A stretch of 64,000 nucleotides of DNA from Maricaulis parjimensis (GTDB lineage: Bacteria; Pseudomonadota; Alphaproteobacteria; Caulobacterales; Maricaulaceae). The translations under genes were made by a program, and so were the position numbers. Within the stretch, counting starts at the first letter, position 1. Every line of letters begins with the position of its first letter. Below the pieces are notes generated by a model. That model was not told where the DNA came from. It made no database searches and worked only from the letters and a program-made list of their open reading frames with translations. Positions 1 through 64,000 of this stretch are shown here, piece by piece. Location of the stretch: positions 189,094 to 253,093 of the forward strand of contig NZ_JADOTT010000001.1 of the NCBI RefSeq assembly GCF_016817355.1, in the 5' to 3' direction.

Positions 1-585
1 CGTGGCACCATTGCGGGCGAAGCCGTCATAGGTCAGCTGGACAACACGCTGCTGATCCGGACGCAGCGTCGCCATTTCCTCGCCCTCATAGACCGCCCGG
101 ATGCGCTCAAACAGCGCCTCATTCTGGGTGATCTGGGACTGGTAGGCCGACAGGGCCGGGATCATCTCGCCCTGGATGGCGCGGAATTCCGGCGACGACA
201 TGTTGGCCGACCAGATACCCCAATAGGAGAAGACGCGGCCCAGCGGATCACCGGCACGCTCCATGGCGACGATCGTGTTCTCGAAGGTCGGCGCTTCCGG
301 ATTGTTCACGATGGCATCGATCTCGGCGAGATTGGCCGCCATGCCGGCTTCCAGCGCCTCACGCAGATCGTCCAGGCTGGCCGTCTGGAAATTCGGCACA
401 CCGCCATAAGGCCCGGTCCATTCCGCCAGCAGCGGATTGGTCGACATCACGTCGGTGGCGGACATGTCCTCAGCCATGGCGGTCTCATGGGTTTCAGCCA
501 CGCTTGTATCCTCGGCCGCCTGCGGCGAACAGGCCGTGGCAAGGAGGGCGGCAAGGCTGGCCGTCGTCATCATCAATTTACGCAT
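1..585 (-). CDS. M3 family metallopeptidase (Dcp-like), N-terminal part; gene runs off the left edge
   Basis: The minus-strand frame begins with a lipoprotein-like signal (MRKLMMTTASLAALLATAC) and continues with NPLLAEWTGPYGGVPNF, a hallmark of the start of peptidyl-dipeptidase Dcp/oligopeptidase A-type M3 zinc peptidases. The next helices (EAGMAANLAEIDAIVNN, FENTIVAMERAG) also fit this family. A strong ribosome-binding site (AGGGGAG) lies 8 bases before the ATG. The HExxH zinc site would lie beyond the window edge, so catalytic competence cannot be judged. The Cys after the signal suggests an envelope lipoprotein that degrades peptides in the periplasm. The family call is confident; the exact substrate is unknown. 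Confidence 0.85.
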   Translation of the reverse strand, partial: MRKLMMTTASLAALLATACSPQAAEDTSVAETHETAMAEDMSATDVMSTNPLLAEWTGPYGGVPNFQTASLDDLREALEAGMAANLAEIDAIVNNPEAPTFENTIVAMERAGDPLGRVFSYWGIWSANMSSPEFRAIQGEMIPALSAYQSQITQNEALFERIRAVYEGEEMATLRPDQQRVVQLTYDGFARNGAT

Positions 586-751
586 TCAAAGTGCTCCCCT
601 GGAGTTTGCCGGGAGACTAACGGCACTGGGCATGTCGCGAAAATGAAGATTTCACCATCTTTTCCTGCCAGCTCTGCCAGCGCCCCGGCGGTGAGGCTTG
701 ATCCGGATCGAGGAAGCGCCAATCCTGCCGTCCGGAAAAGGACAGCGCATC

Positions 752-1873
752 GTGAAAACCGGCTTCATCCTGGCATTCCTCACCCTGGTCCTGGCAGGCC
801 TGTGGGGCATCTACCGCACGCCCTCCGCGCTGGAGCCCCCGTCCGATCTGCGCCTGCCGGCCCGCTCACTGCCCTCCGCACCCGCGGCCCATCTGGTCGC
901 CATCCAGCCCTGGCTGGATGAACGCCATTACCAATCGCCGGACCGTCTGCAGCTTCATCTGGCCGCCTATCTGCGCGAGGCACAGATCGCCGGTCATCTC
1001 GGCCAGGGCTCGATCATCGTCTTTCCCGAGCATGTCGGCACCTGGCTGGTCGCCTCACGCGCACCGCGATTCAGCTTCACCGCCAACAGCACAACCGGCG
1101 CGATGGCCCATCTCATCCTCGCCAATCCTGTGCCCTTCGCCCTCGCCCTGGCGCGCTCAAACGAAGACGACCGTTTCGCCGCCGCCGTCTTCCGCATGCG
1201 CGCCCATCGCATGGCGCACGACTATCAATCCGTCTTTGCCAATCTCGCCCGCGAATTCAGCGTCACCATTGTCGCCGGCTCCATCGTCCTGCCGGACCCC
1301 TCCGTCATCGAGGGCGAGATCCGCCCCGGCAATGGTCCGCTCTACAATGTCTCTGCCGTCTTCGCGCCGGACGGACGCGTCCATGACCGCCTTGTGCGCA
1401 AGCTTCACCCCATCCCCGACGAAGCCGGCTTCACCGCCGCCGCCACACCGCAGGACATCCCGGTCTTCCACACCCCGGCCGGCCGCCTCGGCGTCCTCAT
1501 CTGCGCCGACAGCTGGCACCCGGACGCCTACGCCCCGCTCACCGAAAACCAGGCCGATTTCATTGCCGTCCCCGCCTTCCTCCAGCCCTCCGGCGTCTGG
1601 ACCCAGCCCTGGGGCGGCTACACCACCGGCTGGCCCGCCGACGCCGACCAAGCCGATGCCGGCCGCCTCACCGAAGGCGAAGCCTGGCAAACCTACTCCC
1701 TCGCCGGCCGCCTCAACACCGCCGGCGCCCGCCAGGGCGTCACAGCCTTCCTGCGCGGATATCTGTGGGATCTGGGATCCGACGGCGCCAACATCCTGGT
1801 CGAGGGCAACACGCACCGGGTCGCTGGGGATGTGGACGGCGCGTCGATCTCGGTGCTGCGGATTGGGGATTAG
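752..1873 (+). CDS. Membrane-anchored nitrilase/carbon-nitrogen hydrolase family protein
   Basis: The protein has an N-terminal membrane segment (TGFILAFLTLVLAGLWGIY) followed by a nitrilase-fold domain. All three catalytic positions are visible: Glu in IVFPEHVGTWL, Lys in LVRKLHPIPDE and Cys in GVLICADSWHPDAY. A GTG at 752 with an AAAAGGA box about 9 bases upstream puts the membrane segment right at the N terminus. An in-frame TTG at 698 is possible but less likely. Nitrilase-family enzymes hydrolyse or condense C-N bonds (amidases, N-acyltransferases). Apolipoprotein N-acyltransferase Lnt uses the same fold but has many membrane helices, so this single-anchor form is something else. The substrate is not predictable from sequence. 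It is monocistronic, with REP-like DNA downstream. Confidence 0.8.
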   Translation: MKTGFILAFLTLVLAGLWGIYRTPSALEPPSDLRLPARSLPSAPAAHLVAIQPWLDERHYQSPDRLQLHLAAYLREAQIAGHLGQGSIIVFPEHVGTWLVASRAPRFSFTANSTTGAMAHLILANPVPFALALARSNEDDRFAAAVFRMRAHRMAHDYQSVFANLAREFSVTIVAGSIVLPDPSVIEGEIRPGNGPLYNVSAVFAPDGRVHDRLVRKLHPIPDEAGFTAAATPQDIPVFHTPAGRLGVLICADSWHPDAYAPLTENQADFIAVPAFLQPSGVWTQPWGGYTTGWPADADQADAGRLTEGEAWQTYSLAGRLNTAGARQGVTAFLRGYLWDLGSDGANILVEGNTHRVAGDVDGASISVLRIGD

Positions 1874-2044
1874 GTGGGGGTGCCCCCACCTCCATTTCCC
1901 CCGGGCGCAGTCCCGGGGCCGACGGTGCGTTCCGCCTTTTCATAGGATGAGGATGCGGCACCTTCGGTTGGCCCCGGAACAAGTCCGGGGAAAATGCGGG
2001 GGTGCGGGGTATGGGTCCTCTTTCTCCCGAACAAGAGCTTCTGA

Positions 2045-2190
2045 TTGTCATCCCGGCCACCCGCCTTCGCGGGCGCAGGCTTCCGCCCCGCGAAAGCGGG
2101 GCATAGAGCCGGGACCTATCGTGCCACGGGGCGCAAATGGGTCCCGGACTTACGCCCGGCTCAAGGCCGGGCATCCATCCGGGATGACAA
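2045..2190. repeat. Composite REP/BIME-like palindrome
   Basis: The outer arms TTGTCATCCCGG (2045-2056) and CCGGGATGACAA (2179-2190) are perfect inverted copies. Inside are three strong hairpins: CCCGC-CTTC-GCGGG, CCCCGC-GAAA-GCGGGG and GCCCGGC-TCAA-GGCCGGGC. This layout is typical of interspersed repetitive palindromes between bacterial genes. It could act as a terminator, an mRNA stabiliser or a target for REP-associated transposases. Copy number elsewhere in the genome is not visible here. Confidence 0.7.
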
Positions 2191-2562
2191 GACAATACGC
2201 TTCAGAAAGAGGGCGAAGCTCCACAGGTTTTCACCTTGGAGGTATGAGAGGTGTGCGGGAGGCCGGCGACTGTCTGCCGGCGTGTTTTCTAAGTGTGTGT
2301 GACAGGCACTTGCCTCCCGCACGCGGAGATTTCCCGAACGCTCTCGCCCCCGTTTCCAATCCGGCCGGTATTCGGGTCGGGCGTTTAGTGCCGTCAGACC
2401 GGGCCGGACGCCCTGCCGGTGCTCAGGATGTCACCCCTTCGCGCGGACAGGCTCCGCAAACCTCCGGGCACAAGGGACTGAGCTCATGCCTCTCTTCCCG
2501 GAAGTCGAGGAGAAGTGTCTCACAGGTTTTGGGGGTGGGGATAAGTGGAGCCGATTTCAGCA

Positions 2563-2610
2563 CCCCCTCTCCCTTGGGAGAGGGTGGCGCGCATGCGCCG
2601 GGAGAGGGGG
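2563..2610. repeat. REP-like inverted repeat
   Basis: CCCCCTCTCCC at the left pairs with GGGAGAGGGGG at the right. A shorter nested hairpin CTCTCCC-TTGGGAGAG sits inside the left arm, and GGCGCGCATGCGCC lies in the middle. This is a second palindrome family within the same non-coding stretch. Confidence 0.6.
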
Positions 2611-2644
2611 AAGTCCCGGTTTCCTCAGGATAAATCTCGCGTCA

Positions 2645-2734
2645 ACGCAGGGGCATTCGCAAAGCTTCAGCCTAGCTCAATCGAACCTGAAGTCCGACCT
2701 CGCTGATGGGTATGTGTTCCCGTTTTTTTTCAAA
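2645..2734. repeat. Imperfect direct repeat, copy 1 (flanks the SUKH cassette)
   Basis: This stretch matches 3564-3654 along its whole length. Both contain ACGCAG, TCGCAA, GCTTC, CGAACC, then TCCGACCTCGCT, ATGGGT and a poly-T tract. By eye roughly three quarters of positions agree. On the minus strand each copy begins right at the stop codon of a small gene (2730 here, 3652 in copy 2), so it behaves like the tail of a gene cassette. Confidence 0.6.
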
Positions 2735-3050
2735 AGTGGGCACGCACCCATTCAGTCAATTCATTCAATCCCTCTGAATCGACATGCCTTCCGTCTTCAC
2801 CGACATCGATGCCCACGCCCATCTCCTCGATAATGTCACGGCTTGCGTCTTCGGAGGATGCGTAGGTGAACATCCAATAGTCGCGCTCACGCCCGACGAA
2901 GCACTTGTCGTCATTCTTCAACAACAACCATCCACGGTCTTGGGAACCCAAGATCCGTTGAAACCATCCAAGGTCCACTCTCCGCTCGCTAAAACCCCGT
3001 CGTTTGAGAGCGTTCCTGAGCGTCACTGAAAAGTTCTTGAAAGCCATCAT
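2730..3050 (-). CDS. Small hypothetical protein downstream of SUKH gene
   Basis: The frame encodes about 106 residues (MMAFKNFSVTLRNALKRRGF...) with a basic N-terminal half and an acidic C-terminal half (EDASRDIIEEMGVGIDV). Its reading frame overlaps the end of the SUKH gene if an upstream GTG at 3080 is used, so the two are probably cotranscribed. I recognise no domain. The acidic, tryptophan-containing C-terminal part and the small size would suit a second immunity-type protein, but that is only a guess from context. Base composition is more AT-rich than the flanking chromosome, and the stop codon sits at the edge of the direct repeat. Confidence 0.45.
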   Translation of the reverse strand: MMAFKNFSVTLRNALKRRGFSERRVDLGWFQRILGSQDRGWLLLKNDDKCFVGRERDYWMFTYASSEDASRDIIEEMGVGIDVGEDGRHVDSEGLNELTEWVRAHF

Positions 3051-3063
3051 CCAGAGTGAACCA

Positions 3064-3498
3064 TCATGCTCGTTGATCACCACCCGCCTCGAGCTTTGAT
3101 TGGAATGCCGCGAAATCCGAGCAAACAAAATAACTCTCAACTGGAGAGGCCGATAAATCTATAAACAAAATGGATCCATAACCCTGCATATTCAGATCTA
3201 TTGCGAATATTCCCCCACCGGAGTCGGACCCGATGGGTAGAACATTGGGACAATCCGGATACTCTTGTGTGATAGTTTTATAGTTCCACAACACGTCATC
3301 AGAATCCCTCACCCCATAAGCGCTAAACAACGAATCAATATCTGTTGGCGAACCAGGCATGCCAGGAATATCAATGACGCAACCCGCGGGCTTCACGGAA
3401 CCCGCATTTGAAAGAAAAATCCTGTACTGTTGAGGAATAGAGCAAGAGCAAGCTGCTTCTAATTTTTCAATCGCCTCGATGAGGACATCGGCATTCAT
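3064..3498 (-). CDS. SUKH (SMI1/KNR4) family protein, probable immunity protein
   Basis: The 144-residue product has SUKH-fold signatures: an N-terminal helix IEAIEKLEAAC, then IPQQYRIFLSNAGSVKPAG with the conserved P-x-x-Y-x-x-F-L-x-x-N-G-like motif, DIDSLFSAYGV, and later VLPIGSDSGGGIFAIDL, the typical 'I-G-x-x-x-x-G-x-x-x-x-x-D' strand turn. SUKH proteins are mostly immunity proteins against polymorphic toxins or stand-alone defence modules. No toxin gene lies beside it. An upstream GTG at 3522 would add eight residues. The low GC of this patch and the flanking direct repeats suggest it was acquired as a cassette. Confidence 0.75.
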   Translation of the reverse strand: MNADVLIEAIEKLEAACSCSIPQQYRIFLSNAGSVKPAGCVIDIPGMPGSPTDIDSLFSAYGVRDSDDVLWNYKTITQEYPDCPNVLPIGSDSGGGIFAIDLNMQGYGSILFIDLSASPVESYFVCSDFAAFQSKLEAGGDQRA

Positions 3499-3563
3499 CA
3501 CAGGGTTCCCACACTTCAACACATTCTGAAAATATTGGTGCTTACACTCTTTATTCTGCGACC

Positions 3564-3654
3564 ACGCAGGAACGCTCGCAAGGCTTCGGCTCGGATCATG
3601 CGAACCAGAACTCCGACCTCGCTAATGGGTGTGCGCCCCTGTTTTTCTAAATCA
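3564..3654. repeat. Imperfect direct repeat, copy 2
   Basis: This is the partner of 2645-2734. It lies between the small membrane-protein gene (stop at 3652) and the SUKH gene on the minus strand. The most conserved core, TCCGACCTCGCT followed by AATGGGTGTG, is at about 3611-3633. Confidence 0.6.
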
Positions 3655-3903
3655 AACACTATCCCCCCTCGACCTCAACAAATACAATACTATAGTAGAG
3701 GCCATTATGACCAATGGGATGGCATCGAGCCACAAAAATGCAATCCAATAATTATAACAACCGCTTGCCAATGGCGAAAAGTGGCAAAGCGTGAATTCAC
3801 CCCTCTCACTGTTCATTGCGAGGATGAAATCCGCGGGTATTGCGATAAATAAATGCAATACAACAACACACTTAAGAAGCGTAATTACTATCCGCCTATT
3901 CAA
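3652..3903 (-). CDS. Small integral membrane protein, hypothetical
   Basis: An 83-residue frame with three hydrophobic stretches: IVITLLKCVVVLHLFIAIPA near the N terminus, WIAFLWLDAIPLVIMAST, and the adjoining IVLYLL. It starts with TTG, preceded by a good GGGAGG box 5-6 bases upstream. Composition is AT-rich like the SUKH neighbour. Its stop codon abuts repeat copy 2, in the same way the 106-residue gene abuts copy 1. No family was recognised; coding status is plausible but not certain. Confidence 0.45.
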   Translation of the reverse strand: MNRRIVITLLKCVVVLHLFIAIPADFILAMNSERGEFTLCHFSPLASGCYNYWIAFLWLDAIPLVIMASTIVLYLLRSRGDSV

Positions 3904-4002
3904 CCTGGCCTCCCACGCAGCTTGATATCATCAGCATTTAGATTCATTTCGCACCAGTCATCCTCCGATAAAATCGGTCCACACACCACTGCCCGCGCGC
4001 CC

Positions 4003-5124
4003 CTAAACCAACCCCAATTCATGCGAATCCCAGGCGCGGACCAATTCCTCGGCCACATCCGTCCGGCCGGCCTCGATCATGGCCAGAACCCGGTGCTCCG
4101 CCGCCGCGATCCGGGCCTGCACGGACTGGCGCGCCTCCCGGTCTCCGGCCAGGCGGCGGGATTGTTCGGCGCCGCGCTCCCAGAGGGTCGGGTCGAACAC
4201 GCTCCATTCGCCGTCAAAACCGGCCGGACGGAAGAGGGAGACACAGGGCGTCATCGTGCCGGTGAAGGCCAGACGCGGCGGCTCGCCTGGTGTCAGCAGG
4301 GCCAGCATGGAATTCGTGGTGGCGTGCGGCCGCAGCAGGCCGCCGGCATGCATGCAGACATCCGCGGTCGAGCCCTTTTCAAACCCGGTCCCGCGATCAT
4401 GGCTGCGCAGCAGGGCGGCCATCGGCACCAGTCCCGGCTCGGCCATGGCTTCCAGCCCGGCCATCGTACAAGCCTGCCGCTCGCGGGCCTTGCCGAAAGT
4501 GCGCATCAGCCAGGTTTCATCCTTCGCGCCGAACCCGTCCTCCGGCGCGCCCTCGGACTGCATCGTGACCGGTCCGGTCAGGGAATAGGTATTGGAGATC
4601 GAGGCCCGGTCGGCCAGGCGCTGCAGGCGCCACTCGCGGCCGCAGGTCTCCAGCACGAGGATGTCGCGCGCATCGGCAATCAGGAAGGAATTGTCATAGC
4701 GAAAGAGCTTGTCCTTGAAGCCGGCCGGTCCACCCTGGCCGTGGGTTTCCAGCAGATGGATGATCGTGCCGGCCGCCTCATGCGCCGTCGAGCCGCGCTC
4801 CAGGGCCAGCCGCACCAGATCCATGCCCAGCAGGGCCGCACCCCGGCGCATCACATGCTTGGAGAACACCGCCTCATTGCCGACCACGACCCCGGCGGCA
4901 TTCGCCCCCATTTCCGCGCCCCACATCCAGTCGGGCCGGCACAGGATTGTCGCCTGCCGGTCCGGCACCTGGTCGATCTCGATATGGGTGCAGCGCACGG
5001 TCCTGGCCGTATCGCCCGTCACCGCCGCATGCCGCTCGACCCGCTGGGCCTCCTTCGGCTCACGATCGGAATTCTTGGCAAAGAAGACCGAGGCGCCGGA
5101 GCGGATGGCGAGCGTGTCACACAT
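4003..5124 (-). CDS. C69/U34-type dipeptidase, secernin-like Ntn hydrolase
   Basis: The protein starts MCDTLAIRSGASVFFAKNSD. Once Met is removed, Cys2 would be the N-terminal nucleophile of this Ntn-hydrolase family. FFAKNSDREP is the family signature, and WGAEMGANAAGVVVGNEAVFSK is the conserved follow-up. The length (373 aa) fits secernins and C69 dipeptidases. Its ATG overlaps the stop codon of the upstream amine oxidase gene by one base (TGATG), so the two are translationally coupled, and a joint role in amine or peptide catabolism is likely. The actual substrate is unknown. Confidence 0.85.
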   Translation of the reverse strand: MCDTLAIRSGASVFFAKNSDREPKEAQRVERHAAVTGDTARTVRCTHIEIDQVPDRQATILCRPDWMWGAEMGANAAGVVVGNEAVFSKHVMRRGAALLGMDLVRLALERGSTAHEAAGTIIHLLETHGQGGPAGFKDKLFRYDNSFLIADARDILVLETCGREWRLQRLADRASISNTYSLTGPVTMQSEGAPEDGFGAKDETWLMRTFGKARERQACTMAGLEAMAEPGLVPMAALLRSHDRGTGFEKGSTADVCMHAGGLLRPHATTNSMLALLTPGEPPRLAFTGTMTPCVSLFRPAGFDGEWSVFDPTLWERGAEQSRRLAGDREARQSVQARIAAAEHRVLAMIEAGRTDVAEELVRAWDSHELGLV

Positions 5125-6482
5125 CAGCCCGCCTCCAGCGCGCGACTGACTTCCGCCACCGCCCGCTCGGCCGCGTCGAGGGCGCCCTCATAATATCCGA
5201 AATAGGATGTCGCCGTCTCTGTCCCCGCCATGTGGAGCGACCCCAGCGGCTGGCGGAGATGTTCGCCATAGGCGGTCCACACACCCGGTCCCATCAGCGC
5301 GGCATAGCAACCGCGCGAAAAGGGCTCGGCCGTCCAGTCATGGTCCACATAATCAATGGGATGCAGCGCCTTTTCATTAAAATAAGCGCTGAATGCGCGC
5401 AGCACGGCGGCCTTTCGCTCCTCCGAGTCACGGCCCGACCATTTGCGCGCTTCATTGCCCTCAATGAAGCCCAAAAGCTGGCCCGCCGTCTTGCCCTCTT
5501 CGGTATTGTCAAAGGTCACGCGCACGGTCAGCTCCGGCCCAACCGCTTGACCGGCAAGGCCTTCTTCGCGCCAGAACGGGGCCTCGTACTGGGCGATACA
5601 CTTGATGCAGGCCCCCGGCGGCATGCGCAGCCACAGCCCCGCCCGGCCTGCCGGCAGGTCCGGCGCATAGCGGATCCGCATCGCCTGGCTCGGCGGGATC
5701 GCCATTATCCCCCGCCTTGCATGATGGATAGCCCGGTCGGTTTCCACGCGAAGACCCTTGGACCAGTCGATCAGGCGCACCGGCTCATTGAGCCGGATCC
5801 GCTCGCCCAGCCCGTCCGCTATCCGCGTGGCCAGGCCCGCCATATCCCCATGCACCCGGTCCTGCTGGGCCCCGCCCGTGGTGGAGACGAGATTGTCCAG
5901 CGAGGTCCCGGCCCTGGCATAGAAAAGCGCATGCAGGAGCGAGACATCATGCGGTTCGGCCGCGAAGACCGCGCCGATCCCGACCGCGAAAATCTCGAAG
6001 GCCCGACGTGAAAGGGCATGCTTGCGCATCCATTCCGCCACGGTCTGGCTATCCCATTCCTGCGCCCTGGGATGCGCCCAGGGCTGGGCCGGATCGATCT
6101 GGGCCGCCATCGCGTCGAACCGCGTCATCATCCAGTGGATATTCAGGAGGATATGCGGCGCGAGCTTGGGGATTGTCCCCCTGTATGTGCTCAGCCGGTC
6201 CCGGCTCAGGATCAGCCGGTCGCCCGTGTCCCAGAGGGGATAAGTTGTCATCCCCATCGCCTCGATCAGGGCGTAGAGACGGTCCTGTCCAGGCCCGACC
6301 CATTGCCCGCCAACATCGACACTGTCCCCGTTTTCAAACGTGTGTGACAGGGCCCGTCCGCCGACCCGGTCCCGGGCTTCCAGGACACAGACATCATAGC
6401 GCTCGGACAGAAGCTGGGCGGCGCGCAGTCCGCTCATCCCGGCCCCGATAATGATCACATCATGCTGGTGGATATCGGCCAT
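5124..6482 (-). CDS. Flavin monoamine oxidase family protein
   Basis: The N terminus has the FAD dinucleotide-binding motif VIIIGAGMSGLRAAQLL, followed by VCVLEARDRVGGRA and GGQWVGPGQDRLY, all classical for flavin-containing amine oxidases. The C-terminal part contains GSLHMAGTETATSYFGYYEGA, the second FAD-binding segment. At 452 residues it is full length. It oxidises primary or secondary amines to imines with release of hydrogen peroxide; the substrate cannot be predicted. It is the first gene of a two-gene operon with the secernin-like hydrolase, transcribed away from eipA. Confidence 0.9.
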   Translation of the reverse strand: MADIHQHDVIIIGAGMSGLRAAQLLSERYDVCVLEARDRVGGRALSHTFENGDSVDVGGQWVGPGQDRLYALIEAMGMTTYPLWDTGDRLILSRDRLSTYRGTIPKLAPHILLNIHWMMTRFDAMAAQIDPAQPWAHPRAQEWDSQTVAEWMRKHALSRRAFEIFAVGIGAVFAAEPHDVSLLHALFYARAGTSLDNLVSTTGGAQQDRVHGDMAGLATRIADGLGERIRLNEPVRLIDWSKGLRVETDRAIHHARRGIMAIPPSQAMRIRYAPDLPAGRAGLWLRMPPGACIKCIAQYEAPFWREEGLAGQAVGPELTVRVTFDNTEEGKTAGQLLGFIEGNEARKWSGRDSEERKAAVLRAFSAYFNEKALHPIDYVDHDWTAEPFSRGCYAALMGPGVWTAYGEHLRQPLGSLHMAGTETATSYFGYYEGALDAAERAVAEVSRALEAG

Positions 6483-6633
6483 GTTTCTCCCCTGACGCCA
6501 TGCTGCGCCGATTTTTGCCGGATTGGCCAGCCCGACGGCCCGATCTTAACCAAGCCTCAACCCTTTCGCCGCTGTCTCGCCATAGTCGGCGTGCAGACAT
6601 GCAAGCCTACAGAGCCGCGAACGGAGAGTTTCG

Positions 6634-7242
6634 ATGCGAGCCCTTGCCAGCCTGGTTGCCGGTATCAGCCTGACCTTCACCCTGTCCTCCGGTTTGACAC
6701 CGGATGCCCAGGCCCAGGACCCCGATTACGGTCAGCCCAGCCAGTATTCCGAACCCGTCGACACCTATTCCCAGGACGAGCTTGTGGATGCCGTGTCCGA
6801 CTTCTTCGGCGTCACCGCCGAGGCGGCGGCCAGCGTGCTGGAACGCGTTTTCTCCGATCTGGGCCGTCCTGTGGGCTATGTGGCCGGTGAGGAAGTCGCC
6901 GCTGCGGCCGGGATCGGCCTGCGCTATGGCGAAGGCTATCTCACGATGAAATCCGGTGAGCGCGAGAAGGTTTATTGGCGCGGTCCGTCGATCGGTTTCG
7001 ATGCCGGCGGCAATGCCAGCCGCGTCTTCGTCCTGGTCTATAATCTCAATGATACCGACCGGCTCTATCAGCGCTTTCCGGGCGTTGAGGGTTCGGCCTA
7101 TTTCATCGCCGGTCTGGGTGTGAACTATCAGCGCGCCGATGAGATCACCCTGGCACCCATCCGCTCGGGTGTCGGCCTGCGCGCCGGGGCCAATGTCGGC
7201 TATCTCGCCTATACGCGCCGCCGCGCCTGGCTGCCCTTCTGA
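6634..7242 (+). CDS. eipA: EipA family (DUF1134) envelope integrity protein
   Basis: The 202-residue protein has a signal peptide ending near PDAQAQD. It then carries the DUF1134 core: VSDFFGVTAEAAASVLERVF, GYVAGEEVAAAAGIGLRYGEG, VYWRGPSIGFDAGGNASRVF and the final SGVGLRAGANVGYLAYTRRR. EipA is a conserved periplasmic protein of alphaproteobacteria needed for cell-envelope integrity in Brucella. The ATG follows a GGAGAG box. The next gene (GNAT) starts 12 bases after the stop, suggesting cotranscription. Confidence 0.9.
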   Translation: MRALASLVAGISLTFTLSSGLTPDAQAQDPDYGQPSQYSEPVDTYSQDELVDAVSDFFGVTAEAAASVLERVFSDLGRPVGYVAGEEVAAAAGIGLRYGEGYLTMKSGEREKVYWRGPSIGFDAGGNASRVFVLVYNLNDTDRLYQRFPGVEGSAYFIAGLGVNYQRADEITLAPIRSGVGLRAGANVGYLAYTRRRAWLPF

Positions 7243-7254
7243 TCCTGACACATC

Positions 7255-7773
7255 ATGCAGATCCGCGCCGCCGACGAGGCTGATTATCCCGGCATAGATT
7301 CCTTGCTGAAGTCAGCCTTTCCGGGGCCGGAGGAAGCGCGTCTGGTTGTCTGCCTGCGGGCCGCCGACCAGGACACGCTGGAACTCGTGGCGGAGGATCA
7401 TGGCCGGATTGTCGGCACGATTTTCTTCTCTCCCGTTCAGGCCCTGTCCCCGGCCGGTACGGAATTCTACGGCATCGGCCTGGCCCCCATGGCGGTCACG
7501 GCAGAACACCAGAAACGGGGGATAGGCTCGGCCCTGATCGAGCACGGTCTCACCTTCCTCACCACGCTCGGCGTGCCCTGGTGTGTCGTGCTGGGAGATC
7601 CGGCCTATTATTCCCGTTCAGGCTTCCAGCCGGCTTCGGTCATCAACTGGCGCTGGGATGGCGATCCGGAGGGCGATCATGCCGAAGCTTTCATGATCAA
7701 ACCCCTCGGCAATCACGCCCTGCCCGACCAGGCCGCGCTGGTCAGCTATCATCCGGCTTTCGAGACGGTCTGA
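7255..7773 (+). CDS. GNAT family N-acetyltransferase (YhbS-like)
   Basis: The 172-residue protein contains the acetyl-CoA binding motif as MAVTAEHQKRGIGSALIEHGL (Q-x-x-G-I-G-x-A/L) and the second family signature CVVLGDPAYYSRSGFQPAS, typical of the YhbS group. It begins 12 bases after eipA with only a weak ribosome-binding site, so coupling is likely. Its last 25 bases overlap the end of the convergent merR-type gene. The acyl acceptor is unknown. Confidence 0.88.
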   Translation: MQIRAADEADYPGIDSLLKSAFPGPEEARLVVCLRAADQDTLELVAEDHGRIVGTIFFSPVQALSPAGTEFYGIGLAPMAVTAEHQKRGIGSALIEHGLTFLTTLGVPWCVVLGDPAYYSRSGFQPASVINWRWDGDPEGDHAEAFMIKPLGNHALPDQAALVSYHPAFETV

Positions 7774-8198
7774 TCCTCGCCATGCTCGTGCTCGCACAGG
7801 GCATGGTCCGACAGGGTCTGGATAACCCGGCACTCATCCACCACACCATGCGAGCACCGCTCCACCATGCGCAGCAGCTCGTGACGCACCGCTTCCAGCC
7901 CGGCGATCCGGCGTTCGACATCGAGCAATTGGCGCCGCGCAATCCGATCCGCCTCCTCACAGGACTGGTCCGGCCTGTTGGACAAGTCCTGCAAAGCCCG
8001 CAGATCATCCAGGCCAAATCCCAGATCCCGCCCATGCCGGATGAAGCGCAACCGCTCCAGATGCGCATCCCCATACCGCCTCTGCCCTCCCGGCGATCGC
8101 GGCGGCGCTTCCAGCATGCCGATGGATTCATAATAGCGGATGGTCGGAACCTTCACGCCCGACAGACCGGACAGGCGGCCAATCGACATATCTGACAT
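7749..8198 (-). CDS. MerR family metal-responsive regulator (ZntR/CadR-like)
   Basis: The N-terminal winged HTH is clear (IGRLSGLSGVKVPTIRYYES, GGQRRYGDAHLERL). A long helix follows, and a Cys/His-rich C terminus (ERCSHGVVDECRVIQTLSDHALCEHEHG) resembles the metal-binding loop of ZntR (C-C...H...C). This points to Zn(II), Cd(II) or Pb(II) sensing. It is divergent from the CDF-type transporter at 8268, with a 19-bp-spacer MerR promoter between them. The start has an AAGGG box, and a second in-frame ATG lies three codons in. The 3' end overlaps the GNAT gene by 25 bases, tail to tail. Confidence 0.88.
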   Translation of the reverse strand: MSDMSIGRLSGLSGVKVPTIRYYESIGMLEAPPRSPGGQRRYGDAHLERLRFIRHGRDLGFGLDDLRALQDLSNRPDQSCEEADRIARRQLLDVERRIAGLEAVRHELLRMVERCSHGVVDECRVIQTLSDHALCEHEHGEDQTVSKAG

Positions 8199-8205
8199 TT
8201 TGCCC

Positions 8206-8236
8206 TTGAACCTCTAGTCGCTAGAGGAATTAGGCT
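8206..8236 (+). promoter_or_regulatory. MerR-type promoter/operator for the CDF-like transporter
   Basis: The -35 box TTGAAC (8206-8211) and -10 box TAGGCT (8231-8236) are separated by 19 bases, the overlong spacing typical of MerR-activated promoters. A perfect dyad CCTCTAG-TCG-CTAGAGG (8211-8227) fills the spacer. It reads towards the transporter. The dyad lies 13 bases in front of the regulator's own start, so autoregulation is also possible. Confidence 0.8.
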
Positions 8237-8267
8237 CTCAAAGCTGACGGGAATCAAGGAGTGCGTC

Positions 8268-8933
8268 GTGTCCGGCTGCTGCGATCATGACACTGAATTC
8301 GACGGAACCTCGCCGGCCTTCCGCCGCGCGCTCTGGATTGTCATTGCCATCAATGCCGGCCTGTTTGTCGTGGAAATGCTGGCCGGTGCGGCGGCCCATT
8401 CCCAGGCCCTGAAAGCCGATGCCCTTGATTTCGCGGCCGATGCGGCGACTTACAGCCTCTCGCTCTTCGTGATCGGAAAACCGGCCCTGTGGCGCGCCAA
8501 TGCCGCGCTTCTCAAGGCGGCCAGCCTGTTTGTCATGGGCGCACTCATCCTGGCGCTGGCGCTCTACCGGGCTTTCGTCTCGACCGAGCCCGACGCCGGC
8601 CTCATGGGCGGCATCGCGCTCCTGGCCCTGGCCGCCAATCTGGCCAGCGTCCTCATCCTGGTCCGCTGGCGCAATGGCGATGCCAATGTCCGCTCGGTCT
8701 GGCTGTGCTCGCGCAATGATGCGATCGGGAATATCGCCGTATTTGCCTCGGCGGGACTGGTCGCCTGGTCTGGTACGCACTGGCCGGACGTGATCGTGGC
8801 TGGCCTGATGGCAGGCCTGTTTGTGTCATCTGCCGTGCAGATCCTCGGCAAGGCCCTGCACGAAAGACGGCATGCCCGGACAGCCTGCAGCCCATCCGGG
8901 CATTCACATGACGAGCCCTGCCAGACCGGCTAG
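8268..8933 (+). CDS. CDF-like cation transporter lacking the C-terminal domain
   Basis: The 221-residue protein has about six membrane helices and a Cys/His-rich N terminus (SGCCDHDTEFD). The family's metal-site helix appears as HSQALKADALDFAADA. The second site helix reads WLCSRNDAIGNIAVF, which by my alignment has Cys-x3-Asp where zinc CDF proteins usually have His-x3-Asp. The cytoplasmic C-terminal domain of classical CDF proteins is missing, replaced by a short His/Cys tail (SGHSHDEPC). GTG start with AAGGAG six bases upstream. Regulation is by the divergent MerR protein. Likely role: export of zinc, cobalt or cadmium. Confidence 0.82.
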   Translation: MSGCCDHDTEFDGTSPAFRRALWIVIAINAGLFVVEMLAGAAAHSQALKADALDFAADAATYSLSLFVIGKPALWRANAALLKAASLFVMGALILALALYRAFVSTEPDAGLMGGIALLALAANLASVLILVRWRNGDANVRSVWLCSRNDAIGNIAVFASAGLVAWSGTHWPDVIVAGLMAGLFVSSAVQILGKALHERRHARTACSPSGHSHDEPCQTG

Positions 8934-9538
8934 TGGCCGTCGCCTCCGGTTGAGAAGACCGACCCCATCAGATCATCGCTTTCATGCGTGTGCCGCCGGC
9001 GCTCCGGTGCCGGCTGCGACGGACCGCTACGGCGCGGACCACAGGACTGGCAATCACTGGCAATACGCTCACGCACCAGCGAGAGGCGTTCCGACAGATC
9101 ATGGAAACGGTCCTGGCTGTCATGCCAGAGCGAGGCGGTATCCTGGCAGCTGGCTTCCTCGAACCGGTTGACTTGCAGACAGCGATTATAGGTTCGGCAG
9201 GAGGCCGTCGCGAAGCGGTAGGAGGCGTCCAGATCGGTTTCAAAGGCAGCAATCAGTTCCTGCGTTTCCGTGTCAGCCACATTGGCGCGGGAGGATGCGG
9301 TCGACCCGATGGCCTCGCGATAGCCATGCACTTCCTCCAGCATGGCCAGACGCTGTTCGGCCAGGGTTTCGACCATGCACATGTCGATCGCGGGCTGGAC
9401 CGTGTCCTGCATGGGCGGGCGCATCGGCCGCGCGGGGCCGGCAGCCTGGTTCTGCGGCGGTTGCGGCCGCCGGGATTGACTATGCTCGCAGGCGGACACG
9501 GCCGCCGTCGCGATCAGCAGGACTGCCAGTTTTCTCAT
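8930..9538 (-). CDS. Putative lipoprotein, hypothetical
   Basis: The start at 9538 gives a lipoprotein signal (MRKLAVLLIATAAVSAC) and is preceded by a strong AGGAAGGA box; the open frame extends upstream without support. The mature part (about 185 residues) is proline-rich near the anchor and then largely helical with several cysteines (ATASCRTYNRCLQV, EASCQDTASL, SDCQSCGPR). No family was recognised. It lies directly downstream of a Sel1/peptidoglycan-binding membrane protein on the same strand and is probably part of the same envelope operon. Its end overlaps the convergent transporter gene by four bases. Confidence 0.75.
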   Translation of the reverse strand: MRKLAVLLIATAAVSACEHSQSRRPQPPQNQAAGPARPMRPPMQDTVQPAIDMCMVETLAEQRLAMLEEVHGYREAIGSTASSRANVADTETQELIAAFETDLDASYRFATASCRTYNRCLQVNRFEEASCQDTASLWHDSQDRFHDLSERLSLVRERIASDCQSCGPRRSGPSQPAPERRRHTHESDDLMGSVFSTGGDGH

Positions 9539-9557
9539 CACACAGGTCCTTCCTGGA

Positions 9558-11015
9558 TTACCGCTCCGCCGAGCCGGAGGTCTCGCCACCGCCTGCGGAG
9601 GCCTGACCGTCCAGCGCTGCCTGATAACAGCCCGGCAGGTTCAATTCTGCGCCATTGGCGCGTCTCATCTCATCCACCCGCCTCTGCCAGGCGAGATAGA
9701 AGCGATCGCCAGTACGTTCGGCTTCTGTGAGCAATTGCTCGGAAATGCGTGACCACCGCTCAGCGGGTGTACCCCGGCGCCCGGCATATTGGCGCAGCGC
9801 GACGGCGCGCGGATGCCCCAGCTCAGCAGCCTGGCGCAAATAGCTCTCGGCACGTTCCGGGCTCTCCACGATGCCGCACAGGCGGTAGCTGCCCTGCACC
9901 GTGCCGGTCCCATAAATCAGGGCAAGATTGAAATTGGCGCCGCCATGACCGCGCTCAGCCGCTGATTCCAGCCATTCCAGCGCCGTGTCGATATTCTGCT
10001 CCAGGCCCAGACCGGTCGCGAACATGATGCCAAGAAGATTCTGGGCATGCGTATCGCGTGCGGTCAGCGCGGCATGGCACATCAGGGTGACGGTTTCCGA
10101 CGGTGTCAGGGCGCCGGTCTGGTCAAATCCCATATCACCCTGGAAATCCCGGACGGAGCGCCGGGTCATCGGGCCATAGCTTCCGTCGACATCACCCGGA
10201 TAATAGCCCAGGGCCGAAAGGGCACGCTGGCGCTGTTCCAGCTCAATGATGTCGCCATCATCCTCGGTCTCGGAGAAGCCATAGGCAATCCGGGCCAGGG
10301 ATTGCGGTGTGGTCGGACAGGAGCGTTCCAGGATCGCGGCCTGGAGACGGCGATGGGCCGTCAGGGAGGATTGCGATCCGCCTGTCGTTGACCCGATCAG
10401 CAAGGCTTGGTCCCAAGCGTCCCGGGCATCCTCGATCCGCCCGACGGCCTGGTAGGCATCGCCGACATTGAGCCAGCATCGCGCGATATCCGCATCGGCC
10501 ACGCCATAGGAACGCGACGCACAAATCCGCCCGCCCGGGTCATAGCTGTAGAAGCTTGGGCGGCGATAGCTCGATCCCAGGCCCGACGCGCCCGCGCCGA
10601 GCGGGAAGCTGAAACCGGAGCCCGATGAGCCGGAAGCACGGTCGGAACCGGTATCGCTGTACGTGTCGGAACCGGGATAGGTGATTGTGCCGCTTGGCGG
10701 CAGGCCACTGAAATCATTCCCACCCTGGACATAGCCATCGCGCGGGTCAGGGTCTGCATAATAGCGGTCACCGGCCCCATAATCGCCCGGCCGGATCACC
10801 ACCCGATCCGGATCGGACGGCGTTGTCCGGCGGGTTTGCTGGCCAAAGGGCCACCAGGCCGGCGAGCGGCTTTCCCCCTCCGGGCAATGGCGCGTGGCGC
10901 AATAACCGGCTTCATAGGCTTGGGAATGCGTGAAGGCGAGAACAGCGACGAGGCCGATGACGACCAGAATGGTCGCCGCCGCCTGAGCGAGTAGCGCTGT
11001 TACGCGTTCCACCAT
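9558..11015 (-). CDS. Membrane-anchored protein with peptidoglycan-binding domain and Sel1 repeats
   Basis: The start at 11015 (MVERVTALLAQ) places a single membrane helix (ATILVVIGLVAVLAFTHS) at the N terminus. A low-complexity Gly/Ser/Asp/Tyr linker follows. Then comes a TPR-like segment (CWLNVGDAYQAVGRIEDARD) and a PG_binding_1 domain (LEQRQRALSALGYYPGDVDG...TRRSVRDFQGDMGFDQTG). Sel1 repeats follow, such as AQNLLGIMFATGLGLEQNID and WLESAAERGHGGANFNLALIYGTG. The protein is probably periplasmic, tethered to the inner membrane and bound to peptidoglycan. It could scaffold envelope complexes; the precise role is unknown. Confidence 0.85.
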   Translation of the reverse strand: MVERVTALLAQAAATILVVIGLVAVLAFTHSQAYEAGYCATRHCPEGESRSPAWWPFGQQTRRTTPSDPDRVVIRPGDYGAGDRYYADPDPRDGYVQGGNDFSGLPPSGTITYPGSDTYSDTGSDRASGSSGSGFSFPLGAGASGLGSSYRRPSFYSYDPGGRICASRSYGVADADIARCWLNVGDAYQAVGRIEDARDAWDQALLIGSTTGGSQSSLTAHRRLQAAILERSCPTTPQSLARIAYGFSETEDDGDIIELEQRQRALSALGYYPGDVDGSYGPMTRRSVRDFQGDMGFDQTGALTPSETVTLMCHAALTARDTHAQNLLGIMFATGLGLEQNIDTALEWLESAAERGHGGANFNLALIYGTGTVQGSYRLCGIVESPERAESYLRQAAELGHPRAVALRQYAGRRGTPAERWSRISEQLLTEAERTGDRFYLAWQRRVDEMRRANGAELNLPGCYQAALDGQASAGGGETSGSAER

Positions 11016-11200
11016 GTCTGATCCCACCAATACCGGAGCGCCCCACCGCACCGGTCACCTTCACTCTTGGTTAACCATACTAGCGGTGGCAAAGCGCGAC
11101 CGCCATACGCGCAAGGCGGGATTTTCAAAGAATTTCGCTCAATCAGTGCGGGAATATTTTGATTTCGCGCAGGAGGGGAATTTTGCCCGAACAATTCGCG

Positions 11201-11800
11201 TCAGACGTCAGCGTAGACGAAATCCAGCTCGGGCCAGACCTGTTTTTGCGAATCGCATTTGCGGTTCCAGCCCTCTGGATTGGCGACACCCGGCATCGGT
11301 TTGACGGTGCGGGAAAACACCGCGTCCAGACCGCATGGTGCGAGAAGGTCCTCCTCGCCTGTCTCATCCAGACGAAGCGCCACGGCATGGGTAAGCGAAG
11401 CAAAATGCCGGAGGGCGTCTTCGGTATTTTTGAGGGGAGCCCGCTCTGTCCCGAATTTCTCGTTGAACCAGAGATGCACCCGCGCCTGATTGCAGACCTC
11501 AACCGGCACAGGCAAACCGGCAAACTCCGGTTCGGCGCGGCGGATCACGGCGTCCTCGGCCTCCCAGCTCAAATCCGAGCTGTCGAAATAGGCGAGGTCA
11601 TAATCATTGATACCGTGGCCCGGCGGCCGGCCTGTCATCGCATTCCAGACTGCCTTGTAGACAGCCCCTGCCATCAGGGCGTGATCCGGCAGCCCTAGCC
11701 GCCGTGCGCCTTCCAGCACCCGCACCGCCAGCGGGTCGGCCAGCACCGCGTCAATCACGAAGCGGCGCTGTTCCTCCTTCGGCGGCAGGGTCCAGGCCAT
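11201..11800 (-). CDS. Nucleotidyltransferase family protein (DUF925/COG3575-like)
   Basis: The ATG at 11800 lies four bases after the pheT stop codon, so it is the last gene of the pheS-X-pheT operon. The 199-residue protein contains GAVYKAVWNAMTGRPPGHGINDYDLAYFD, matching the family's 'G...W....G......D.D..Y.D' pattern in which the aspartates would bind metal. PVEVCNQARVHLWFNEKFG is also typical. These proteins resemble minimal nucleotidyltransferases; the substrate is unknown. Upstream in-frame ATGs lie within pheT and lack support. Confidence 0.85.
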   Translation of the reverse strand: MAWTLPPKEEQRRFVIDAVLADPLAVRVLEGARRLGLPDHALMAGAVYKAVWNAMTGRPPGHGINDYDLAYFDSSDLSWEAEDAVIRRAEPEFAGLPVPVEVCNQARVHLWFNEKFGTERAPLKNTEDALRHFASLTHAVALRLDETGEEDLLAPCGLDAVFSRTVKPMPGVANPEGWNRKCDSQKQVWPELDFVYADV

Positions 11801-11804
11801 CGGC

Positions 11805-14204
11805 TCAGCCGCGCAGGCTGCCGCCGGTTGCCTTTTCCACCTTGGAGACGATGGCCGCGGCGACCTTGTCGATCTCCTCATCGGTCAGCGTCTTGTCCTT
11901 GGGCTGAAGCGTCACTTCGATACCCAGCGAGACCTGACCCTCCGGCACGCCCTTGCCATCATAGGTGTCGAACACGGTGACACCAGAGATCAGCGCCTTG
12001 TCAGCGCCCTTGGCGGCTCGCACTAGGGCATCGGCGGCCACGGCCTTGTCGACCAGGAAGGCGAAGTCGCGGCGCACCGGCGTCAGCTCCGCCCGGTCCA
12101 GCTGGGCACGGGCCTTCAGGCCGGAAGACTTCTTAGGCAGCGGGATATTGTCCAGCACGATCTCGAAGGCCAGCACGCGGCCATCAATGTCCAGCGCCTT
12201 CAGGATGGCCGGATGGATCTCGCCGAACTCGGCCAGAACATTCTTCGGCCCAAGGCGCAGAACACCGGAGCGGCCCGGATGCCACCAGTCACGCGCCTCG
12301 GCCGCGACCTGGAGATTGTCGACCGGGGCCCCGGCCGCTGCGAGGGCTGCCAGCGCATCGGCCTTCACATCGAAGATATCCGGAACACGTGTCCCGGCCC
12401 AATGGCGACCGGCCTCAACCGGACGCACGCCCGTTGCGACCAGACGCTGTCCGTCCGGCGCATCGCTCAGATAGACCGGTCCCACCTCGAACAGACGCGG
12501 ATCGTCCTGACCCTTGTCGGTATTGGCCTGCATGGCCGTCAGCAGATGGATCAGTGCCGTCGGACGCATTACGTCCAGTTCCGACGAGATCGGATTGTCC
12601 AGTTCCAGACCGTCACCATGACCACCAAAGAGGGCCGCCTGGCTCTTCTCGCAGAAGGACCAGGTCACCGCCTCCGAATAGCCGCGGCCTGCCAGGGCCC
12701 GGCGGGCATAGCGGGCGCGCAATTGCATCGGCGTCGCCGGCGCTTCGCGGCGCACGGGCGGACGCGGCAGGGAGACGGCATCCAGCTTGTCGAAACCGTG
12801 GATGCGGGCGACTTCCTCGACCAGATCGGCTTTCTGCGAACAATCCATCCGCCAGGACGGAACGCCCACGGTGAGGACATCGCCTTCACCCTTGGGTGCA
12901 AAGCCCAGCGTCTCCAGAATGCGCACGATTTCGGCGCGCGGCAGGTCGAGGCCCGTGAGGCGCTTCACTTCCGACAGCGGGAATTGGATATCCGCCGGCG
13001 GGTTCGGAATTTCGCCGAACACAACCGTCTCGGAGGCTTCGCCGCCGCAGAATTTCAGGATCAGCTCGCTGGCCTGTTCGATACCGGCCTTCACCGAAGC
13101 CGGATCCACGCCGCGTTCGAAGCGGTATTTGGCATCGCTGTCGATCCCGGTCGCCTTGGCGGTCGCGCGGGTGATCAGCGGATCAAACCAGGCGCTCTCG
13201 ATGAAGACGTCCGTGGTCTCGGCCGACACGCCGGAATAAGTGCCGCCCATGATCCCGCCGAAGCCGAGACAATGGCTGTTGTCGGCGATCACGCACTGGT
13301 CTTCGCCCGGCACGTATTCCTTGTTGTCCAGCGCCTCGAACTTGTCGCTCTCACCGGCACCCCGGCGCGCGCGGATCGGGCCGTCCAGCTTCGCCAGGTC
13401 ATAGACGTGGAGCGGACGGCAACGGTCATAGGAGATCATGTTGGTGATGTCGGCGAGGAAGTTGATCGGACGCAGGCCGATCGATTTCAGCGCTTTCTTC
13501 AACCAGTCCGGGCTTTCGCCATTCTTCACGCCGCGGATCACCCGGCCGGCGAACACCGGACAGGCTTCCGGCCAGTCCAGCTCAACCGTGACCGGACAAG
13601 GGAAGCTGCCGGGAACGTCCTGGATGTCGTGCGTCTTGGGTGTGCCGATACCCGTGGCGGCGAGGTCGCGGGCTATGCCGCGCACGCCCAGCCAGTCCGG
13701 CCGGTTCGGCGTCACTTCGAAATCGATGACCGGGTCGTCCTGGCCCAGCGCCACAACAGCCGGCGTGCCCACTTCGAACGGTTCCGGCAAGTCGATGATC
13801 CCGTCATGATCCTCGCCCAGTTCCAGCTCCTTGGCGGAACACATCATGCCATGGCTTTCCACGCCGCGGATCTTGCGCGGCTTCTTGTCCAGCGCGAAGT
13901 CGAGGCCCGGGATATAGGCACCCAGCGGGGCATAGACGGCATACATGCCGGTGCGGGCATTCGGTGCACCACACACGATCTGCTTCTCGCCATCCTTCGT
14001 CGCCACCCGGCAGACACGCAGCTTGTCGGCATCGGGATGCTGGACGGCTTCGATCACGTGACAGACTGAAAAATCGGCGAATTTCTCGAGCGGATTGTCG
14101 ATATCCTCGATCTCCAGCCCGGCCATGGTCATGGCCTCGGCGAGTTCGTCGAGCGTGGCATCCGTTTCGAGATGGTATTTCAGCCAGGACAGCGGGAATT
14201 TCAT
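11805..14204 (-). CDS. pheT: Phenylalanine-tRNA ligase beta subunit
   Basis: The 799-residue protein shows the expected domain order. First is an N-terminal EMAP-II-like tRNA-binding domain (VCHVIEAVQHPDADKLRVC, IVCGAPNARTG). B3/B4 editing (FLADITNMISYD...HVYDLAKL) and B5 (RLTGLDLPRAEIVRILETLGF) follow. A catalytic-like core (DLVEEVARIHGFDKL) comes next, and last a C-terminal FDX-ACB anticodon-binding domain (TPVRRDFAFLVDKAVAADAL). It forms the alpha2-beta2 enzyme with PheS. The start overlaps the stop of the upstream small membrane-protein gene by four bases (ATGA). Confidence 0.97.
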   Translation of the reverse strand: MKFPLSWLKYHLETDATLDELAEAMTMAGLEIEDIDNPLEKFADFSVCHVIEAVQHPDADKLRVCRVATKDGEKQIVCGAPNARTGMYAVYAPLGAYIPGLDFALDKKPRKIRGVESHGMMCSAKELELGEDHDGIIDLPEPFEVGTPAVVALGQDDPVIDFEVTPNRPDWLGVRGIARDLAATGIGTPKTHDIQDVPGSFPCPVTVELDWPEACPVFAGRVIRGVKNGESPDWLKKALKSIGLRPINFLADITNMISYDRCRPLHVYDLAKLDGPIRARRGAGESDKFEALDNKEYVPGEDQCVIADNSHCLGFGGIMGGTYSGVSAETTDVFIESAWFDPLITRATAKATGIDSDAKYRFERGVDPASVKAGIEQASELILKFCGGEASETVVFGEIPNPPADIQFPLSEVKRLTGLDLPRAEIVRILETLGFAPKGEGDVLTVGVPSWRMDCSQKADLVEEVARIHGFDKLDAVSLPRPPVRREAPATPMQLRARYARRALAGRGYSEAVTWSFCEKSQAALFGGHGDGLELDNPISSELDVMRPTALIHLLTAMQANTDKGQDDPRLFEVGPVYLSDAPDGQRLVATGVRPVEAGRHWAGTRVPDIFDVKADALAALAAAGAPVDNLQVAAEARDWWHPGRSGVLRLGPKNVLAEFGEIHPAILKALDIDGRVLAFEIVLDNIPLPKKSSGLKARAQLDRAELTPVRRDFAFLVDKAVAADALVRAAKGADKALISGVTVFDTYDGKGVPEGQVSLGIEVTLQPKDKTLTDEEIDKVAAAIVSKVEKATGGSLRG

Positions 14205-14839
14205 TGTGTTTCCTCCGGCCGCGCATCGGCCGTTTCGCTTGTTTCTGTCGTCACTTGCGCCGGGGCGGCCTCGCCCAGGCGTTCAAACACGTCGTCTTGC
14301 GCCGGAGCGCACTGGTTCACACGCTCGGCGAGGGCCCCACCGACGGGCGAGGTTTCCCAGCACCGGCCGAATACCGAGCAATAGCAAACCCGCAAATCCC
14401 AGCGGTCCCATTCGGATGCCGCCATGTAGAGCTGGTCCGGTGTGATGTCCTCTGCGGCCCAGCTGATCCGGATCGGCGAGACCATTTCGCCCGGCGCCAG
14501 GGCCCGTCCGGTCAGGCCGGACCAGGACAAATCATATCCGCGCGGCAGAACCGCCCGATAGCCTTCCAGATCGGCCTGGCGCTCACCGTCATGATAGATG
14601 GTGACACTCTCAATGAGGGCCGGCCCCACACCATTATTGGCCACACGTATGCCCAGCGAGGCCTCGCTGGGTGTGTTGCTGACAAACCCGTCCACCTGCA
14701 GCACCGGGAAAACGGCCCCATGCTGTTGCGCCCGCATGACCCGGCCCTGGTCCCAGGCGACAAACAGCGCCGCGATGCCAACAAGCATCGCGCCGATCCC
14801 TGTCAGCGTCTGGTGGTTATTGGAGAGCCAGCGCCACAT
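14201..14839 (-). CDS. Single-pass membrane protein of unknown function inserted between pheS and pheT
   Basis: The ATG at 14839 is six bases beyond the pheS stop, and the stop overlaps the pheT start (ATGA). The gene is therefore embedded in the pheST operon. The 212-residue product has one N-terminal membrane helix (LTGIGAMLVGIAALFVAWDQ). A soluble domain follows with GIRVANNGVGPALIESVTIYHDG, a beta-sandwich-like pattern common in proteins of this 'hypothetical' type. Two cysteine pairs (RVCYCSVFGRCW) stand out. The acidic Glu/Thr-rich C terminus looks disordered. No functional link to tRNA charging is evident. Confidence 0.8.
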   Translation of the reverse strand: MWRWLSNNHQTLTGIGAMLVGIAALFVAWDQGRVMRAQQHGAVFPVLQVDGFVSNTPSEASLGIRVANNGVGPALIESVTIYHDGERQADLEGYRAVLPRGYDLSWSGLTGRALAPGEMVSPIRISWAAEDITPDQLYMAASEWDRWDLRVCYCSVFGRCWETSPVGGALAERVNQCAPAQDDVFERLGEAAPAQVTTETSETADARPEETQ

Positions 14840-14844
14840 CAGGA

Positions 14845-15927
14845 TCAGCTCAGACCCGTCGCCAAATTCGCCTGCAGCAGCGGCGAGAAGCCGTAATGGG
14901 CCAGCCAGCGGACGTCGGAATTGAAGAAGTCGCGCAGGTCCGGTGCGCCGTATTTCAGCATGGCGAGACGGTCCACGCCCATGCCGAAGGCAAAGCCCTG
15001 GTATTCGTCCGGGTCGAGGCCGCAATTACGGATCACATTCGGGTGGACCATGCCGCAGCCGAGGATTTCCATCCATTTATCGCCAGAGCCGACCTTCACG
15101 GCATCGCCCACGCGCTCATAGCGCACATCCATCTCCGCCGAGGGTTCGGTGAAGGGGAAGTGGTGCGGCCGGAAGCGCGCCTCGACCTGGTCGGTCTCGA
15201 AGAAGGCCGCGATGAAGTCCAGCAGCACGCCCTTGAGGTGACCCAGATGGGTTTCCTTGTCGATCACGAGGCCTTCGACCTGGTGGAACATGGGCGTGTG
15301 GGTCTGGTCCCAGTCACAGCGATAGACACGGCCCGGCGCGATGATGCGGATCGGGGTGTCGCCCTTCAGCATGGTGCGGATCTGGACCGGCGAGGTATGC
15401 GTGCGCAGGACCTTCCGGAGCCCTTCGGCATCCGGCTTCATGAAGAAAGTGTCCTGAGTATCGCGGGCCGGGTGGCCTTCCGGGAAATTGAGGGCCGTGA
15501 AATTGTGGAAGTCGTCTTCCACGTCCGGACCTTCCGCGACGGCAAAGCCCATATCCGCAAAGATCACGGCCAGCTCTTCCATCACCTGGGTGATCGGATG
15601 CAGCGTGCCGGTCTGTTCCGGACGTACCGGCAGGGAGACATCGACCGTCTCCGATGCCAGGGCGGCATTCAGCGCCACGGCTTCCAGATCGGCCTTGCGG
15701 GCCTCGATGGCATCATTCAGGCGCGTCTTCAGCCCGTTCAGGGCCGGGCCCATCACCTGGCGCTCTTCCGGGCTCATCTTGCCCAGCTCACGCATCATCA
15801 GCGACACGGAGCCCTTCTTGCCCAGCGCCGAGACGCGCACTGCGTCCAGCCCGGCTTCATCGGTCGCGCCATCGATCTGGCTGCGCACCTCGGCTTCAAG
15901 CGTGTCGAGATTGGAAGTGTCGGTCAT
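14845..15927 (-). CDS. pheS: Phenylalanine-tRNA ligase alpha subunit
   Basis: The 360-residue product carries the class II synthetase motifs: [14 protein letters not shown] (motif 2 region), [18 protein letters not shown] and [17 protein letters not shown] (motif 3). The N-terminal coiled-coil region that contacts tRNA is present ([18 protein letters not shown]). It charges tRNA-Phe together with PheT. It is the first gene of an operon pheS, unknown membrane protein, pheT, nucleotidyltransferase. Confidence 0.97.
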
Positions 15928-16111
15928 AGCGTTTCGTCCCTCGCGGTCGAGGTGGATTTAGCGGTTGATGCAAAGGGTGTCGACCATATGGCGCGGTGAA
16001 AGTCGCCAGCAATGCGGCCCCTCCCCTATTCCGGGGACTTGTTGATGCCTGAAGTGGCTGCCTAGGATCGGCAAAGGCGTGACGCTTGGTGGAATTCGGG
16101 GACGGGAAACA

Positions 16112-17194
16112 ATGTGGAACAGGATACGATCCTGGCTGGGCCTGGGCCGGCCTGAGACCCGCCCTCAAACTGTCGCAACAAGCCGCCTGGACGCCGACCG
16201 CCTGCCTTCGGCCGGCTCGCCCGAGCGCCGCGCCGAGATCCGCAAAGCCTTGTCCTGGGTTCTCGCTGCTCCGCTGGAAGCGGTGGATGACCGCCTGCGC
16301 CCCCATCTCCTCCCGGTGAACCGTGATGCCTTCGAACGCTCACCGTCCGAACTGGTCCGCCTGACGCAGGCCACGCTCCAGGCCGAGCCCGACTTGCTCC
16401 CCACCTATCTCTTCCACGGCAATGGCCATGTCCGGCAAACGGCCCTGGAACAACTGACGGCCGACACCCTCACGCCTTTCACCTTTGTCGCGCTTTGCCT
16501 GCGCTGCAATGACTGGGTCGATGAGGTCCGGAACACGGCGCTGGACAGGCTGAAAGCCGTCCTGCCGGACCTCGAGCCTGAGCTTTTGAAGGCCGTGCTG
16601 CCCGCGCTCATCCGCCGAATGCCGTCCTGGCGCCGCATGCTTTCGACACGCTGGGCCATCTCCGCTCCGGCCCAGCCCGGCAATCTGTCCCTCATCCTGT
16701 CCGTTCCGGCGGCGCAAAAGGCGGCAATCGACAGTCTTCTGGAGCACAGGCCGGGCCCAACGACACGGATGGTCCTGGCGCTGGCCCGTTTTGACTGGCT
16801 CGACGAGCATCTGGAGCGGCTTGCGGTGGACGCACCCGCGCCCGGGGTCCGGCGGGTGGCGGTCTCGGCCCTTTTGACAGGATCCCTGAGATGGCCGGTC
16901 CGTCGAAAACCGGCCGGCTCGACCCGGCCGGGACAAGTGGAGACCGTGCTCGATCACCGCCCCGTGACCTGCCAGAGCGATCGCGCCTCTGTTTTCCGAC
17001 TGGCCGCACGCGACCGCGCCTCGAGCGTCCGCGCCTTGGCTGCTGACGCGCTCATCTCAGACGGACCTGGCGCCTTTGCCCGACAGGACTGGGCGCATCT
17101 GGCCAAGGACAAACGTCACGCTGTGCGCAGCCGGATGAACTTCTTCCATCGCAAATGGGTTGAGAAGGACTTGCCGGACTATCTTCAAACCTGA
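16112..17194 (+). CDS. HEAT-repeat-like protein, hypothetical
   Basis: The start MWNRIRSWLGLG at 16112 is preferred over an in-frame GTG at 16079. The 360-residue protein is made of alpha-helical pairs, for example HVRQTALEQLTADT, WVDEVRNTALDRLKAVLPDL and SVRALAADALISDG, which look like degenerate HEAT repeats. No signal peptide is seen, so it is probably cytoplasmic. It stands alone on the plus strand between the convergent rplT and the divergent pheS. It shares a bidirectional terminator with rplT. Confidence 0.75.
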   Translation: MWNRIRSWLGLGRPETRPQTVATSRLDADRLPSAGSPERRAEIRKALSWVLAAPLEAVDDRLRPHLLPVNRDAFERSPSELVRLTQATLQAEPDLLPTYLFHGNGHVRQTALEQLTADTLTPFTFVALCLRCNDWVDEVRNTALDRLKAVLPDLEPELLKAVLPALIRRMPSWRRMLSTRWAISAPAQPGNLSLILSVPAAQKAAIDSLLEHRPGPTTRMVLALARFDWLDEHLERLAVDAPAPGVRRVAVSALLTGSLRWPVRRKPAGSTRPGQVETVLDHRPVTCQSDRASVFRLAARDRASSVRALAADALISDGPGAFARQDWAHLAKDKRHAVRSRMNFFHRKWVEKDLPDYLQT

Positions 17195-17218
17195 AACCGG
17201 CCCGGCAGCCAAAGAAAA

Positions 17219-17250
17219 AGGCCCGCCAGCGTGTCGCTGACGGGCCTTTT
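17219..17250. terminator. Bidirectional rho-independent terminator (HEAT protein / rplT)
   Basis: The sequence AAAAAGGCCCGCCAGCG-(TGT)-CGCTGACGGGCCTTTT forms a long GC-rich stem flanked by A and T runs on both sides. It serves the plus-strand gene ending at 17194 and rplT ending at 17271. Confidence 0.85.
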
Positions 17251-17270
17251 CAAATTCCGTGTCTGACCAA

Positions 17271-17627
17271 TCAGGCCAGAGCAGCGCGGGCCTGGTCGAC
17301 CAGGGCCTTGAAGGCTTCCGGTTCGCGGATCGCGATGTCGGACAGGACCTTGCGGTCAACTTCGATGCCAGCCTTGGACAGGCCGTTCATGAAGACCGAA
17401 TAGGTCATGCCGTGCTCGCGGGCACCGGCATTGATGCGCTGGATCCACAGACCGCGGAAATTGCGCTTCTTGGCGCGGCGGTCGCGGTAAGCGTACTGGC
17501 CGGCCTTCTCCACGGCCTGGACGGCAGCGCGGAAGGTGTTCTTGCGGCGGCCATAATAGCCTTTGGCTGCCTTGATGACTTTCTTGTGGCGTTTGGCGGT
17601 CGCCGGACCGGACGTGACTCGAGACAT
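17271..17627 (-). CDS. rplT: 50S ribosomal protein L20
   Basis: The product (118 aa) is a canonical L20: [59 protein letters not shown] and [20 protein letters not shown]. It binds 23S rRNA early in 50S assembly. It follows rpmI closely and ends at a strong terminator. Confidence 0.98.
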
Positions 17628-17658
17628 GTCTAAGTGCTCCTAGCTCGAAAACCGCGGC

Positions 17659-17859
17659 TTAAAGGCCGTTCGGGATGTACTTCTTGACGATGCGCGCATC
17701 TTGCGGGGACAGGGTGACCTGGCCGCGCTTGTTGCGGATCTGCTTGGGAGTACGCTTGATCATGCCGTGGCGCTTGCCTGCCTGGCCGGCCTTGATCTTG
17801 CCCGTGGCGGTGAGCTTGAAGCGCTTTTTGGCGCCGCTCTTCGTCTTCATCTTCGACAT
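17659..17859 (-). CDS. rpmI: 50S ribosomal protein L35
   Basis: The 66-residue product begins [20 protein letters not shown] and ends HKEV-type ([11 protein letters not shown]), a canonical L35. The upstream sequence reads AAGGAGATGAAAATG. The first ATG is too close to the AAGGAG box, so the second (17859) is the likely start. It is cotranscribed with rplT from the promoter at 17959-17986. Confidence 0.97.
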
Positions 17860-17958
17860 TTTCATCTCCTTCGTAGAGGTGCGCGAGGCGCCTCGGTGGA
17901 TGGTTCAACCGGCGGGCATGTCGAATGTGGCCCGGACGGCTGGTGTTGGAAGCGGGGG

Positions 17959-17986
17959 TTTATACGCGCCATTGCACCAAATGCAA
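17959..17986 (-). promoter_or_regulatory. Sigma-70-type promoter for rpmI-rplT
   Basis: On the minus strand TTGCAT (17986-17981) and TATAAA (17964-17959) are separated by 16 bases. The predicted start would give a leader of about 90 bases before rpmI, long enough for an L20-type leader control, though I see no proven mimic. Confidence 0.55.
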
Positions 17987-18017
17987 GGGCGAAAGGGAGT
18001 CTGGCAGGCGCCTGGTT

Positions 18018-18494
18018 TCAGGCGTGATCATGCTCGCACAGACCACAATCCCGCTCGTGGTCATGACCGGCACGGCCGCGCATGCGCCAGTTCACGAAAT
18101 GGGCGATGGCCAGAATGCTGACACCGGTCAGGGTCAGAATGGTTTCCACCAGGCGCGGCACGATATGGCTGGCGCCAATGGCCATCAGAGCCAGGCCGAA
18201 CAGGCCGACGGCGAAAAGTTTCCAGCCGCCCTGTGTGGAGCGCACACCCCAGCCCAGACCGATCAGCGAGACCGGGGCTGCCAGCGCCAGCAGGACCAGG
18301 TGCCAGTCATGGGACAGACCCACGACTTCACCCAATTCCGGTGCCAGCATCGGCGCTGCGGATGCGGCGGCCGGAAGCAGAAGGCAGTGCAGCATGCAGA
18401 TGAAAGACAGGCCGACCCCGGTCGCATCCAGCGTATTGCGATGCGCATGGGGGGCGTTCTTGTCTGAAACCTGGGGGTCGGGGCTCGGCGACAT
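18018..18494 (-). CDS. MerC domain membrane protein, probably Zur-regulated
   Basis: The 158-residue protein has four membrane helices. The MerC signature is GVGLSFICMLHCLLLPAA (Cys-x2-hydrophobic-His-Cys), followed by WHLVLLALAAPVSLIGLGWG. His-rich tails at both ends (HAHRN; GHDHERDCGLCEHDHA) suggest metal handling. The start at 18494 is chosen because a near-perfect Zur-box dyad lies 23 bases upstream. MerC proteins move Hg(II) in mer operons, but stand-alone MerC-like proteins under zinc control fit zinc uptake or trafficking better. No mer genes are nearby. Confidence 0.8.
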   Translation of the reverse strand: MSPSPDPQVSDKNAPHAHRNTLDATGVGLSFICMLHCLLLPAAASAAPMLAPELGEVVGLSHDWHLVLLALAAPVSLIGLGWGVRSTQGGWKLFAVGLFGLALMAIGASHIVPRLVETILTLTGVSILAIAHFVNWRMRGRAGHDHERDCGLCEHDHA

Positions 18495-18516
18495 GGATAT
18501 CCATTCCGGTTGGGTC

Positions 18517-18539
18517 GAGATGATATAGTATAACATCTC
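18517..18539 (-). promoter_or_regulatory. Candidate Zur box upstream of the MerC-family gene
   Basis: A 23-bp dyad with halves GAGATGATATA and TATAACATCTC around a central G. Read on the minus strand it agrees with the proteobacterial Zur consensus (halves GAAATGTTATA / TATAACATTTC) at about 20 of 23 positions. It lies 22-45 bases before the start codon, where it would block transcription when zinc is sufficient. Confidence 0.75.
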
Positions 18540-18585
18540 TGACTTTGGAAGCACCCGGCACTGATTTTTTATCAGCGACCATAAG

Positions 18586-18611
18586 AAAAGGGGCGGCCCG
18601 AAAGCCGCCCC
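18586..18611 (-). terminator. Rho-independent terminator of the four-repeat secreted protein gene
   Basis: On the minus strand GGGGCGGC-TTTCGG-GCCGCCCC is followed by TTTTCTTAT. It lies 26 bases past the stop codon at 18637. Confidence 0.8.
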
Positions 18612-18636
18612 CCATCAGATCACGGGTTGGACCGGA

Positions 18637-20397
18637 TTATTCCGGCTGCAGGAAACCCAGCTCGGAAATGGCCAGCTGCGCCGGAGCACCCTCGCCTTCC
18701 CAATAGGTCCCGACCCAGATGTCATAGACACCGGCCTGCGGGTCTTCGAAATGAATGCCCGGATTGAGCCCCTCCGAACCATCATCATTGCAGACCCAAT
18801 TGCCAGACGGATCATTGATCACCAGCGTGGTGTCACTGTCGGACAAGGCGGAGATGTACAGGTCCAGCATGCCCGGCTCGAAGGTGAGCTCGAAGTCCGG
18901 CTGGGCCGTGACATAGCCGCGGCAGAACTGGTCAGCACCTTCTTCCGCGGCGATATCGCCGCCTGCGACCAGCTCGACGATATAGGGGTCCGGCGTGAAG
19001 CCGCCGGTCAGCGAGACGCCGCCGAAATTGCTTTCCAGCGAGAAGTCCAGCTGCGGGCTCGGCAGGAATTCGCTGCCCCAGCCCAGTTCGGAAATATGCA
19101 GCGTGGCATCGGCCAGCGGTCCTTCCGAATAGGTGCCGACCCAGATGTCGTAGCGTCCCGACATCGGGCTGTCGAAGACGAGGCCCGGATTGAGATCGCC
19201 CGCGCTGTCATCATCGCACCACCAGGACCCATCCGGCGCATTCACGATCAGGGTCGCGTCACGATCTGCTGTGGCAGAGATGTAGAGGTCGAAACTGCCC
19301 GCCTCATAGGTGATGTCATAATCCGGGGCCGTCGTGGCATAGCCGCGGCAATTGCCACCGACCGCTTCCATCACCGGCACATCGCCGCCGGCCTGCATCG
19401 GCACATTGTACGGGTCCGGCGCAAAACCGGCCGTCAGCGTGGTCGAGCCATAATTGGACGGCAGGGAGTAATCCAGCACGGGCGGCGTATCCACCTCGCC
19501 CAGATAGCCCAGCTCCGACACATAGATCGTGGCCGGCACATCGGCGCCATCGGAATAGCGTGCCCCCCAGATCGCATAGCGGCCGGACATCGGCTCATCG
19601 ATGCGGATCCCCGGGTTCAGACCGATTTCGTCATCGCTGCAGAACACGTCGCCGCCGGGGCCTTCCACCATCAGCGTCGTGTCACTCTCCGACTCCATGG
19701 AGATGTAAAAACGGTGCTCGCCATCGGCTTCATAATCGACCCACAGGTCGGGCGCCTGATCGGTGTGGCCCCAACAGGTTCCGGTCGTGCGGGACAGGTT
19801 TACATCGCCGCCAGCCTGGACCTGGAACGTGCGCGGATCCGGCATGAAGCCCGCCCGCAGATTCGTCGCGCCGTATTCCGGCGCCATCGACGCGTCCGGC
19901 GACTGCGAGTAGATATTCTCGGTCGAGAAGGCGAGCTCGGAAATGTGGAGCATGGCCGGCTCATAGCCCGCACCGGATCCGTAGGTACCGACCCAGATAT
20001 TATAGGTGCCCGATTGCGGGTTCTCGATCATCACGCCCGCATTCAGGCCGATCCCGTCACCATCATCATTGCAAGCCCAGCTGCCATCGGGCTGGTGAAC
20101 CACCAGGACCGTGTCGACATCGGACGCCGCCGAGAAATACAGGTCAAACGCATTCCCGGCCTCGAAGTCCAGATTGTAGGACGGCTGATGGGTGATATAG
20201 CCCCAGCACATGTCCGAGGCCTGGCTCGCATCGATCGCGCCGCCGGCCCGCAGTCCGATTGACATCGGGTCAGGCGTGAAACCGGAGCTGAGCTGGGTGG
20301 AACCATAGGCCGGCGGAGCCGACGGGTCCTGCGCCATCGCAGGAGCGGCAAGAAGCGTCGCAGCCAGGGCAACGCCCGTCATCAATTGAAGTTTCAT
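18637..20397 (-). CDS. Secreted protein with four tandem PPC-like repeats, hypothetical
   Basis: A signal peptide (MKLQLMTGVALAATLLAAPAMAQ) is followed by four repeats of about 135-145 residues. Each starts YGSTxLxxGFxPDPxxxxxxAGG, with a Cys-x-Gly-Tyr/His segment, then DLYISxxSDxDTTLxV, PDGxWxCxDDxxGxNPG, SGxYxIWVGTY and a closing ISELG. The pattern of Gly/Asp turns and paired cysteines resembles bacterial pre-peptidase C-terminal (PPC) beta-sandwich domains, here without any peptidase. An ATG at 20397 with a GGGGGAGA box is preferred to a TTG six bases upstream. It is probably periplasmic or extracellular; ligand and role are unknown. Confidence 0.8.
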   Translation of the reverse strand: MKLQLMTGVALAATLLAAPAMAQDPSAPPAYGSTQLSSGFTPDPMSIGLRAGGAIDASQASDMCWGYITHQPSYNLDFEAGNAFDLYFSAASDVDTVLVVHQPDGSWACNDDGDGIGLNAGVMIENPQSGTYNIWVGTYGSGAGYEPAMLHISELAFSTENIYSQSPDASMAPEYGATNLRAGFMPDPRTFQVQAGGDVNLSRTTGTCWGHTDQAPDLWVDYEADGEHRFYISMESESDTTLMVEGPGGDVFCSDDEIGLNPGIRIDEPMSGRYAIWGARYSDGADVPATIYVSELGYLGEVDTPPVLDYSLPSNYGSTTLTAGFAPDPYNVPMQAGGDVPVMEAVGGNCRGYATTAPDYDITYEAGSFDLYISATADRDATLIVNAPDGSWWCDDDSAGDLNPGLVFDSPMSGRYDIWVGTYSEGPLADATLHISELGWGSEFLPSPQLDFSLESNFGGVSLTGGFTPDPYIVELVAGGDIAAEEGADQFCRGYVTAQPDFELTFEPGMLDLYISALSDSDTTLVINDPSGNWVCNDDGSEGLNPGIHFEDPQAGVYDIWVGTYWEGEGAPAQLAISELGFLQPE

Positions 20398-20507
20398 TCT
20401 CAATCTCCCCCTAGTGAGATGTCCCTATTCAAACAGTCTTTCCGGCCGATTGCATCCCAAAACAAACCGCCTGAATGCGGGCTGAACATGAACGGCATGG
20501 TCTCGCC

Positions 20508-21908
20508 CTATTCCGCAGTTTGCTGCGCCACCTCTTCAGACGCCACAGATTCAACCTCTTCCGTTTCCGCCGCACCGATCCAGCGATCCATCACGGTACA
20601 GGCCGTCAGGTCGCCGGTGACATTCACTGCCGTCCGGCACATGTCCAGGATACGGTCGACGCCGAGCAGGACCGCAACACCGGCCGGCGGAATCCCGATC
20701 GAGGCCAGCACGCCGGTCAGGATCACAATCCCCACACCCGGGGTGGACGGGCTGCCGATCGAGGCCCCGATGACGGTCACAGCCAAGAGGATGAAATCCG
20801 CCACCGAGAGATCGACCTGGAACAGCTGCGCCATGAACAGCGCGGCCACGGTCTGGTAGAGCGCCGTCCCGTCCATGTTCACCGTCGCCCCCAGCGGAAT
20901 GATGAAACGGCTGATCGCGGGCCGGACCTTCAGGCGCGTCTCCGCGATCTTCAGCGAAAGCGGCATGGTCGCGGCCGAGCTGGAGGTGGAAAACGCCAGC
21001 AATTGCGCATCCAGCACGTCGCGCAGGAAACGCACGGGATTACGTCGGCCGAGCACAAGCACAATCACGAGATAGACGAGCAAAAGCAGGACCAGGCCCG
21101 CCAGGACAGACAGGATATAGGCCGACAGAGAAACCAGGGCGGACAGGCCGACCCGCATCACGAAATCCGCGATCAGGCCGAACACGGCGATGGGAGCCAA
21201 GCGCATCGCCCAGCCGACGATCACCAGCGCGGCTTCCTGCACCACCTGGATCAGATGGATGAGCGGCCGCGTCCGGTCGCGGTCCAGACTGGCCAGGGCC
21301 ACACCGGCCAAAGCCGCCGCGATCACGATCTGCAGCATGTTCTGGGTCAGGAAGGCGGACGAGAGATTGGCCGGGATGAGCGAGGCCAGGCCTTCAACAA
21401 TGACGTCCGACCCCGGCACCGCCGCGCTGGCGCTCTCCTCGGCCACGGGCAGGGCCTCAGCCGGCATCTGGTTGAGCAGACCCGGATCGACCAGCGTCCC
21501 CGGCGCCACCACCACGGCGACCCCGACCCCCAACAGGACGGCCAGTGTCGTCGTGACCAGAAAATAGGGCAGGATCCGGCTGGCCACCCGGCGAAGCATG
21601 GCCGCATCACCGGATGCGCAAATCCCCAGCACGATGGAGGAGGTCACAAGGGCGATCACCACCATCTGGATCAGGTTGAGGAAAACAGCTCCGGGCAGAC
21701 GCAGCCAGGGCCCCAGCTCCTCGGCCTGCGCAATCGTGACCGACAGGCCAGAGCCCACGCTGGGCGCCAGCAGCGCGCCCAGGGCAATCCCGCCGGCCAT
21801 CGCCAGCAGGATCTGCGCCCACAGACGGCTTTTGAGAAGGCCGCTGACGGCGCGAAACTTGAGTGCGTGCCGGGTTCGGGCACTGCGATGACGGCGCCAG
21901 GTCAGCAT
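20508..21908 (-). CDS. Dicarboxylate/amino acid:cation symporter (DAACS family)
   Basis: The protein shows the DAACS architecture. Early helices (WAQILLAMAGGIALGALLAP) precede PGAVFLNLIQMVVIALVTSSIV. Later come the serine-rich re-entrant loop FSTSSSAATMPLSL, the NMDGTALYQTVAALFMAQ transport motif and GVDRILDMCRTAVNVTGDL. It imports C4-dicarboxylates or acidic amino acids with Na+ or H+. The start is uncertain: ATGs at 21908 and 21944 are both possible and neither has a strong ribosome-binding site. An acidic tail (ETEEVESVASEEVAQQ) is unusual but not unique. Confidence 0.9.
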   Translation of the reverse strand: MLTWRRHRSARTRHALKFRAVSGLLKSRLWAQILLAMAGGIALGALLAPSVGSGLSVTIAQAEELGPWLRLPGAVFLNLIQMVVIALVTSSIVLGICASGDAAMLRRVASRILPYFLVTTTLAVLLGVGVAVVVAPGTLVDPGLLNQMPAEALPVAEESASAAVPGSDVIVEGLASLIPANLSSAFLTQNMLQIVIAAALAGVALASLDRDRTRPLIHLIQVVQEAALVIVGWAMRLAPIAVFGLIADFVMRVGLSALVSLSAYILSVLAGLVLLLLVYLVIVLVLGRRNPVRFLRDVLDAQLLAFSTSSSAATMPLSLKIAETRLKVRPAISRFIIPLGATVNMDGTALYQTVAALFMAQLFQVDLSVADFILLAVTVIGASIGSPSTPGVGIVILTGVLASIGIPPAGVAVLLGVDRILDMCRTAVNVTGDLTACTVMDRWIGAAETEEVESVASEEVAQQTAE

Positions 21909-22073
21909 GTGGTTCGCCCGTATTGACTGTTCCGGCGTGTACATGGCCGGATTTCCCGCCCCGGTAAACCGGTCCGCTTGCCGCACCCAAACTCAATCCA
22001 TCTTGATGTGCGTCGGGGATTCCTTTGCAGCAGACACAGGGATAGCTTGCGCGGGCAGACAGGACGCCACCGC

Positions 22074-23336
22074 ATGCTGACACCCTCTTTGGACATTTTC
22101 CGCCACCAGCCCTACCGGCACTACTGGTTCATGCGCCAATCCCTCTCGGCCGCCCGGCAAATGCAGGCCGTGGCGATCGGCTGGCAGGTCTATGATGTGG
22201 CCCGCGAGACGCGGTCGATCGAAGAGTCCGCACTCATGCTCGGCTTTGTCGGCCTGGCCCAGTTTGCGCCGGTCTTCCTCCTGTCTCTCGTGGGCGGACA
22301 GGCCGCAGACCGGCTCGACCGCAAACTTATCCTTGTCGTCACCAATCTGGTCCGCGTCGCCTGCGCCCTGGTCCTGGCGATCAGCCCTTTCTACGCCAAT
22401 GAGATGACGCTCTGGCTGGTATTCAGTGCGGCCATCGTGCTGGGCGTGATGCACGCCTTCTCCCCGGCCGCAGCCAGCGCGCTCCTACCGCGCATCGTGC
22501 CTCGGGACGATATGCGCCAGGCGATCGCCTGGAACTCGCTCGGCTTCCAGGCCGCCGCAATCGGCGGACCGGCGATTGGCGGCCTGCTCTATATCCTTGG
22601 GCCGACGACAGTCTATCTCACATCTGCGGCCCTGCTCGCCTTCGCCACCCTGGCGATCGGTACGGCCCGCACGCCAAAGCATGAGAAGGTCACCGGGCAG
22701 TCGGGCTGGAAAATGACCCTTCAGGGCCTGCGCTATGTTCGCGACAACAAGGTCGTGCTCGGTGCCATTTCCCTGGACCTGGTCGTGGTCCTGTTTGGCG
22801 GGGTCACTGCCCTCCTGCCCGTCTTTGCGCGGGATGTGCTGATGACCGACACGGTCGGCCTCGGCCTGTTGCGAACTGCCCCGGCCATCGGCGCCGCGGT
22901 GATCGCCTTCTTGCTGGCGACCCGGCCACTGACCAAGAAAATCGGCATCTGGATGCTTGGCGCGATTGCCGTCTACGGCATCGCCATGATCGGTTTCGCC
23001 CTCTCCACCGTGCTGCTCCTCTCCCTGATCGCCCTGGCAGTAACCGGCGCAGCGGACATGATCTCCGTCTTCATCCGCCAGTCCATCATCCAGCTGGCCA
23101 CGCCGATGAGCATGCGCGGCCGGGTGTCCTCGGTGGAATTCATCTTCATCTCCGCCTCCAACGAGCTGGGAGAATTCGAGAGCGGCGTCGCTGCGCGCTT
23201 CCTTGGCCCGATCGGCGCCGTCCTGCTGGGCGGGGCGATGGCCCTCGTCACCGCTGCGGCCTGGTTCCGGCTCTTCCCGCAACTGGCCCATACTGACGAG
23301 CTGGAACACGTCGAGGACGATACAGAGAAGGCCTGA
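22074..23336 (+). CDS. MFS transporter (EntS/MFS_3-like exporter)
   Basis: The start at 22074 (MLTPSLDIFRHQPYRHYW) has an AGGA box about nine bases upstream; the open frame extends further but overlaps the divergent symporter gene's start region. About twelve membrane helices are visible. Family motifs include RQMQAVAIGWQVYD, GGQAADRLDRKLIL (the loop 2-3 MFS signature) and SPAAASALLPRIVPRDDM. EntS-like members export siderophores or other small molecules; the substrate here is not known. Confidence 0.88.
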   Translation: MLTPSLDIFRHQPYRHYWFMRQSLSAARQMQAVAIGWQVYDVARETRSIEESALMLGFVGLAQFAPVFLLSLVGGQAADRLDRKLILVVTNLVRVACALVLAISPFYANEMTLWLVFSAAIVLGVMHAFSPAAASALLPRIVPRDDMRQAIAWNSLGFQAAAIGGPAIGGLLYILGPTTVYLTSAALLAFATLAIGTARTPKHEKVTGQSGWKMTLQGLRYVRDNKVVLGAISLDLVVVLFGGVTALLPVFARDVLMTDTVGLGLLRTAPAIGAAVIAFLLATRPLTKKIGIWMLGAIAVYGIAMIGFALSTVLLLSLIALAVTGAADMISVFIRQSIIQLATPMSMRGRVSSVEFIFISASNELGEFESGVAARFLGPIGAVLLGGAMALVTAAAWFRLFPQLAHTDELEHVEDDTEKA

Positions 23337-23346
23337 CCCCAAACAG

Positions 23347-23372
23347 AAACGGCGCCCCGAGAGGCGCCGTTT
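23347..23372. terminator. Bidirectional terminator between the MFS gene and infC
   Basis: AAACGGCGCC-CCGAGA-GGCGCCGTTT is a perfect ten-base-pair stem flanked by short A/T tracts. It lies between the convergent MFS gene and infC and can serve both. Confidence 0.8.
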
Positions 23373-23399
23373 GCTTGTGCGTGCTGGAAAGGGAGCCGT

Positions 23400-23939
23400 T
23401 TAGCGCGGCGCCATCACCATGACCATAAGACGGCCTTCGAGTTTCGGCTCGAATTCCACCTTGGCGACTTCCGCGAAGTCTTCCTTGACCCGGTTCATGA
23501 TATCCATGCCGCGATCCTGGTGAGCCATTTCACGGCCCCGGAAACGCAGGGTGACCTTCACCTTGTCGCCGGCTTCGAAGAAACGCGTCATGGCCTTGGT
23601 TTTCACCTGGTAGTCATGCACGTCGATGTTCGGACGCATCTTGATCTCTTTGATCTCGACGGTCTTCTGCTTCTTCTTGGCCTCGGCCTTTTTCTTCTGT
23701 TCCTGGTATTTCAGCTTGCCGTAATCGACAATCTTGCAAACAGGCGGGTCGGCATTGGGGGACACCTCGACCAGGTCGAGTCCCACTTCCTCTGCGGCTT
23801 CAAGGGCGGCCTCTACCGGCATGATCCCTTGTTTTTCGCCAGTCTCGTCGATCAGGAGGACACGCGGTACGCGGATGTCCCGGTTGATGCGCGGCCCTTC
23901 TTTCTTGGGCGGCTGCGCCTGGTGCGGTCTACGGGCTAT
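23400..23939 (-). CDS. infC: Translation initiation factor IF-3, with probable AUA start codon
   Basis: The protein is a typical IF-3: N-terminal domain [21 protein letters not shown], linker rich in Lys ([19 protein letters not shown]) and C-terminal domain [20 protein letters not shown]...[16 protein letters not shown]. No ATG, GTG or TTG sits at the right distance from the clear AAAGGAG box. The in-frame codon eight bases after it is ATA (23939-23937), giving (M)[20 protein letters not shown], the usual alphaproteobacterial N terminus. A TTG at 23966 lies upstream of the ribosome-binding site. infC of other bacteria uses AUU/AUC/AUA for autoregulation by IF-3 itself. Confidence 0.95.
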
Positions 23940-24143
23940 GGCCGAGTCTCCTTTGTGGCCCTTCAAGCTGAAGCATACTAATCCCTCCGAGCCGTCATCG
24001 GATCAAGTCCTTGAGCGGCAATTCACGCCGCAGGCCGGTCGGGAAGCCGCGCACTATGGTCAAATGATCACATTTGGCAAGCGCGCTGGCCTGTATCTGG
24101 CGTTTTGAGACTGCGGATTCAACCTTGTTTCCCGCCACGACCA

Positions 24144-25127
24144 TCAAGCCGCAGCCGGTTCCCGGGTAAAGCCGCCGGCAAACTTCATGGCCGCCATCGC
24201 CTCTTCCGGCGTCACCTGGGCCAGGGTCGTGGCGTGCATCAGGATCACCGGTTCCTCGCCGCGCGGGGCAATCAGGGCCGGATCCTCGACATCGCCATAC
24301 AGCGCCAAGGCCGGGGCCCCGGACGCCACGAGCAGGTGGAGAAGCGGCGTATCCTCGCCGAACACGAAACTCGCATGCCGGGCCAGGCCCGCCAGCTGTG
24401 CCAGCTTGGCCTTGCCGGTGATATCCCGGGCTCCCGGCGTGACATGGGCCACATGCCGGCCGACATCACGCGTATCCGGCCCGCCAACAATGGCCGGTGT
24501 GAAACCGGCCTGTTGCAGCTCATGCGCCAGCGCCGCCCATTTTTCCTGCGGCCAGCGCAGCGGGGCTTTCACCGTGTCACCGGCCGGAGCGAGAAGGGCG
24601 AACGGCCCGTTCAGTCCGAAATATTCCGGATCCAGCATGCGGGATTTCTTGGCCAGGAAATCGACCCAGCTGGCATCCGGTGCCGGAGCCCCGCCCAGCG
24701 GGTAATGGTCAGGCCCGGTGCCCAGCACCGCATTCATCTTGCCGCCCACCTCATCAACCGGGTGCTGCCCGGTCTTGCCGTTCGGAGCCACCTCATTCCA
24801 TTCGCACCGCGAGAAGCGGAACAGCTTCTTCAGCTTGCGCGAATCCGAACTGCCCACCAGGTCGAACACGCGTTTCGGCTTGGTCAGCTTGATGCGCTTG
24901 TCACGCAAGCCTGCCAGTGGCCGCGTGTCCGGCAGGGCGTCGATCTCGATCGCATTGAAATACGGGCTGTGCTTGAGAAAACTCTCATAATCCGGCGTCG
25001 TCAGCAGGATGATCCGGTCGCGCCGATACACGTCCCGCACCATGCGGGCCGCCGCCAGCATGCGGACCGTCGAGGCCAGATCGCCCCAATGCAGGATGTA
25101 GGTGATATCGCGCTGCGGTTCGTTCAT
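24144..25127 (-). CDS. Glycosyltransferase family 9 protein (heptosyltransferase-like)
   Basis: The 327-residue protein begins DITYILHWGDLASTVRMLAAAR, a variant of the 'R-x-x-G-D-x-x' start of GT9 proteins. The C-terminal GT9 nucleotide-sugar site appears as LLAPAGDTVKAPLRWPQEKWAALA, VGGPDTRDVGR, then FVFGEDTPLLHLLVASGAPALALYG (normally G-x-D-T/S-G-x-x-H-x-A). It likely adds sugars to lipopolysaccharide or a similar glycan on the cytoplasmic face. Its start overlaps the stop of the GT4 gene by four bases. Confidence 0.85.
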   Translation of the reverse strand: MNEPQRDITYILHWGDLASTVRMLAAARMVRDVYRRDRIILLTTPDYESFLKHSPYFNAIEIDALPDTRPLAGLRDKRIKLTKPKRVFDLVGSSDSRKLKKLFRFSRCEWNEVAPNGKTGQHPVDEVGGKMNAVLGTGPDHYPLGGAPAPDASWVDFLAKKSRMLDPEYFGLNGPFALLAPAGDTVKAPLRWPQEKWAALAHELQQAGFTPAIVGGPDTRDVGRHVAHVTPGARDITGKAKLAQLAGLARHASFVFGEDTPLLHLLVASGAPALALYGDVEDPALIAPRGEEPVILMHATTLAQVTPEEAMAAMKFAGGFTREPAAA

Positions 25128-26266
25128 GGGACCGAGTTTAGAACCTCGCGATAGACCCGCAAAGTCGAAGCTTGCAGGGCAGCGGTAGAAAAATGCTCTG
25201 AAACATGCGCCCGGGCCCGGCGCCCCATCACGGCCCGGTCTTCAGCCGACAAACTCAGCGCGCCCTCGATCGCCGCCGCCAGAGCCTCGTCATCGCCAGG
25301 CTGGACACGCCAACCCGTCTCCGAATGCAGGATGACCTCCTGGGCGCCGCCATGGTCAGCCGCGATCACCGGCACTTCCATTGCCCCGGCCTCGGCAGCC
25401 GTGCGCCCGAAGGCCTCCGGCTCGTTTGACGGCGTCAGGACAAGGTCACTCAGGGCAAAGGCGGCCGGCATGTCCGTACAATGCCCGACGAGACGTACAT
25501 TATCCTGCACCCCTTCCGACCGGATCAGCGCCTCCAGCTCCGCGACATAGGCATCACGCCCTTGGGCATCGCCCGCCAGAAGGAGTAGCGGCTGGGCGAT
25601 CTCGCCATGCCGGCGGATCCGTCCCATGGCCCGGATGGCCTCGCGTTGGCCTTTCCAGCCGGTCAGGCGCCCGGGCAGGAGAAGCACATTCCGGTCTTGC
25701 CCCACGCCCCAGGCCGCGGCCAAGCCGTCCATCCGTTCCTGCGGCACCGAACCGGGTTTGAAACGGTCCAGCTCGACCCCGCGCGGAATAACCCGGATGC
25801 GCGGCGTCGCGAACGGATGCTCCTGCGCAATATGGCTGGCAATGAATTGGGAATTGGCGATGACCAGCTCGCCCCGCGCCATCACGGAATTATAGCGGCG
25901 CTTGAGGGCCGACTTGGCGTTGTAGGTGCCGTGATAGGTCGTCACAAAATGCGCATGCGTGCGATCCGCGGCCCATTTCGCGCTCCAGGCCGGCGCCCGC
26001 GACCGGGCATGGACAATGTCCACGCCTTCCTGACGGATGAGTTTCGCCAGCCGGCTGGTATTCTGCCACAGCGTGACGGGATTTTTGCTGGCCAACGGCA
26101 TGCGGATCAGACGGCCGCCCAGCGCTTCCAGCTCGCCTTCAAGACGGCCGCCCTGGCTGGCCACGAGGGCCTCGCCCCCATCCGCGATGATGGCCTCGGC
26201 CACTTCCAGCGTCGTCCGCTCGGCGCCGCCGGCATCGAGTTCGGGAATGACCTGGAGAATCTTCAT
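25124..26266 (-). CDS. Glycosyltransferase family 4 protein
   Basis: The 380-residue GT-B enzyme has an N-terminal acceptor domain (MKILQVIPELDAGGAERTTLE, with the glycine-rich GGAE loop). The C-terminal donor domain includes VLLLPGRLTGWKGQREAIRAM, VRLVGHCTDMPAAFALSDLVLTPS and the E-x7-E motif NEPEAFGRTAAEAGAMEVPVIA. It is the first gene of a two-gene unit with the GT9 protein. It probably acts in LPS core or polysaccharide synthesis. Confidence 0.92.
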   Translation of the reverse strand: MKILQVIPELDAGGAERTTLEVAEAIIADGGEALVASQGGRLEGELEALGGRLIRMPLASKNPVTLWQNTSRLAKLIRQEGVDIVHARSRAPAWSAKWAADRTHAHFVTTYHGTYNAKSALKRRYNSVMARGELVIANSQFIASHIAQEHPFATPRIRVIPRGVELDRFKPGSVPQERMDGLAAAWGVGQDRNVLLLPGRLTGWKGQREAIRAMGRIRRHGEIAQPLLLLAGDAQGRDAYVAELEALIRSEGVQDNVRLVGHCTDMPAAFALSDLVLTPSNEPEAFGRTAAEAGAMEVPVIAADHGGAQEVILHSETGWRVQPGDDEALAAAIEGALSLSAEDRAVMGRRARAHVSEHFSTAALQASTLRVYREVLNSVP

Positions 26267-26440
26267 GAAATCGGGACACGCCGCGCCGTCGGAACTATGT
26301 CCCTTGTTTCATACCTTGCCGCTGAAAACAAACGGCTCTGGCGACCCGGCCTGCGGTGTGATGTCTTTGTAAGGCAGCGACCGATGGACGGCGGTCCACC
26401 GTATAACTAGCCTGTCGCCCAACCAGTCTGCGAGTAGTTC

Positions 26441-27109
26441 ATGTCCCGTCTTGCCACCTGTCTCCTGTGCCTGCTGATCAGTCCGGCCGCCCTGGCCCAG
26501 ACCGATGCCCGCCAGGAAGAGCGGATCCGCTATCAGGCCTGCATCGCCATGACGGCTGACGATCCGGTCGCGGCTCTGCAGGAAGCCCAGACCTGGCGGA
26601 TCGATGGCGGTGGCTGGCCGGCGGAAGTGTGTGAAGCCCACGCCTTTATCGGTCTGAATGATCACGCGGTCGCCGCGGCCATTCTGGAAGAATTGGCGGC
26701 CGAGCGACGCCCCGGCATGGTGGAGGAAGAACGCGTCGACTTCCTGACCCTTGCCGCCGAAAGCCGGATGGCGTTGGGCGAAACCGACGCCGCGCGTCTG
26801 GACTATGACACCGCCCTGGACATCAATCCGTCCGCCATCCTGACGCGAACGGGGCGCGCCCGTCTTTTCCAACAGGAAGCGGACTGGCCGGCCCTGTCAC
26901 GCGATGCTGAAGAACTGATCCGCCGCGTGCCGCAGCTGGCGATCGGCTGGCATTTGCGGGGCGTCTACCGCCTGGAAACCGGTGATCTCGACGGAGCCTG
27001 GCAAGATATGGAGCGGGCCCGCGAACTGGAGCCGGAACGGGTGGAAACCCTGCTCCTGCGAGGCCGGATCAATGAGGCCCGACGCCTGGCCGGGAACCGG
27101 CCGGACTAG
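26441..27109 (+). CDS. Periplasmic TPR-repeat protein, hypothetical
   Basis: A signal peptide (MSRLATCLLCLLISPAALAQ) precedes about 200 residues of helical repeats. TPR-like units include ESRMALGETDAARLDYDTAL and WHLRGVYRLETGDLDGAWQDMERARELEP. Two cysteines in the first unit (YQACIAM, AEVCEAH) may form a disulfide. The last four bases overlap the end of the convergent GGDEF gene. Function is unknown. Confidence 0.8.
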   Translation: MSRLATCLLCLLISPAALAQTDARQEERIRYQACIAMTADDPVAALQEAQTWRIDGGGWPAEVCEAHAFIGLNDHAVAAAILEELAAERRPGMVEEERVDFLTLAAESRMALGETDAARLDYDTALDINPSAILTRTGRARLFQQEADWPALSRDAEELIRRVPQLAIGWHLRGVYRLETGDLDGAWQDMERARELEPERVETLLLRGRINEARRLAGNRPD

Positions 27110-28074
27110 CCGACCGCCGCAATCCGCGGAACCGCATCACGCGGCGGCGCGATCATCACGCGGTTACGCCCCGCACCCTTGGCCTCATAAAGCGCCTCAT
27201 CGGCCTGCTGCAGCAGGCTTTCCGCCGTTTCCATGGCATCGCAATCATCGGCGAAAGCCAGGCCAAGGCTGGCGGTAACCGGGATCGGCTCGCCCTTGTC
27301 ATCCTTGAAGACCTGCCCGGAAATGGCCGTCCGGATGCGTTCAGCCGCCCGGATCGCCGCCTCACCGTGGGCACCGGGCAGAACCACCGCGAATTCCTCG
27401 CCGCCCAGCCGACCCAGCATGTCACGGTCCCGCAGACAGGCCTGAACGGCCTTGACCGTCCCGGTCAGCACCCGGTCACCGCAGGCATGGCCATAGGTGT
27501 CATTGATACGCTTGAAGTGATCGAGATCGACCATGATCACGGACAAGGGCTGATCGCCCCGACGGGCCAGACTCGCCTGGCTGTCGAGATATTGCATGAA
27601 AGCCCGGCGGTTGGCGGCGCCGGTCAGGGCGTCGGTCTCGGCCATGCGCCGGAACTGGCGCTGCATGCGCACAAGCCGGGTCGCAGCCCGCAGGCGCGCC
27701 CTCAACTCGGTCATGTTCACGGGCTTGCGGATGAAATCATCAGCGCCGGCATCGAGGGATTCCTCAAGGCGCTTTTCCTGGCCCGATGCTGTCACCACAA
27801 TTGTGTAGACGGTCTCGGTCTCCGGATTGGACTTGAGCAGCCAGCAGGCTTCCAGACCACTGGTCTGGCCCACTTCGATACCTGTCAGGAAAATGTCGAT
27901 CGGCATCAGCCGCAACAGGCCCAACGCATCGTCGGCCGTGGTGGCCGTGTGCACTTCATAGCCGGCCGCCCGCACGGCTTCGGACAGAATACGCAGCTGG
28001 ACCTGACTGTTTTCGCAAACGAGAACAGACACACGCGAACCGCGTGAAGCCGTGTCAGCCGGCGCAAAAGGCAT
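27106..28074 (-). CDS. Diguanylate cyclase with degenerate receiver domain (PleD-like)
   Basis: The N-terminal domain has the receiver fold (VSVLVCENSQVQLRILSEAV...IDIFLTGIEVGQTSGLEACWLL...DDFIRKPVN). The usual Asp pair is E-N in VCENS, and the phosphoacceptor position in IFLTGIEV is Thr, so phosphorylation is unlikely; the Lys of IRKP is retained. The GGDEF domain looks active: DALTGAANRRAF, VDLDHFKRINDTYGH and RLGGEEFAVVL. An intact inhibitory I-site (RDRD) sits five residues before GGEEF. It makes cyclic di-GMP. An ATG at 28074 and a TTG at 28095 (with GGGGGAG upstream) are both plausible starts. Confidence 0.9.
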   Translation of the reverse strand: MPFAPADTASRGSRVSVLVCENSQVQLRILSEAVRAAGYEVHTATTADDALGLLRLMPIDIFLTGIEVGQTSGLEACWLLKSNPETETVYTIVVTASGQEKRLEESLDAGADDFIRKPVNMTELRARLRAATRLVRMQRQFRRMAETDALTGAANRRAFMQYLDSQASLARRGDQPLSVIMVDLDHFKRINDTYGHACGDRVLTGTVKAVQACLRDRDMLGRLGGEEFAVVLPGAHGEAAIRAAERIRTAISGQVFKDDKGEPIPVTASLGLAFADDCDAMETAESLLQQADEALYEAKGAGRNRVMIAPPRDAVPRIAAVG

Positions 28075-28185
28075 ATCCGCCTCGGAACCTGTCAATTGAT
28101 CGCTCCCCCGAACGCATCGTCAGAATGACGACCTGGTTGCTTTAGGGGGAAAAGCCTAACAAGCCATCAACTTAACGGCGTATCT

Positions 28186-29289
28186 TCAGAGCTCTGCCCA
28201 CTCCGCCCGAACCTGGGCATCCGGCTCATCCGATGCTCGCATACGGGCGTGTTCAGCCGCGCTTTCAGGTGCCAGCCGGGCCAGCGCCCAGACCGCCATG
28301 CCCCGCACGAGGGACGATTCATCCGACAGCAGGGCCTCAAGGCACGGCACCAGGCTGACATCTTCGGAATTGCCGATTGCGATCAGCACATTCCGCACGA
28401 ACCGCTCCCGCCCGATGCGCTTGATCGGAGAGGCTGTGAACACCTGGCGAAAATCCGTGTCATCCAGTGCGGCGAGTTCCGAGAGAAGCGGCCCCTTCAG
28501 TTCGGCGCGAGGATGAAAGGCCGCTTCTTGGGCCGTCGCGGCGAACTTGTTCCAGGGACAGACCGCCAGACAATCATCACAGCCATAGATCCGGTTACCC
28601 ATCAGCGGCCGGAACTCATCGGGGATCACCCCTTTGTGCTCGATCGTCAGATAGGAAATGCAGCGGCGCGCATCGATCTGGTAGGGCCCGGGAAACGCCT
28701 TGGTCGGGCAGATGTCCAGACAGGCCTGGCAGGAACCGCAATGATCCGTCTCGGCCTCGTCCGGCACAAGTTCCGCCGTCGTCAGCATCACGCCGAGGAA
28801 CAGCCAGGAACCATGCTCGCGACTGACCAGATTGGTGTGCTTGCCCTGCCAGCCCATGCCGGCCTTCGCGGCCAGCGGCTTTTCCATCAGGGGTGCCGTG
28901 TCGACAAAGACCTTCACCTCGGCACCGGTCTCCGCCACAAAGGCGCGGGCCATTTGTTTGAGCCGCTTCTTGATCAGGTCGTGATAGTCGGTGTTCTGCG
29001 CATAGACCGAGATCACACCCTCCGACTTGCGCTCCAGCAGGGGCAGCGGATTGGTGTCCGGCCCATAATTCATCGCGACAACGACAGCCGATTTTGCGTC
29101 CGGCCACATCGCGGTGGGATGACGGCGCCGGTCCAGCGTGTCTTCCATCCACGCCATCGTCCCATGCCGGCCCTCCGACACGAATTCCGCCAGCCGTTCG
29201 CCCGCCGCCCACGCTTCATCGGCCCGGCAGATGCGGACATCGGTAAAGCCGATCTCTGCGGCTATGGATTTGAGGGCCGCAATATCCAT
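28186..29289 (-). CDS. queG: Epoxyqueuosine reductase
   Basis: The 367-residue protein has the cobalamin-binding N-terminal domain (VVVAMNYGPDTNPL, ...HTNLVSREHGSWLFLGVMLT). Two 4Fe-4S clusters are visible (CGSCQACLDICPTKAF and YGCDDCLAVCPWNKFA). A C-terminal HEAT-like tail follows (VSLVPCLEALLSDESSLVRGMAVWALARL). It carries out the last step of queuosine synthesis, reducing epoxyqueuosine at position 34 of tRNA. It starts 12 bases after the GST gene on the same strand. Confidence 0.95.
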   Translation of the reverse strand: MDIAALKSIAAEIGFTDVRICRADEAWAAGERLAEFVSEGRHGTMAWMEDTLDRRRHPTAMWPDAKSAVVVAMNYGPDTNPLPLLERKSEGVISVYAQNTDYHDLIKKRLKQMARAFVAETGAEVKVFVDTAPLMEKPLAAKAGMGWQGKHTNLVSREHGSWLFLGVMLTTAELVPDEAETDHCGSCQACLDICPTKAFPGPYQIDARRCISYLTIEHKGVIPDEFRPLMGNRIYGCDDCLAVCPWNKFAATAQEAAFHPRAELKGPLLSELAALDDTDFRQVFTASPIKRIGRERFVRNVLIAIGNSEDVSLVPCLEALLSDESSLVRGMAVWALARLAPESAAEHARMRASDEPDAQVRAEWAEL

Positions 29290-29301
29290 GGCCAGCCTGC
29301 G

Positions 29302-29979
29302 CTAGAAATCCAGATCCGCATAATGACCCGAAGGCGTCATGCCCGGCAATTTGTCTGCCAGTAGCCCGCGGAAGGCCGGGCGGCATTTCACGCGTTGATA
29401 CCAGTGCTTCACCTGTTCGAACTCATCCCAGGGCACATCGCCCAGATAGTCGGCACAGGACAGGTGCGCCGCTGCGGCGATATCCGCCATCGTATAGCGC
29501 GGCCCCGCCAGCCCATCCCGGCTCTCCAGCAACCAGGCCATGTGATCGAGATGCCAGCGCAAATGCTCGCGGCCGGCCCGCAGCGCCGCCGGATCCGGCG
29601 CGCCCAGGCCCTGCACCCGCTTTTCCAGCTTCTCGTGCAGGAGGTAGGCATTGACCTCGCCATCATATTTCCGGTCGAACCAGTCCATCAGGCGCCGGGC
29701 CTCGGCGCGCTCGGCCGGTCCGCCCGGCAGAAGGCAAGGGCTGGGCGTGGTTTCCTCGAGATATTCCAGAATGGCCCGGCTCTCCACGACCACCCGCCGG
29801 CCACCCCCGCTCTCATCGATCAGGACCGGCGTACCGCCAGCCGGGTTGAGCGAGAGGAGATAGTCGGCCTGTTCCCAGGGCTCTTCGGTCTGGAGTTCAT
29901 GCCGCAGGGATTTTTCGTCGAGAACCAGCCGGACCTGGCGCGAAAACGGATCCAGGGGCCAGTGAAGCAGGGTGCGCAT
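29302..29979 (-). CDS. Glutathione S-transferase family protein
   Basis: The N-terminal thioredoxin-like domain reads LLHWPLDPFSRQVRLVLDEK, then NPAGGTPVLIDE with the conserved cis-Pro, and VVESRAILEYLEE with the Glu-Ser glutathione-binding pair. The all-helical C-terminal domain contains YTMADIAAAAHLSCADYLGD, the N-capping box of GSTs. An ATG at 29979 is used; a GTG two codons earlier is possible. It lies in a same-strand row with queG, so cotranscription is likely. Confidence 0.9.
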   Translation of the reverse strand: MRTLLHWPLDPFSRQVRLVLDEKSLRHELQTEEPWEQADYLLSLNPAGGTPVLIDESGGGRRVVVESRAILEYLEETTPSPCLLPGGPAERAEARRLMDWFDRKYDGEVNAYLLHEKLEKRVQGLGAPDPAALRAGREHLRWHLDHMAWLLESRDGLAGPRYTMADIAAAAHLSCADYLGDVPWDEFEQVKHWYQRVKCRPAFRGLLADKLPGMTPSGHYADLDF

Positions 29980-30026
29980 CGCCACAGGCTAGGCTCCCAT
30001 CATGGCAAGACCAAGGAGCACGGCCA

Positions 30027-30986
30027 TCATTCCTCATCCGGGCGGAAAAAATCCGCCCCGTGACGCTCGGCCTCTCCGTGCGGGTCGGCATGGATAATGA
30101 TGTCGGCAGCCGGGTAGGCCTTCAAAAGACGCCGCTCACAATCGACCTGGATCGCATGCGCATCGCGCAGGGCAATGCCCGGCGGCAAGGCCATGTGAAA
30201 CTGGATATGCAGCAAGGGTCCGGCAGCCCGGGTCCGCAATTGGTGGATATCAATGATCCTCGGATCATCCTCGGCAATGGCCTGGATTTGCTCGCGATCG
30301 CTCTGGGGCAACTCACGGTCCATCAATTGATTGCCGGCGCCGCGGGCCACGCCCCAGGCAGTCCAGCCCAGCCAGCCGGCCACACCAAGTGCCGCCACCG
30401 CGTCCAGCCACAGCCATCCGAACATCACAGACCCGATAATGCCGGCAATCACGACAAGATTGGAGGCCAGATCGGTAAAGTAATGGGCCCGGTCCCCTTC
30501 AACCGCGACAGAACCCGTCTTCTTGACGGCCTGTGTTTGCACCCAGAGCAGGCCGACGGTCAGCAGGATGGACAATCCCATCACACCCAACGCCCAGGGC
30601 GAGGCCCGCAAGGGCAAGGGTTCGATGATGTGGTCTATGCCTTCGCGGATCAAAAGCGCTGCGGACACCGCCACCAGTATGGCCTGGAAAATGCCGGCAA
30701 ATGCCTCTGCCTTGCCATGGCCGTATCGGTGTTCATGATCTGCCGGCTCGGCGGCATAACGGACTGAAAAATAAACGGCGAGAGAGGCGGTCAGGTCGAG
30801 AAGACTGTCCGCGGCCGAGGCCAGGATGGCGACCGAGCCGGACATCCACCAGACAATGCCCTTGGTCAAAGCCAGGGTCGCGGCCACACCGACAGAGGCC
30901 GCTGTTGCACGACTGGTGTATTTCAGCGCCTGTTCGGGACGCAGGCGCCCCGGACCGGCCGGTGATGCAACATGATCATGGGGCAT
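30027..30986 (-). CDS. Cation diffusion facilitator family transporter (FieF-like)
   Basis: About six membrane helices are followed by a cytoplasmic domain. The metal-site helices are SVAILASAADSLLDLTASLA (D-x3-D) and GDRAHYFTDLASNLVVIAG (H-x3-D), as in Zn/Fe exporters. The linker DHEHRYGHGKAEAFAGIFQA is the family signature. The full C-terminal domain is present, ending with metal-binding HIQFHMALP and ADIIIHADPHGE. The start at 30986 has a GGAGAAGGA box about ten bases upstream. Unlike the protein at 8268 this is a classical full-length CDF exporter. Confidence 0.92.
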   Translation of the reverse strand: MPHDHVASPAGPGRLRPEQALKYTSRATAASVGVAATLALTKGIVWWMSGSVAILASAADSLLDLTASLAVYFSVRYAAEPADHEHRYGHGKAEAFAGIFQAILVAVSAALLIREGIDHIIEPLPLRASPWALGVMGLSILLTVGLLWVQTQAVKKTGSVAVEGDRAHYFTDLASNLVVIAGIIGSVMFGWLWLDAVAALGVAGWLGWTAWGVARGAGNQLMDRELPQSDREQIQAIAEDDPRIIDIHQLRTRAAGPLLHIQFHMALPPGIALRDAHAIQVDCERRLLKAYPAADIIIHADPHGEAERHGADFFRPDEE

Positions 30987-31138
30987 GGGCGAAACATCCT
31001 TCTCCAAGCGGTTTAGGGCGTGCGCCGCAGCAGCGTCAATCTCCGCCGGTCACCCCGGGCCGGGAGAATGCGCCTGGGGCCTTTCCAAGCCCGGGCAAGT
31101 GTTCAACACTGCCGCCACCGTCAAGAGGAAGCGTCGCG

Positions 31139-31942
31139 ATGTCTCTGGTGTATCTGGTCGTTCTGGCACTGGTTCAGGGCATCACCGAATTCCTGCCGAT
31201 TTCCTCGTCCGCCCATCTCATTCTCGCCCCCAGCGTACTCGGCCAGGCCGATCAGGGACCGCTGATCGATGTCATGGCGCATGCCGGATCTCTGGTGGCG
31301 GTCCTCGTCTATTTCTGGCGCGACATTCTGAATGTCGCCCAAGGCAAGCTGGCCCTGCTGACCGGCAAGATCACGCCCGGCGGCCGGCTCGCCCTTCTTG
31401 TCGCGGCCTCCATGCCGCCCGTCTTCATCGTTGCGGGCGGGCTTTACGCGTTCGATCTGGTGGATGCCCTGCGTTCGCCGGCCGTGATCGCGGTCTCCAC
31501 CCTCGTCTTCGCCCTGCCCCTCTGGCTGGCGGACCGCTTCGGCAAGCAGACCGTCGAGATCGAGACCATGACCTTCAAACAGGCCGCGCTGATCGGCATC
31601 GCCCAGCTCTTCGCCCTCATCCCCGGCGCCTCGCGCTCCGGCGTGACCATGACAGCCGGCCGGGCGCTGGGCATGAAGCGCTCTGAAAGCGCGCGCTTCT
31701 CCATGCTGATGGCCGTGCCCGTGATCGCCGCCTTCGGACTGGTGTCCGGTCTGGAACTGGCCCGCGGGGCGGATGCCGGCGCCAGCCTGACAGACGGACT
31801 GGTCGTGGCCCTCCTGTCTTTCCTGGCCGCCTGGGCCGCGATTGCGGTTCTGATGAAGCTGGTCGACCGGATCGGTTTCCTGCCCTTCGTCATCTACCGG
31901 ATCGCTCTGGGTCTCGCCCTGATTGCAATGCTCGCCCTTTAG
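31139..31942 (+). CDS. uppP: Undecaprenyl-diphosphatase
   Basis: The 267-residue membrane protein starts MSLVYLVVLALVQGITEFLP and continues ISSSAHLIL, the conserved Glu/Ser-rich active site of BacA-type UppP. The second motif is IPGASRSGVTMTAGRALGM. It recycles undecaprenyl diphosphate for peptidoglycan and O-antigen synthesis and can give bacitracin tolerance. An AGAGGAAG box precedes the ATG. It is followed 10 bases later by the CPBP protease gene. Confidence 0.96.
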   Translation: MSLVYLVVLALVQGITEFLPISSSAHLILAPSVLGQADQGPLIDVMAHAGSLVAVLVYFWRDILNVAQGKLALLTGKITPGGRLALLVAASMPPVFIVAGGLYAFDLVDALRSPAVIAVSTLVFALPLWLADRFGKQTVEIETMTFKQAALIGIAQLFALIPGASRSGVTMTAGRALGMKRSESARFSMLMAVPVIAAFGLVSGLELARGADAGASLTDGLVVALLSFLAAWAAIAVLMKLVDRIGFLPFVIYRIALGLALIAMLAL

Positions 31943-31952
31943 GAGACGCCGA

Positions 31953-32813
31953 ATGCGCGCCATTGCGGTCTTCATCGCCATTGCCTTCGGTTTCAGCTGG
32001 GCCATCGCCTTCTGGATGCAATCGCAGGGCGGATTTGAGGGCGTCGGCATCTGGGCCGGCCTCTACCTGATCGTCTTCATGTTCGGCCCGGCCCTGGCTG
32101 CGCTCATTTGCGGTTTCACATTCGACCGGGGCCGAACCCTGTCGGCACTGGGCTTCAAACCCGGCCGCACCATCCCGGTTCTGGTCTGGTCAGCCTGGGG
32201 CTGGATTCTGCCGGTCATCCTGGTGGCCCTGTCCAGCCTGCTCATCCTGGCGCTGACCCGCTCCGCACCCGCCGACGCTGCCGCCCGCCTTGCCGAAGCT
32301 GTTGAAGCGACCGGCGAGAGCCTCCCCATGCCGGCTCAGACCCTGCTCATCATCCAGCTCGCTGTCGGCATCCCGATTGGCATCCTGACCAATACGGCCA
32401 TCCTCATCATCTCCGAGGAATTGGGCTGGCGCGGCTGGCTGCAACCGCGCCTGGCACCGCTCGGTTTCTGGCCTGCCGCCCTGGTCAGCGGCGTGATCTG
32501 GGGTGTGTGGCACGCCCCCATCATCCTGATGGGATACAACTACCCGGGCATGGGCTGGGCCGGCGTTGCGGCCATGACCGGTTTCACCATCCTGCTGACA
32601 CCGTATCTCGCCCTGCTGCGCGAACGCGGCGGCGGGGTCTACGCGGCCGGGGCCTTCCATGGCAGCCTCAATGCGGTCGCCGGCGTCGGCCTGCTTTTCC
32701 TGCCGGATCCCAGCTTCCCCTGGAATGGTCTGCTGGGACTGGCCGGGTTCGGCCTGCTCGCCGCGGGCTGGCCCCTTATCGCGCTGTACCGGCACATGAA
32801 AAAGCCGGCCTGA
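31953..32813 (+). CDS. CPBP family intramembrane metalloprotease (CAAX/Abi type)
   Basis: The 286-residue protein has about eight membrane helices. The family's catalytic motifs are intact: ISEELGWRGWLQPRL (E-E-x3-R), VSGVIWGVWHAPIIL (F/W-x3-H) and AAGAFHGSLNAV (H-x3-N/B). The start at 31953 follows AGGAGA. Roles in this family range from bacteriocin self-immunity to membrane-protein processing; the substrate here is unknown. Probably cotranscribed with uppP. Confidence 0.9.
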   Translation: MRAIAVFIAIAFGFSWAIAFWMQSQGGFEGVGIWAGLYLIVFMFGPALAALICGFTFDRGRTLSALGFKPGRTIPVLVWSAWGWILPVILVALSSLLILALTRSAPADAAARLAEAVEATGESLPMPAQTLLIIQLAVGIPIGILTNTAILIISEELGWRGWLQPRLAPLGFWPAALVSGVIWGVWHAPIILMGYNYPGMGWAGVAAMTGFTILLTPYLALLRERGGGVYAAGAFHGSLNAVAGVGLLFLPDPSFPWNGLLGLAGFGLLAAGWPLIALYRHMKKPA

Positions 32814-32824
32814 AGGGCCGGCTT
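32802..32824. terminator. Terminator overlapping the CPBP stop codon
   Basis: AAGCCGGCC-TGAAG-GGCCGGCTT forms a nine-base-pair stem that contains the stop codon of the CPBP gene. On the minus strand it is followed by TTTTTC, so it mainly terminates the convergent NDUFA9-like gene ending at 32850. Confidence 0.75.
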
Positions 32825-32849
32825 CTCAACACATGCGATATCGCGATGC

Positions 32850-33815
32850 TCAGGCTTCGCGCTCGTGGAACTGGCCATAGCGGCGATAACGGCCGAGATA
32901 GCTCGGCACGATCGCATCCATGGTTTCGGCCTGGACACCCAAATCCGCCAGCGTCTTGGCACCCTCGGCCACAACATTGTCGGACTTCAGCTGAACCAGC
33001 TGATCCTGCGTCAGGACCGGCGGGATCAGCGGCAGGATGGCGACCAGTTCGGACACCATCGCAATCACCGAACCGATCTGCCAGGGCAGCGGCAGGAGGA
33101 AGCGCGGACGGTCGATCTCTTCCAGGATGAAACGCATCAGCGCTTCAAAGGAATAGACACCGGGTCCGCCCAGCTCATAGGTCTCGCCCTGGGCTTCCGG
33201 CGCCTCGAGAGCAGCCAGAACGGCTTTCGCCACATCACCAGCAAACACCGGCTGGAATTTCGTCTTCCCGCCACCGAACAGCGGCAGGGCCGGCGCAAAA
33301 CGTGCCATGGAGGCAAACCGGTTGAAGAAACCGTCTTCCGTGCCGAACACGATGGAAGGCCGCAGGATGGTGGCCGTCGGAACAGCGGCCATCACGGAAG
33401 CTTCGCCTTCCGCCTTGGTGCGAGCATAGCGGGATGCGCTGTTTTCATTGGCCCCGATCGCCGACATCTGCACGAAACGCGTGATGCCCGCGGCGGCCGC
33501 GGCCTCGGCCACCGTCTTGGCGCCCTGCGCATGCAGGCGGGAGAAGGTCTGCCGGCCATTCTCATTGAGAATGCCGACCAGATTGACCACGCCGGACGCG
33601 CCTTCCAGGGCACGCTCAACCGAAGCGCCGACACGCAGATTGGCCTGCACCAGCTGAACCTGGCCGACCACGCCCATCACGCGCAGGTCCTGGGCCAGGT
33701 GCGGGCGGCGCGAGGCGACGCGAACACGATAACCGGCTTTCGCCAGAGCCCGGACAACATGGCGGCCGATGAAGCCGGACCCGCCGAATACGGTGATGAT
33801 TTCGTCTCGCAGCAT
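32850..33815 (-). CDS. Complex I NDUFA9 subunit family / NAD(P)H-binding SDR protein
   Basis: The 321-residue protein starts MLRDEIITVFGGSGFIGRHV, an atypical SDR nucleotide-binding motif (G-G-x-G-x-I-G). VNLVGILNENGRQTF, FVQMSAIGANENSASRYART (Ser...Y-x3-R instead of Y-x3-K) and ATILRPSIVFGTEDGFFNRF match the NDUFA9-like group of alphaproteobacteria, related to a complex I accessory subunit. The open frame continues 650 bases upstream through the tRNA-Leu region, but that extension is not coding. Confidence 0.92.
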   Translation of the reverse strand: MLRDEIITVFGGSGFIGRHVVRALAKAGYRVRVASRRPHLAQDLRVMGVVGQVQLVQANLRVGASVERALEGASGVVNLVGILNENGRQTFSRLHAQGAKTVAEAAAAAGITRFVQMSAIGANENSASRYARTKAEGEASVMAAVPTATILRPSIVFGTEDGFFNRFASMARFAPALPLFGGGKTKFQPVFAGDVAKAVLAALEAPEAQGETYELGGPGVYSFEALMRFILEEIDRPRFLLPLPWQIGSVIAMVSELVAILPLIPPVLTQDQLVQLKSDNVVAEGAKTLADLGVQAETMDAIVPSYLGRYRRYGQFHEREA

Positions 33816-33944
33816 GGCTGTTCCTCGGGAAATCCTGTGATGGAACCGGATAGACCAAAAAAGCGCGGGCATGTCCATCGGGCATTGCGCCTCAGTGTCG
33901 GCAGCGCGGCTGTGAAATATGCAGCCAACCGTGCAAACCGCCCG

Positions 33945-33973
33945 TTGACATGGGCCCGGCTCAGCTTTAGACA
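33945..33973 (+). promoter_or_regulatory. Sigma-70 promoter of tRNA-Leu
   Basis: TTGACA (33945-33950) and TAGACA (33968-33973) are separated by exactly 17 bases. The mature tRNA begins 18 bases after the -10 box. Confidence 0.8.
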
Positions 33974-33990
33974 CCGCGCTCCTGACACCT

Positions 33991-34077
33991 GCCCAGGTGG
34001 CGGAATTGGTAGACGCGCTAGCTTCAGGTGCTAGTGCCCGTATGGGCGTGGAAGTTCGAGTCTTCTCCTGGGCACCA
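33991..34077 (+). tRNA. tRNA-Leu (anticodon CAG)
   Basis: An 87-base class II tRNA. The acceptor stem GCCCAGG pairs with CCTGGGC, and the 3' CCA is encoded. The anticodon arm is CTAGC-TTCAGGT-GCTAG with CAG in the loop. A variable arm (TGCCCGTATGGGCG) and T arm with GTTCGAGTC follow. Its 3' end is the insertion site of the island; the last 17 bases are part of the 19-base att core. Confidence 0.97.
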
Positions 34078-34079
34078 TT
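34061..34079. other. attL core (19 bp)
   Basis: TCTTCTCCTGGGCACCATT covers the T-arm end, acceptor stem and CCA of tRNA-Leu plus two bases. It is identical to 46842-46860. Confidence 0.9.
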
Positions 34080-34133
34080 TCTCGGCTCTAACGCCCTGAA
34101 ATCCCTTTCAATGCATTGCGGTAGCCGGATTTT

Positions 34134-34155
34134 TTGGTACATGGCTTGGTACATG
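34134..34155. repeat. Two direct TTGGTACATG repeats inside attL
   Basis: TTGGTACATG occurs at 34134-34143 and 34146-34155, 12 bases apart, just before the integrase gene. The same decamer occurs as an inverted pair near attR. These are candidate integrase arm-binding or excisionase sites; they may also affect integrase transcription. Confidence 0.6.
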
Positions 34156-34165
34156 AGGACCAGCC

Positions 34166-35584
34166 GTGAGGATAGATGTGCCCGGCCTGCAGCTACGGAA
34201 CAGCACCTACCATTTTCGCCGCCCCGTACCCCCTGATCTCGTCGAGATTGTCGGTAAGCGCGAGTGGAAACGCTCCCTGCGGTTAAAGCCCGGACAGGAG
34301 TTGAAGGCCCATGCGCAGGCCGACCGCCTTTGGAAGCAGACCGAAGAGCAAATTGTTGCGCTAAGACGCGAGCTTGCAAACTCTGAGGACCCCGTAAGGC
34401 TTGCAAAGAAAGCCGCACAGTGGGCAAACGATTTCCAGCTTCTTGATGGGCAAGCCGGAGCCACACGCGAGGCAGCTTGGATCAATGGTGAGAAAGTTGA
34501 ACTCGACAGCCAACGCGACCTTCATATTGTTCACATTATTGAAGCCGCCGGGCGGGAGTTTGGCTGGGATGAGCAGGGGCACCCGAAGCGGTTGAGCCCC
34601 GAGCAAGAGGCGCGGCTTGCCGTACTCATCGAAGGCAAGCCGATTGACCCTCCCATGACGGTCTCGCAGGCACGGGACATCTATCTAGCCGACAAAGAGC
34701 GAGGCCCAGCAGACAAGGCCACGGCACAGGGGACGCAGCAATTTATCGACATGGTTGGAGATATGGAACTCTCCCAAATCTCGCGGCCCATGGTCATAAA
34801 ATGGCTTCGCGAACTTCGCTCCGAAAGAGGGCAGGCCCCAGCGACGGTTCGTAGAAGGCTCACCACAATGCGCGCAATCTACAACCACATGCGTAAGAAC
34901 TACGAACTGAAATCAGACAATCCGTTCGCCAGTCAGGACCTGCCTGCCAATGTCGACGACGACCGAAAACGTGTGCCATTCCACACCAAGCATTTCGAGC
35001 TTATCGAAGCCTATCTGATCAAGCCCGACACGGATCCGCATGTGCGCCGTATCATCACCCTATTGAAGCACACTGGGTGCAGGCCGATGGAAATCGGGGG
35101 CCTCAGCAAATCAGAAGTCTACCTAGACCTTGAAATCCCCGCGATCCAAGTCCGGTGGACCGCAGACAGGCGGCTGAAAGCGAAATCCGCGAAGCGCCTG
35201 GTTCCCCTCATTGGACCGGCACTGATCGCTGCCCGTGAAGCGGTCGCGGCTGCGGAGGGCGACACCCTGTTCCCATCGAAGTTCCTAAAGACCGACCGTC
35301 TGTCGCAGACACTGAACGGCGCAATCAGAGATGCAGGCGTTCCGAAATCTCCCAACAGACTGATCGCCTATTCGTTCCGACACTCCATGAAGGAAGCCTT
35401 GCGGCTAGCCGCAGTCCTTGAAGAAACTCAAGACGCCTTGATGGGGCATGCCAAGGCTGAGGTTGCGGCGAGGTACGGGGCGGACAGGAAGCATATGCAC
35501 ATCCTGAAAGATGCGCTGCAGCGTGCCACGCCACACTTGGGCGATATCGTTGAAACGCAGTATCTGCCCGGCGAGCTTCCCTGA
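34166..35584 (+). CDS. Tyrosine site-specific integrase with DUF6538 N-terminal domain
   Basis: The 472-residue protein begins with the DUF6538 pattern (YHFRRPVPPDLVEIVGKREW, where the protein adapts to arm-type DNA). A SAM-like core-binding domain follows (ISRPMVIKWLRELRSERGQA). The C-terminal catalytic domain has Arg in HTGCRPMEIGGL, the Arg-His of YSFRHSMKEA, His of LMGHAKAEV and the nucleophile Tyr in AARYGADR. GTG start at 34166, ten bases after an AGGACC box. It sits 89 bases from the tRNA-Leu gene that serves as its attachment site. Confidence 0.93.
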   Translation: MRIDVPGLQLRNSTYHFRRPVPPDLVEIVGKREWKRSLRLKPGQELKAHAQADRLWKQTEEQIVALRRELANSEDPVRLAKKAAQWANDFQLLDGQAGATREAAWINGEKVELDSQRDLHIVHIIEAAGREFGWDEQGHPKRLSPEQEARLAVLIEGKPIDPPMTVSQARDIYLADKERGPADKATAQGTQQFIDMVGDMELSQISRPMVIKWLRELRSERGQAPATVRRRLTTMRAIYNHMRKNYELKSDNPFASQDLPANVDDDRKRVPFHTKHFELIEAYLIKPDTDPHVRRIITLLKHTGCRPMEIGGLSKSEVYLDLEIPAIQVRWTADRRLKAKSAKRLVPLIGPALIAAREAVAAAEGDTLFPSKFLKTDRLSQTLNGAIRDAGVPKSPNRLIAYSFRHSMKEALRLAAVLEETQDALMGHAKAEVAARYGADRKHMHILKDALQRATPHLGDIVETQYLPGELP

Positions 35585-35796
35585 GCGCCGGAATTTATGA
35601 CGAAAATTTCCGAAGCGGCTTAGGATATGCCGAGCGTCTAATTTCCCCCCATGCCCCCCAGCGGATCGCCCTGGGCGGCATTAAGCATCCCCCTAGCAGT
35701 CCCCAGGGTTGAAGCTATAGGGGTATATCCTTTGGGCTGTCCTTAAGATGATCCTTTGGATGGCCTCAGAGTTTCCCTCAGAGCTCAGCTCCCACC

Positions 35797-35831
35797 CCCA
35801 CCCTTCCAATCCTGTTCCTCAGAAGGGTGGG
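35797..35831. terminator. Possible terminator hairpin downstream of the membrane-protein gene
   Basis: CCCACCCTT and AAGGGTGGG form a perfect nine-base-pair stem with a 17-base loop. It lies between the integrase and the end of the minus-strand gene at 35844. The T tract is weak (TTTAGG on the plus strand), so its strength is uncertain. Confidence 0.4.
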
Positions 35832-35843
35832 TTTAGGAGAGGT

Positions 35844-36242
35844 TCAGTCTCCGCTCGGCGCTGGGGTCAGGTACCCGTTCACTACCGAGAGGATTTGTTC
35901 GCACTGATAGGTGTTCGCTACTGCGAGGTGCATGCACTGTTCGCGTATGCCTCTGAGCATCCGCCTCTCCTGAACACCGTGATTGATCGCACCAAGCTCA
36001 CCAATCAACAGCACGCCGAATAGGACAATCAACGGCCCTTTTGCCGCTTCTGTCAGCGCCTGGAACTTCCACAGGTAATAGGCGCAGCAGCCTCCGATGA
36101 AGAGCGGTAGGAGCTCCACAACGTTGTACTGGTCAGGGCCGAACGCTGAACCTACTAGAGCGGCAATCCCGAGGGCCGTGATGAGTTGAAAACGCCGTTT
36201 ACTGCGGTCGAGCTGAGGGGCGTCATCTTCAAGTTTGGCCAT
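35844..36242 (-). CDS. Small membrane protein of the island, hypothetical
   Basis: The start at 36242 (MAKLEDDAPQLDRSKRRF) follows a GGGAGGGG box; the frame is open further upstream without support. The 132-residue product has three hydrophobic helices: LITALGIAALVGSAFG, VVELLPLFIGGCCAYYLW and GPLIVLFGVLLIGELGAI. A short soluble tail with cysteines follows (REQCMHL, YQCEQIL). No family was recognised. Small multi-pass proteins in defence islands can be membrane effectors, but nothing here proves that. Confidence 0.6.
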   Translation of the reverse strand: MAKLEDDAPQLDRSKRRFQLITALGIAALVGSAFGPDQYNVVELLPLFIGGCCAYYLWKFQALTEAAKGPLIVLFGVLLIGELGAINHGVQERRMLRGIREQCMHLAVANTYQCEQILSVVNGYLTPAPSGD

Positions 36243-36370
36243 GCGCCCCTCCCGCGTCACCCATGAGGTTTCCGGTGCAGGTGAGGGTGATGCCCAATGG
36301 GGCGGGAGGAGGCGCACCCGCCCCCCATTCAGAGATATAAAAAGTCATAGCTAGCCCTATGCACGAGTTA

Positions 36371-36527
36371 TCGGCGTCCCGCCGCTGGTGGCGGGCCGAC
36401 AGTCACATCACGGGCTAGCGTGTGTGCTCGCTTATTCCCCAAGCACAGATGATCAGTCCGTGCCGCGAACGGGTATTGTATTCGGCGAGCGACCCGCCGT
36501 AGCGGTCGCCCGTGAAGTGACTGTGCC
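36371..36527. ncRNA. Candidate structured RNA or palindromic DNA site in the island
   Basis: This 157-base stretch has unusual folding potential. A 17-base outer stem, with one mismatch, joins 36399-36415 (ACAGTCACATCACGGGC) to 36508-36524 (GCCCGTGAAGTGACTGT). Inside are smaller hairpins: TGTGCT/AGCACA (36423-36447) and GCGACCCGC/GCGGTCGC (36489-36509). Just outside lies CCCGCC-GCTGGT-GGCGGG (36378-36395). GCTAGCCC at 36350 could pair with GGGCTAGC at 36412 as an alternative fold. No open frame covers it well. It may be a non-coding RNA, a long leader of the gene at 36685, or an origin-like DNA site. The strand is unresolved. Confidence 0.35.
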
Positions 36528-36684
36528 TTAAGAATCTATTGCCCGGAGTCATCCGTCAATGCGCCCGAGCGGGCGGCCTACGCGCCAAACAAGAATGCGC
36601 CCTTTGACTTGCACCCAGGAATGCGGTCAGGCTGCAAGGAACAGCCGCACAGCCGCTGACAAACTCCACTGGAGCCCCTTTTCC

Positions 36685-37344
36685 ATGACGCCTGCAGAGT
36701 GCCTTGAACGTATTCGCGCATACACTCAGCAACACCCGGAGCTACGAGAAGCGCATCACTTCCTCTTCGACCTTCCCATCACGGAAAAGCGCGATCCGGT
36801 AGATGTGCTTGTCATGGGAATTAACCCCGGGGAAAGCCCCAGTGATTTTGACATTTGCGACCCTGTTGCTGAGGAGTCCAGTGCGTACGACTTTCACGAG
36901 AGAGATGGAGCGGGTCGGGACCACATCCCCTGGCACAGGCATGCGAGAACCATTCTACGCGGCACCGTAGCGGTCCAAACAGAGGCATTCTTTTGGAGCT
37001 CGGAGAAGTCAGGCGCTAAGTTTCGCGCCCGCTTCGGCACGCCCATAGAACGCTCACCGCACCTCAAGTTCTGCACCGAAATGAATACTGCATTGATAGC
37101 GCACCATCAGCCGAAGGTGGTGGTTGCCGTCGGGCTCGCGATGGAATGCTGGCTGCCTGGTCGCTTCGGACTCCGCTATGTCGATACGCGCTTCACAAGC
37201 GACGGCGATAGTCGCGTAATAGAATGCTTCACTGACGGAACACGCCCTTGGTTGCTTACAAAGCATTGGACCGGGGCCTGGCTGTCAGAAGGAGAGAAGA
37301 AACTCATCCAGCAGGAAATAAGAGCCCACCTAGGCAACGGTTGA
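36685..37344 (+). CDS. Uracil-DNA glycosylase superfamily-like protein
   Basis: The 219-residue protein contains VDVLVMGINPGESP, like motif A (G-x-x-P-G) of Mug/UDG-type glycosylases. A C-terminal strand NTALIAHHQPKVVVAVGLAM resembles the UDG 'P-x-x-V-V-x-x-G-x-x-A' element. WLLTKHWTGAW is where the motif B His would lie. Overall similarity is weak, so catalysis is unproven. The ATG has a GGAG box ten bases upstream. The last 15 bases overlap the end of the convergent resolvase gene. It follows the structured region at 36371-36527. Confidence 0.5.
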   Translation: MTPAECLERIRAYTQQHPELREAHHFLFDLPITEKRDPVDVLVMGINPGESPSDFDICDPVAEESSAYDFHERDGAGRDHIPWHRHARTILRGTVAVQTEAFFWSSEKSGAKFRARFGTPIERSPHLKFCTEMNTALIAHHQPKVVVAVGLAMECWLPGRFGLRYVDTRFTSDGDSRVIECFTDGTRPWLLTKHWTGAWLSEGEKKLIQQEIRAHLGNG

Positions 37345-37890
37345 GCCAGTCCGCTTGATCCGCTGGACGCTTGATCGACTGATATCGAGCCGCTCAGCAA
37401 CCGCCACCTCAGTCAGCCCCTCAGACAGCAACCGCTGGACCTCCTCAGCTTTCCTTCGTGCCGTCGGTGCGCGGCCCTTGTACTTGCCAGCGGCCTTGGC
37501 CTTAGCAATACCCTCTCGCTGCCTTTCCAGCATAATTTCCCGCTCAAACTCGGCAACGGAGCCGAGGATGCCGAGCATGAGCTTTCCTGTGGCTGAGCCG
37601 GTGTCTAGGTCCATGGCCAGAATGCGTAGAGCGGCGCCCTTGGCCTTGACGGCTTCCACGGTCTCCATGAGGTCTCGGATTGATCGGGCCAGTCGGTCCA
37701 ACTTCGTGACCATCAGAACGTCGCCATCCCGGAGATAGTCCAAGGCGTCTCTCAGGGCCGCTCTCGTGGCTACTGACGAGGTTTCTTCGCTGAAGAGCCT
37801 CTCAGCCCCAGCGGCACGCAAATCGCGCTCCTGGGCCTCTAATCCGGCTTTTTGATCAGTTGTTGAGGTTCGGGCGTATCCGATAATCAT
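37330..37890 (-). CDS. Serine recombinase (resolvase/invertase family)
   Basis: The protein starts MIIGYARTSTTDQ, with the catalytic Ser in the Y-x-R-x-S motif. Further signatures are VLMVTKLDRLARSIRDLME (R-x-x-R) and GSVAEFEREIMLERQREGIAKA (E-x-x-x-x-x-x-x-R helix). The C-terminal helix-turn-helix is AERLDISRSSVQRIKR. The start at 37890 has GGAG seven bases upstream. At about 186 residues it is a full small resolvase. It could resolve multimers or invert a segment in the island, or be a relic of another element. Confidence 0.92.
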   Translation of the reverse strand: MIIGYARTSTTDQKAGLEAQERDLRAAGAERLFSEETSSVATRAALRDALDYLRDGDVLMVTKLDRLARSIRDLMETVEAVKAKGAALRILAMDLDTGSATGKLMLGILGSVAEFEREIMLERQREGIAKAKAAGKYKGRAPTARRKAEEVQRLLSEGLTEVAVAERLDISRSSVQRIKRTGSTVA

Positions 37891-38049
37891 TTTCGACTCC
37901 ACAGCATCACATGGCTCTATGAATCTATGGAGCCACTGGCTTCATAAGTCAAATTTGATGTGTGTGACGCCTCGCTGGGAGTCGCTGGGGAGGCATCACT
38001 GGGGCAAGGCCGTGTGGCTCAGCCCCCGCCCCACAGGCACTGGAAGCGA

Positions 38050-38739
38050 CTAAAACTTCTTGAATCTGCACATCCAACCTTCATCTCCATACCTGCCTGA
38101 CATTCGAGTGACGCCGAGCGTTTTGCCGTAGAGCCGCATGAGCGCAGCTTGCCTTCGCTCGAATGCGGGGCGCATCGGGGAGCCGTCAGGTAGATTTCCC
38201 TCATATTCCAGGGGGTACGCCTTCAACACGATGAGGGAGAAGTCCGGAAACACCGCCGCAATCAGACTTTCCAAGATCTCACCTGACGCCCCTGCGACTT
38301 CAGGAACCGGACTCAACCAAACTCGGTTCAGCTCGATAATGTCGCCGTAGTCTCCAACTTCCTCACTGACAGAATCAAATTCATGAGCCAAAGCGCAGGA
38401 GAGGCGATGGGTTTCGCTGCTCTCTCGGTCCATTACGTCCAGAAACTCTTCATTTGTCATGAAAGTGGGAATTGTAAATCGGCTCAGGTTCACTCCGCCG
38501 ACAGACCGACCATCATGCCGAACCCAAGCCCTGCAGACCTGTCGACGCAGATGATAGGTGGTCTCATCCAGAGGCACGTCTACTTCACCATCCACAAAGT
38601 AGGGTGCGGACACGGCGTACTCCACGGTGATATCACCACTGCCGATCCAGATAGTCGGCAGACCTGACGCCTCTCGATATGATTTTTCGTTGAACTCGGC
38701 CGGAAGCTCTGTCTGTCGGTGCAATCGCAGCTTTGTCAT
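38050..38739 (-). CDS. GNAT-like protein, hypothetical
   Basis: The 229-residue protein has an N-terminal extension. The second half is reminiscent of acetyltransferases: ELNRVWLSPVPEVAGASGEILESLIAAV in place of the R/Q-x-x-G-x-G/A motif, and ERRQAALMRLYGKTLGVTRM like the final 'A-x-x-x-Y-x-K-x-G-F' segment. The acetyl-CoA loop is degenerate. No signal peptide. It is alone on the minus strand, divergent from hsdM. Related proteins occur as stand-alone cargo of integrative elements, but I cannot assign a role. Confidence 0.6.
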   Translation of the reverse strand: MTKLRLHRQTELPAEFNEKSYREASGLPTIWIGSGDITVEYAVSAPYFVDGEVDVPLDETTYHLRRQVCRAWVRHDGRSVGGVNLSRFTIPTFMTNEEFLDVMDRESSETHRLSCALAHEFDSVSEEVGDYGDIIELNRVWLSPVPEVAGASGEILESLIAAVFPDFSLIVLKAYPLEYEGNLPDGSPMRPAFERRQAALMRLYGKTLGVTRMSGRYGDEGWMCRFKKF

Positions 38740-38982
38740 CGTGCCTCCCCAAGCCTCGGCGCCAAAAACCCAGGCGCTTCAATACAAACAGTAGCGACAG
38801 CCACCCGCCCCTATCTGTTTTCACCTACGACAGGTCTTGTCACCCCCGCGTGACCAAGCTCACGCCCTCGGATATTCCTTCTGGGTATCAAACAAGAATC
38901 AAGAGGTTGAGCCGACACGCCTTGCCCAAAGCGAGCGCATGCGGTTCACTCAACCTCAACGGGGAGAGGGGCGAGATCGGCG

Positions 38983-41001
38983 ATGACGCCAACACCAACC
39001 AATGTGCAAGGCTTGGCGAACTTTGCCTGGTCTATCGCGGAGCTTCTTCGAGGGGACTTCAAGCAGTCCGAATACGGCAAGGTGGTGCTGCCTTTCGTGG
39101 TGATGCGCCGTCTCGATGCCATCCTGGAGCCGACCAAGGAGGCTGTCCTCTCGGCGGCGGCGAACTTGCCCGAGGACATTGATGACGAGACGCGGAGGAT
39201 GATCCTGCTGGGTGCCGTGGGAAGCGACATCAAGGTCTTCAACACCTCGCGCTTCACCTTCGCCACGCTGAAGCAGCAGGACCCCGGCCAGCTCCACGCC
39301 AACCTGATCGATTACATCCGGGGCTTCCCGGCGGATGTGCAGGATGTCTTCCTTGAGAAGTTCCTGATCACCGACCAGCTCAAGCGCCTCAATGATGCCG
39401 GGCTGCTCTGGAAGGTGTTCGAGCGCTTCACCGAGATCGACCTCCACCCCTCGAAGGTACCGAACCTGGAGATGGGCTATCTCTTCGAGGAACTCATCCG
39501 CCGCTTCTCGGAGATTTCCAACGAGACTGCTGGTGAACATTTCACTCCGCGCGAGGTCATCCGTCTGATCGTCGATCTCCTGGTCGAACCGGACAAGGAC
39601 AAGCTCGCGGGTCTGGGTGTCATCCGTCAGGTCTATGACCCGGCCTGTGGCACCGGGGGTATGCTGGCCCTCACCGAGGAAGCCTTGAAGGAGATCAACG
39701 CGGACATGCGCGTGGAGCTCTTCGGGCAGGAAATCAATGGCGAGTCCTTCGCCATCTGCCGGTCGGACATGCTGGTCACCGGCCACGACCCGGACCAGAT
39801 TGCCTATGGCAACACGCTCACCCAGGACGCCCATCCCGCCCGCAAATTCCACTACATGATCTCCAACCCGCCCTATGGGGTGGACTGGAAGAAGTACAAG
39901 GAACCCATCGAGGCCGAAGCCAAGGGTATGGGTCATGATGGCCGCTTCGGAGCAGGAACCCCGCGTGTCTCCGATGGCCAGCTCCTCTTCCTCCAGCACA
40001 TGATCTCTAAGATGCGCCAGGATGAGGCTGGGTCGCGGATCGGCATCGTCATGAATGGCTCACCGCTCTTCACAGGCGGGGCGGGCTCTGGCGAGAGTGA
40101 AATCCGGCGTTGGATGTTGGAGAATGACTGGGTCGAAGCGATCATCGCCCTGCCCACCGATCTCTTCTACAACACCGGCATCCAGACCTATGTCTGGCTT
40201 CTCTCCAACCGCAAGTCGGTGGAACGCCGGGGCAAGGTCCAGCTGATCGACGCGTCCGGCGAATACTTTTGGAAATCCATGCGAAAATCGCTGGGATCGA
40301 AACGCCGGGAAATCCCTGATGAGGCCCGCGACGAGATCGTACGCAATTACACCCTCTTTGAGGCCGCAGACGACAAGATCTCCAAGGTCTTCCCGCGCGA
40401 AGCATTCGGCTATCGGGAAATCCGGGTGGAGCGACCGCTCCAGCTCGCCTTCGACGTGACCGAGGAGAAGATCGAGGCGCTGAAAGCCGAGAAGGCCATA
40501 CAGAAGTTGAAGGATGACGAGGTCGAAGCCTTGCTGGCTGCGCTGGAAAGCCTGCCCAGGGATCATCGCTGGATGTCGCGGGATGGCTTCGAGGCCGACT
40601 TGCAGAAGAGCCTCAAGGCCGCTGGCGTGAAGATCGGATTGCCGGTGAAGAAGGTTGTCCTCTCTGTCTTCGGTGAGCGCGATGAAGACGCTAAAGTCTG
40701 CCGTGACAAGAAAGGCCAGCCGGAAGCGGACAGCGATCTGAGGGACACCGAACTCGTGCCTCTGGACGAGTCTTGGGAAGCCTATGTCGAACGCGAGGTG
40801 AAGCCCTTCGTGCCGGATGCCTGGGTGGACGAGAGCCACATGGATGCCAGCGACGGAGAGGTGGGCCGGGTCGGCTACGAGATCAACTTCAACCGGTATT
40901 TCTACGAGTATGTCCCGCCGAGACCGCTGGAGGAGATCGATGCGGAACTGAAGGCGCTGGAAGCGGAAATCGCTGGGCTTCTGAAGGAGGTCGCGGCGTG
41001 A
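38983..41001 (+). CDS. hsdM: Type I restriction-modification system methyltransferase subunit
   Basis: The 672-residue protein has the HsdM N-terminal domain (LANFAWSIAELLRGDFKQSEYG, VVMRRLDAI). The methyltransferase core follows: GEHFTPREVIRLIVDLL, the SAM-binding YDPACGTGGMLAL and the catalytic MISNPPYGVDW (N-P-P-Y). It is longer than typical HsdM (about 500 aa) because of a C-terminal extension with coiled-coil character. It methylates adenine in the sequence read by HsdS and is needed for cleavage. GGGGAGAGGGG lies upstream. Its stop overlaps the hsdS GTG start. Confidence 0.96.
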   Translation: MTPTPTNVQGLANFAWSIAELLRGDFKQSEYGKVVLPFVVMRRLDAILEPTKEAVLSAAANLPEDIDDETRRMILLGAVGSDIKVFNTSRFTFATLKQQDPGQLHANLIDYIRGFPADVQDVFLEKFLITDQLKRLNDAGLLWKVFERFTEIDLHPSKVPNLEMGYLFEELIRRFSEISNETAGEHFTPREVIRLIVDLLVEPDKDKLAGLGVIRQVYDPACGTGGMLALTEEALKEINADMRVELFGQEINGESFAICRSDMLVTGHDPDQIAYGNTLTQDAHPARKFHYMISNPPYGVDWKKYKEPIEAEAKGMGHDGRFGAGTPRVSDGQLLFLQHMISKMRQDEAGSRIGIVMNGSPLFTGGAGSGESEIRRWMLENDWVEAIIALPTDLFYNTGIQTYVWLLSNRKSVERRGKVQLIDASGEYFWKSMRKSLGSKRREIPDEARDEIVRNYTLFEAADDKISKVFPREAFGYREIRVERPLQLAFDVTEEKIEALKAEKAIQKLKDDEVEALLAALESLPRDHRWMSRDGFEADLQKSLKAAGVKIGLPVKKVVLSVFGERDEDAKVCRDKKGQPEADSDLRDTELVPLDESWEAYVEREVKPFVPDAWVDESHMDASDGEVGRVGYEINFNRYFYEYVPPRPLEEIDAELKALEAEIAGLLKEVAA

Positions 41002-42299
41002 GCGCAGCACTGGAGGCCGCCCGCCTAGATCGCCTACCGGCGAATTGGCCACGGGTTCGTGTGAAGCACGTTGCCAAAGTCGTTGGTGGCGGCACGCCGT
41101 CAAAAGAGGTGAACGAGTACTGGTCCGACGGAAACATCCCCTGGGTTTCTCCCAAGGACATGAAGCGTCGGGTGATTGATACCACGGAAGACTGCATCAC
41201 CGAGGAAGCGGTCAGGGAAAGTGCGACCAACATGGTTCCAGCGGGCGTTCCGTTGATCGTCACACGATCAGGTATTTTGCGCCACACCCTTCCGATCGCG
41301 ATGTCAGGACGTGACGTCGCCATCAATCAGGACATCAAGGCACTCCTGCTACACGATCGACGGCTTCTACCAGATTACTTTGTCTACTGGGTGACCGGAC
41401 AATCATCCGATTTGCTTCTGGAGTGGAGGCAATTCGGCGCGACCGTCGAGAGCATTGATGTTGATCGTATGAGAAACGGCCAACTGGGCTTGCCCGACCT
41501 CGACACCCAGAAGGCCATCGCGGACTTCCTCGACAAGGAAACCGCCCGGATCGACCAGCTGATCGAGAAGAAGCAGCGCCTGGTGGAGCTGTTGGGGGAG
41601 CGGGAAGCTCGCGAAATCGGTCGTCTGATCCAAGGTGCTTCGTCAGGCACAACGCAGCTCAAACGAGTCGCAAGGATCATCGATTGTAAACACGTCACCC
41701 CAACTTACGTGGACACCGGGGCACCCTGCATCAGCACAACTGAAGTGAAGCCATTTTCGATCTCATTTTCTGACAAGCGCTTGGTTGCACCAGATGATTA
41801 CGCAATCATGCGGTCAGGAGGTAGAGCGCCGGTGCCAGATGACATTATCTACAGCCGCAATGCGTCTGTTGGTTCGGCTGCCCGTGTCGGCGACAATCGA
41901 GAATTCTGTGTCGGCCAAGACCTATGCATCATTCGTCCAGAGGGTGTTGATTCTGAGTTGCTCGAACTCGTCCTCAACAGTGAGTTCGTTCTCACGCAGC
42001 TGGATGAAGTGCTGGTTGGCGCGACGCTTAAGCGAGTGAACATCGACACGATCCGACGCTTTTCTATCCCGCTGGTCGCGCCTGATCGGCAGCGAGGCCT
42101 CGCCCGTGACCTCCAAGCCTCACGAGGACAAATGGGTCGCTTGGCTGCGACGGTTAGGGTGTCCATGGACCGCCTCAAGGAATACCGCTCGGCCCTCATC
42201 ACAGCGGCCGTCACAGGCCAGATCGACGTGACCTGCTGGGGCCAGACCGGCGAAGGCGACAAGCGCCTAGATCAGATCCAGGAGGAGATGGCGGGATGA
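40998..42299 (+). CDS. hsdS: Type I restriction specificity subunit
   Basis: The GTG start overlaps the hsdM stop (GTGA). The 433-residue product has two target recognition domains: WPRVRVKHVAKVVGGGTPSK starts the first, and TQLKRVARIIDCKHVTPTY the second. They are separated by the conserved helix LPDLDTQKAIADFLDKETAR...LIEKKQRLVELL, and a similar helix ends the protein (LAATVRVSMDRLKEYRSALI). TRD sequence determines the bipartite target and cannot be read off here. Overlaps the next gene by four bases (ATGA). Confidence 0.95.
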   Translation: MSAALEAARLDRLPANWPRVRVKHVAKVVGGGTPSKEVNEYWSDGNIPWVSPKDMKRRVIDTTEDCITEEAVRESATNMVPAGVPLIVTRSGILRHTLPIAMSGRDVAINQDIKALLLHDRRLLPDYFVYWVTGQSSDLLLEWRQFGATVESIDVDRMRNGQLGLPDLDTQKAIADFLDKETARIDQLIEKKQRLVELLGEREAREIGRLIQGASSGTTQLKRVARIIDCKHVTPTYVDTGAPCISTTEVKPFSISFSDKRLVAPDDYAIMRSGGRAPVPDDIIYSRNASVGSAARVGDNREFCVGQDLCIIRPEGVDSELLELVLNSEFVLTQLDEVLVGATLKRVNIDTIRRFSIPLVAPDRQRGLARDLQASRGQMGRLAATVRVSMDRLKEYRSALITAAVTGQIDVTCWGQTGEGDKRLDQIQEEMAG

Positions 42300-43333
42300 C
42301 GAATGTCTGGTTGATACGCCTCGGCAAGTACGGCGAAAGCGAAGCGCGAGCGTTGCAGGATGGTCAGCTTGCGACCGGTTGGGAGTTGTCGCGGGAGCTG
42401 GAATCTTGCGCCTCGAAGGAAGACATCCTCACGTATCTGGAACCGCACTACCCGGGCCAGAAGCAAGGGACACTCCAGAACTGGGCGGTTCAACTCAATC
42501 AACTGAAGCACCAAGTGAAGCAGGGCGACCTTGTCGTCGTACCTTTGAAGACCACCAAGGACATCGCCATCGGGAAGGTGACCAGCGACTTCCTCATGGT
42601 CGATGGCAAGCATCCTGGCCGAGCCGTCACATGGTTGGTGACCGATCTTCCACGGCAGGCTGTGAAGCAGGATCTGCTCTTCTCGCTCGGTGCCTCGCAG
42701 ACTGTCTGCCGTGTCTCTCGAAACAACGCCGCTGATCGGTTCGCCGAATTGGCTAGGTCCCGCCGCGACCCTGGTCCGTCGCTCGCTCGACATGTGCCGA
42801 TCCAAGGCAAGCCCTCAGAGGACGAAGGAGGCGATGATGCAGACGTTCAGCTCGATCTCGCGGAGATCGCCCGCCAGCAGATCGAGGAACACATCTCAGC
42901 CAACTTCGCGGGTCATGAATTCACTCACTTGATCGCAGCAATCCTGGAAGCCCAGGGGTATCGGACAGAAGTCTCTTTGCCTGGTGCTGACCGGGGTATC
43001 GATATCGTCGCAGGCAAGGGAGCCTTGGGCTTCGACTCGCCGCGTCTCGTCGTCCAAGTGAAGTCAGGCGACATCGTCGGAGATCAGCCGACGCTTCAGA
43101 GCTTGATCGGGAGTGTCCAGGATGCCCATGCCGACCAAGGCTTGCTCGTGTGCTGGTCCGGCTTCAAGTCCACAGTCCGCAGCCGCATCAATGAACTCTA
43201 CTTCCGCATCCGCCTCTGGGGCCGCGAGGAAGTTCTCGATGAACTCTTCGATGTCTATGACGACCTCTCGGACGAGATGAAAGCCAAGCTGAGGCTCCAG
43301 CGCATGTGGGCTGTCGTGCCGGAGGAGGGGTGA
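42296..43333 (+). CDS. Mrr-like restriction endonuclease inside the type I operon
   Basis: The 345-residue protein has an N-terminal domain that looks DNA- or modified-base-binding (MTNVWLIRLGKYGESEARAL...GDLVVVPLKTTKDIAIGKV), as in Mrr-type restriction proteins. The C-terminal PD-(D/E)xK core reads GADRGIDIVAGKGALGF...RLVVQVKSGDIVGDQP, giving D...Q-x-K as in Mrr_cat. It overlaps hsdS by four bases and ends in the start of the next gene. It may cut modified foreign DNA that escapes the type I enzyme. Confidence 0.9.
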   Translation: MTNVWLIRLGKYGESEARALQDGQLATGWELSRELESCASKEDILTYLEPHYPGQKQGTLQNWAVQLNQLKHQVKQGDLVVVPLKTTKDIAIGKVTSDFLMVDGKHPGRAVTWLVTDLPRQAVKQDLLFSLGASQTVCRVSRNNAADRFAELARSRRDPGPSLARHVPIQGKPSEDEGGDDADVQLDLAEIARQQIEEHISANFAGHEFTHLIAAILEAQGYRTEVSLPGADRGIDIVAGKGALGFDSPRLVVQVKSGDIVGDQPTLQSLIGSVQDAHADQGLLVCWSGFKSTVRSRINELYFRIRLWGREEVLDELFDVYDDLSDEMKAKLRLQRMWAVVPEEG

Positions 43334-43737
43334 TGGCGCTGGACAATCTTCAGAAAAGCGAGCTGGTCATCTCCAAAATTCTTGAGGCGCTAGTGGAGCA
43401 AGGCATTCAATGCCGAACCCACCTTCCGTTCGCAGAACTCGGCCTGTCGGATGAGTTGAAGCCGTTTTTTGAGGGCTGCTGCCTGTGGCTCTACGATGAA
43501 GGTATCGTTCGTTGCACGAACCCTCACCAGCTAGGCACCAATGGTAGCATGGTGAACCCGTCAATCACCGCATATGGGTTCCAGTTACTTGGTCAGAAGT
43601 TCTTGGCGGGCGACAAGGAGGAGGCGCTCGGTACCGCAGTCAAAGAGGTTGCGAGTGGCCAGAAGAACTACGCGGCAATCGGTGACTTCTTCGGTGGCAT
43701 CCTTGGTGGCTTCACCAAATCACTCGGGAGCGGATGA
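43333..43737 (+). CDS. Unknown 134-residue protein inside the type I restriction operon
   Basis: The ATG overlaps the stop of the Mrr-like gene by one base (TGATG) and follows a perfect GGAGGAGGGG box, so it is clearly translated. The sequence (ALDNLQKSELVISKILEAL, FFEGCCLWLYDEGIVRCTN) suggests a small helical or winged-helix fold. The C terminus is glycine-rich and amphipathic (AIGDFFGGILGGFTKSLGSG), unusual in a soluble protein. hsdR begins three bases after its stop. I recognise no family. Position and tight spacing argue for a role with the restriction enzymes. Confidence 0.8.
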   Translation: MALDNLQKSELVISKILEALVEQGIQCRTHLPFAELGLSDELKPFFEGCCLWLYDEGIVRCTNPHQLGTNGSMVNPSITAYGFQLLGQKFLAGDKEEALGTAVKEVASGQKNYAAIGDFFGGILGGFTKSLGSG

Positions 43738-43740
43738 TCC

Positions 43741-46719
43741 ATGGCAATCACACAGTCCGCGCTACACCGCGAAATCGCCGTCCAGGAACACTTCGTCCAG
43801 CAGCTGGTAGCCCACCAAGGCTATCGCGAACGCCAGCCTGACGACCACGACAAGCCGCTCGCGCTCGATGTCGCACTGGTCTGCGAGTTCCTGAAGACTT
43901 CCCAGCCGGATGCCTGGGCGACACTCGCTTCGAACTATCCTGGTTCCGAGCAGCGCACGGTGATCGACAAGCTCACCAAGGATCTGAGGACCTTCGGGAC
44001 GCTGGAAGTCCTGCGCAAGGGCATCAAGCTGGTGCCGAACATCAAGTTCCAGCTCTGCGCCTTCAAGCCTGCCTCGTCGATCAATCCTGATCTGGTACGG
44101 CTCTACGAAGCGAACATCCTCTCGGTGATCCAGGAAGTCGAATACTCGACCAAGAACGGCAACCGGATCGACACCGTCCTCTATGTGAACGGCATCCCGG
44201 TCGCGACCTTCGAGTTCAAGAACACGCTCACAGGGTCGAACTACAAGACTGCAGAGAAGCAGTACAAGAAGGACCGCTCGCCCGCTGGTGAGCCTCTACT
44301 GACGTTCAAGCGCGGCGCTCTCGTCCACTTCGCGCTGGACCAGGACTATGTCTCGATGGCCACGCGGCTGGCCAATGGCAGCACCTATTTCCTGCCGTTC
44401 AACCGGGGCCGCGAGGGAGGCGGTGGGAACCCGGATGTGAAACTGGACGACGGAACCGAGGAGTTCCGTATCGCCTATCTCTACCGGGACCTGCCGGACG
44501 GCAAAGCGATCTTCGCGCGGGAGGTCCTGCTCGACATCATCGGACGCTTCATCCACCTCAATGAAGACGGTGTGATGATCTTCCCGCGCTTCCAGCAGCT
44601 CGACGCCGTGCGAAAGCTGATGGCCCATGCTCGCGAACACGGATGCGGGCAGAACTATCTCATCCAGCACTCGGCCGGCTCAGGGAAATCGAACACCATC
44701 GGCTGGACGGCCCACCAGGCGATCAAGCTCCATACCGAGGACGACAAGTCGATCTTCGATACGGCCATCATCCTGACCGACCGCCGGGTTCTCGACAGGC
44801 AGCTCCAGAAAACGCTCACCGACCTGGAGCAGACGCCGGGCGTAGTCCGGGCTATCGATGGAACGTCTCGTCAACTCAAGGAAGCCTTAGAGGCGGGCGC
44901 GAAGATCATCGTGTCGACGATCCAGAAGTTCGGCACCGAGCATCTCACCGCGATCTCTGCCCAGGCGCACAAGACGTTCGCCGTGATCATGGACGAGGCG
45001 CACAGTTCGCAGTCCGGTAAGGCAGCGGAGGCTGTCTCCAAGGCTCTGACAGCGCAGGAAGCCGAGGAGGAAGGCCGTTCTGCGGAGGACATCATCCTCG
45101 CCTACCAGAACGAACGAGGGCCGCAGGAGAACATCTCCTACTTCGCTTTCACGGCGACACCCCGGAACGTCACGCTGGAGCGCTTCGGACATCCTGGCGA
45201 GGACGGAAAGCCCCATCCCTTCCACTTGTATTCGATGCGTCAGGCCATCGAGGAAGGTTTCATCCTGGATGTGCTGAAGAACTACTCGACCTACCAGGCC
45301 TATTACGAGCTGGAGAAGACCATCGAGGACGATCCGCGCTTCGAAGGTTCGAAGGCCCAGCGCAAGGTCGCCAAGTTCGCGCATCTCCACGACGAGGCCA
45401 TCGATCAGAAGGTCGAGGTGATCGTCGAACACTTCCGCCGCCATGTGATGCATGAGCTGGGCGGTGAAGCGAAGGCGATGGTGGTCACAGCCAGCCGGGA
45501 AGCGGCCCTGAAATACTATCGGGGGATGGAACGCTATCTGGCTTCGAAGAACTATGACGATCTGGGTGTTCTCGTGGCGTTTTCCGGAGCGCTCCCGGAT
45601 GGAACCGGGGGCGAGATCACTGAACCGGAACTCAACGGGTTCGCCGAGACGGAACTGCCCAAGAAGTTCGACAAGGGCGACTACCACCTCCTCATCGTGG
45701 CCGAGAAATACCAGACCGGTTTCGACCAGCCCAAGCTCTGCGCCATGTATGTCGACCGCAAGCTGGCGGGCCTCCAGTCTGTCCAGACACTCTCGCGTCT
45801 CAACCGGACCAAGCGGGGCAAGGACAGGACCTTCATCCTCGACTTCCAGAACTCCATCGAGGACATCCAGGAGGCCTTCAAGCCTTTCTTCGAAGCGACC
45901 ACGCTGGAAGAACGCTCTGACCCCAACCAGATCTACGAGCTGGAACAGAAAATCATCAGTTACGGCTTCATAGACCGGCCGGAGATCGACAGGTTTGCGG
46001 CGATCTACTTCAAACCGGAAGGGGTGACCACAGCAGACCGGCCTTCTCTGGAAGCCATCGTTCGCAATGCGGTGGATCGCTGGCAGGCTGAGGACGCAGA
46101 GGGGCGTCGCGAGGAATTCCGTCAACTCTTGAAGAGCTATCAACGCTTCTATGTCTTCCTGGCCCAAATCATGACCCTAGGGGACACCTGGCTGGAGAAA
46201 CTTTACGTCTACGCCTCCTGGTTGGACCGAAAGCTGCCCGACAGAGAGCAGCCTGAAGACCCTGACATCACGGACGACATGCTCCGCCTCGCAGCTTTCA
46301 AGGTGGAACACAAGAAAGATGGGTCCGCGTCCCTTCACGAAGGGGACACGACAGCCCTGAAGCCTATCAGCGAGTTCGCGGCCAAGCCTTTCACTGAGAA
46401 GGAAGCCAAGACTCTCCAGGAGATCATCGACGCCTTCAACGAACGGCACGGGACAAGCTTCTCCGAGGAAGACACACGCCGCTTTGTCGACGTAACGGAG
46501 CAGCTGCTCGACGACCGCAACATGCGAGCGATGTTGGAAGACAACCCGGTTGACGTCGTGCAAGGCGCGTTTCGGCAACGGGCAACCGCTGGAGTGGCGG
46601 CGGCCTTTCAGCGTGACGGCGAGATGCAAAGCATCTTTTTCTCGGACAAGGAGATCCGAGATAGGGTCCTCGACTGGATGCTAAAGGCCGCACTGGACAG
46701 GGTGAGACGCGCATCTTGA
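43741..46719 (+). CDS. hsdR: Type I restriction endonuclease translocase subunit
   Basis: The 992-residue protein has the N-terminal nuclease site (RIDTVLYVNGIPVATFEFKN, the D...E-x-K motif). The helicase core shows Walker A (SAGSGKSNTIGW), the DEAH box (VIMDEAHSSQ) and FAFTATPRNVT (motif III). Later motifs such as VAEKYQTGFDQPKL and VQTLSRLNRTKRGKDRTF (motif VI) follow. It translocates and cuts unmodified DNA with HsdM and HsdS. The ATG has GGGAGCGG upstream. It is the last gene of the operon and ends about 120 bases before attR. Confidence 0.96.
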   Translation: MAITQSALHREIAVQEHFVQQLVAHQGYRERQPDDHDKPLALDVALVCEFLKTSQPDAWATLASNYPGSEQRTVIDKLTKDLRTFGTLEVLRKGIKLVPNIKFQLCAFKPASSINPDLVRLYEANILSVIQEVEYSTKNGNRIDTVLYVNGIPVATFEFKNTLTGSNYKTAEKQYKKDRSPAGEPLLTFKRGALVHFALDQDYVSMATRLANGSTYFLPFNRGREGGGGNPDVKLDDGTEEFRIAYLYRDLPDGKAIFAREVLLDIIGRFIHLNEDGVMIFPRFQQLDAVRKLMAHAREHGCGQNYLIQHSAGSGKSNTIGWTAHQAIKLHTEDDKSIFDTAIILTDRRVLDRQLQKTLTDLEQTPGVVRAIDGTSRQLKEALEAGAKIIVSTIQKFGTEHLTAISAQAHKTFAVIMDEAHSSQSGKAAEAVSKALTAQEAEEEGRSAEDIILAYQNERGPQENISYFAFTATPRNVTLERFGHPGEDGKPHPFHLYSMRQAIEEGFILDVLKNYSTYQAYYELEKTIEDDPRFEGSKAQRKVAKFAHLHDEAIDQKVEVIVEHFRRHVMHELGGEAKAMVVTASREAALKYYRGMERYLASKNYDDLGVLVAFSGALPDGTGGEITEPELNGFAETELPKKFDKGDYHLLIVAEKYQTGFDQPKLCAMYVDRKLAGLQSVQTLSRLNRTKRGKDRTFILDFQNSIEDIQEAFKPFFEATTLEERSDPNQIYELEQKIISYGFIDRPEIDRFAAIYFKPEGVTTADRPSLEAIVRNAVDRWQAEDAEGRREEFRQLLKSYQRFYVFLAQIMTLGDTWLEKLYVYASWLDRKLPDREQPEDPDITDDMLRLAAFKVEHKKDGSASLHEGDTTALKPISEFAAKPFTEKEAKTLQEIIDAFNERHGTSFSEEDTRRFVDVTEQLLDDRNMRAMLEDNPVDVVQGAFRQRATAGVAAAFQRDGEMQSIFFSDKEIRDRVLDWMLKAALDRVRRAS

Positions 46720-46739
46720 CCCCAGCGCCGCACCACGAT

Positions 46740-46775
46740 TTGGTACATGGAGTTCAACAACGCGCCATGTACCAA
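46740..46775. repeat. Inverted TTGGTACATGG repeats inside attR
   Basis: TTGGTACATGG (46740-46750) and CCATGTACCAA (46765-46775) are perfect inverted copies. The decamer is the same as the two direct copies at 34134-34155. Further on, ACGCATTGAA occurs twice near 46794 and 46810. Confidence 0.6.
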
Positions 46776-46841
46776 TCGACCACGCCAAGCATAACGCATT
46801 GAAATTACAACGCATTGAAGAGCTCAAAAATTCTCCCGCGC

Positions 46842-46860
46842 TCTTCTCCTGGGCACCATT
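46842..46860. other. attR core (19 bp)
   Basis: Identical to 34061-34079. It marks the right end of the island. Confidence 0.9.
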
Positions 46861-46880
46861 CTCCGTTGGGGGAATGAAAC

Positions 46881-46913
46881 AAAAACCCCGAGCCAACCGG
46901 CTGCGGGGTTTTT
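46881..46913. terminator. Terminator outside attR (original tRNA-Leu terminator; also bd oxidase operon)
   Basis: AAAAACCCCG...CGGGGTTTTT with an AGCC/GGCT extension forms a strong hairpin 20 bases outside attR. In the uninterrupted chromosome it would lie about 20 bases after the tRNA. On the minus strand it ends the cydAB-small subunit operon. Confidence 0.85.
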
Positions 46914-46930
46914 GTTTGGCCTGAAGCCGT

Positions 46931-47104
46931 CTACTGCGCCAACAGAAGCAGCCCTCGAAGAACATAGGCTGTCGCGGCAACCACCAGTCCGCCTGCCAGC
47001 GCCAGCCCGGCGAACCAGAGCCATTGCCGCGTCGGGGCGAGTTTTGTGTCGGCCGCAGGCGGCCCGGCCGGCTCCAGCCACCGCGTCCAGTCCCGCCTAG
47101 TCAT
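46931..47104 (-). CDS. DUF2474/CydX-like small subunit of the bd-type oxidase
   Basis: A 57-residue protein (MTRRDWTRWLEPAGPPAADT...) with one C-terminal membrane helix (WLWFAGLALAGGLVVAATAYVLRGLLLL). It starts inside the end of cydB (8-base overlap) and is the third gene of the operon, the usual place for the small helper subunit of bd oxidases. Assignment to DUF2474 rests on size, topology and context. Confidence 0.75.
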   Translation of the reverse strand: MTRRDWTRWLEPAGPPAADTKLAPTRQWLWFAGLALAGGLVVAATAYVLRGLLLLAQ

Positions 47105-48143
47105 GATAGCCATCCCCCGGCTGAACCTTGCCCCAGAAGAGCCGGTAGACATAGGCGGTGTAGGCCAGGATGACAGGCAGCATGATCACGGCACCGACCA
47201 GCATGAAGGCCAGCGCATTATCACGCGCCGCCGCCTCGTGGATCGTTACCTGATAGGGCACAATGAAGGGCAGGAGCGAGACCGCCAGGCCCAGATATCC
47301 CGACAGGAAAATCCCGATCGTGATCAGGAACGGCCAGGCGTCATGTCCTTTCGCCTGGCCGGGAGAAGCGGACAGGGCACGCCAGAGCAGCCCGCACAAC
47401 ACCATGCCCGCCAGCGGGATGGGCAGGAGCGGGATCAGCACGGCCGGACGGATCTCCGTCATGGAGAACCCCCAACGCTGCACCACCTGCTCATTGACGG
47501 ACAGGGTCGCCAGGCTCACCGCCAGGAAACAGGCTGCCAGCACGATCAGCGCGGCCCGGGCCCAGCCGCGGGCGCGCCTCTGCAGCTCGCCCTCGGTCTT
47601 CAGGTACAACCAGCCGGCGCCGAGCAGGATATAGCCCGTCGCGACCGAGACGCCGACCAGAAGGCTGAACGGCGTCAGCCAGTCAAAGGGACGTCCCGCA
47701 AACACGCCATCCTCCACGGCCACACCCTGCACGAAGGCGCCCAGGATCACACCCTGCGACAGCGCCGCTGCGAAGGAACCGCCGAAGAAGGCGGCATTCC
47801 AGAAGCGCCGGGTCACAGGGCGGACCGCCTTGTGCCGGAACTCGAAGGCCACGCCCCGGAAGATGAGGGCGGCCAGCATGACCAGTATCGGCAGATAAAA
47901 GGCCGGCATCAGGATCGCATAGGCGGTCGGGAAGGCGGCGAACAAGCCTCCACCGCCGATAATCAGCCAGGTCTCATTCCCGTCCCAGACCGGTTCGACG
48001 GTTGCCGTCATCATGTTGCGTTCTTCGTCCGAACGCGCACGGCCCGTCAGGATGCCAACGCCCAGATCGAACCCGTCGAGCACGACATAGAGCATCACAC
48101 CAATGGCCAGGATCAGGGCCCAGATCAGCGGAAGGTCCAGCAT
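47097..48143 (-). CDS. cydB: Cytochrome bd-type ubiquinol oxidase subunit II
   Basis: The 348-residue protein has the subunit II start (LPLIWALILAIGVMLYVVLDGFDLGVGIL) and EPVWDGNETWLIIGGGGLFAAFP, the conserved heme/quinol-proximal segment. About eight membrane helices are seen. The ATG overlaps the cydA stop by one base (TGATG). It forms the oxidase with CydA in the inner membrane. Confidence 0.95.
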   Translation of the reverse strand: MLDLPLIWALILAIGVMLYVVLDGFDLGVGILTGRARSDEERNMMTATVEPVWDGNETWLIIGGGGLFAAFPTAYAILMPAFYLPILVMLAALIFRGVAFEFRHKAVRPVTRRFWNAAFFGGSFAAALSQGVILGAFVQGVAVEDGVFAGRPFDWLTPFSLLVGVSVATGYILLGAGWLYLKTEGELQRRARGWARAALIVLAACFLAVSLATLSVNEQVVQRWGFSMTEIRPAVLIPLLPIPLAGMVLCGLLWRALSASPGQAKGHDAWPFLITIGIFLSGYLGLAVSLLPFIVPYQVTIHEAAARDNALAFMLVGAVIMLPVILAYTAYVYRLFWGKVQPGDGYHD

Positions 48144-49546
48144 CACTTGCTCTCCCCTTCAAAGGCTTCGGGAAGCTCCGCGGGATCATCGACGGCGGCC
48201 AGAGGAGACCCCGGCGCGCGGGGGCGGGCCGTCGCCGGCTGATCAACAAACCCACGCGATGCAATACGCGCCATGTAGATCACGCCAGCCGTGAAAATGA
48301 TTGCATAGACGATCATGAAGACCAGCAGGGAGAACGCGACCTGCCCGGCCTCGACCGGCGCGACACTGTCGACCGTTCTGAGGACGCCATAGACCGTGTA
48401 GGGCTGGCGGCCGACCTCGGCCGTCACCCATCCCGTGACCACGGCCAGAAAGCCCAGCGCCCCGCCCGGAACGGCGAGATAATGGTAGAGGCCCGGCCGG
48501 TCCAATCGTCCGTGCCACCACAGGAACACACCCCAGAGCCCCAGCGCCAGAAGCGCCAGACCGGCGCCCACCATCAGCCGGAAACTCCAGAACACGATCC
48601 AGAAGGGCGGACGTTCGCTTTCCGGGAAAGCGTCCATGCCCTGCAGGGGTTCATCCGTGGCAAACAGAAAACGGCTGGTGCCCGGGATACCGACCGCATC
48701 GCGCCCGCAGGCCCCGTCCGAGGGCCAGGCCAGCAGCAGGGTCGGCTGCACGTCTGCAGTCTCGCACCACCCTTCCATCACGGCGATCTTGGCCGGTTGG
48801 TGATGGTGGGCCACTTCGCCGGACCAGTGTCCCGCCCAGATCTGCAGCGGCAGAAGCAAGGCGAGCGTACCCGCTGCCATCCGCATCTGCCAGCGCGTCG
48901 GTTCCGTGCCGCGGCCGCGCAGCACCTGCCAGGCTCCGGCGGCCAGGACGACGGCCGCAGTCGTGATATAGGCCGCCAGCATCATGTGGGCGAAACGGCT
49001 GGGAAAGCTTGGGTTGAAGATCACGGCCCACCAGTCGGTCGCGTAGAAATTCCCCGTCACCGGATCCGTCGCAAACCCGGCCGGTGTCTGCATCCAGGAA
49101 TTGGCCGACAGGATCCAGAACGCCGAGAAGGTCGTACCGATGGCAACCGCGCAGGTGGCCACGAAGTGGAGCTTGTTACCGACCCGGTTCCAGCCGAACA
49201 GCATCACGCCCAGGAAGGTCGCCTCCAGGAAGAAGGCGGTCAGAACTTCATAGCCCAGCAAGGGCCCCATCACGCTGCCGGTCCGCTCGGAAAAGACGCT
49301 CCAATTGGTGCCGAACTGGTAGGACATCACCACGCCCGACACGACGCCCATGGCGAAGGCCAGCGCGAAAATCTTGACCCAGTGCAGATAAAGCCGCCGG
49401 AAGACATCCTTGCCGGTCTTCAGCCACAGCCCCTCGCACACGGCCAGGAAGGCAGCGAGGCCGATCGTGAAGGACGGGAATAGAATGTGAAACGCGACGA
49501 CAAACGCAAACTGCAGCCGGGACAAGAGCAGGGCATCGAATTCCAT
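48143..49546 (-). CDS. cydA: Cytochrome bd-type ubiquinol oxidase subunit I (CIO-like, short Q-loop)
   Basis: The 467-residue protein begins FDALLLSRLQFAFVVAFHILFPSFTIG, with the conserved His ligand. Later segments GRQPYTVYGVLRT and RFAHMMLAAYITTA are typical. The quinol-binding loop is short, as in the cyanide-insensitive (CioA) subgroup rather than E. coli CydA (522 aa). It oxidises ubiquinol and reduces oxygen with high affinity or under stress. First gene of a three-gene operon. Confidence 0.94.
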   Translation of the reverse strand: MEFDALLLSRLQFAFVVAFHILFPSFTIGLAAFLAVCEGLWLKTGKDVFRRLYLHWVKIFALAFAMGVVSGVVMSYQFGTNWSVFSERTGSVMGPLLGYEVLTAFFLEATFLGVMLFGWNRVGNKLHFVATCAVAIGTTFSAFWILSANSWMQTPAGFATDPVTGNFYATDWWAVIFNPSFPSRFAHMMLAAYITTAAVVLAAGAWQVLRGRGTEPTRWQMRMAAGTLALLLPLQIWAGHWSGEVAHHHQPAKIAVMEGWCETADVQPTLLLAWPSDGACGRDAVGIPGTSRFLFATDEPLQGMDAFPESERPPFWIVFWSFRLMVGAGLALLALGLWGVFLWWHGRLDRPGLYHYLAVPGGALGFLAVVTGWVTAEVGRQPYTVYGVLRTVDSVAPVEAGQVAFSLLVFMIVYAIIFTAGVIYMARIASRGFVDQPATARPRAPGSPLAAVDDPAELPEAFEGESK

Positions 49547-49648
49547 GGCGGATCTCCTTGCAGCCGCAAACTAGGCAGCATCAGGACACCCGGCCAGTCA
49601 CGCTTTGTCACATGAGGCAATAGAGCGCGGCGATGCCCCAAACACCAA

Positions 49649-49676
49649 AACGCCCGGCAGGGGGATGCCGGGCGTT
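49649..49676 (-). terminator. Terminator of the 143-residue secreted protein gene
   Basis: AACGCCCGGCA-TCCCCC-TGCCGGGCGTT on the minus strand is an eleven-base-pair stem followed by TTGGTGTTTGG. Confidence 0.75.
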
Positions 49677-49730
49677 CAGTGACCTGTATGTGCTTCGTAC
49701 AGGTTGGGGGCCGAGTGTCAGGCGGGTCGC

Positions 49731-50162
49731 TTAGCGCGTTCCGGCCTGAGCCACCGAGGACGCGCCCCGGCGGGTGATCTGGAAACTGCCTTCATCGCCC
49801 GGGCGCAGATAGGCACGGCAGAAACCGGCATCATCCACGGGGAAGGGGCAGGCAAAGCTGGTGTGTTCCACCGAAACGGTCAGGCGCAGTTCGCCACGCT
49901 CCGGGACCGAGTAGGAGCACAGGCCGCCGGTGACATCCGCCACGGCGAAACGGCCATTATCGTGAAGGCCGCGGCCGCGTTCCCGGGATTCAATGACATC
50001 GCCATCATCCTGGTTCAGGCGGCAGGACACTTCCCAGCCGCGCTGGCCGAGCATTTCAAGAACGAAGGCTTCACCCGATTGCGGCGTTTGCGCAGTGGTC
50101 GTGCCGACCAGGGCCAGGGCGCCAGCGAGGGAAGCTGCGATCATCATGGTTTGTTTTTTCAT
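49731..50162 (-). CDS. Small periplasmic protein, hypothetical
   Basis: A signal peptide (MKKQTMMIAASLAGALALVGTTTAQ) precedes about 118 residues. Four cysteines (VSCRLNQ, GLCSYSV, FACPFPV, GFCRAYL) could form two disulfides. The start is preceded by AGGAGGAGA. The gene is monocistronic and has its own terminator. No family was recognised. Confidence 0.75.
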   Translation of the reverse strand: MKKQTMMIAASLAGALALVGTTTAQTPQSGEAFVLEMLGQRGWEVSCRLNQDDGDVIESRERGRGLHDNGRFAVADVTGGLCSYSVPERGELRLTVSVEHTSFACPFPVDDAGFCRAYLRPGDEGSFQITRRGASSVAQAGTR

Positions 50163-50478
50163 GACTTCTCCTCCTGCGAGAAATTCATTGGGGTCAGTTG
50201 TATGACACTAATGTTACAGCGTTCCCTACTCCTGTAAAGTCCGTACACGGACGTTTCGGGATTTCACGCAATGACTCTTATACACTCGTTTTTCTGCGCT
50301 TTTTGATCAATGCTTCGACATTATTCGCAGTATTATTGCATACGCTAAATCCTTGAATGACACCCGGCTGTCACAAAACAGGTCCGGTTATCCACAGCCC
50401 CCAGCTCGCGTGCAGCCCCGCCTTGCCGCTTCAGCCGCTGCCCGCTAGCGTCCTGCCCACTCGGGGCGCGGCGCTGGC
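50163..50478. other. AT-rich intergenic region, promoter area
   Basis: No gene is seen. The part 50230-50360 is AT-richer than its surroundings and should contain the promoters for the two divergent genes. One perfect DnaA-box-like TTATCCACA lies at about 50388-50396. A single box does not make an origin. Confidence 0.5.
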
Positions 50479-51999
50479 ATGATCTTCAATTCCTTCGAAT
50501 TCCTGTTTCTTTTCCTGCCGGCTGTGCTGCTCGCCTATTATCTGGCGCGCCGCTACATCTCGCACTGGACCGCCCTCTCCCTGCTCGCGGGAGCCAGTTT
50601 CTTCTTCTATGCGTGGTGGGACGTCTCCCGCGCACCCTGGCACGAGCTAACCGGGTTCAATGGCGAGAGCGTGATCCGGGCGCTCTGGTTCATCCGCCAC
50701 GTCCTGCTTCTGCTGATCTCGGTCATCACCAACCACATCATCGCCCGCTTCATGCGGCGCTGGGGCAATCAGCCGCTGCTGGCGATCGGGATCATTTTCA
50801 ATCTCTCCCTGCTCGGCTTCTTCAAATATGCCGACTTCCTGGCCAGCAATATCAACGCCCTGACCGGGCTCGACATTCCGGAGCTGGGACTGGGCCTGCC
50901 CCTGGCCATTTCCTTCTTCTCCTTCCAGCAGATCTCCTATCTGGTGGATGTGGCCCGCCACAAAACCGATCCGGGCCGCTTCTTCGCCCACGCGCTCTTT
51001 GTCAGCTTCTTCCCGCACATCGTGGCGGGCCCGCTGATCCAGCACCACCAGATCGCCTCGCAATTCAACGACACCAAACGCAAGGACGATATCTGGGACA
51101 ATCTGGGCGTCGGCCTGTCCCTGTTCGCGATCGGCCTCGCCAAAAAGGTTCTGATCGCCGAGAGCATCGAGCCCTACGCTTCCTCGCTCTTTGCCATGGC
51201 CGAGCGCGGCGACACGCCCGGCCTCGTAGCCGCCTGGGTCGGGGCCATCGCCTACGCCTTGCAGATCTTCTTCGACTTCTCCGGCTATTCCGACATGGCG
51301 CTGGGCCTGGCCCGCTGCCTGGGCTTCCGTCTGCCGGTCAATTTCAACGGGCCGTACAAATCCGCCTCCATCGTGGAATTCTGGCGCCGCTGGCACATCA
51401 CGCTGAGCCATTTCCTGCGCGACCATCTCTACATCCCGCTCGGCGGCAACCGGCATGGCGAGACCCGGCGCTCCATCAATCTCATGGCGACCATGCTGCT
51501 GGGCGGTCTCTGGCATGGCGCGGCCTGGACCTTCGTGATCTGGGGCGGACTGCACGGGCTGGGCCTGACCGTGAACCATTATTGGAACAAGTGGGGCCCC
51601 AAGGGCTGGTTTGACGGCCATCGCCGCGTCCTCGCCATCGGCCTCACCTTCGCTTTCACGACCATCGCCTGGGTCTTCTTCCGGGCCGAAAGCTGGAGCG
51701 GGGCCGGCCGCATCCTGGCGGGCATGTTCGGTTTTGCCGGCTGGGGTCTGGAAGGCGTCGCGACCGAGGCTGTGGCCTGGATCATCTTCGGCCTGGCCAT
51801 TGTCTGGTCCCTGCCCGACACACCGGAAATTTTCTCCGACGTGATCGACGAGCAAACGCTGAAAGACGCCCAGATCAAGCCGAAACCCGGCCTGCGCTGG
51901 CGCTTCTCCCGGGCCATGGCGATCTGCGCCGCCCTCCTGCTCTTCCTGTCCGTGCTGAACGCCTGGAAGACGTCCGAATTCATCTATTACACCTTCTAG
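50479..51999 (+). CDS. MBOAT family O-acyltransferase (AlgI-like)
   Basis: The 506-residue membrane protein has the AlgI-type start (MIFNSFEFLFLFLPAVLLAYY) and the MBOAT signature WRRWHITLSHFLRDHLYIPL. The catalytic His lies in LLGGLWHGAAWTFVIWG. Such proteins pass acetyl groups across the inner membrane to a periplasmic acetyltransferase that modifies a polysaccharide. The next gene, 10 bases downstream, codes for the expected SGNH partner. The polysaccharide substrate is unknown. Confidence 0.92.
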   Translation: MIFNSFEFLFLFLPAVLLAYYLARRYISHWTALSLLAGASFFFYAWWDVSRAPWHELTGFNGESVIRALWFIRHVLLLLISVITNHIIARFMRRWGNQPLLAIGIIFNLSLLGFFKYADFLASNINALTGLDIPELGLGLPLAISFFSFQQISYLVDVARHKTDPGRFFAHALFVSFFPHIVAGPLIQHHQIASQFNDTKRKDDIWDNLGVGLSLFAIGLAKKVLIAESIEPYASSLFAMAERGDTPGLVAAWVGAIAYALQIFFDFSGYSDMALGLARCLGFRLPVNFNGPYKSASIVEFWRRWHITLSHFLRDHLYIPLGGNRHGETRRSINLMATMLLGGLWHGAAWTFVIWGGLHGLGLTVNHYWNKWGPKGWFDGHRRVLAIGLTFAFTTIAWVFFRAESWSGAGRILAGMFGFAGWGLEGVATEAVAWIIFGLAIVWSLPDTPEIFSDVIDEQTLKDAQIKPKPGLRWRFSRAMAICAALLLFLSVLNAWKTSEFIYYTF

Positions 52000-52009
52000 G
52001 GAGACCGTC

Positions 52010-53278
52010 ATGCCGCGCTACGCCTCGACATTGCTGGTCACCCTGTTTGCCAGCCTCACCCTGTTTGCCGGTTTCAATGCGCTCATTGATCCGTTCGGCA
52101 TCACCGGCGCGCCTGACATTCCCGGCCTGACCGGCCGCGATACGCGTCTGCTGGAGGATGGCGGCCGGGTCCATGTCGCCGACCGGCTGGCCCGCGGCGG
52201 TGACCACGCGATCCTTCTGGGATCATCACGCACGGTGGACGGCTTTCCGCACGAGCCGGAAAACTGGCCCGGCGGGCTCTATAATGCCGGCATGCGCGGC
52301 ACGAATATTTTCGAGTTGAGCCAAGCCGCTGCTCTAGCCGCTGAAAGCCCGGCATTGCGCTGTGTCGTGATCGGCCTCGACCTCGATGAATTCGGCACGC
52401 ATTCAAAGGCCAAGGCGACCTATTGGCTTTCCGCGCTGACGGATGGCAATCGCCTCTTTTCGCTGGCACGCGTCGCCCTCTCCCCGAACACGTTCGGCGC
52501 GTCTGTGCAATTGATCGCCGACAATCTCACCGGCGGTGAACCGCGCGTTCCCTGGGCCGACACCTACCCGGAAGGCGCCCAGCTTGAGCGCTATGAAGGC
52601 GGAACGCGCGGCATGTATCGCTGGTATCTGGGCTATGATTTCGATCCGGAGCGCCTCGCCCTGTTCGAAACCGTACTCGACCGCCTGACGGCCAATGGCA
52701 TTCAGGTCACCGGCTTCATCCACCCGCTCCATGCCTGGCGGGAAGAGGCGATGTGGCGGGCAGGCCGCGGGGAGGATTATCTCGCCTTCCGCGTCGAACT
52801 CGCGACCCTGTTCGAGCGCTATGCAGACCGGCAGCCTGCTTCCACCTGCGTGCCGGGGGGCAGTGCCGTCCTGTGGGACTTCTCCGGCTTCCAGCCTTTC
52901 GCCAGCCTGCCAGCGCCAGCTCCGGACCAGTCCGACGCCCATCCGGCCTTCTACGAGCCCTCGCACTATCTGCCCCATATCGGGTCCGCCATGCTGGAAC
53001 GGATGCAAGACCGGCGTGAAAATGACCCCTTCGGCCATGCGGTTTTCGGGTTTGAATTGACGCCGGGCAATGCCGGCGACAGCGCCCGGGCCCTGCAGGA
53101 ACGCCGGACGGCCTGGCTGGCTACGGAGGATGGCGCCATCGCCACCCGCCTGCTCGACGCGGTCATTGCCGGCGACCCGGCACCGGAAGTGTCTCCGCCG
53201 CAATTTCTCAACCGGGATGAGCGCACAAGCCTGTCGGACAAGCTGGACGCCATTGCGCCCGCCGCCGCCCGGCGCTAG
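52010..53278 (+). CDS. SGNH-like partner of the MBOAT acyltransferase
   Basis: A 422-residue protein with an N-terminal membrane anchor (TLLVTLFASLTLFAGFNALI). AILLGSSRTVDGF is the G-S-S/N-R block with the likely nucleophile Ser. VVIGLDLDEFG follows. Near the C terminus FYEPSHYLPHIGSAM supplies the catalytic His region. It is the periplasmic acetyltransferase-type partner of the MBOAT protein, in a two-gene operon. Confidence 0.8.
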   Translation: MPRYASTLLVTLFASLTLFAGFNALIDPFGITGAPDIPGLTGRDTRLLEDGGRVHVADRLARGGDHAILLGSSRTVDGFPHEPENWPGGLYNAGMRGTNIFELSQAAALAAESPALRCVVIGLDLDEFGTHSKAKATYWLSALTDGNRLFSLARVALSPNTFGASVQLIADNLTGGEPRVPWADTYPEGAQLERYEGGTRGMYRWYLGYDFDPERLALFETVLDRLTANGIQVTGFIHPLHAWREEAMWRAGRGEDYLAFRVELATLFERYADRQPASTCVPGGSAVLWDFSGFQPFASLPAPAPDQSDAHPAFYEPSHYLPHIGSAMLERMQDRRENDPFGHAVFGFELTPGNAGDSARALQERRTAWLATEDGAIATRLLDAVIAGDPAPEVSPPQFLNRDERTSLSDKLDAIAPAAARR

Positions 53279-53307
53279 GACGCAGGTCACACAGAAGGAC
53301 ACATGAT

Positions 53308-53922
53308 ATGACGGTGCACTATCACAAGGGCGACCTGCCCGCCGGGATCGATTTCGGCAAGGCGGTTGCGGTCGATACGGAAACCCTCGGCCTGTCGCTG
53401 ACCCGCGACATGCTGTGCGTGGTGCAATTATCGTCCGGTGATGGCAATGCCCATGTCGTCCAGATGGACCGGTCCTCTTATGACTGCCCGAACCTGAAGG
53501 CGTTGCTCTCCGATCCGTCGATCGAGAAAATCCTGCACTTCGCCCGTTTCGACGTCGCGATGGTCGAGAATTATCTCGGCGTGACCCTGGCACCGGTCTT
53601 CTGCACCAAGATCGCCTCCAAGCTCTGCCGCACCTATACCGACCGGCACGGCCTCAAGGACGTCACCCGGGAACTCCTCGGCATCAATATGGACAAGCAA
53701 CAGCAGAGCTCGGACTGGGGCGCGGCCGAACTGTCGCCGGCCCAGCTCGATTATGCGGCCTCCGATGTCCTGCACCTGCACGCCCTGCGCGACCGTTTGA
53801 CCGAAATGCTGGAGCGGGAAAACCGGATGGAGCTGGCCCGTGCCTGTTTCGACTTCCTGCCGACGCGCGCCCGTCTGGACCTCGCCGGCTGGCCGGAAAC
53901 CGATATTTTTGCCCACTCCTGA
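53308..53922 (+). CDS. Ribonuclease D family 3'-5' exonuclease
   Basis: The 204-residue protein is a single DEDDy exonuclease domain: VAVDTETLGLSL (D-x-E), LHFARFDVAM (second D region) and LSPAQLDYAASDVLHLHALRDRL (Y-x3-D). The C-terminal HRDC domains of E. coli RNase D are absent, as in the short alphaproteobacterial forms. It acts on small or structured RNAs. AGAAGGAC lies upstream. It is followed by the lpt genes. Confidence 0.92.
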   Translation: MTVHYHKGDLPAGIDFGKAVAVDTETLGLSLTRDMLCVVQLSSGDGNAHVVQMDRSSYDCPNLKALLSDPSIEKILHFARFDVAMVENYLGVTLAPVFCTKIASKLCRTYTDRHGLKDVTRELLGINMDKQQQSSDWGAAELSPAQLDYAASDVLHLHALRDRLTEMLERENRMELARACFDFLPTRARLDLAGWPETDIFAHS

Positions 53923-54012
53923 CCGGCTTGCCTTGAAAAGGCCTGCAAAGCCGGGTCATTTGTCCTGACCCGTCCGCCTGCCCCGCAGGCCGCCTCCGGA
54001 ACAGATCTCGAT

Positions 54013-54720
54013 ATGAGCGTCACTGCCAATCCCGGCCTGGAAGCCCTGCAGCCCACCCATCACGGGAGCTGGGAGCCGCGGCGTGCCCTGGCGCTGGATG
54101 TGGCCCGCCGGCGCACGGCCTTTGTCCGCTGGCTGCGCCTGCTCTTCATGTCCGCGGCGATCGGCATCCTGGTCCTGCTGGTCTTCCAGCTTGTCCTGGG
54201 CAGTTTCGGAACCACGGAGGGCGACCCCCAGACGGCGTCCAGCGAAGGCCGGATGACCAATCCGCGCTTCACGGGTCGCGATGAAAGCCTGACGCCCTAT
54301 GCGATCACGGCCGACGTCGCCATCCGTCGCGAAGGCGCCGCCCCCGGCGTGACCGAACTGGAACGCCCGCGCCTGGATTACGACTTCCTGGCCGGTGACA
54401 CGTCCCGCGTGCTGGCTGAGACCGGATTCTACGATCTGCCCAACCGGACGCTCGACCTGCACTCCAGCGTGAACCTGTCGACACCGGAGGGCTACAGCTT
54501 CGCCTCCAACCATGCGCGCATCTATCTGCGTGAGGAAAGAGTGACCGGCGAAGAACCGGTTGAGGGCACCGGTCCGATGGGAACGATCCGCGCGGATCGC
54601 TACGAGATTCGCGATGGCGGTGATCATATTGTATTTGAGGGCCGTGTCCGGGCCCGACTGATTCAGGACCGGACAGCGCCGGTGCCGGCTGAACCGGCAC
54701 CAGAAGAGGAAAGCGAATGA
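54013..54720 (+). CDS. lptC: LPS export protein LptC
   Basis: A 235-residue protein with one N-terminal membrane helix (LFMSAAIGILVLLVFQLVLG) and an OstA/LptC-like beta-jellyroll: MTNPRFTGRDESLTPYAITADVA, LDYDFLAGDTSRVLAETGFYD and TIRADRYEIRDGGDHIVFEG. It links LptB2FG to LptA in the transenvelope LPS bridge. Its stop overlaps the lptA start (ATGA). Confidence 0.9.
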   Translation: MSVTANPGLEALQPTHHGSWEPRRALALDVARRRTAFVRWLRLLFMSAAIGILVLLVFQLVLGSFGTTEGDPQTASSEGRMTNPRFTGRDESLTPYAITADVAIRREGAAPGVTELERPRLDYDFLAGDTSRVLAETGFYDLPNRTLDLHSSVNLSTPEGYSFASNHARIYLREERVTGEEPVEGTGPMGTIRADRYEIRDGGDHIVFEGRVRARLIQDRTAPVPAEPAPEEESE

Positions 54721-55253
54721 TGCGGCAATTCCTGTTGGGGCTCGCCCTGGTTCTGGCCGGCCTGGTTCCGGCCCAGGCACAGATCGGCAATTCCAGCCTC
54801 CCGCTCGATATCGAAGCGGATCATGTCGATGTGCTCGACGCCGAACGCCGCATCATCTGGCAGGGCAATGTCAACGCGATCCAGGGCACCTCATCCATCC
54901 GGGCCCAGCGCATTGATGTTTTCTACACCGGCAATGGCACGGGCAGCGGAACCGGCGGCTGGGGTGATATCGACCGCATCGTCGCGGCCGGCGATGTCTA
55001 CTACATCACACCGACCCAGCGCGCCCGCGGCCAGGAAGGCGTTTACACCCTGGCGACGGAAACCATCGTCCTGACAGGCGATGTCGTGATCAATCAGGGC
55101 GAGAACGTCATTACGGCGACGCGCTTCGTGACCAATCTCCAGACCGGGAATTCCAGCTGGGAATCCGGTGAAGGTGGCCGGGTTCGCGCCGTGCTCCAGA
55201 CCCGCCAGGACGGCGATACGCCGGCCGACCCTGACAGCCCGTCCAATCGCTAA
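54717..55253 (+). CDS. lptA: LPS transport periplasmic protein LptA
   Basis: A signal peptide (LLGLALVLAGLVPAQAQ) leads into an OstA fold: LPLDIEADHVDVLDAERRII, WQGNVNAIQGTSSIRAQRID and GDVVINQGENVITATRFVTN. At 178 residues it has the usual size. It forms the periplasmic bridge carrying LPS. It overlaps lptC and is followed by lptB. Confidence 0.93.
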   Translation: MMRQFLLGLALVLAGLVPAQAQIGNSSLPLDIEADHVDVLDAERRIIWQGNVNAIQGTSSIRAQRIDVFYTGNGTGSGTGGWGDIDRIVAAGDVYYITPTQRARGQEGVYTLATETIVLTGDVVINQGENVITATRFVTNLQTGNSSWESGEGGRVRAVLQTRQDGDTPADPDSPSNR

Positions 55254-55272
55254 TCCTGTTTCAACGGACCCC

Positions 55273-56040
55273 ATGGCCCTTCAAGAATCCCTGTCCCAAG
55301 ACATGAATGCCGAACCGGCACGCCCGGGTCTGGTCGTCGAGCAGATCGGCAAGACCTATGGCAAACGCCCGGTCGTAAACGGGGTTTCCGTCTCCCTGCA
55401 GCGGGGCGAGGTTGCTGGCCTTCTGGGTCCGAACGGCGCTGGCAAGACGACCTGTTTCTACATGATCACCGGCCTGGTGGAGGTCGATTACGGCCGCATC
55501 CTGCTGGATGGCGAGGACATCACCCGCCTGCCCATGTACCAGCGGGCCCGCCTCGGCATCGGTTACCTGCCGCAGGAAAAATCCATCTTCCACGGAATGA
55601 GCGTCGCCCAGAACATCCTGGCCGTGGCCGAAGTCGTCGAGAAGAACCGCAAGGCGCGTCATGAGCTGGTCGACCAGCTGCTTGAAGAATTGCGCATCTC
55701 CCATCTGCGCGATGCCCCGGCCCCGTCCCTGTCGGGCGGTGAGCGCCGCCGTGTGGAAATCGCCCGCGCCCTCGCGACTCGCCCCTCTTTCATGCTGCTG
55801 GACGAACCCTTCGCCGGTATCGATCCGCTGGCGATTGCCGATATTCGCGACCTGATCAAATTTTTGAAGGAACGCGGGATCGGAATTCTGATTACCGACC
55901 ACAATGTCCGCGAAACCCTTGAAATCACTGACAGAGCCACGATCATCCACGAGGGTGAAGTTCTGTTTGAGGGCTCTCCGGCGGAGATCCGGGCCGACCC
56001 GGACGTGCGTCGCGTTTATCTCGGAGAAAGTTTTGGCTGA
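55273..56040 (+). CDS. lptB: LPS export ABC transporter ATP-binding protein LptB
   Basis: The 255-residue ATPase has Walker A (GPNGAGKTTCFYMITGL), signature (LSGGERRRVEIARAL), Walker B (FMLLDEPFAGIDPLA) and the H-loop (TDHNVRETL). YLPQEKSIFHGMSV is the LptB Q-loop signature. The start at 55273 gives a slightly extended N terminus (QESLSQDMNAEPARP). It powers LPS extraction. rpoN follows, as in many proteobacteria. Confidence 0.96.
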   Translation: MALQESLSQDMNAEPARPGLVVEQIGKTYGKRPVVNGVSVSLQRGEVAGLLGPNGAGKTTCFYMITGLVEVDYGRILLDGEDITRLPMYQRARLGIGYLPQEKSIFHGMSVAQNILAVAEVVEKNRKARHELVDQLLEELRISHLRDAPAPSLSGGERRRVEIARALATRPSFMLLDEPFAGIDPLAIADIRDLIKFLKERGIGILITDHNVRETLEITDRATIIHEGEVLFEGSPAEIRADPDVRRVYLGESFG

Positions 56041-56077
56041 TTAACCTCTGCAGGAAACGTACCAAACAGAGGTTCAC

Positions 56078-57592
56078 ATGGCCGGATTGATGCAGAAGCT
56101 GGATATGCGCCAGGGCCAGTCCCTGGTGATGACGCCCCAGCTCCAACAAGCCATCAAGCTGTTGCAGCTCTCGAATATCGAGCTTGCCGAGTTCGTCGAA
56201 GGCGAGCTGGAACGCAATCCGCTGCTGGAACGCGACGAGCGCGAATCATCCACCGAATCGCTGCGCGAAGAGGGTGAAGGCGAGCCGCGCGAGCTGGAAC
56301 TCGCTGCCCCCTCCGCCGATGCCAGCGATTCGCTCGATGCCGATTCGGACATGCTGCACGGTGACGACTCCAAATCGGACCTGTCCGGCGTGGAAGCCGC
56401 GCCTGGTGAAGCCATGGGCGCGAACAGCCAGTGGTCCTCGCCCGGTTCAGGCGGCGGGTCCGGTGCCGTCAGCGAGGACTATGACGCGATCGCCAATTCC
56501 TCGCGCGAGATTTCCCTGTCCGAACACCTGCATGACCAGCTGTCCACGGCCACGGCCGACCCGGTCGACAAGATGATCGGGGCGCACCTGATCGATCTGG
56601 CTGATGATGACGGCTATATGCGCGCCGATCTCGACGAGGTCGCCAGCCAGCTCGGCGTCGAGCGGGCCCGTATCGAACGCATGCTGGAACTGACCCAGAC
56701 ATTCGACCCGGCCGGTGTCATGGCGCGGGACCTGCCCGAATGCCTCGCGCTGCAGCTCAAGGAAAAGAACCGTCTGGATCCGGCCATGGCCGCCCTGCTG
56801 GACAATCTCGACCGGTTGGCTCGCCATGACTATGCCGCACTGAAATCCCTGTGTGGTGTCGATAATGAGGATCTCGACGAGATGATCGCGGAAATCCGCG
56901 ACCTCACGCCCAAGCCGGGCCATGCCTTCACCTCGGACACGACCCGCGCCGTGGAGCCGGATGTCTTCATCCGCCAGTCTCCGGACGGGGCCTGGCAGGT
57001 GGAACTGAACACCGACACCCTGCCGCGCGTTCTGGTCAACAACACGTATTTCAATGAAATCGTGGCCGTCGCCCGCTCCGAAAGCGACAAGACCTTCATC
57101 ACCGAGTGTTCGCAGAACGCATCCTGGCTGGTGAAAAGCCTGGACCAGCGCGCCCGTACCATTCTCAAGGTCGCCAGCGAGATTGTGCGCCAGCAGGACA
57201 TGTTCCTGGCCCATGGCGTGGCCTATCTTCGCCCGCTCAATCTGAAGACTGTGGCCGATGCGATCGGCATGCATGAGTCGACGGTCAGCCGGGTCACCTC
57301 CAACAAATATGTCGCCACGCCGCGCGGCATGTTCGAGCTGAAATATTTCTTCACCTCCGCCATCCCGTCAGCCGGCGGCGGCGAATCCCATTCTGCAGAA
57401 GCCGTCCGCTACCGGATCAAGACCATGATCGGCCAGGAGTCGGCGGACGATGTGCTCTCCGATGACAAATTGGTTGAGCATTTGCGTGATGAAGGGATTG
57501 AAATTGCCCGTCGGACTGTGGCCAAATACCGGGAGGCGCTCAACATCCCTTCCTCGGTCCAGCGCCGTCGTATTCTGAAACGAGCTGGCTAG
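56078..57592 (+). CDS. rpoN: RNA polymerase sigma-54 factor
   Basis: Region I is clear (MQKLDMRQGQSLVMTPQLQQ, AIKLLQLSNIELAEFVE). An acidic region II, the core-binding region III and the C-terminal RpoN box (ARRTVAKYREALNIPSSVQ) complete the protein (504 aa). It directs transcription from -24/-12 promoters with enhancer-binding activators. It lies in the conserved lptB-rpoN-hpf-ptsN order. Confidence 0.98.
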   Translation: MAGLMQKLDMRQGQSLVMTPQLQQAIKLLQLSNIELAEFVEGELERNPLLERDERESSTESLREEGEGEPRELELAAPSADASDSLDADSDMLHGDDSKSDLSGVEAAPGEAMGANSQWSSPGSGGGSGAVSEDYDAIANSSREISLSEHLHDQLSTATADPVDKMIGAHLIDLADDDGYMRADLDEVASQLGVERARIERMLELTQTFDPAGVMARDLPECLALQLKEKNRLDPAMAALLDNLDRLARHDYAALKSLCGVDNEDLDEMIAEIRDLTPKPGHAFTSDTTRAVEPDVFIRQSPDGAWQVELNTDTLPRVLVNNTYFNEIVAVARSESDKTFITECSQNASWLVKSLDQRARTILKVASEIVRQQDMFLAHGVAYLRPLNLKTVADAIGMHESTVSRVTSNKYVATPRGMFELKYFFTSAIPSAGGGESHSAEAVRYRIKTMIGQESADDVLSDDKLVEHLRDEGIEIARRTVAKYREALNIPSSVQRRRILKRAG

Positions 57593-57779
57593 GGAAAGCT
57601 TGCCTAAGGCGCCTCGGCGGATCCGGTCCGCCGCCGTCGCGGTGCGACGGTTTTCGGAGCCAGCTTGCGATTGACTCCAACCGTGACCCGCGACTAGGTT
57701 CCGCCCGCTTTTCCGGATCGGGGCGGCAACCACACGTCAACGCCTCACGTGCCGGTGTATGGCCGGCGGGAAGGAGCGC

Positions 57780-58406
57780 ATGCAAATACAGGTGGTCAAC
57801 AAAGGCATCGACGTCAGCGACGCACTGCGGGAGCAAATCCTCGGCCGTGTCGAAGACGGGGTGACCAAATACTTCAATCGCCCGGGTGAGGCCTATGTCT
57901 CGATCTCGCGCGAAGGCGTCGGCTTTCGCGTCGATTGTTCGCTGCATCTGCCCTCGGGTGCCATGCTGCAGGCTCACGGTTCTGCCGATGATGCCTACAA
58001 GGCAGCTGTCGATACCATGGAGCGCCTGGAGAAGCGCCTCCGCCGCTACAAGCGGAAACTCAAGAACCACCACAATGCCAACAAGGCCGAACTTCCGGCC
58101 GAGTCCATGCCGATTCTGGTACTTCAGGGCTCGCCCGATAATGGCCTTGATGATGATTACGATGAGCAGGAAGACAGCGGCGCACCCGCCAATGGGGCGC
58201 CCGAGCCAATCGTGATTGCGGAACGGCCCGGCGAGATGCGGACCCTGACGGTCGGCATGGCCTCGCTGGAACTGGAAGCGGCAGACTCGCCTTTCCTCAT
58301 GTTCCGGAATGCGGCAAGTGGCGGTCTGAACATCGTCTACCGGCGCCCGGACGGCCATATCGGCTGGCTGGATCCGTCGCGGACAGACACTGCGAAGTCG
58401 GCCTAG
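57780..58406 (+). CDS. hpf: Ribosome hibernation-promoting factor, long form
   Basis: The start at 57780 follows AAGGAG. The N-terminal HPF/RaiA domain is MQIQVVNKGIDVSDALREQI...RVEDGVTKYFNR...YKAAVDTMERLEKRLRRYKR. The C-terminal dimerisation domain is VGMASLELEAADSPFLMFRN...GLNIVYRRPDGHIGWL. The 208-residue length marks the long form that makes 100S ribosomes by itself. It acts in stationary phase or starvation. Confidence 0.95.
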   Translation: MQIQVVNKGIDVSDALREQILGRVEDGVTKYFNRPGEAYVSISREGVGFRVDCSLHLPSGAMLQAHGSADDAYKAAVDTMERLEKRLRRYKRKLKNHHNANKAELPAESMPILVLQGSPDNGLDDDYDEQEDSGAPANGAPEPIVIAERPGEMRTLTVGMASLELEAADSPFLMFRNAASGGLNIVYRRPDGHIGWLDPSRTDTAKSA

Positions 58407-58423
58407 GAACGAGAAGTCGTACA

Positions 58424-58888
58424 ATGGCGTTAGCTGATTTGATCCCCAATGGGGGTGTGGCCGTTGATCTGGGCGCATCCAGCCGGAAACAGGCCCTGCA
58501 AGCGATGTCTGACGTCGCCGCAGAGCTCACCGGGCTGTCGGCCCGCGACATCTTCGATGCCGTGCTTCAACGCGAACGTCTCGGCTCGACCGGTGTCGGC
58601 CAGGGCGTTGCCATTCCCCATGCCCGGCTTGCCGGGGTCGACGAGGTTGTCGGCGTGTTCGCACGCCTGCGCTCGCCGGTGGATTTCGAATCGATCGACG
58701 GCCGTCCTGCGGACCTGATCTTCATGCTGATCGCGCCCGAGGATGCCGGGGCGGAACACCTCAAGGCACTGGCACGCGTTTCACGCCTGCTGCGCCGCGA
58801 GGATGTCCGCCAGCGCCTGCGTGCGGCGCCCGATGCCGACGCGGTTCATGCCGTTCTGGCTGGTGAACCCGCCAGCGACGCGGCCTGA
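58424..58888 (+). CDS. ptsN: PTS IIA-like nitrogen-regulatory protein PtsN
   Basis: The 154-residue EIIA-Ntr has its phospho-acceptor His in QGVAIPHARLAGVDEVVG, with FARLRSPVDFESIDGRPADLIFML following. It takes phosphate from NPr/EI-Ntr and controls nitrogen, potassium or stress functions. It lies 18 bases after hpf. Confidence 0.95.
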   Translation: MALADLIPNGGVAVDLGASSRKQALQAMSDVAAELTGLSARDIFDAVLQRERLGSTGVGQGVAIPHARLAGVDEVVGVFARLRSPVDFESIDGRPADLIFMLIAPEDAGAEHLKALARVSRLLRREDVRQRLRAAPDADAVHAVLAGEPASDAA

Positions 58889-58995
58889 TCCAACAGCAGA
58901 CTGTCACCAGACAGAAGAGCTGAATGCGGCGTACATGCCGCGTTCAGCCGCTGCCTGCTTTGCTCCCGGCCAGACATGCCAATGGGAGCCCCACC

Positions 58996-59859
58996 ATGTT
59001 GCGACAAACCCTCTGCGCCCTCAGCCTGGCCCTGAGTGCGGGTTCACTGCTGGCCCAGACCGACCTCGCCAGCCTGCGCAGCGCTGCGGAAGCGGGTGAT
59101 CGCGGAGCCGCCTTCGACTTCGGCTATGAGCTGACCTTCCCCGAAACCGGCAGCCCCGATTATGAGACGGGCCGCTACTGGCTGACCCGTGCGGCCGATG
59201 CCGACCTGGCCTATGCCAATTACGTGCTCGGACAAATCTATCTCGACGGCATCGGGACCGACGCCGATCCGGACCGGGCCCGCGCCTTTTTCGAACTCGC
59301 CTGGCACGCCGAAGACGCCGCTGCCGGATACGCCCTCGCCGAGCTTTTGCTCTATGATTATGAGGACGAAGAGAGCGAAGCCTTCGCCCTGCTGGAAACC
59401 CTCGCCGATGATCCCGATTTCGGGGCCCTGGCCCGGCTCACCCTCGCCGACGCCCTGTTCTTCGGTTCGGAAGACGCTGCGGACATTGCCCGCGCCGTGG
59501 AACTGGCCGGCACAGCCCTGGCCCTCGACCCCGGACTGACCAATGCCCACTACCTGCTGGGCATTGCCGCCATGGAGGGGCTCGGCCGCGAAGTGGACGG
59601 AGGGGCGGCACTGGATCACTGGATGCAGGGCAGCCGGGGCGGCGACACTCTGGCCATGCTCGCCCTGGCCGATGCCCTGATGGATGGCGTCTCCGGCGAA
59701 ACCGACCCGGTCGAGGCCCGCGCGTGGTACGGCGTGGCGGCCTCCTTCGGGGATGATGATGCACTCGACACGATTGAAACCCTCGACGCCAGCCTGCCCC
59801 CGGAAACCCTCGCCCAGGCCCGGGCACGCATGGACACATTGCTGACGGAGATTGAATAG
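58996..59859 (+). CDS. Secreted Sel1-repeat protein
   Basis: The start at 58996 gives a signal peptide (MLRQTLCALSLALSAGSLLA); the open frame runs further upstream without support. The mature protein has several Sel1/TPR units, for example YWLTRAADADLAYANYVLGQ, YLDGIGTDADPDRARAFFEL and MLALADALMDGVSGETDPVE. Probably a periplasmic scaffold or regulator. It is followed by a second Sel1 protein. Confidence 0.82.
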   Translation: MLRQTLCALSLALSAGSLLAQTDLASLRSAAEAGDRGAAFDFGYELTFPETGSPDYETGRYWLTRAADADLAYANYVLGQIYLDGIGTDADPDRARAFFELAWHAEDAAAGYALAELLLYDYEDEESEAFALLETLADDPDFGALARLTLADALFFGSEDAADIARAVELAGTALALDPGLTNAHYLLGIAAMEGLGREVDGGAALDHWMQGSRGGDTLAMLALADALMDGVSGETDPVEARAWYGVAASFGDDDALDTIETLDASLPPETLAQARARMDTLLTEIE

Positions 59860-59924
59860 GACGGCAGGATTTGACCAAACCCTAGGCTGCATAAATAGTG
59901 CTCCACAGCATGGGGGATTCCTGA

Positions 59925-61121
59925 ATGATCAGAGACGGGTTTTACGCCGGCGTCTTGCTGTTGTGCGCGATAGCAGGTCCGGCGACGGCGCAGGGTACTG
60001 ACATCGCTGTCGCGCCGAACGCGAGCGAAAGCGCATTTGACGGACTGTTCGACCGTTTCCTGGCACTGGCGGAAACCGAACCTCGAGACCCGGATGCCGA
60101 ACAGGCCTTGCGCGCCGACGTCCAAGCCCAGGCAGAACAAGGCCTTGGCAATGCCATGAACCTACTCGGCGTGATCACGGATACCGATTTCGGCGGCCCC
60201 GCCAATCCTGAAGCCGCCTATGCCATCTTCCAGGATGCTGCAGCCCTCGGGGATGCCGGCGGCAACATCAATGTCGCCATTCGCGACCTTCTGTCCTGGG
60301 ATGAAGACCGGCAGGTCTCGGCCGTCACCCGCCTTCGCCGCCTGCTGGAACGTGACGATCTGCAGGACGGCTTGCCGGACCTGATCATCGGTTATTTGGG
60401 CGTTGCCGCCTTCTTCGAAGTCGACGGCACAACCGATGATCTTGCCGAGGCGCTGGAGCTGGTAAGTGCCGGCCTGCAAGCGGACCCCCGCAACAGCCTG
60501 TTCAACCGCACCGCCGGCCAGCTTCTCGAATCCGGGGAGGCCGGACCGAGAAACCCGGCCGCAGCCCTGTCGCATTATCAGGCCGCCGGCCTGGCCGGAG
60601 ACGGTTTTTCCGCCTGGAAGGCTGGCATGATGCTGATCAATGGCGATGGCGTGAGCGCCAATGAGGAAGAGGCTTTCCTCTGGGTCCAGCGATCAGCCGA
60701 GACCGGCTATGATGACGGGCTGATCTCGCTGGCCGTCATGCACGCCGTCGGCCAGGGTACGCCCGTGAATGCCCCGGAGGCTCGCACCCTCTACCGGAAC
60801 GCCGCCTCACGCGGAAACCTGCATGCCATGCGAGGCCTCGGATCCATGCTGGTATTCGGCGAGGGTGGGCCGGACGAACCCCGGATGGGCGTTGCGCTCC
60901 TGCAGATGGCGGCCCAGCGGGGAGACCTGTATGCCATCGATATCATGCAACGGCTCCAGCCCCACCTGCCAGCAGACCCGGCCTGGCAACAGGGCGTCGA
61001 CGATGCCGGCCGTGCATTTCTCGACAATTACGGCCTCACGCCAGACAGTCTCTACGGGCAGCAGGCAACGCCACCCATCGCCCCCACCGTGATCCCTGCA
61101 CGGTCCGACGACCCGCAATAA
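59925..61121 (+). CDS. Secreted Sel1-repeat protein
   Basis: A 398-residue protein with a signal peptide (AGVLLLCAIAGPATAQ) and multiple Sel1 units: AEQGLGNAMNLLGVITDTDF, HYQAAGLAGDGFSAWKAGMM, LWVQRSAETGYDDGLISLAV and LYRNAASRGNLHAMRGLGSM. The proline-rich C terminus looks flexible. It probably arose by duplication with its neighbour. A strong terminator follows. Confidence 0.82.
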   Translation: MIRDGFYAGVLLLCAIAGPATAQGTDIAVAPNASESAFDGLFDRFLALAETEPRDPDAEQALRADVQAQAEQGLGNAMNLLGVITDTDFGGPANPEAAYAIFQDAAALGDAGGNINVAIRDLLSWDEDRQVSAVTRLRRLLERDDLQDGLPDLIIGYLGVAAFFEVDGTTDDLAEALELVSAGLQADPRNSLFNRTAGQLLESGEAGPRNPAAALSHYQAAGLAGDGFSAWKAGMMLINGDGVSANEEEAFLWVQRSAETGYDDGLISLAVMHAVGQGTPVNAPEARTLYRNAASRGNLHAMRGLGSMLVFGEGGPDEPRMGVALLQMAAQRGDLYAIDIMQRLQPHLPADPAWQQGVDDAGRAFLDNYGLTPDSLYGQQATPPIAPTVIPARSDDPQ

Positions 61122-61133
61122 CCGACCAAGAAA

Positions 61134-61158
61134 AAACCCCGCCGGAACCGGCGGGGTT
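61134..61158. terminator. Bidirectional terminator (Sel1 gene / tRNA-Ala)
   Basis: AACCCCGCCGG-AA-CCGGCGGGGTT flanked by A and T runs on both strands. It serves the plus-strand Sel1 gene and, on the minus strand, tRNA-Ala. Confidence 0.85.
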
Positions 61159-61164
61159 TTGACT

Positions 61165-61240
<76 letters not shown>

Positions 61241-61349
61241 GAAACTTGTGCCGCCGGCTTGGGTCCCGGCGAGAGGCGCGGAAACTAGTCCCGGATTTTG
61301 CCGGGATCAAGCCTCTTTTGCGCCCTTTGTGCAGCGCTGTGCAGCTGCC

Positions 61350-61793
61350 CTAGAGATCCTCGTCCTTCTCGATGTTGAAGTCGCCGAAATCATCGTCTTC
61401 ATCATCATCGATCAGCACATTGGTGTCGTCGTCATCATCGGAGTCGTCGTCGACATCCTCTTCCTCGAACCCGTCGGGGATGTCGTCGCTCAGACCGGAC
61501 GAATTCTCGTCATCATCATCGTCATCATCCGGAATGCGGTCGGCTTCGGCGTCGACTTCCGGCGTATCATCGTCTTCGTCGCCATAGCCGTCATCATCGG
61601 ACGTGTCCGGCTTCTTCTTCGGAGCGTCCTCTTCCTCGGGTTCCACAGCCTTGGCTTTCAGGCGCGGATCCTCGAGTTCCGGATCAAACTCGGTTTCGCA
61701 TTTCGGGCAGCGCGCAGGACGACGGCCCAGATCGTAGAATTTGGCACCGCAGCTGGGGCAGGTGCGCTTGGTTCCCAGTTCAGGCTTGGCCAT
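61350..61793 (-). CDS. FYDLN acid domain protein (TIGR02300 family)
   Basis: The 147-residue protein begins MAKPELGTKRTCPSCGAKFY, then DLGRRPARCPKCETEF, forming a zinc ribbon with two C-x2-C pairs. The remainder is very acidic (runs of Asp). This is a conserved alphaproteobacterial family of unknown function. It is divergent from aroA. Confidence 0.95.
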   Translation of the reverse strand: MAKPELGTKRTCPSCGAKFYDLGRRPARCPKCETEFDPELEDPRLKAKAVEPEEEDAPKKKPDTSDDDGYGDEDDDTPEVDAEADRIPDDDDDDDENSSGLSDDIPDGFEEEDVDDDSDDDDDTNVLIDDDEDDDFGDFNIEKDEDL

Positions 61794-61905
61794 GACTTCC
61801 CTTCACAACCATTTTTCGAATTTCGGCGGCACCCGTTGCCACGATCACCGCGCTCTGTCAAAACCTGATCGCCGTCATGTCACCTCAAACCTTGCTTTTC
61901 CGTTC

Positions 61906-63246
61906 ATGAGCGAAACTTCTTCCGGTCTGCGTGGCCCCGCGAAAGCGCGTCCCGCCCAAGGCCTTAAGGGCCGTTTGTCCGCCCCCGGGGACAAGTCCAT
62001 CTCCCATCGCTCTTTTATTATGGGCGCGCTGGCCCGGGGTGAGACCCGGATCACCGGCCTGCTCGAGAGCGAGGATGTGCTCAATACCGGCAAGGCCATG
62101 GCCGCCCTGGGCGCCACGGTCAGCCGAACCGGACCGGGCGAGTGGCAGGTGACCGGATGTGGCGGCCAGTTCTCCACCCCGGCTGAAGCCCTGGACTTCG
62201 GCAATGCCGGTACAGGCGTCCGCCTGGTCATGGGCGTGGTCGCGGGCGCCGGTGTCGGAGCCGATTTTATCGGCGATGCCAGCCTGTCCTCGCGCCCCAT
62301 GCGCCGGGTCACGGATCCGCTCGGTGAAATGGGCGCCCGTTTCACCACGACAGAGGGCCGCCTGCCGGCCCATCTGGACCCTTCCAGCCTGCACGGCATC
62401 CACTACACACCGCCGATCGCCTCGGCCCAGGTGAAATCCGCTGTTCTTCTGGCCGGCCTCGGCGCGACGGGCGAGACCTGTGTCCATGAGCCCCAGATCA
62501 CGCGCGACCACACCGAGACCATGCTCAAGGCGTTCGGTGTGTCCATCGACGTCACGCGCGACGGGCCGGCCTCGACCATCCGTCTGTCGGGCCCGCAAAT
62601 CCTGACCGCCTGCCCGGTCGACGTGCCCGGAGACCCCTCCTCCTCCGCCTTTGCCCTGGTTGCCGCCCTCATCATTCCCGACAGCGAGGTGACGCTGACC
62701 GGTGTGATGGACAATCCGGCCCGAACCGGCCTGTTCGAGACGCTCAAGGAAATGGGGGCTGACCTCACCTTCGAGCCGGGTCCTGACATGGCCGGCGAAC
62801 GCACGATGACGATCACGGCCCGCACCTCGACGCTCAAAGGGATTGAAGTCCCGGCCGAGCGCGCACCGGCGATGATCGATGAGTATCCCATCCTGTCCGT
62901 CGCGGCGGCTTTCGCCGAAGGCACCACTTTCATGCCGGGCCTGGAAGAGCTGCGCGCCAAGGAAAGTGACCGTCTTGCCGGTACAGCCGCCCTGTTGGCT
63001 GCCAGTGGTGTCCGGGTTGAAGCCGGCGAAGACAGCCTCACCGTTCATGGCGCCGGCCTCAAAGGCATTGAGGGCGGCGGCTGTACCCAGACGCATCACG
63101 ACCACCGCCTGGCCATGAGCGGCCTGGTTCTGGGCCTCGCCTCGCGCACGGGCGCATCCGTGGATGATGTCGCCATGATCGCGACCAGCTATCCGGACTT
63201 CTTCGACCATATGCGCGCCCTGGGCGCCGAGCTGGAGCCGACGTGA
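61906..63246 (+). CDS. aroA: 3-phosphoshikimate 1-carboxyvinyltransferase (EPSP synthase)
   Basis: The 446-residue protein carries LSAPGDKSISHRSFIMGALA, the phosphoenolpyruvate loop FGNAGTGVRLVMG and LRAKESDRLAG. It transfers the enolpyruvyl group in chorismate synthesis. The start at 61906 (MSETSSGLRG) is chosen because upstream frame overlaps the divergent gene. cmk follows one base after its stop. Confidence 0.97.
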   Translation: MSETSSGLRGPAKARPAQGLKGRLSAPGDKSISHRSFIMGALARGETRITGLLESEDVLNTGKAMAALGATVSRTGPGEWQVTGCGGQFSTPAEALDFGNAGTGVRLVMGVVAGAGVGADFIGDASLSSRPMRRVTDPLGEMGARFTTTEGRLPAHLDPSSLHGIHYTPPIASAQVKSAVLLAGLGATGETCVHEPQITRDHTETMLKAFGVSIDVTRDGPASTIRLSGPQILTACPVDVPGDPSSSAFALVAALIIPDSEVTLTGVMDNPARTGLFETLKEMGADLTFEPGPDMAGERTMTITARTSTLKGIEVPAERAPAMIDEYPILSVAAAFAEGTTFMPGLEELRAKESDRLAGTAALLAASGVRVEAGEDSLTVHGAGLKGIEGGGCTQTHHDHRLAMSGLVLGLASRTGASVDDVAMIATSYPDFFDHMRALGAELEPT

Positions 63247-63247
63247 G

Positions 63248-63874
63248 ATGATCATTGCCGTTGATGGTCCACTCGCATCCGGCAAGGGCACGATTGCCCG
63301 CGCCCTGGCCGCGCGTTTCGGCCTGCCGCATCTGGACACCGGAACCCTCTACCGCGCCACCGGCCTGGCCGTGATGGATACCGGCACCAATCCGGCAGAC
63401 GCCGAGGCCTGCGCCAAGCTCGCCCGCAATCTGAATATCAACCGTATCGACGCGGACCGGATCCGCACCGCCGAAGCCGGGGCCATGGCGTCCAAGGTCG
63501 CCTCCATCCCGCAAGTCCGCGATGCCCTGTTCGAGCTGCAGCGGGCCTTTGCCACCCAGGAGGGCGGCGCCATCCTGGACGGGCGCGATATCGGCACGGT
63601 GATCTGTCCCGATGCCGAGGTGAAACTCTATGTCACCGCCGATGCGGAGACCCGCGCACGCCGCCGCTGGGAGGAATTGCGGGCCCGCGGCGAGAAGCTC
63701 AGCTTCGAAACCATGCTCGACCAGACCCTGGAACGGGACCGCCGTGATGCCGGGCGCGCCGATGCGCCCATGCGTCCCGCAGACGACGCGACCTTGCTTG
63801 ATACGTCTTCCTTGAGTATAGACGCGGCCGTTGCCCAAGCGATCCGCATTGTGGAAAAGCGCCAAAAGGCGTGA
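63248..63874 (+). CDS. cmk: Cytidylate kinase
   Basis: The 208-residue protein has the P-loop AVDGPLASGKGTIARALAAR, GLPHLDTGTLYRATGL and the LID/CMP region LDGRDIGTVICPDAEVKLY. It phosphorylates CMP and dCMP. It is cotranscribed with aroA. In this order rpsA usually follows; the last 126 bases of the window hold no gene. Confidence 0.97.
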   Translation: MIIAVDGPLASGKGTIARALAARFGLPHLDTGTLYRATGLAVMDTGTNPADAEACAKLARNLNINRIDADRIRTAEAGAMASKVASIPQVRDALFELQRAFATQEGGAILDGRDIGTVICPDAEVKLYVTADAETRARRRWEELRARGEKLSFETMLDQTLERDRRDAGRADAPMRPADDATLLDTSSLSIDAAVAQAIRIVEKRQKA

Positions 63875-64000
63875 CACTTCCGGCGCTAGGGTAGCAAGAA
63901 GCCGGGTCTTTGGGACGAGCGTTTCGCGGCATCGAGCGATGCAGCGACCTTGTCCCGCGCCCATTTGTACAATGTCCAACCGGCCGAAATCGGCCAAGCG

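Follow-up and report, generated by a model that had tools for sequence, protein, structure and literature searches.

Within a stretch of 64,000 nucleotides from Maricaulis parjimensis (NCBI RefSeq assembly GCF_016817355.1, contig NZ_JADOTT010000001.1, positions 189,094 to 253,093), hereafter called the window and numbered from its first letter, two further genes lie between hsdS and hsdR of a type I restriction operon, one encoding an Mrr-like nuclease and the other a small protein of 134 residues. This raises the question of whether the two genes form a composite defence system with the type I genes, as a preliminary description of this DNA had suggested, or whether each of them is an independent passenger.

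The restriction operon and its two additional genes

The operon consists of five genes.
38983-41001, + strand: hsdM, adenine methyltransferase subunit (Pfam N6_Mtase 1.2e-57, HsdM_N 2.4e-20; PADLOC MTase_I 1e-270)
40998-42299, + strand: hsdS, specificity subunit, GTG start, overlapping hsdM by 4 nt (two Methylase_S stretches; PADLOC Specificity_I 5e-108)
42296-43333, + strand: Mrr-like nuclease of the PDC-S02 family, 345 aa (PADLOC PDC-S02 4.9e-126; Pfam Mrr_cat 8.6e-20)
43333-43737, + strand: winged-helix-like protein (predicted model) of 134 aa with a conserved C-terminal Gly-rich motif, from a 12-member family
43741-46719, + strand: hsdR, translocase/nuclease subunit (Pfam SWI2_SNF2 2.5e-24, HSDR_N 4.5e-16)

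All five are read from the + strand in the order hsdM-hsdS-mrr-ORF134-hsdR, and the junctions (-4, -4, -1 and +3 nt) are as tight as originally reported, with overlaps of 4, 4 and 1 nt followed by a gap of 3 nt. Read from the sequence, the order and the coupling of the genes are clear. The type I gene set is complete by Pfam and PADLOC, with hsdM, an hsdS with two target-recognition regions and an hsdR with both a nuclease and a SWI2/SNF2 motor, and the motifs DPACGTGG, NPPY, D144...E158-x-K160 and SAGSGKS can be read in the type I proteins. By its genes, the operon is a type I restriction-modification system.

An island at tRNA-Leu

The operon lies within an island whose landmarks are as follows.
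33991-34077, + strand: tRNA-Leu(cag), the insertion site of the island (ARAGORN)
34061-34077, + strand: left 17-bp direct repeat, the 3' end of tRNA-Leu, repeated exactly at 46842-46858
34166-35584, + strand: tyrosine recombinase (integrase) of the island (Pfam Phage_integrase 5.8e-08, DUF6538 5.9e-13)
37330-37902, - strand: resolvase on the island
46842-46858, + strand: right 17-bp direct repeat and island end, matching the tRNA-Leu 3' end exactly

The island (33991-46858) measures 12.8 kb, with the recombinase gene directly after the tRNA gene and the right repeat just past hsdR. Its G+C content is 57-60% compared with mostly 62-67% outside. In one congener (G049) a distance of about 2.6 kb, holding two other genes, separates the same tRNA from the right flank, and in another (G088) a related operon is carried by a different island, at tRNA-Leu(gag), that is bounded by perfect 52-bp end repeats (G088:C43:10113-28069; L121, L122, L022). 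The end repeats, the integrase, the lower G+C and the differing sites in these two congeners together identify the whole restriction operon as cargo of the island. The island also encodes two proteins without any Pfam match, at 36559-37344 (261 aa, + strand) and 38050-38739 (229 aa, - strand).

The Mrr-like nuclease

The match of the Mrr-like protein to the PDC-S02 family extends over its full length, residues 1-343 aligning to positions 1-344 of the 346 in the PADLOC model (E 4.9e-126). An AlphaFold2 model built from 16 sequences (pLDDT 81.8, pTM 0.48) divides it into two domains, the mutual placement of which is unsure because of the low pTM.
42296-42766, + strand: N-terminal EVE/YTH-like (PUA superfamily) reader domain, residues 1-157 (AlphaFold2 model, Z scores)
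42857-43291, + strand: C-terminal PD-(D/E)xK domain, residues 188-332 (Z 12.3 to AspBHI, 11.9 to MspJI)
43001-43063, + strand: catalytic motif D236...Q254-x-K256 (alignment of 17 sequences)

The predicted fold of the first domain matches YTH m6A-reader domains at Z 8.6-9.8 (YTHDC2 9.8), the EVE-like proteins MJECL36 (9.4) and PH1033 (9.2) and also VcaM4I (8.9); this domain is seen by predicted fold only, there being no Pfam EVE/YTH match. AspBHI and MspJI, which the second domain is predicted to resemble, are both modification-dependent nucleases. The D...Q-x-K signature noted at the outset is present, D236 and K256 being invariant in 17/17 sequences and position 254 being Q, or E in two. Mrr_N, the winged-helix domain, is absent at E<=1 (Pfam), and the protein is not an Mrr of the E. 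coli type. Neither slot gene of the window contains GmrSD_N or GmrSD_C (DUF262/DUF1524; Pfam), which sets them apart from the two-gene GmrSD/TgvAB systems, and a sequence search of the PDB matched neither protein.

The joining of an EVE/YTH-type reader fold to an Mrr nuclease with D...QxK points most probably to a type IV, modification-dependent nuclease, which would complement the type I system. Earlier work predicted that fusions of EVE with PD-(D/E)xK domains act as type IV enzymes and reported EVE domains in the vicinity of type I systems (PMC7641849). A PUA-superfamily domain need not be a sensor, as is the case for HhiV4I (PMC11037411). EVE and YTH folds score alike, so that the fold does not fix the choice of target base. 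Modified cytosine may be the likelier target, since HsdM is by family an N6-adenine methylase and a reader of 6mA in this HsdS context would harm the host. PDC families were found through ‘guilt-by-embedding’ and are described as mostly without experimental validation (PMC12988326).

An exchangeable slot between hsdS and hsdR

A profile of four HsdR proteins was used to collect related operons, the best 80 of 99 matches being taken; as only these were used, and as the profile included operons first found via Mrr, the fractions that follow are indicative only. Both hsdS and hsdR are visible in 73 of these best 80 of 99, and the gap between them is filled in 54 and empty (<200 nt) in 19. Insertions at the hsdM-hsdS junction are seen in 11/66 operons, compared with 54/73 at hsdS-hsdR. 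A PDC-S02 Mrr occupies the slot in 8/73 operons of the scan (best 80 of 99), to which are added the window and two operons found via Mrr, and GmrSD-type enzymes occupy it in eight operons of the same best 80 of 99. Other contents include DarT (alone or paired with a macro-domain partner), a TIR protein, a KwaB-like protein, AbiJ/Abi_C, a DUF4011 helicase (PDC-S37), many small unknown proteins and a protein that is not defence-like and matches CBS weakly. Short overlaps with the neighbouring genes are common to most occupants. The check proposed earlier, a search for the order hsdM-hsdS-mrr-small protein-hsdR, comes out differently for its two genes, Mrr recurring in 8/73 slots and the small gene being present in only 1/73 (best 80 of 99 matches).

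The left edge of the slot can be placed by comparison with congeners.
42159-42299, + strand: conserved 3' end of hsdS, 94% nucleotide identity to two congeners, with no further blastn match until hsdR

Across three Maricaulis operons hsdM and hsdR can be aligned (81-89% nucleotide identity); the alignment ends at this conserved 3' end and restarts near the hsdR start, and no slot DNA is shared. The slots contain, respectively, the Mrr and small gene of the window, genes for 128 aa, 181 aa, another Mrr and 1644 aa (L022/L029), and a GmrSD-type gene (L028). Pairs of operons with HsdR proteins 95-96% identical (L097/L103 and L058/L064) likewise have no common slot DNA. The presence of Mrr, mapped onto the HsdR tree, requires no fewer than 9 changes for 11 Mrr-bearing operons. 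The absence of shared slot DNA at near-identical HsdR and these repeated changes argue, at the level of sequence comparison, that the slot turns over much faster than its hsd frame.

Several other recurrent genes were observed in these operons. A 13-member family of proteins of about 130 aa is found right after hsdS (L022:7878-8264 and the slots of L039, L047, L049, L052, L054, L076, L077, L080, L082, L085, L091 and L093); some members are fused to an HNH_2 nuclease, and those that stand alone match nothing in Pfam or PADLOC. In L004 (6176-7242), L033, L071 and L097 the slot Mrr is followed by one or two more small genes, one of which weakly matches a HEPN-type PADLOC model (2e-4). A pair of genes for about 57 aa and 300 aa is inserted repeatedly at the hsdM-hsdS junction (L037, L049, L084, L097).

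The 134-residue protein

The small protein was first described as unknown, and Pfam, PADLOC and further profile searches gave no family above cut-off. It is nonetheless a conserved coding gene, with relatives at 54% protein identity and codon-position differences of 0.38/0.27/0.72, or about 0.4/0.3/0.6-0.7 per site when two relatives are aligned. First searches of genome contigs, plasmids, phages, viral contigs, the order and the class returned no relatives; these came to light first in the HsdR-anchored scan and after that in a family-wide search around one of its operons, L045, which found the protein in 12/395 genomes. A single match came from outside the class (G1213, E 1.9e-8); its contig is short, and the protein itself gives a phrog_2266 match at 1.6e-21.

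The predicted fold is winged-helix-like over residues 1-105 (pLDDT 78.7), with wHTH matches at Z 5-7 (maximum 7.0); since Z does not exceed 7.0, the fold is to be taken as a lead and not as proof. It is followed by a conserved, poorly modelled C-terminal tail, NYAxIGDFxGGxLGxFTKS. Foldseek against the PDB and BFVD gave no match at E<=0.001. Profile matches below the usual cut-offs were obtained to YjcQ (PF09639; 2/12 members, best E 0.014) and to phrog_2266 (best 0.0014), and the YjcQ structure 2hgc superimposes on the model with Z 6.0 and an rmsd of 2.5 over 74 residues. Judged by the model, this looks like a YjcQ-like winged-helix protein, and our best guess is that it is DNA-binding or regulatory.

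The two nearest relatives (L045 and L059) lie directly after hsdS or its remnant and before hsdR, with no PDC-S02 Mrr between; downstream of its hsdR, L045 carries another kind of Mrr, one that has Mrr_N. The remaining relatives with readable context are in Rhodobacteraceae, within a 2-oxoglutarate dehydrogenase operon of the order sucA-sucB-small-MAPEG-like-lpdA, these gene names being our own reading of the sequences. The copies in suc operons (L126 and L138-L145; for example L138:4816-5226 and L139:7923-8321) include nine full-length genes, another divided between two contigs and one remnant. One genome, G781, has both an hsd copy and a suc copy.

All three hsd-linked small genes end 0-3 nt ahead of hsdR, which counts against the independence of the passengers and points to a possible tie to HsdR. 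The protein could then be a regulator of HsdR or an immunity factor, in the spirit of RptR, with Mrr inserted between hsdS and the small gene; the position of the gene in L045 and L059 and the winged-helix-like fold are in keeping with this. The explanation is unlikely, however, given that the small gene is missing from L028 and L022, with HsdR proteins 84-87% identical to that of the window, that it is found in only 1/73 operons with both ends of the slot visible (best 80 of 99) and that no hsdR accompanies the family members in suc operons. A broader version, in which the family is a winged-helix accessory acting on or through HsdR with a second role in the sucA-sucB-lpdA operon of Rhodobacteraceae, is given slim odds; if true, members of a single small protein family would serve a restriction enzyme in one setting and a central metabolic operon in another.

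It is also improbable that Mrr and the 134-residue protein are a two-component nuclease like TgvAB, whose activity would require both proteins or the Hsd complex. Such a composite would fit the one-base overlap of the two genes, the abutment of the second on hsdR and the precedent of TgvAB itself, in which two mutually required genes lie inside a type I operon (PMC11411939). Yet short overlaps are the rule for slot occupants, Mrr is the sole slot gene in L023, L030 and L053, and L045, L059 and the suc operons have the small protein without a PDC-S02 Mrr. For the same reasons a role as partner of Mrr was rejected, and the term ‘small partner’ used in the preliminary description is not sustained, each gene occurring without the other and most other relatives of the small protein being in suc operons.

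Distribution of the Mrr gene

Relatives of the Mrr-like protein are present in 11/398 genomes of the order: three in the hsdS-hsdR slot, one beside another type I system, three beside type IIG methylases and four solitary or as fragments. The nearest of these (G044 and G215, 60% identity) are outside hsd operons. The gene prefers restriction-modification neighbourhoods and yet is not bound to hsd. Scattering away from hsd genes in most genomes had been named as an observation that would speak against a composite, and it is seen in part, with 3/11 Mrr relatives in the slot and 4/11 solitary or fragmentary.

This distribution bears on the possibility that slot genes are carried for mobility alone, with no functional link to type I restriction. 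Rapid turnover of the slot, occupants that are not defence-like such as the protein with the weak CBS match, and the Mrr gene of congener G088, interrupted by one in-frame TAG, speak for neutral hitch-hiking. Many occupants nevertheless come from defence families (GmrSD, DarT, TIR, Abi, KwaB) and Mrr relatives adjoin restriction-modification genes of several types in 7/11 cases in the order, and we consider this explanation a poor one. A guard arrangement, in which the Hsd complex silences the extra nuclease until a phage block of the type I enzyme releases it, as with PrrC (PMC3874165), is highly improbable, as Mrr relatives also lie beside type IIG methylases or alone, so that they do not generally bind the Hsd complex, and the predicted domains are a reader and a DNase without an ATPase.

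A model for the locus

The reading we favour, with a probability of roughly 0.7, is that of a type I operon on a tRNA-Leu island, with an exchangeable slot between hsdS and hsdR that carries two independent passengers, a modification-dependent PDC-S02 nuclease and a small winged-helix-like protein. The in-frame TAG in the Mrr gene of G088 counts against this reading. The hsdS-hsdR junction would take up exchangeable defence cargo. When DNA bearing a modified base enters, the EVE/YTH-type reader would most likely recognise that base and the fused Mrr PD-(D/E)xK domain would cut nearby, ignoring the host HsdM mark, which from its family is presumably adenine methylation. HsdMSR would in this way restrict unmodified DNA and the PDC-S02 nuclease those phages whose modified DNA escapes HsdR. 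The small protein, probably DNA-binding or regulatory, would be needed by neither nuclease.

What remains of the composite defence system first proposed is an accessory nuclease that recurs in the slot (8/73 operons, best 80 of 99), and its description as modification-dependent or accessory agrees with the predicted fold, its activity being a prediction from the model; a fixed composite of Mrr and small protein is not upheld, since the genes separate and the slot contents turn over. The locus provides a clear, counted case of type I operons as docking sites, in which the gap before hsdR varies while hsdM and hsdR stay. It also yields a concrete prediction for PDC-S02, an abundant and reportedly unvalidated candidate, namely that the enzyme may cut modified phage DNA and spare host DNA methylated by HsdM.

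Comparison with known systems

One close parallel is TgvAB, within the type I operon of V. cholerae VPI-2, for which complementarity towards modified and unmodified DNA has been proposed (PMC11411939). There too modification-dependent restriction genes lie between type I genes, although TgvAB is GmrSD-like and needs both proteins whereas the window has a single EVE/YTH-Mrr nuclease; the congener L028 has a GmrSD-type gene in exactly the hsdS-hsdR slot. In EPEC, DarTG2 lies between hsdS and hsdR of a type I operon with RptR, at a site termed a potential recombination hotspot (PMC12255303). The position of the cargo is the same, but the cargo is a toxin-antitoxin system and the small regulator stands first in the island instead of preceding hsdR. 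PrrC in EcoprrI (PMC3874165) is likewise an additional effector housed within a type I operon, but it is a tRNase silenced by the Hsd complex and there is no sign of such silencing in the window.

At the level of the proteins, the window nuclease does not differ from PADLOC PDC-S02 (PMC12988326), and the domains of that family are read here as an EVE/YTH reader and Mrr. It shares with the EVE-PD-(D/E)xK and EVE-HNH type IV enzymes (PMC7641849; VcaM4I, PMC7897488) the joining of a PUA-superfamily reader to a nuclease, VcaM4I having an HNH nuclease in place of Mrr and the specificity of the window protein being predicted only. The predicted winged-helix-like fold of the 134-residue protein resembles that of YjcQ (PF09639, 2hgc), and members of its family give weak profile matches, below the usual cut-offs, to YjcQ and to phrog_2266; the conserved C-terminal Gly-rich tail sets the family apart. 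Extra effectors within type I operons are already established through PrrC, TgvAB and DarTG2, and the locus described here adds another case; what was not expected is a small protein family represented in restriction operons as well as in suc operons.
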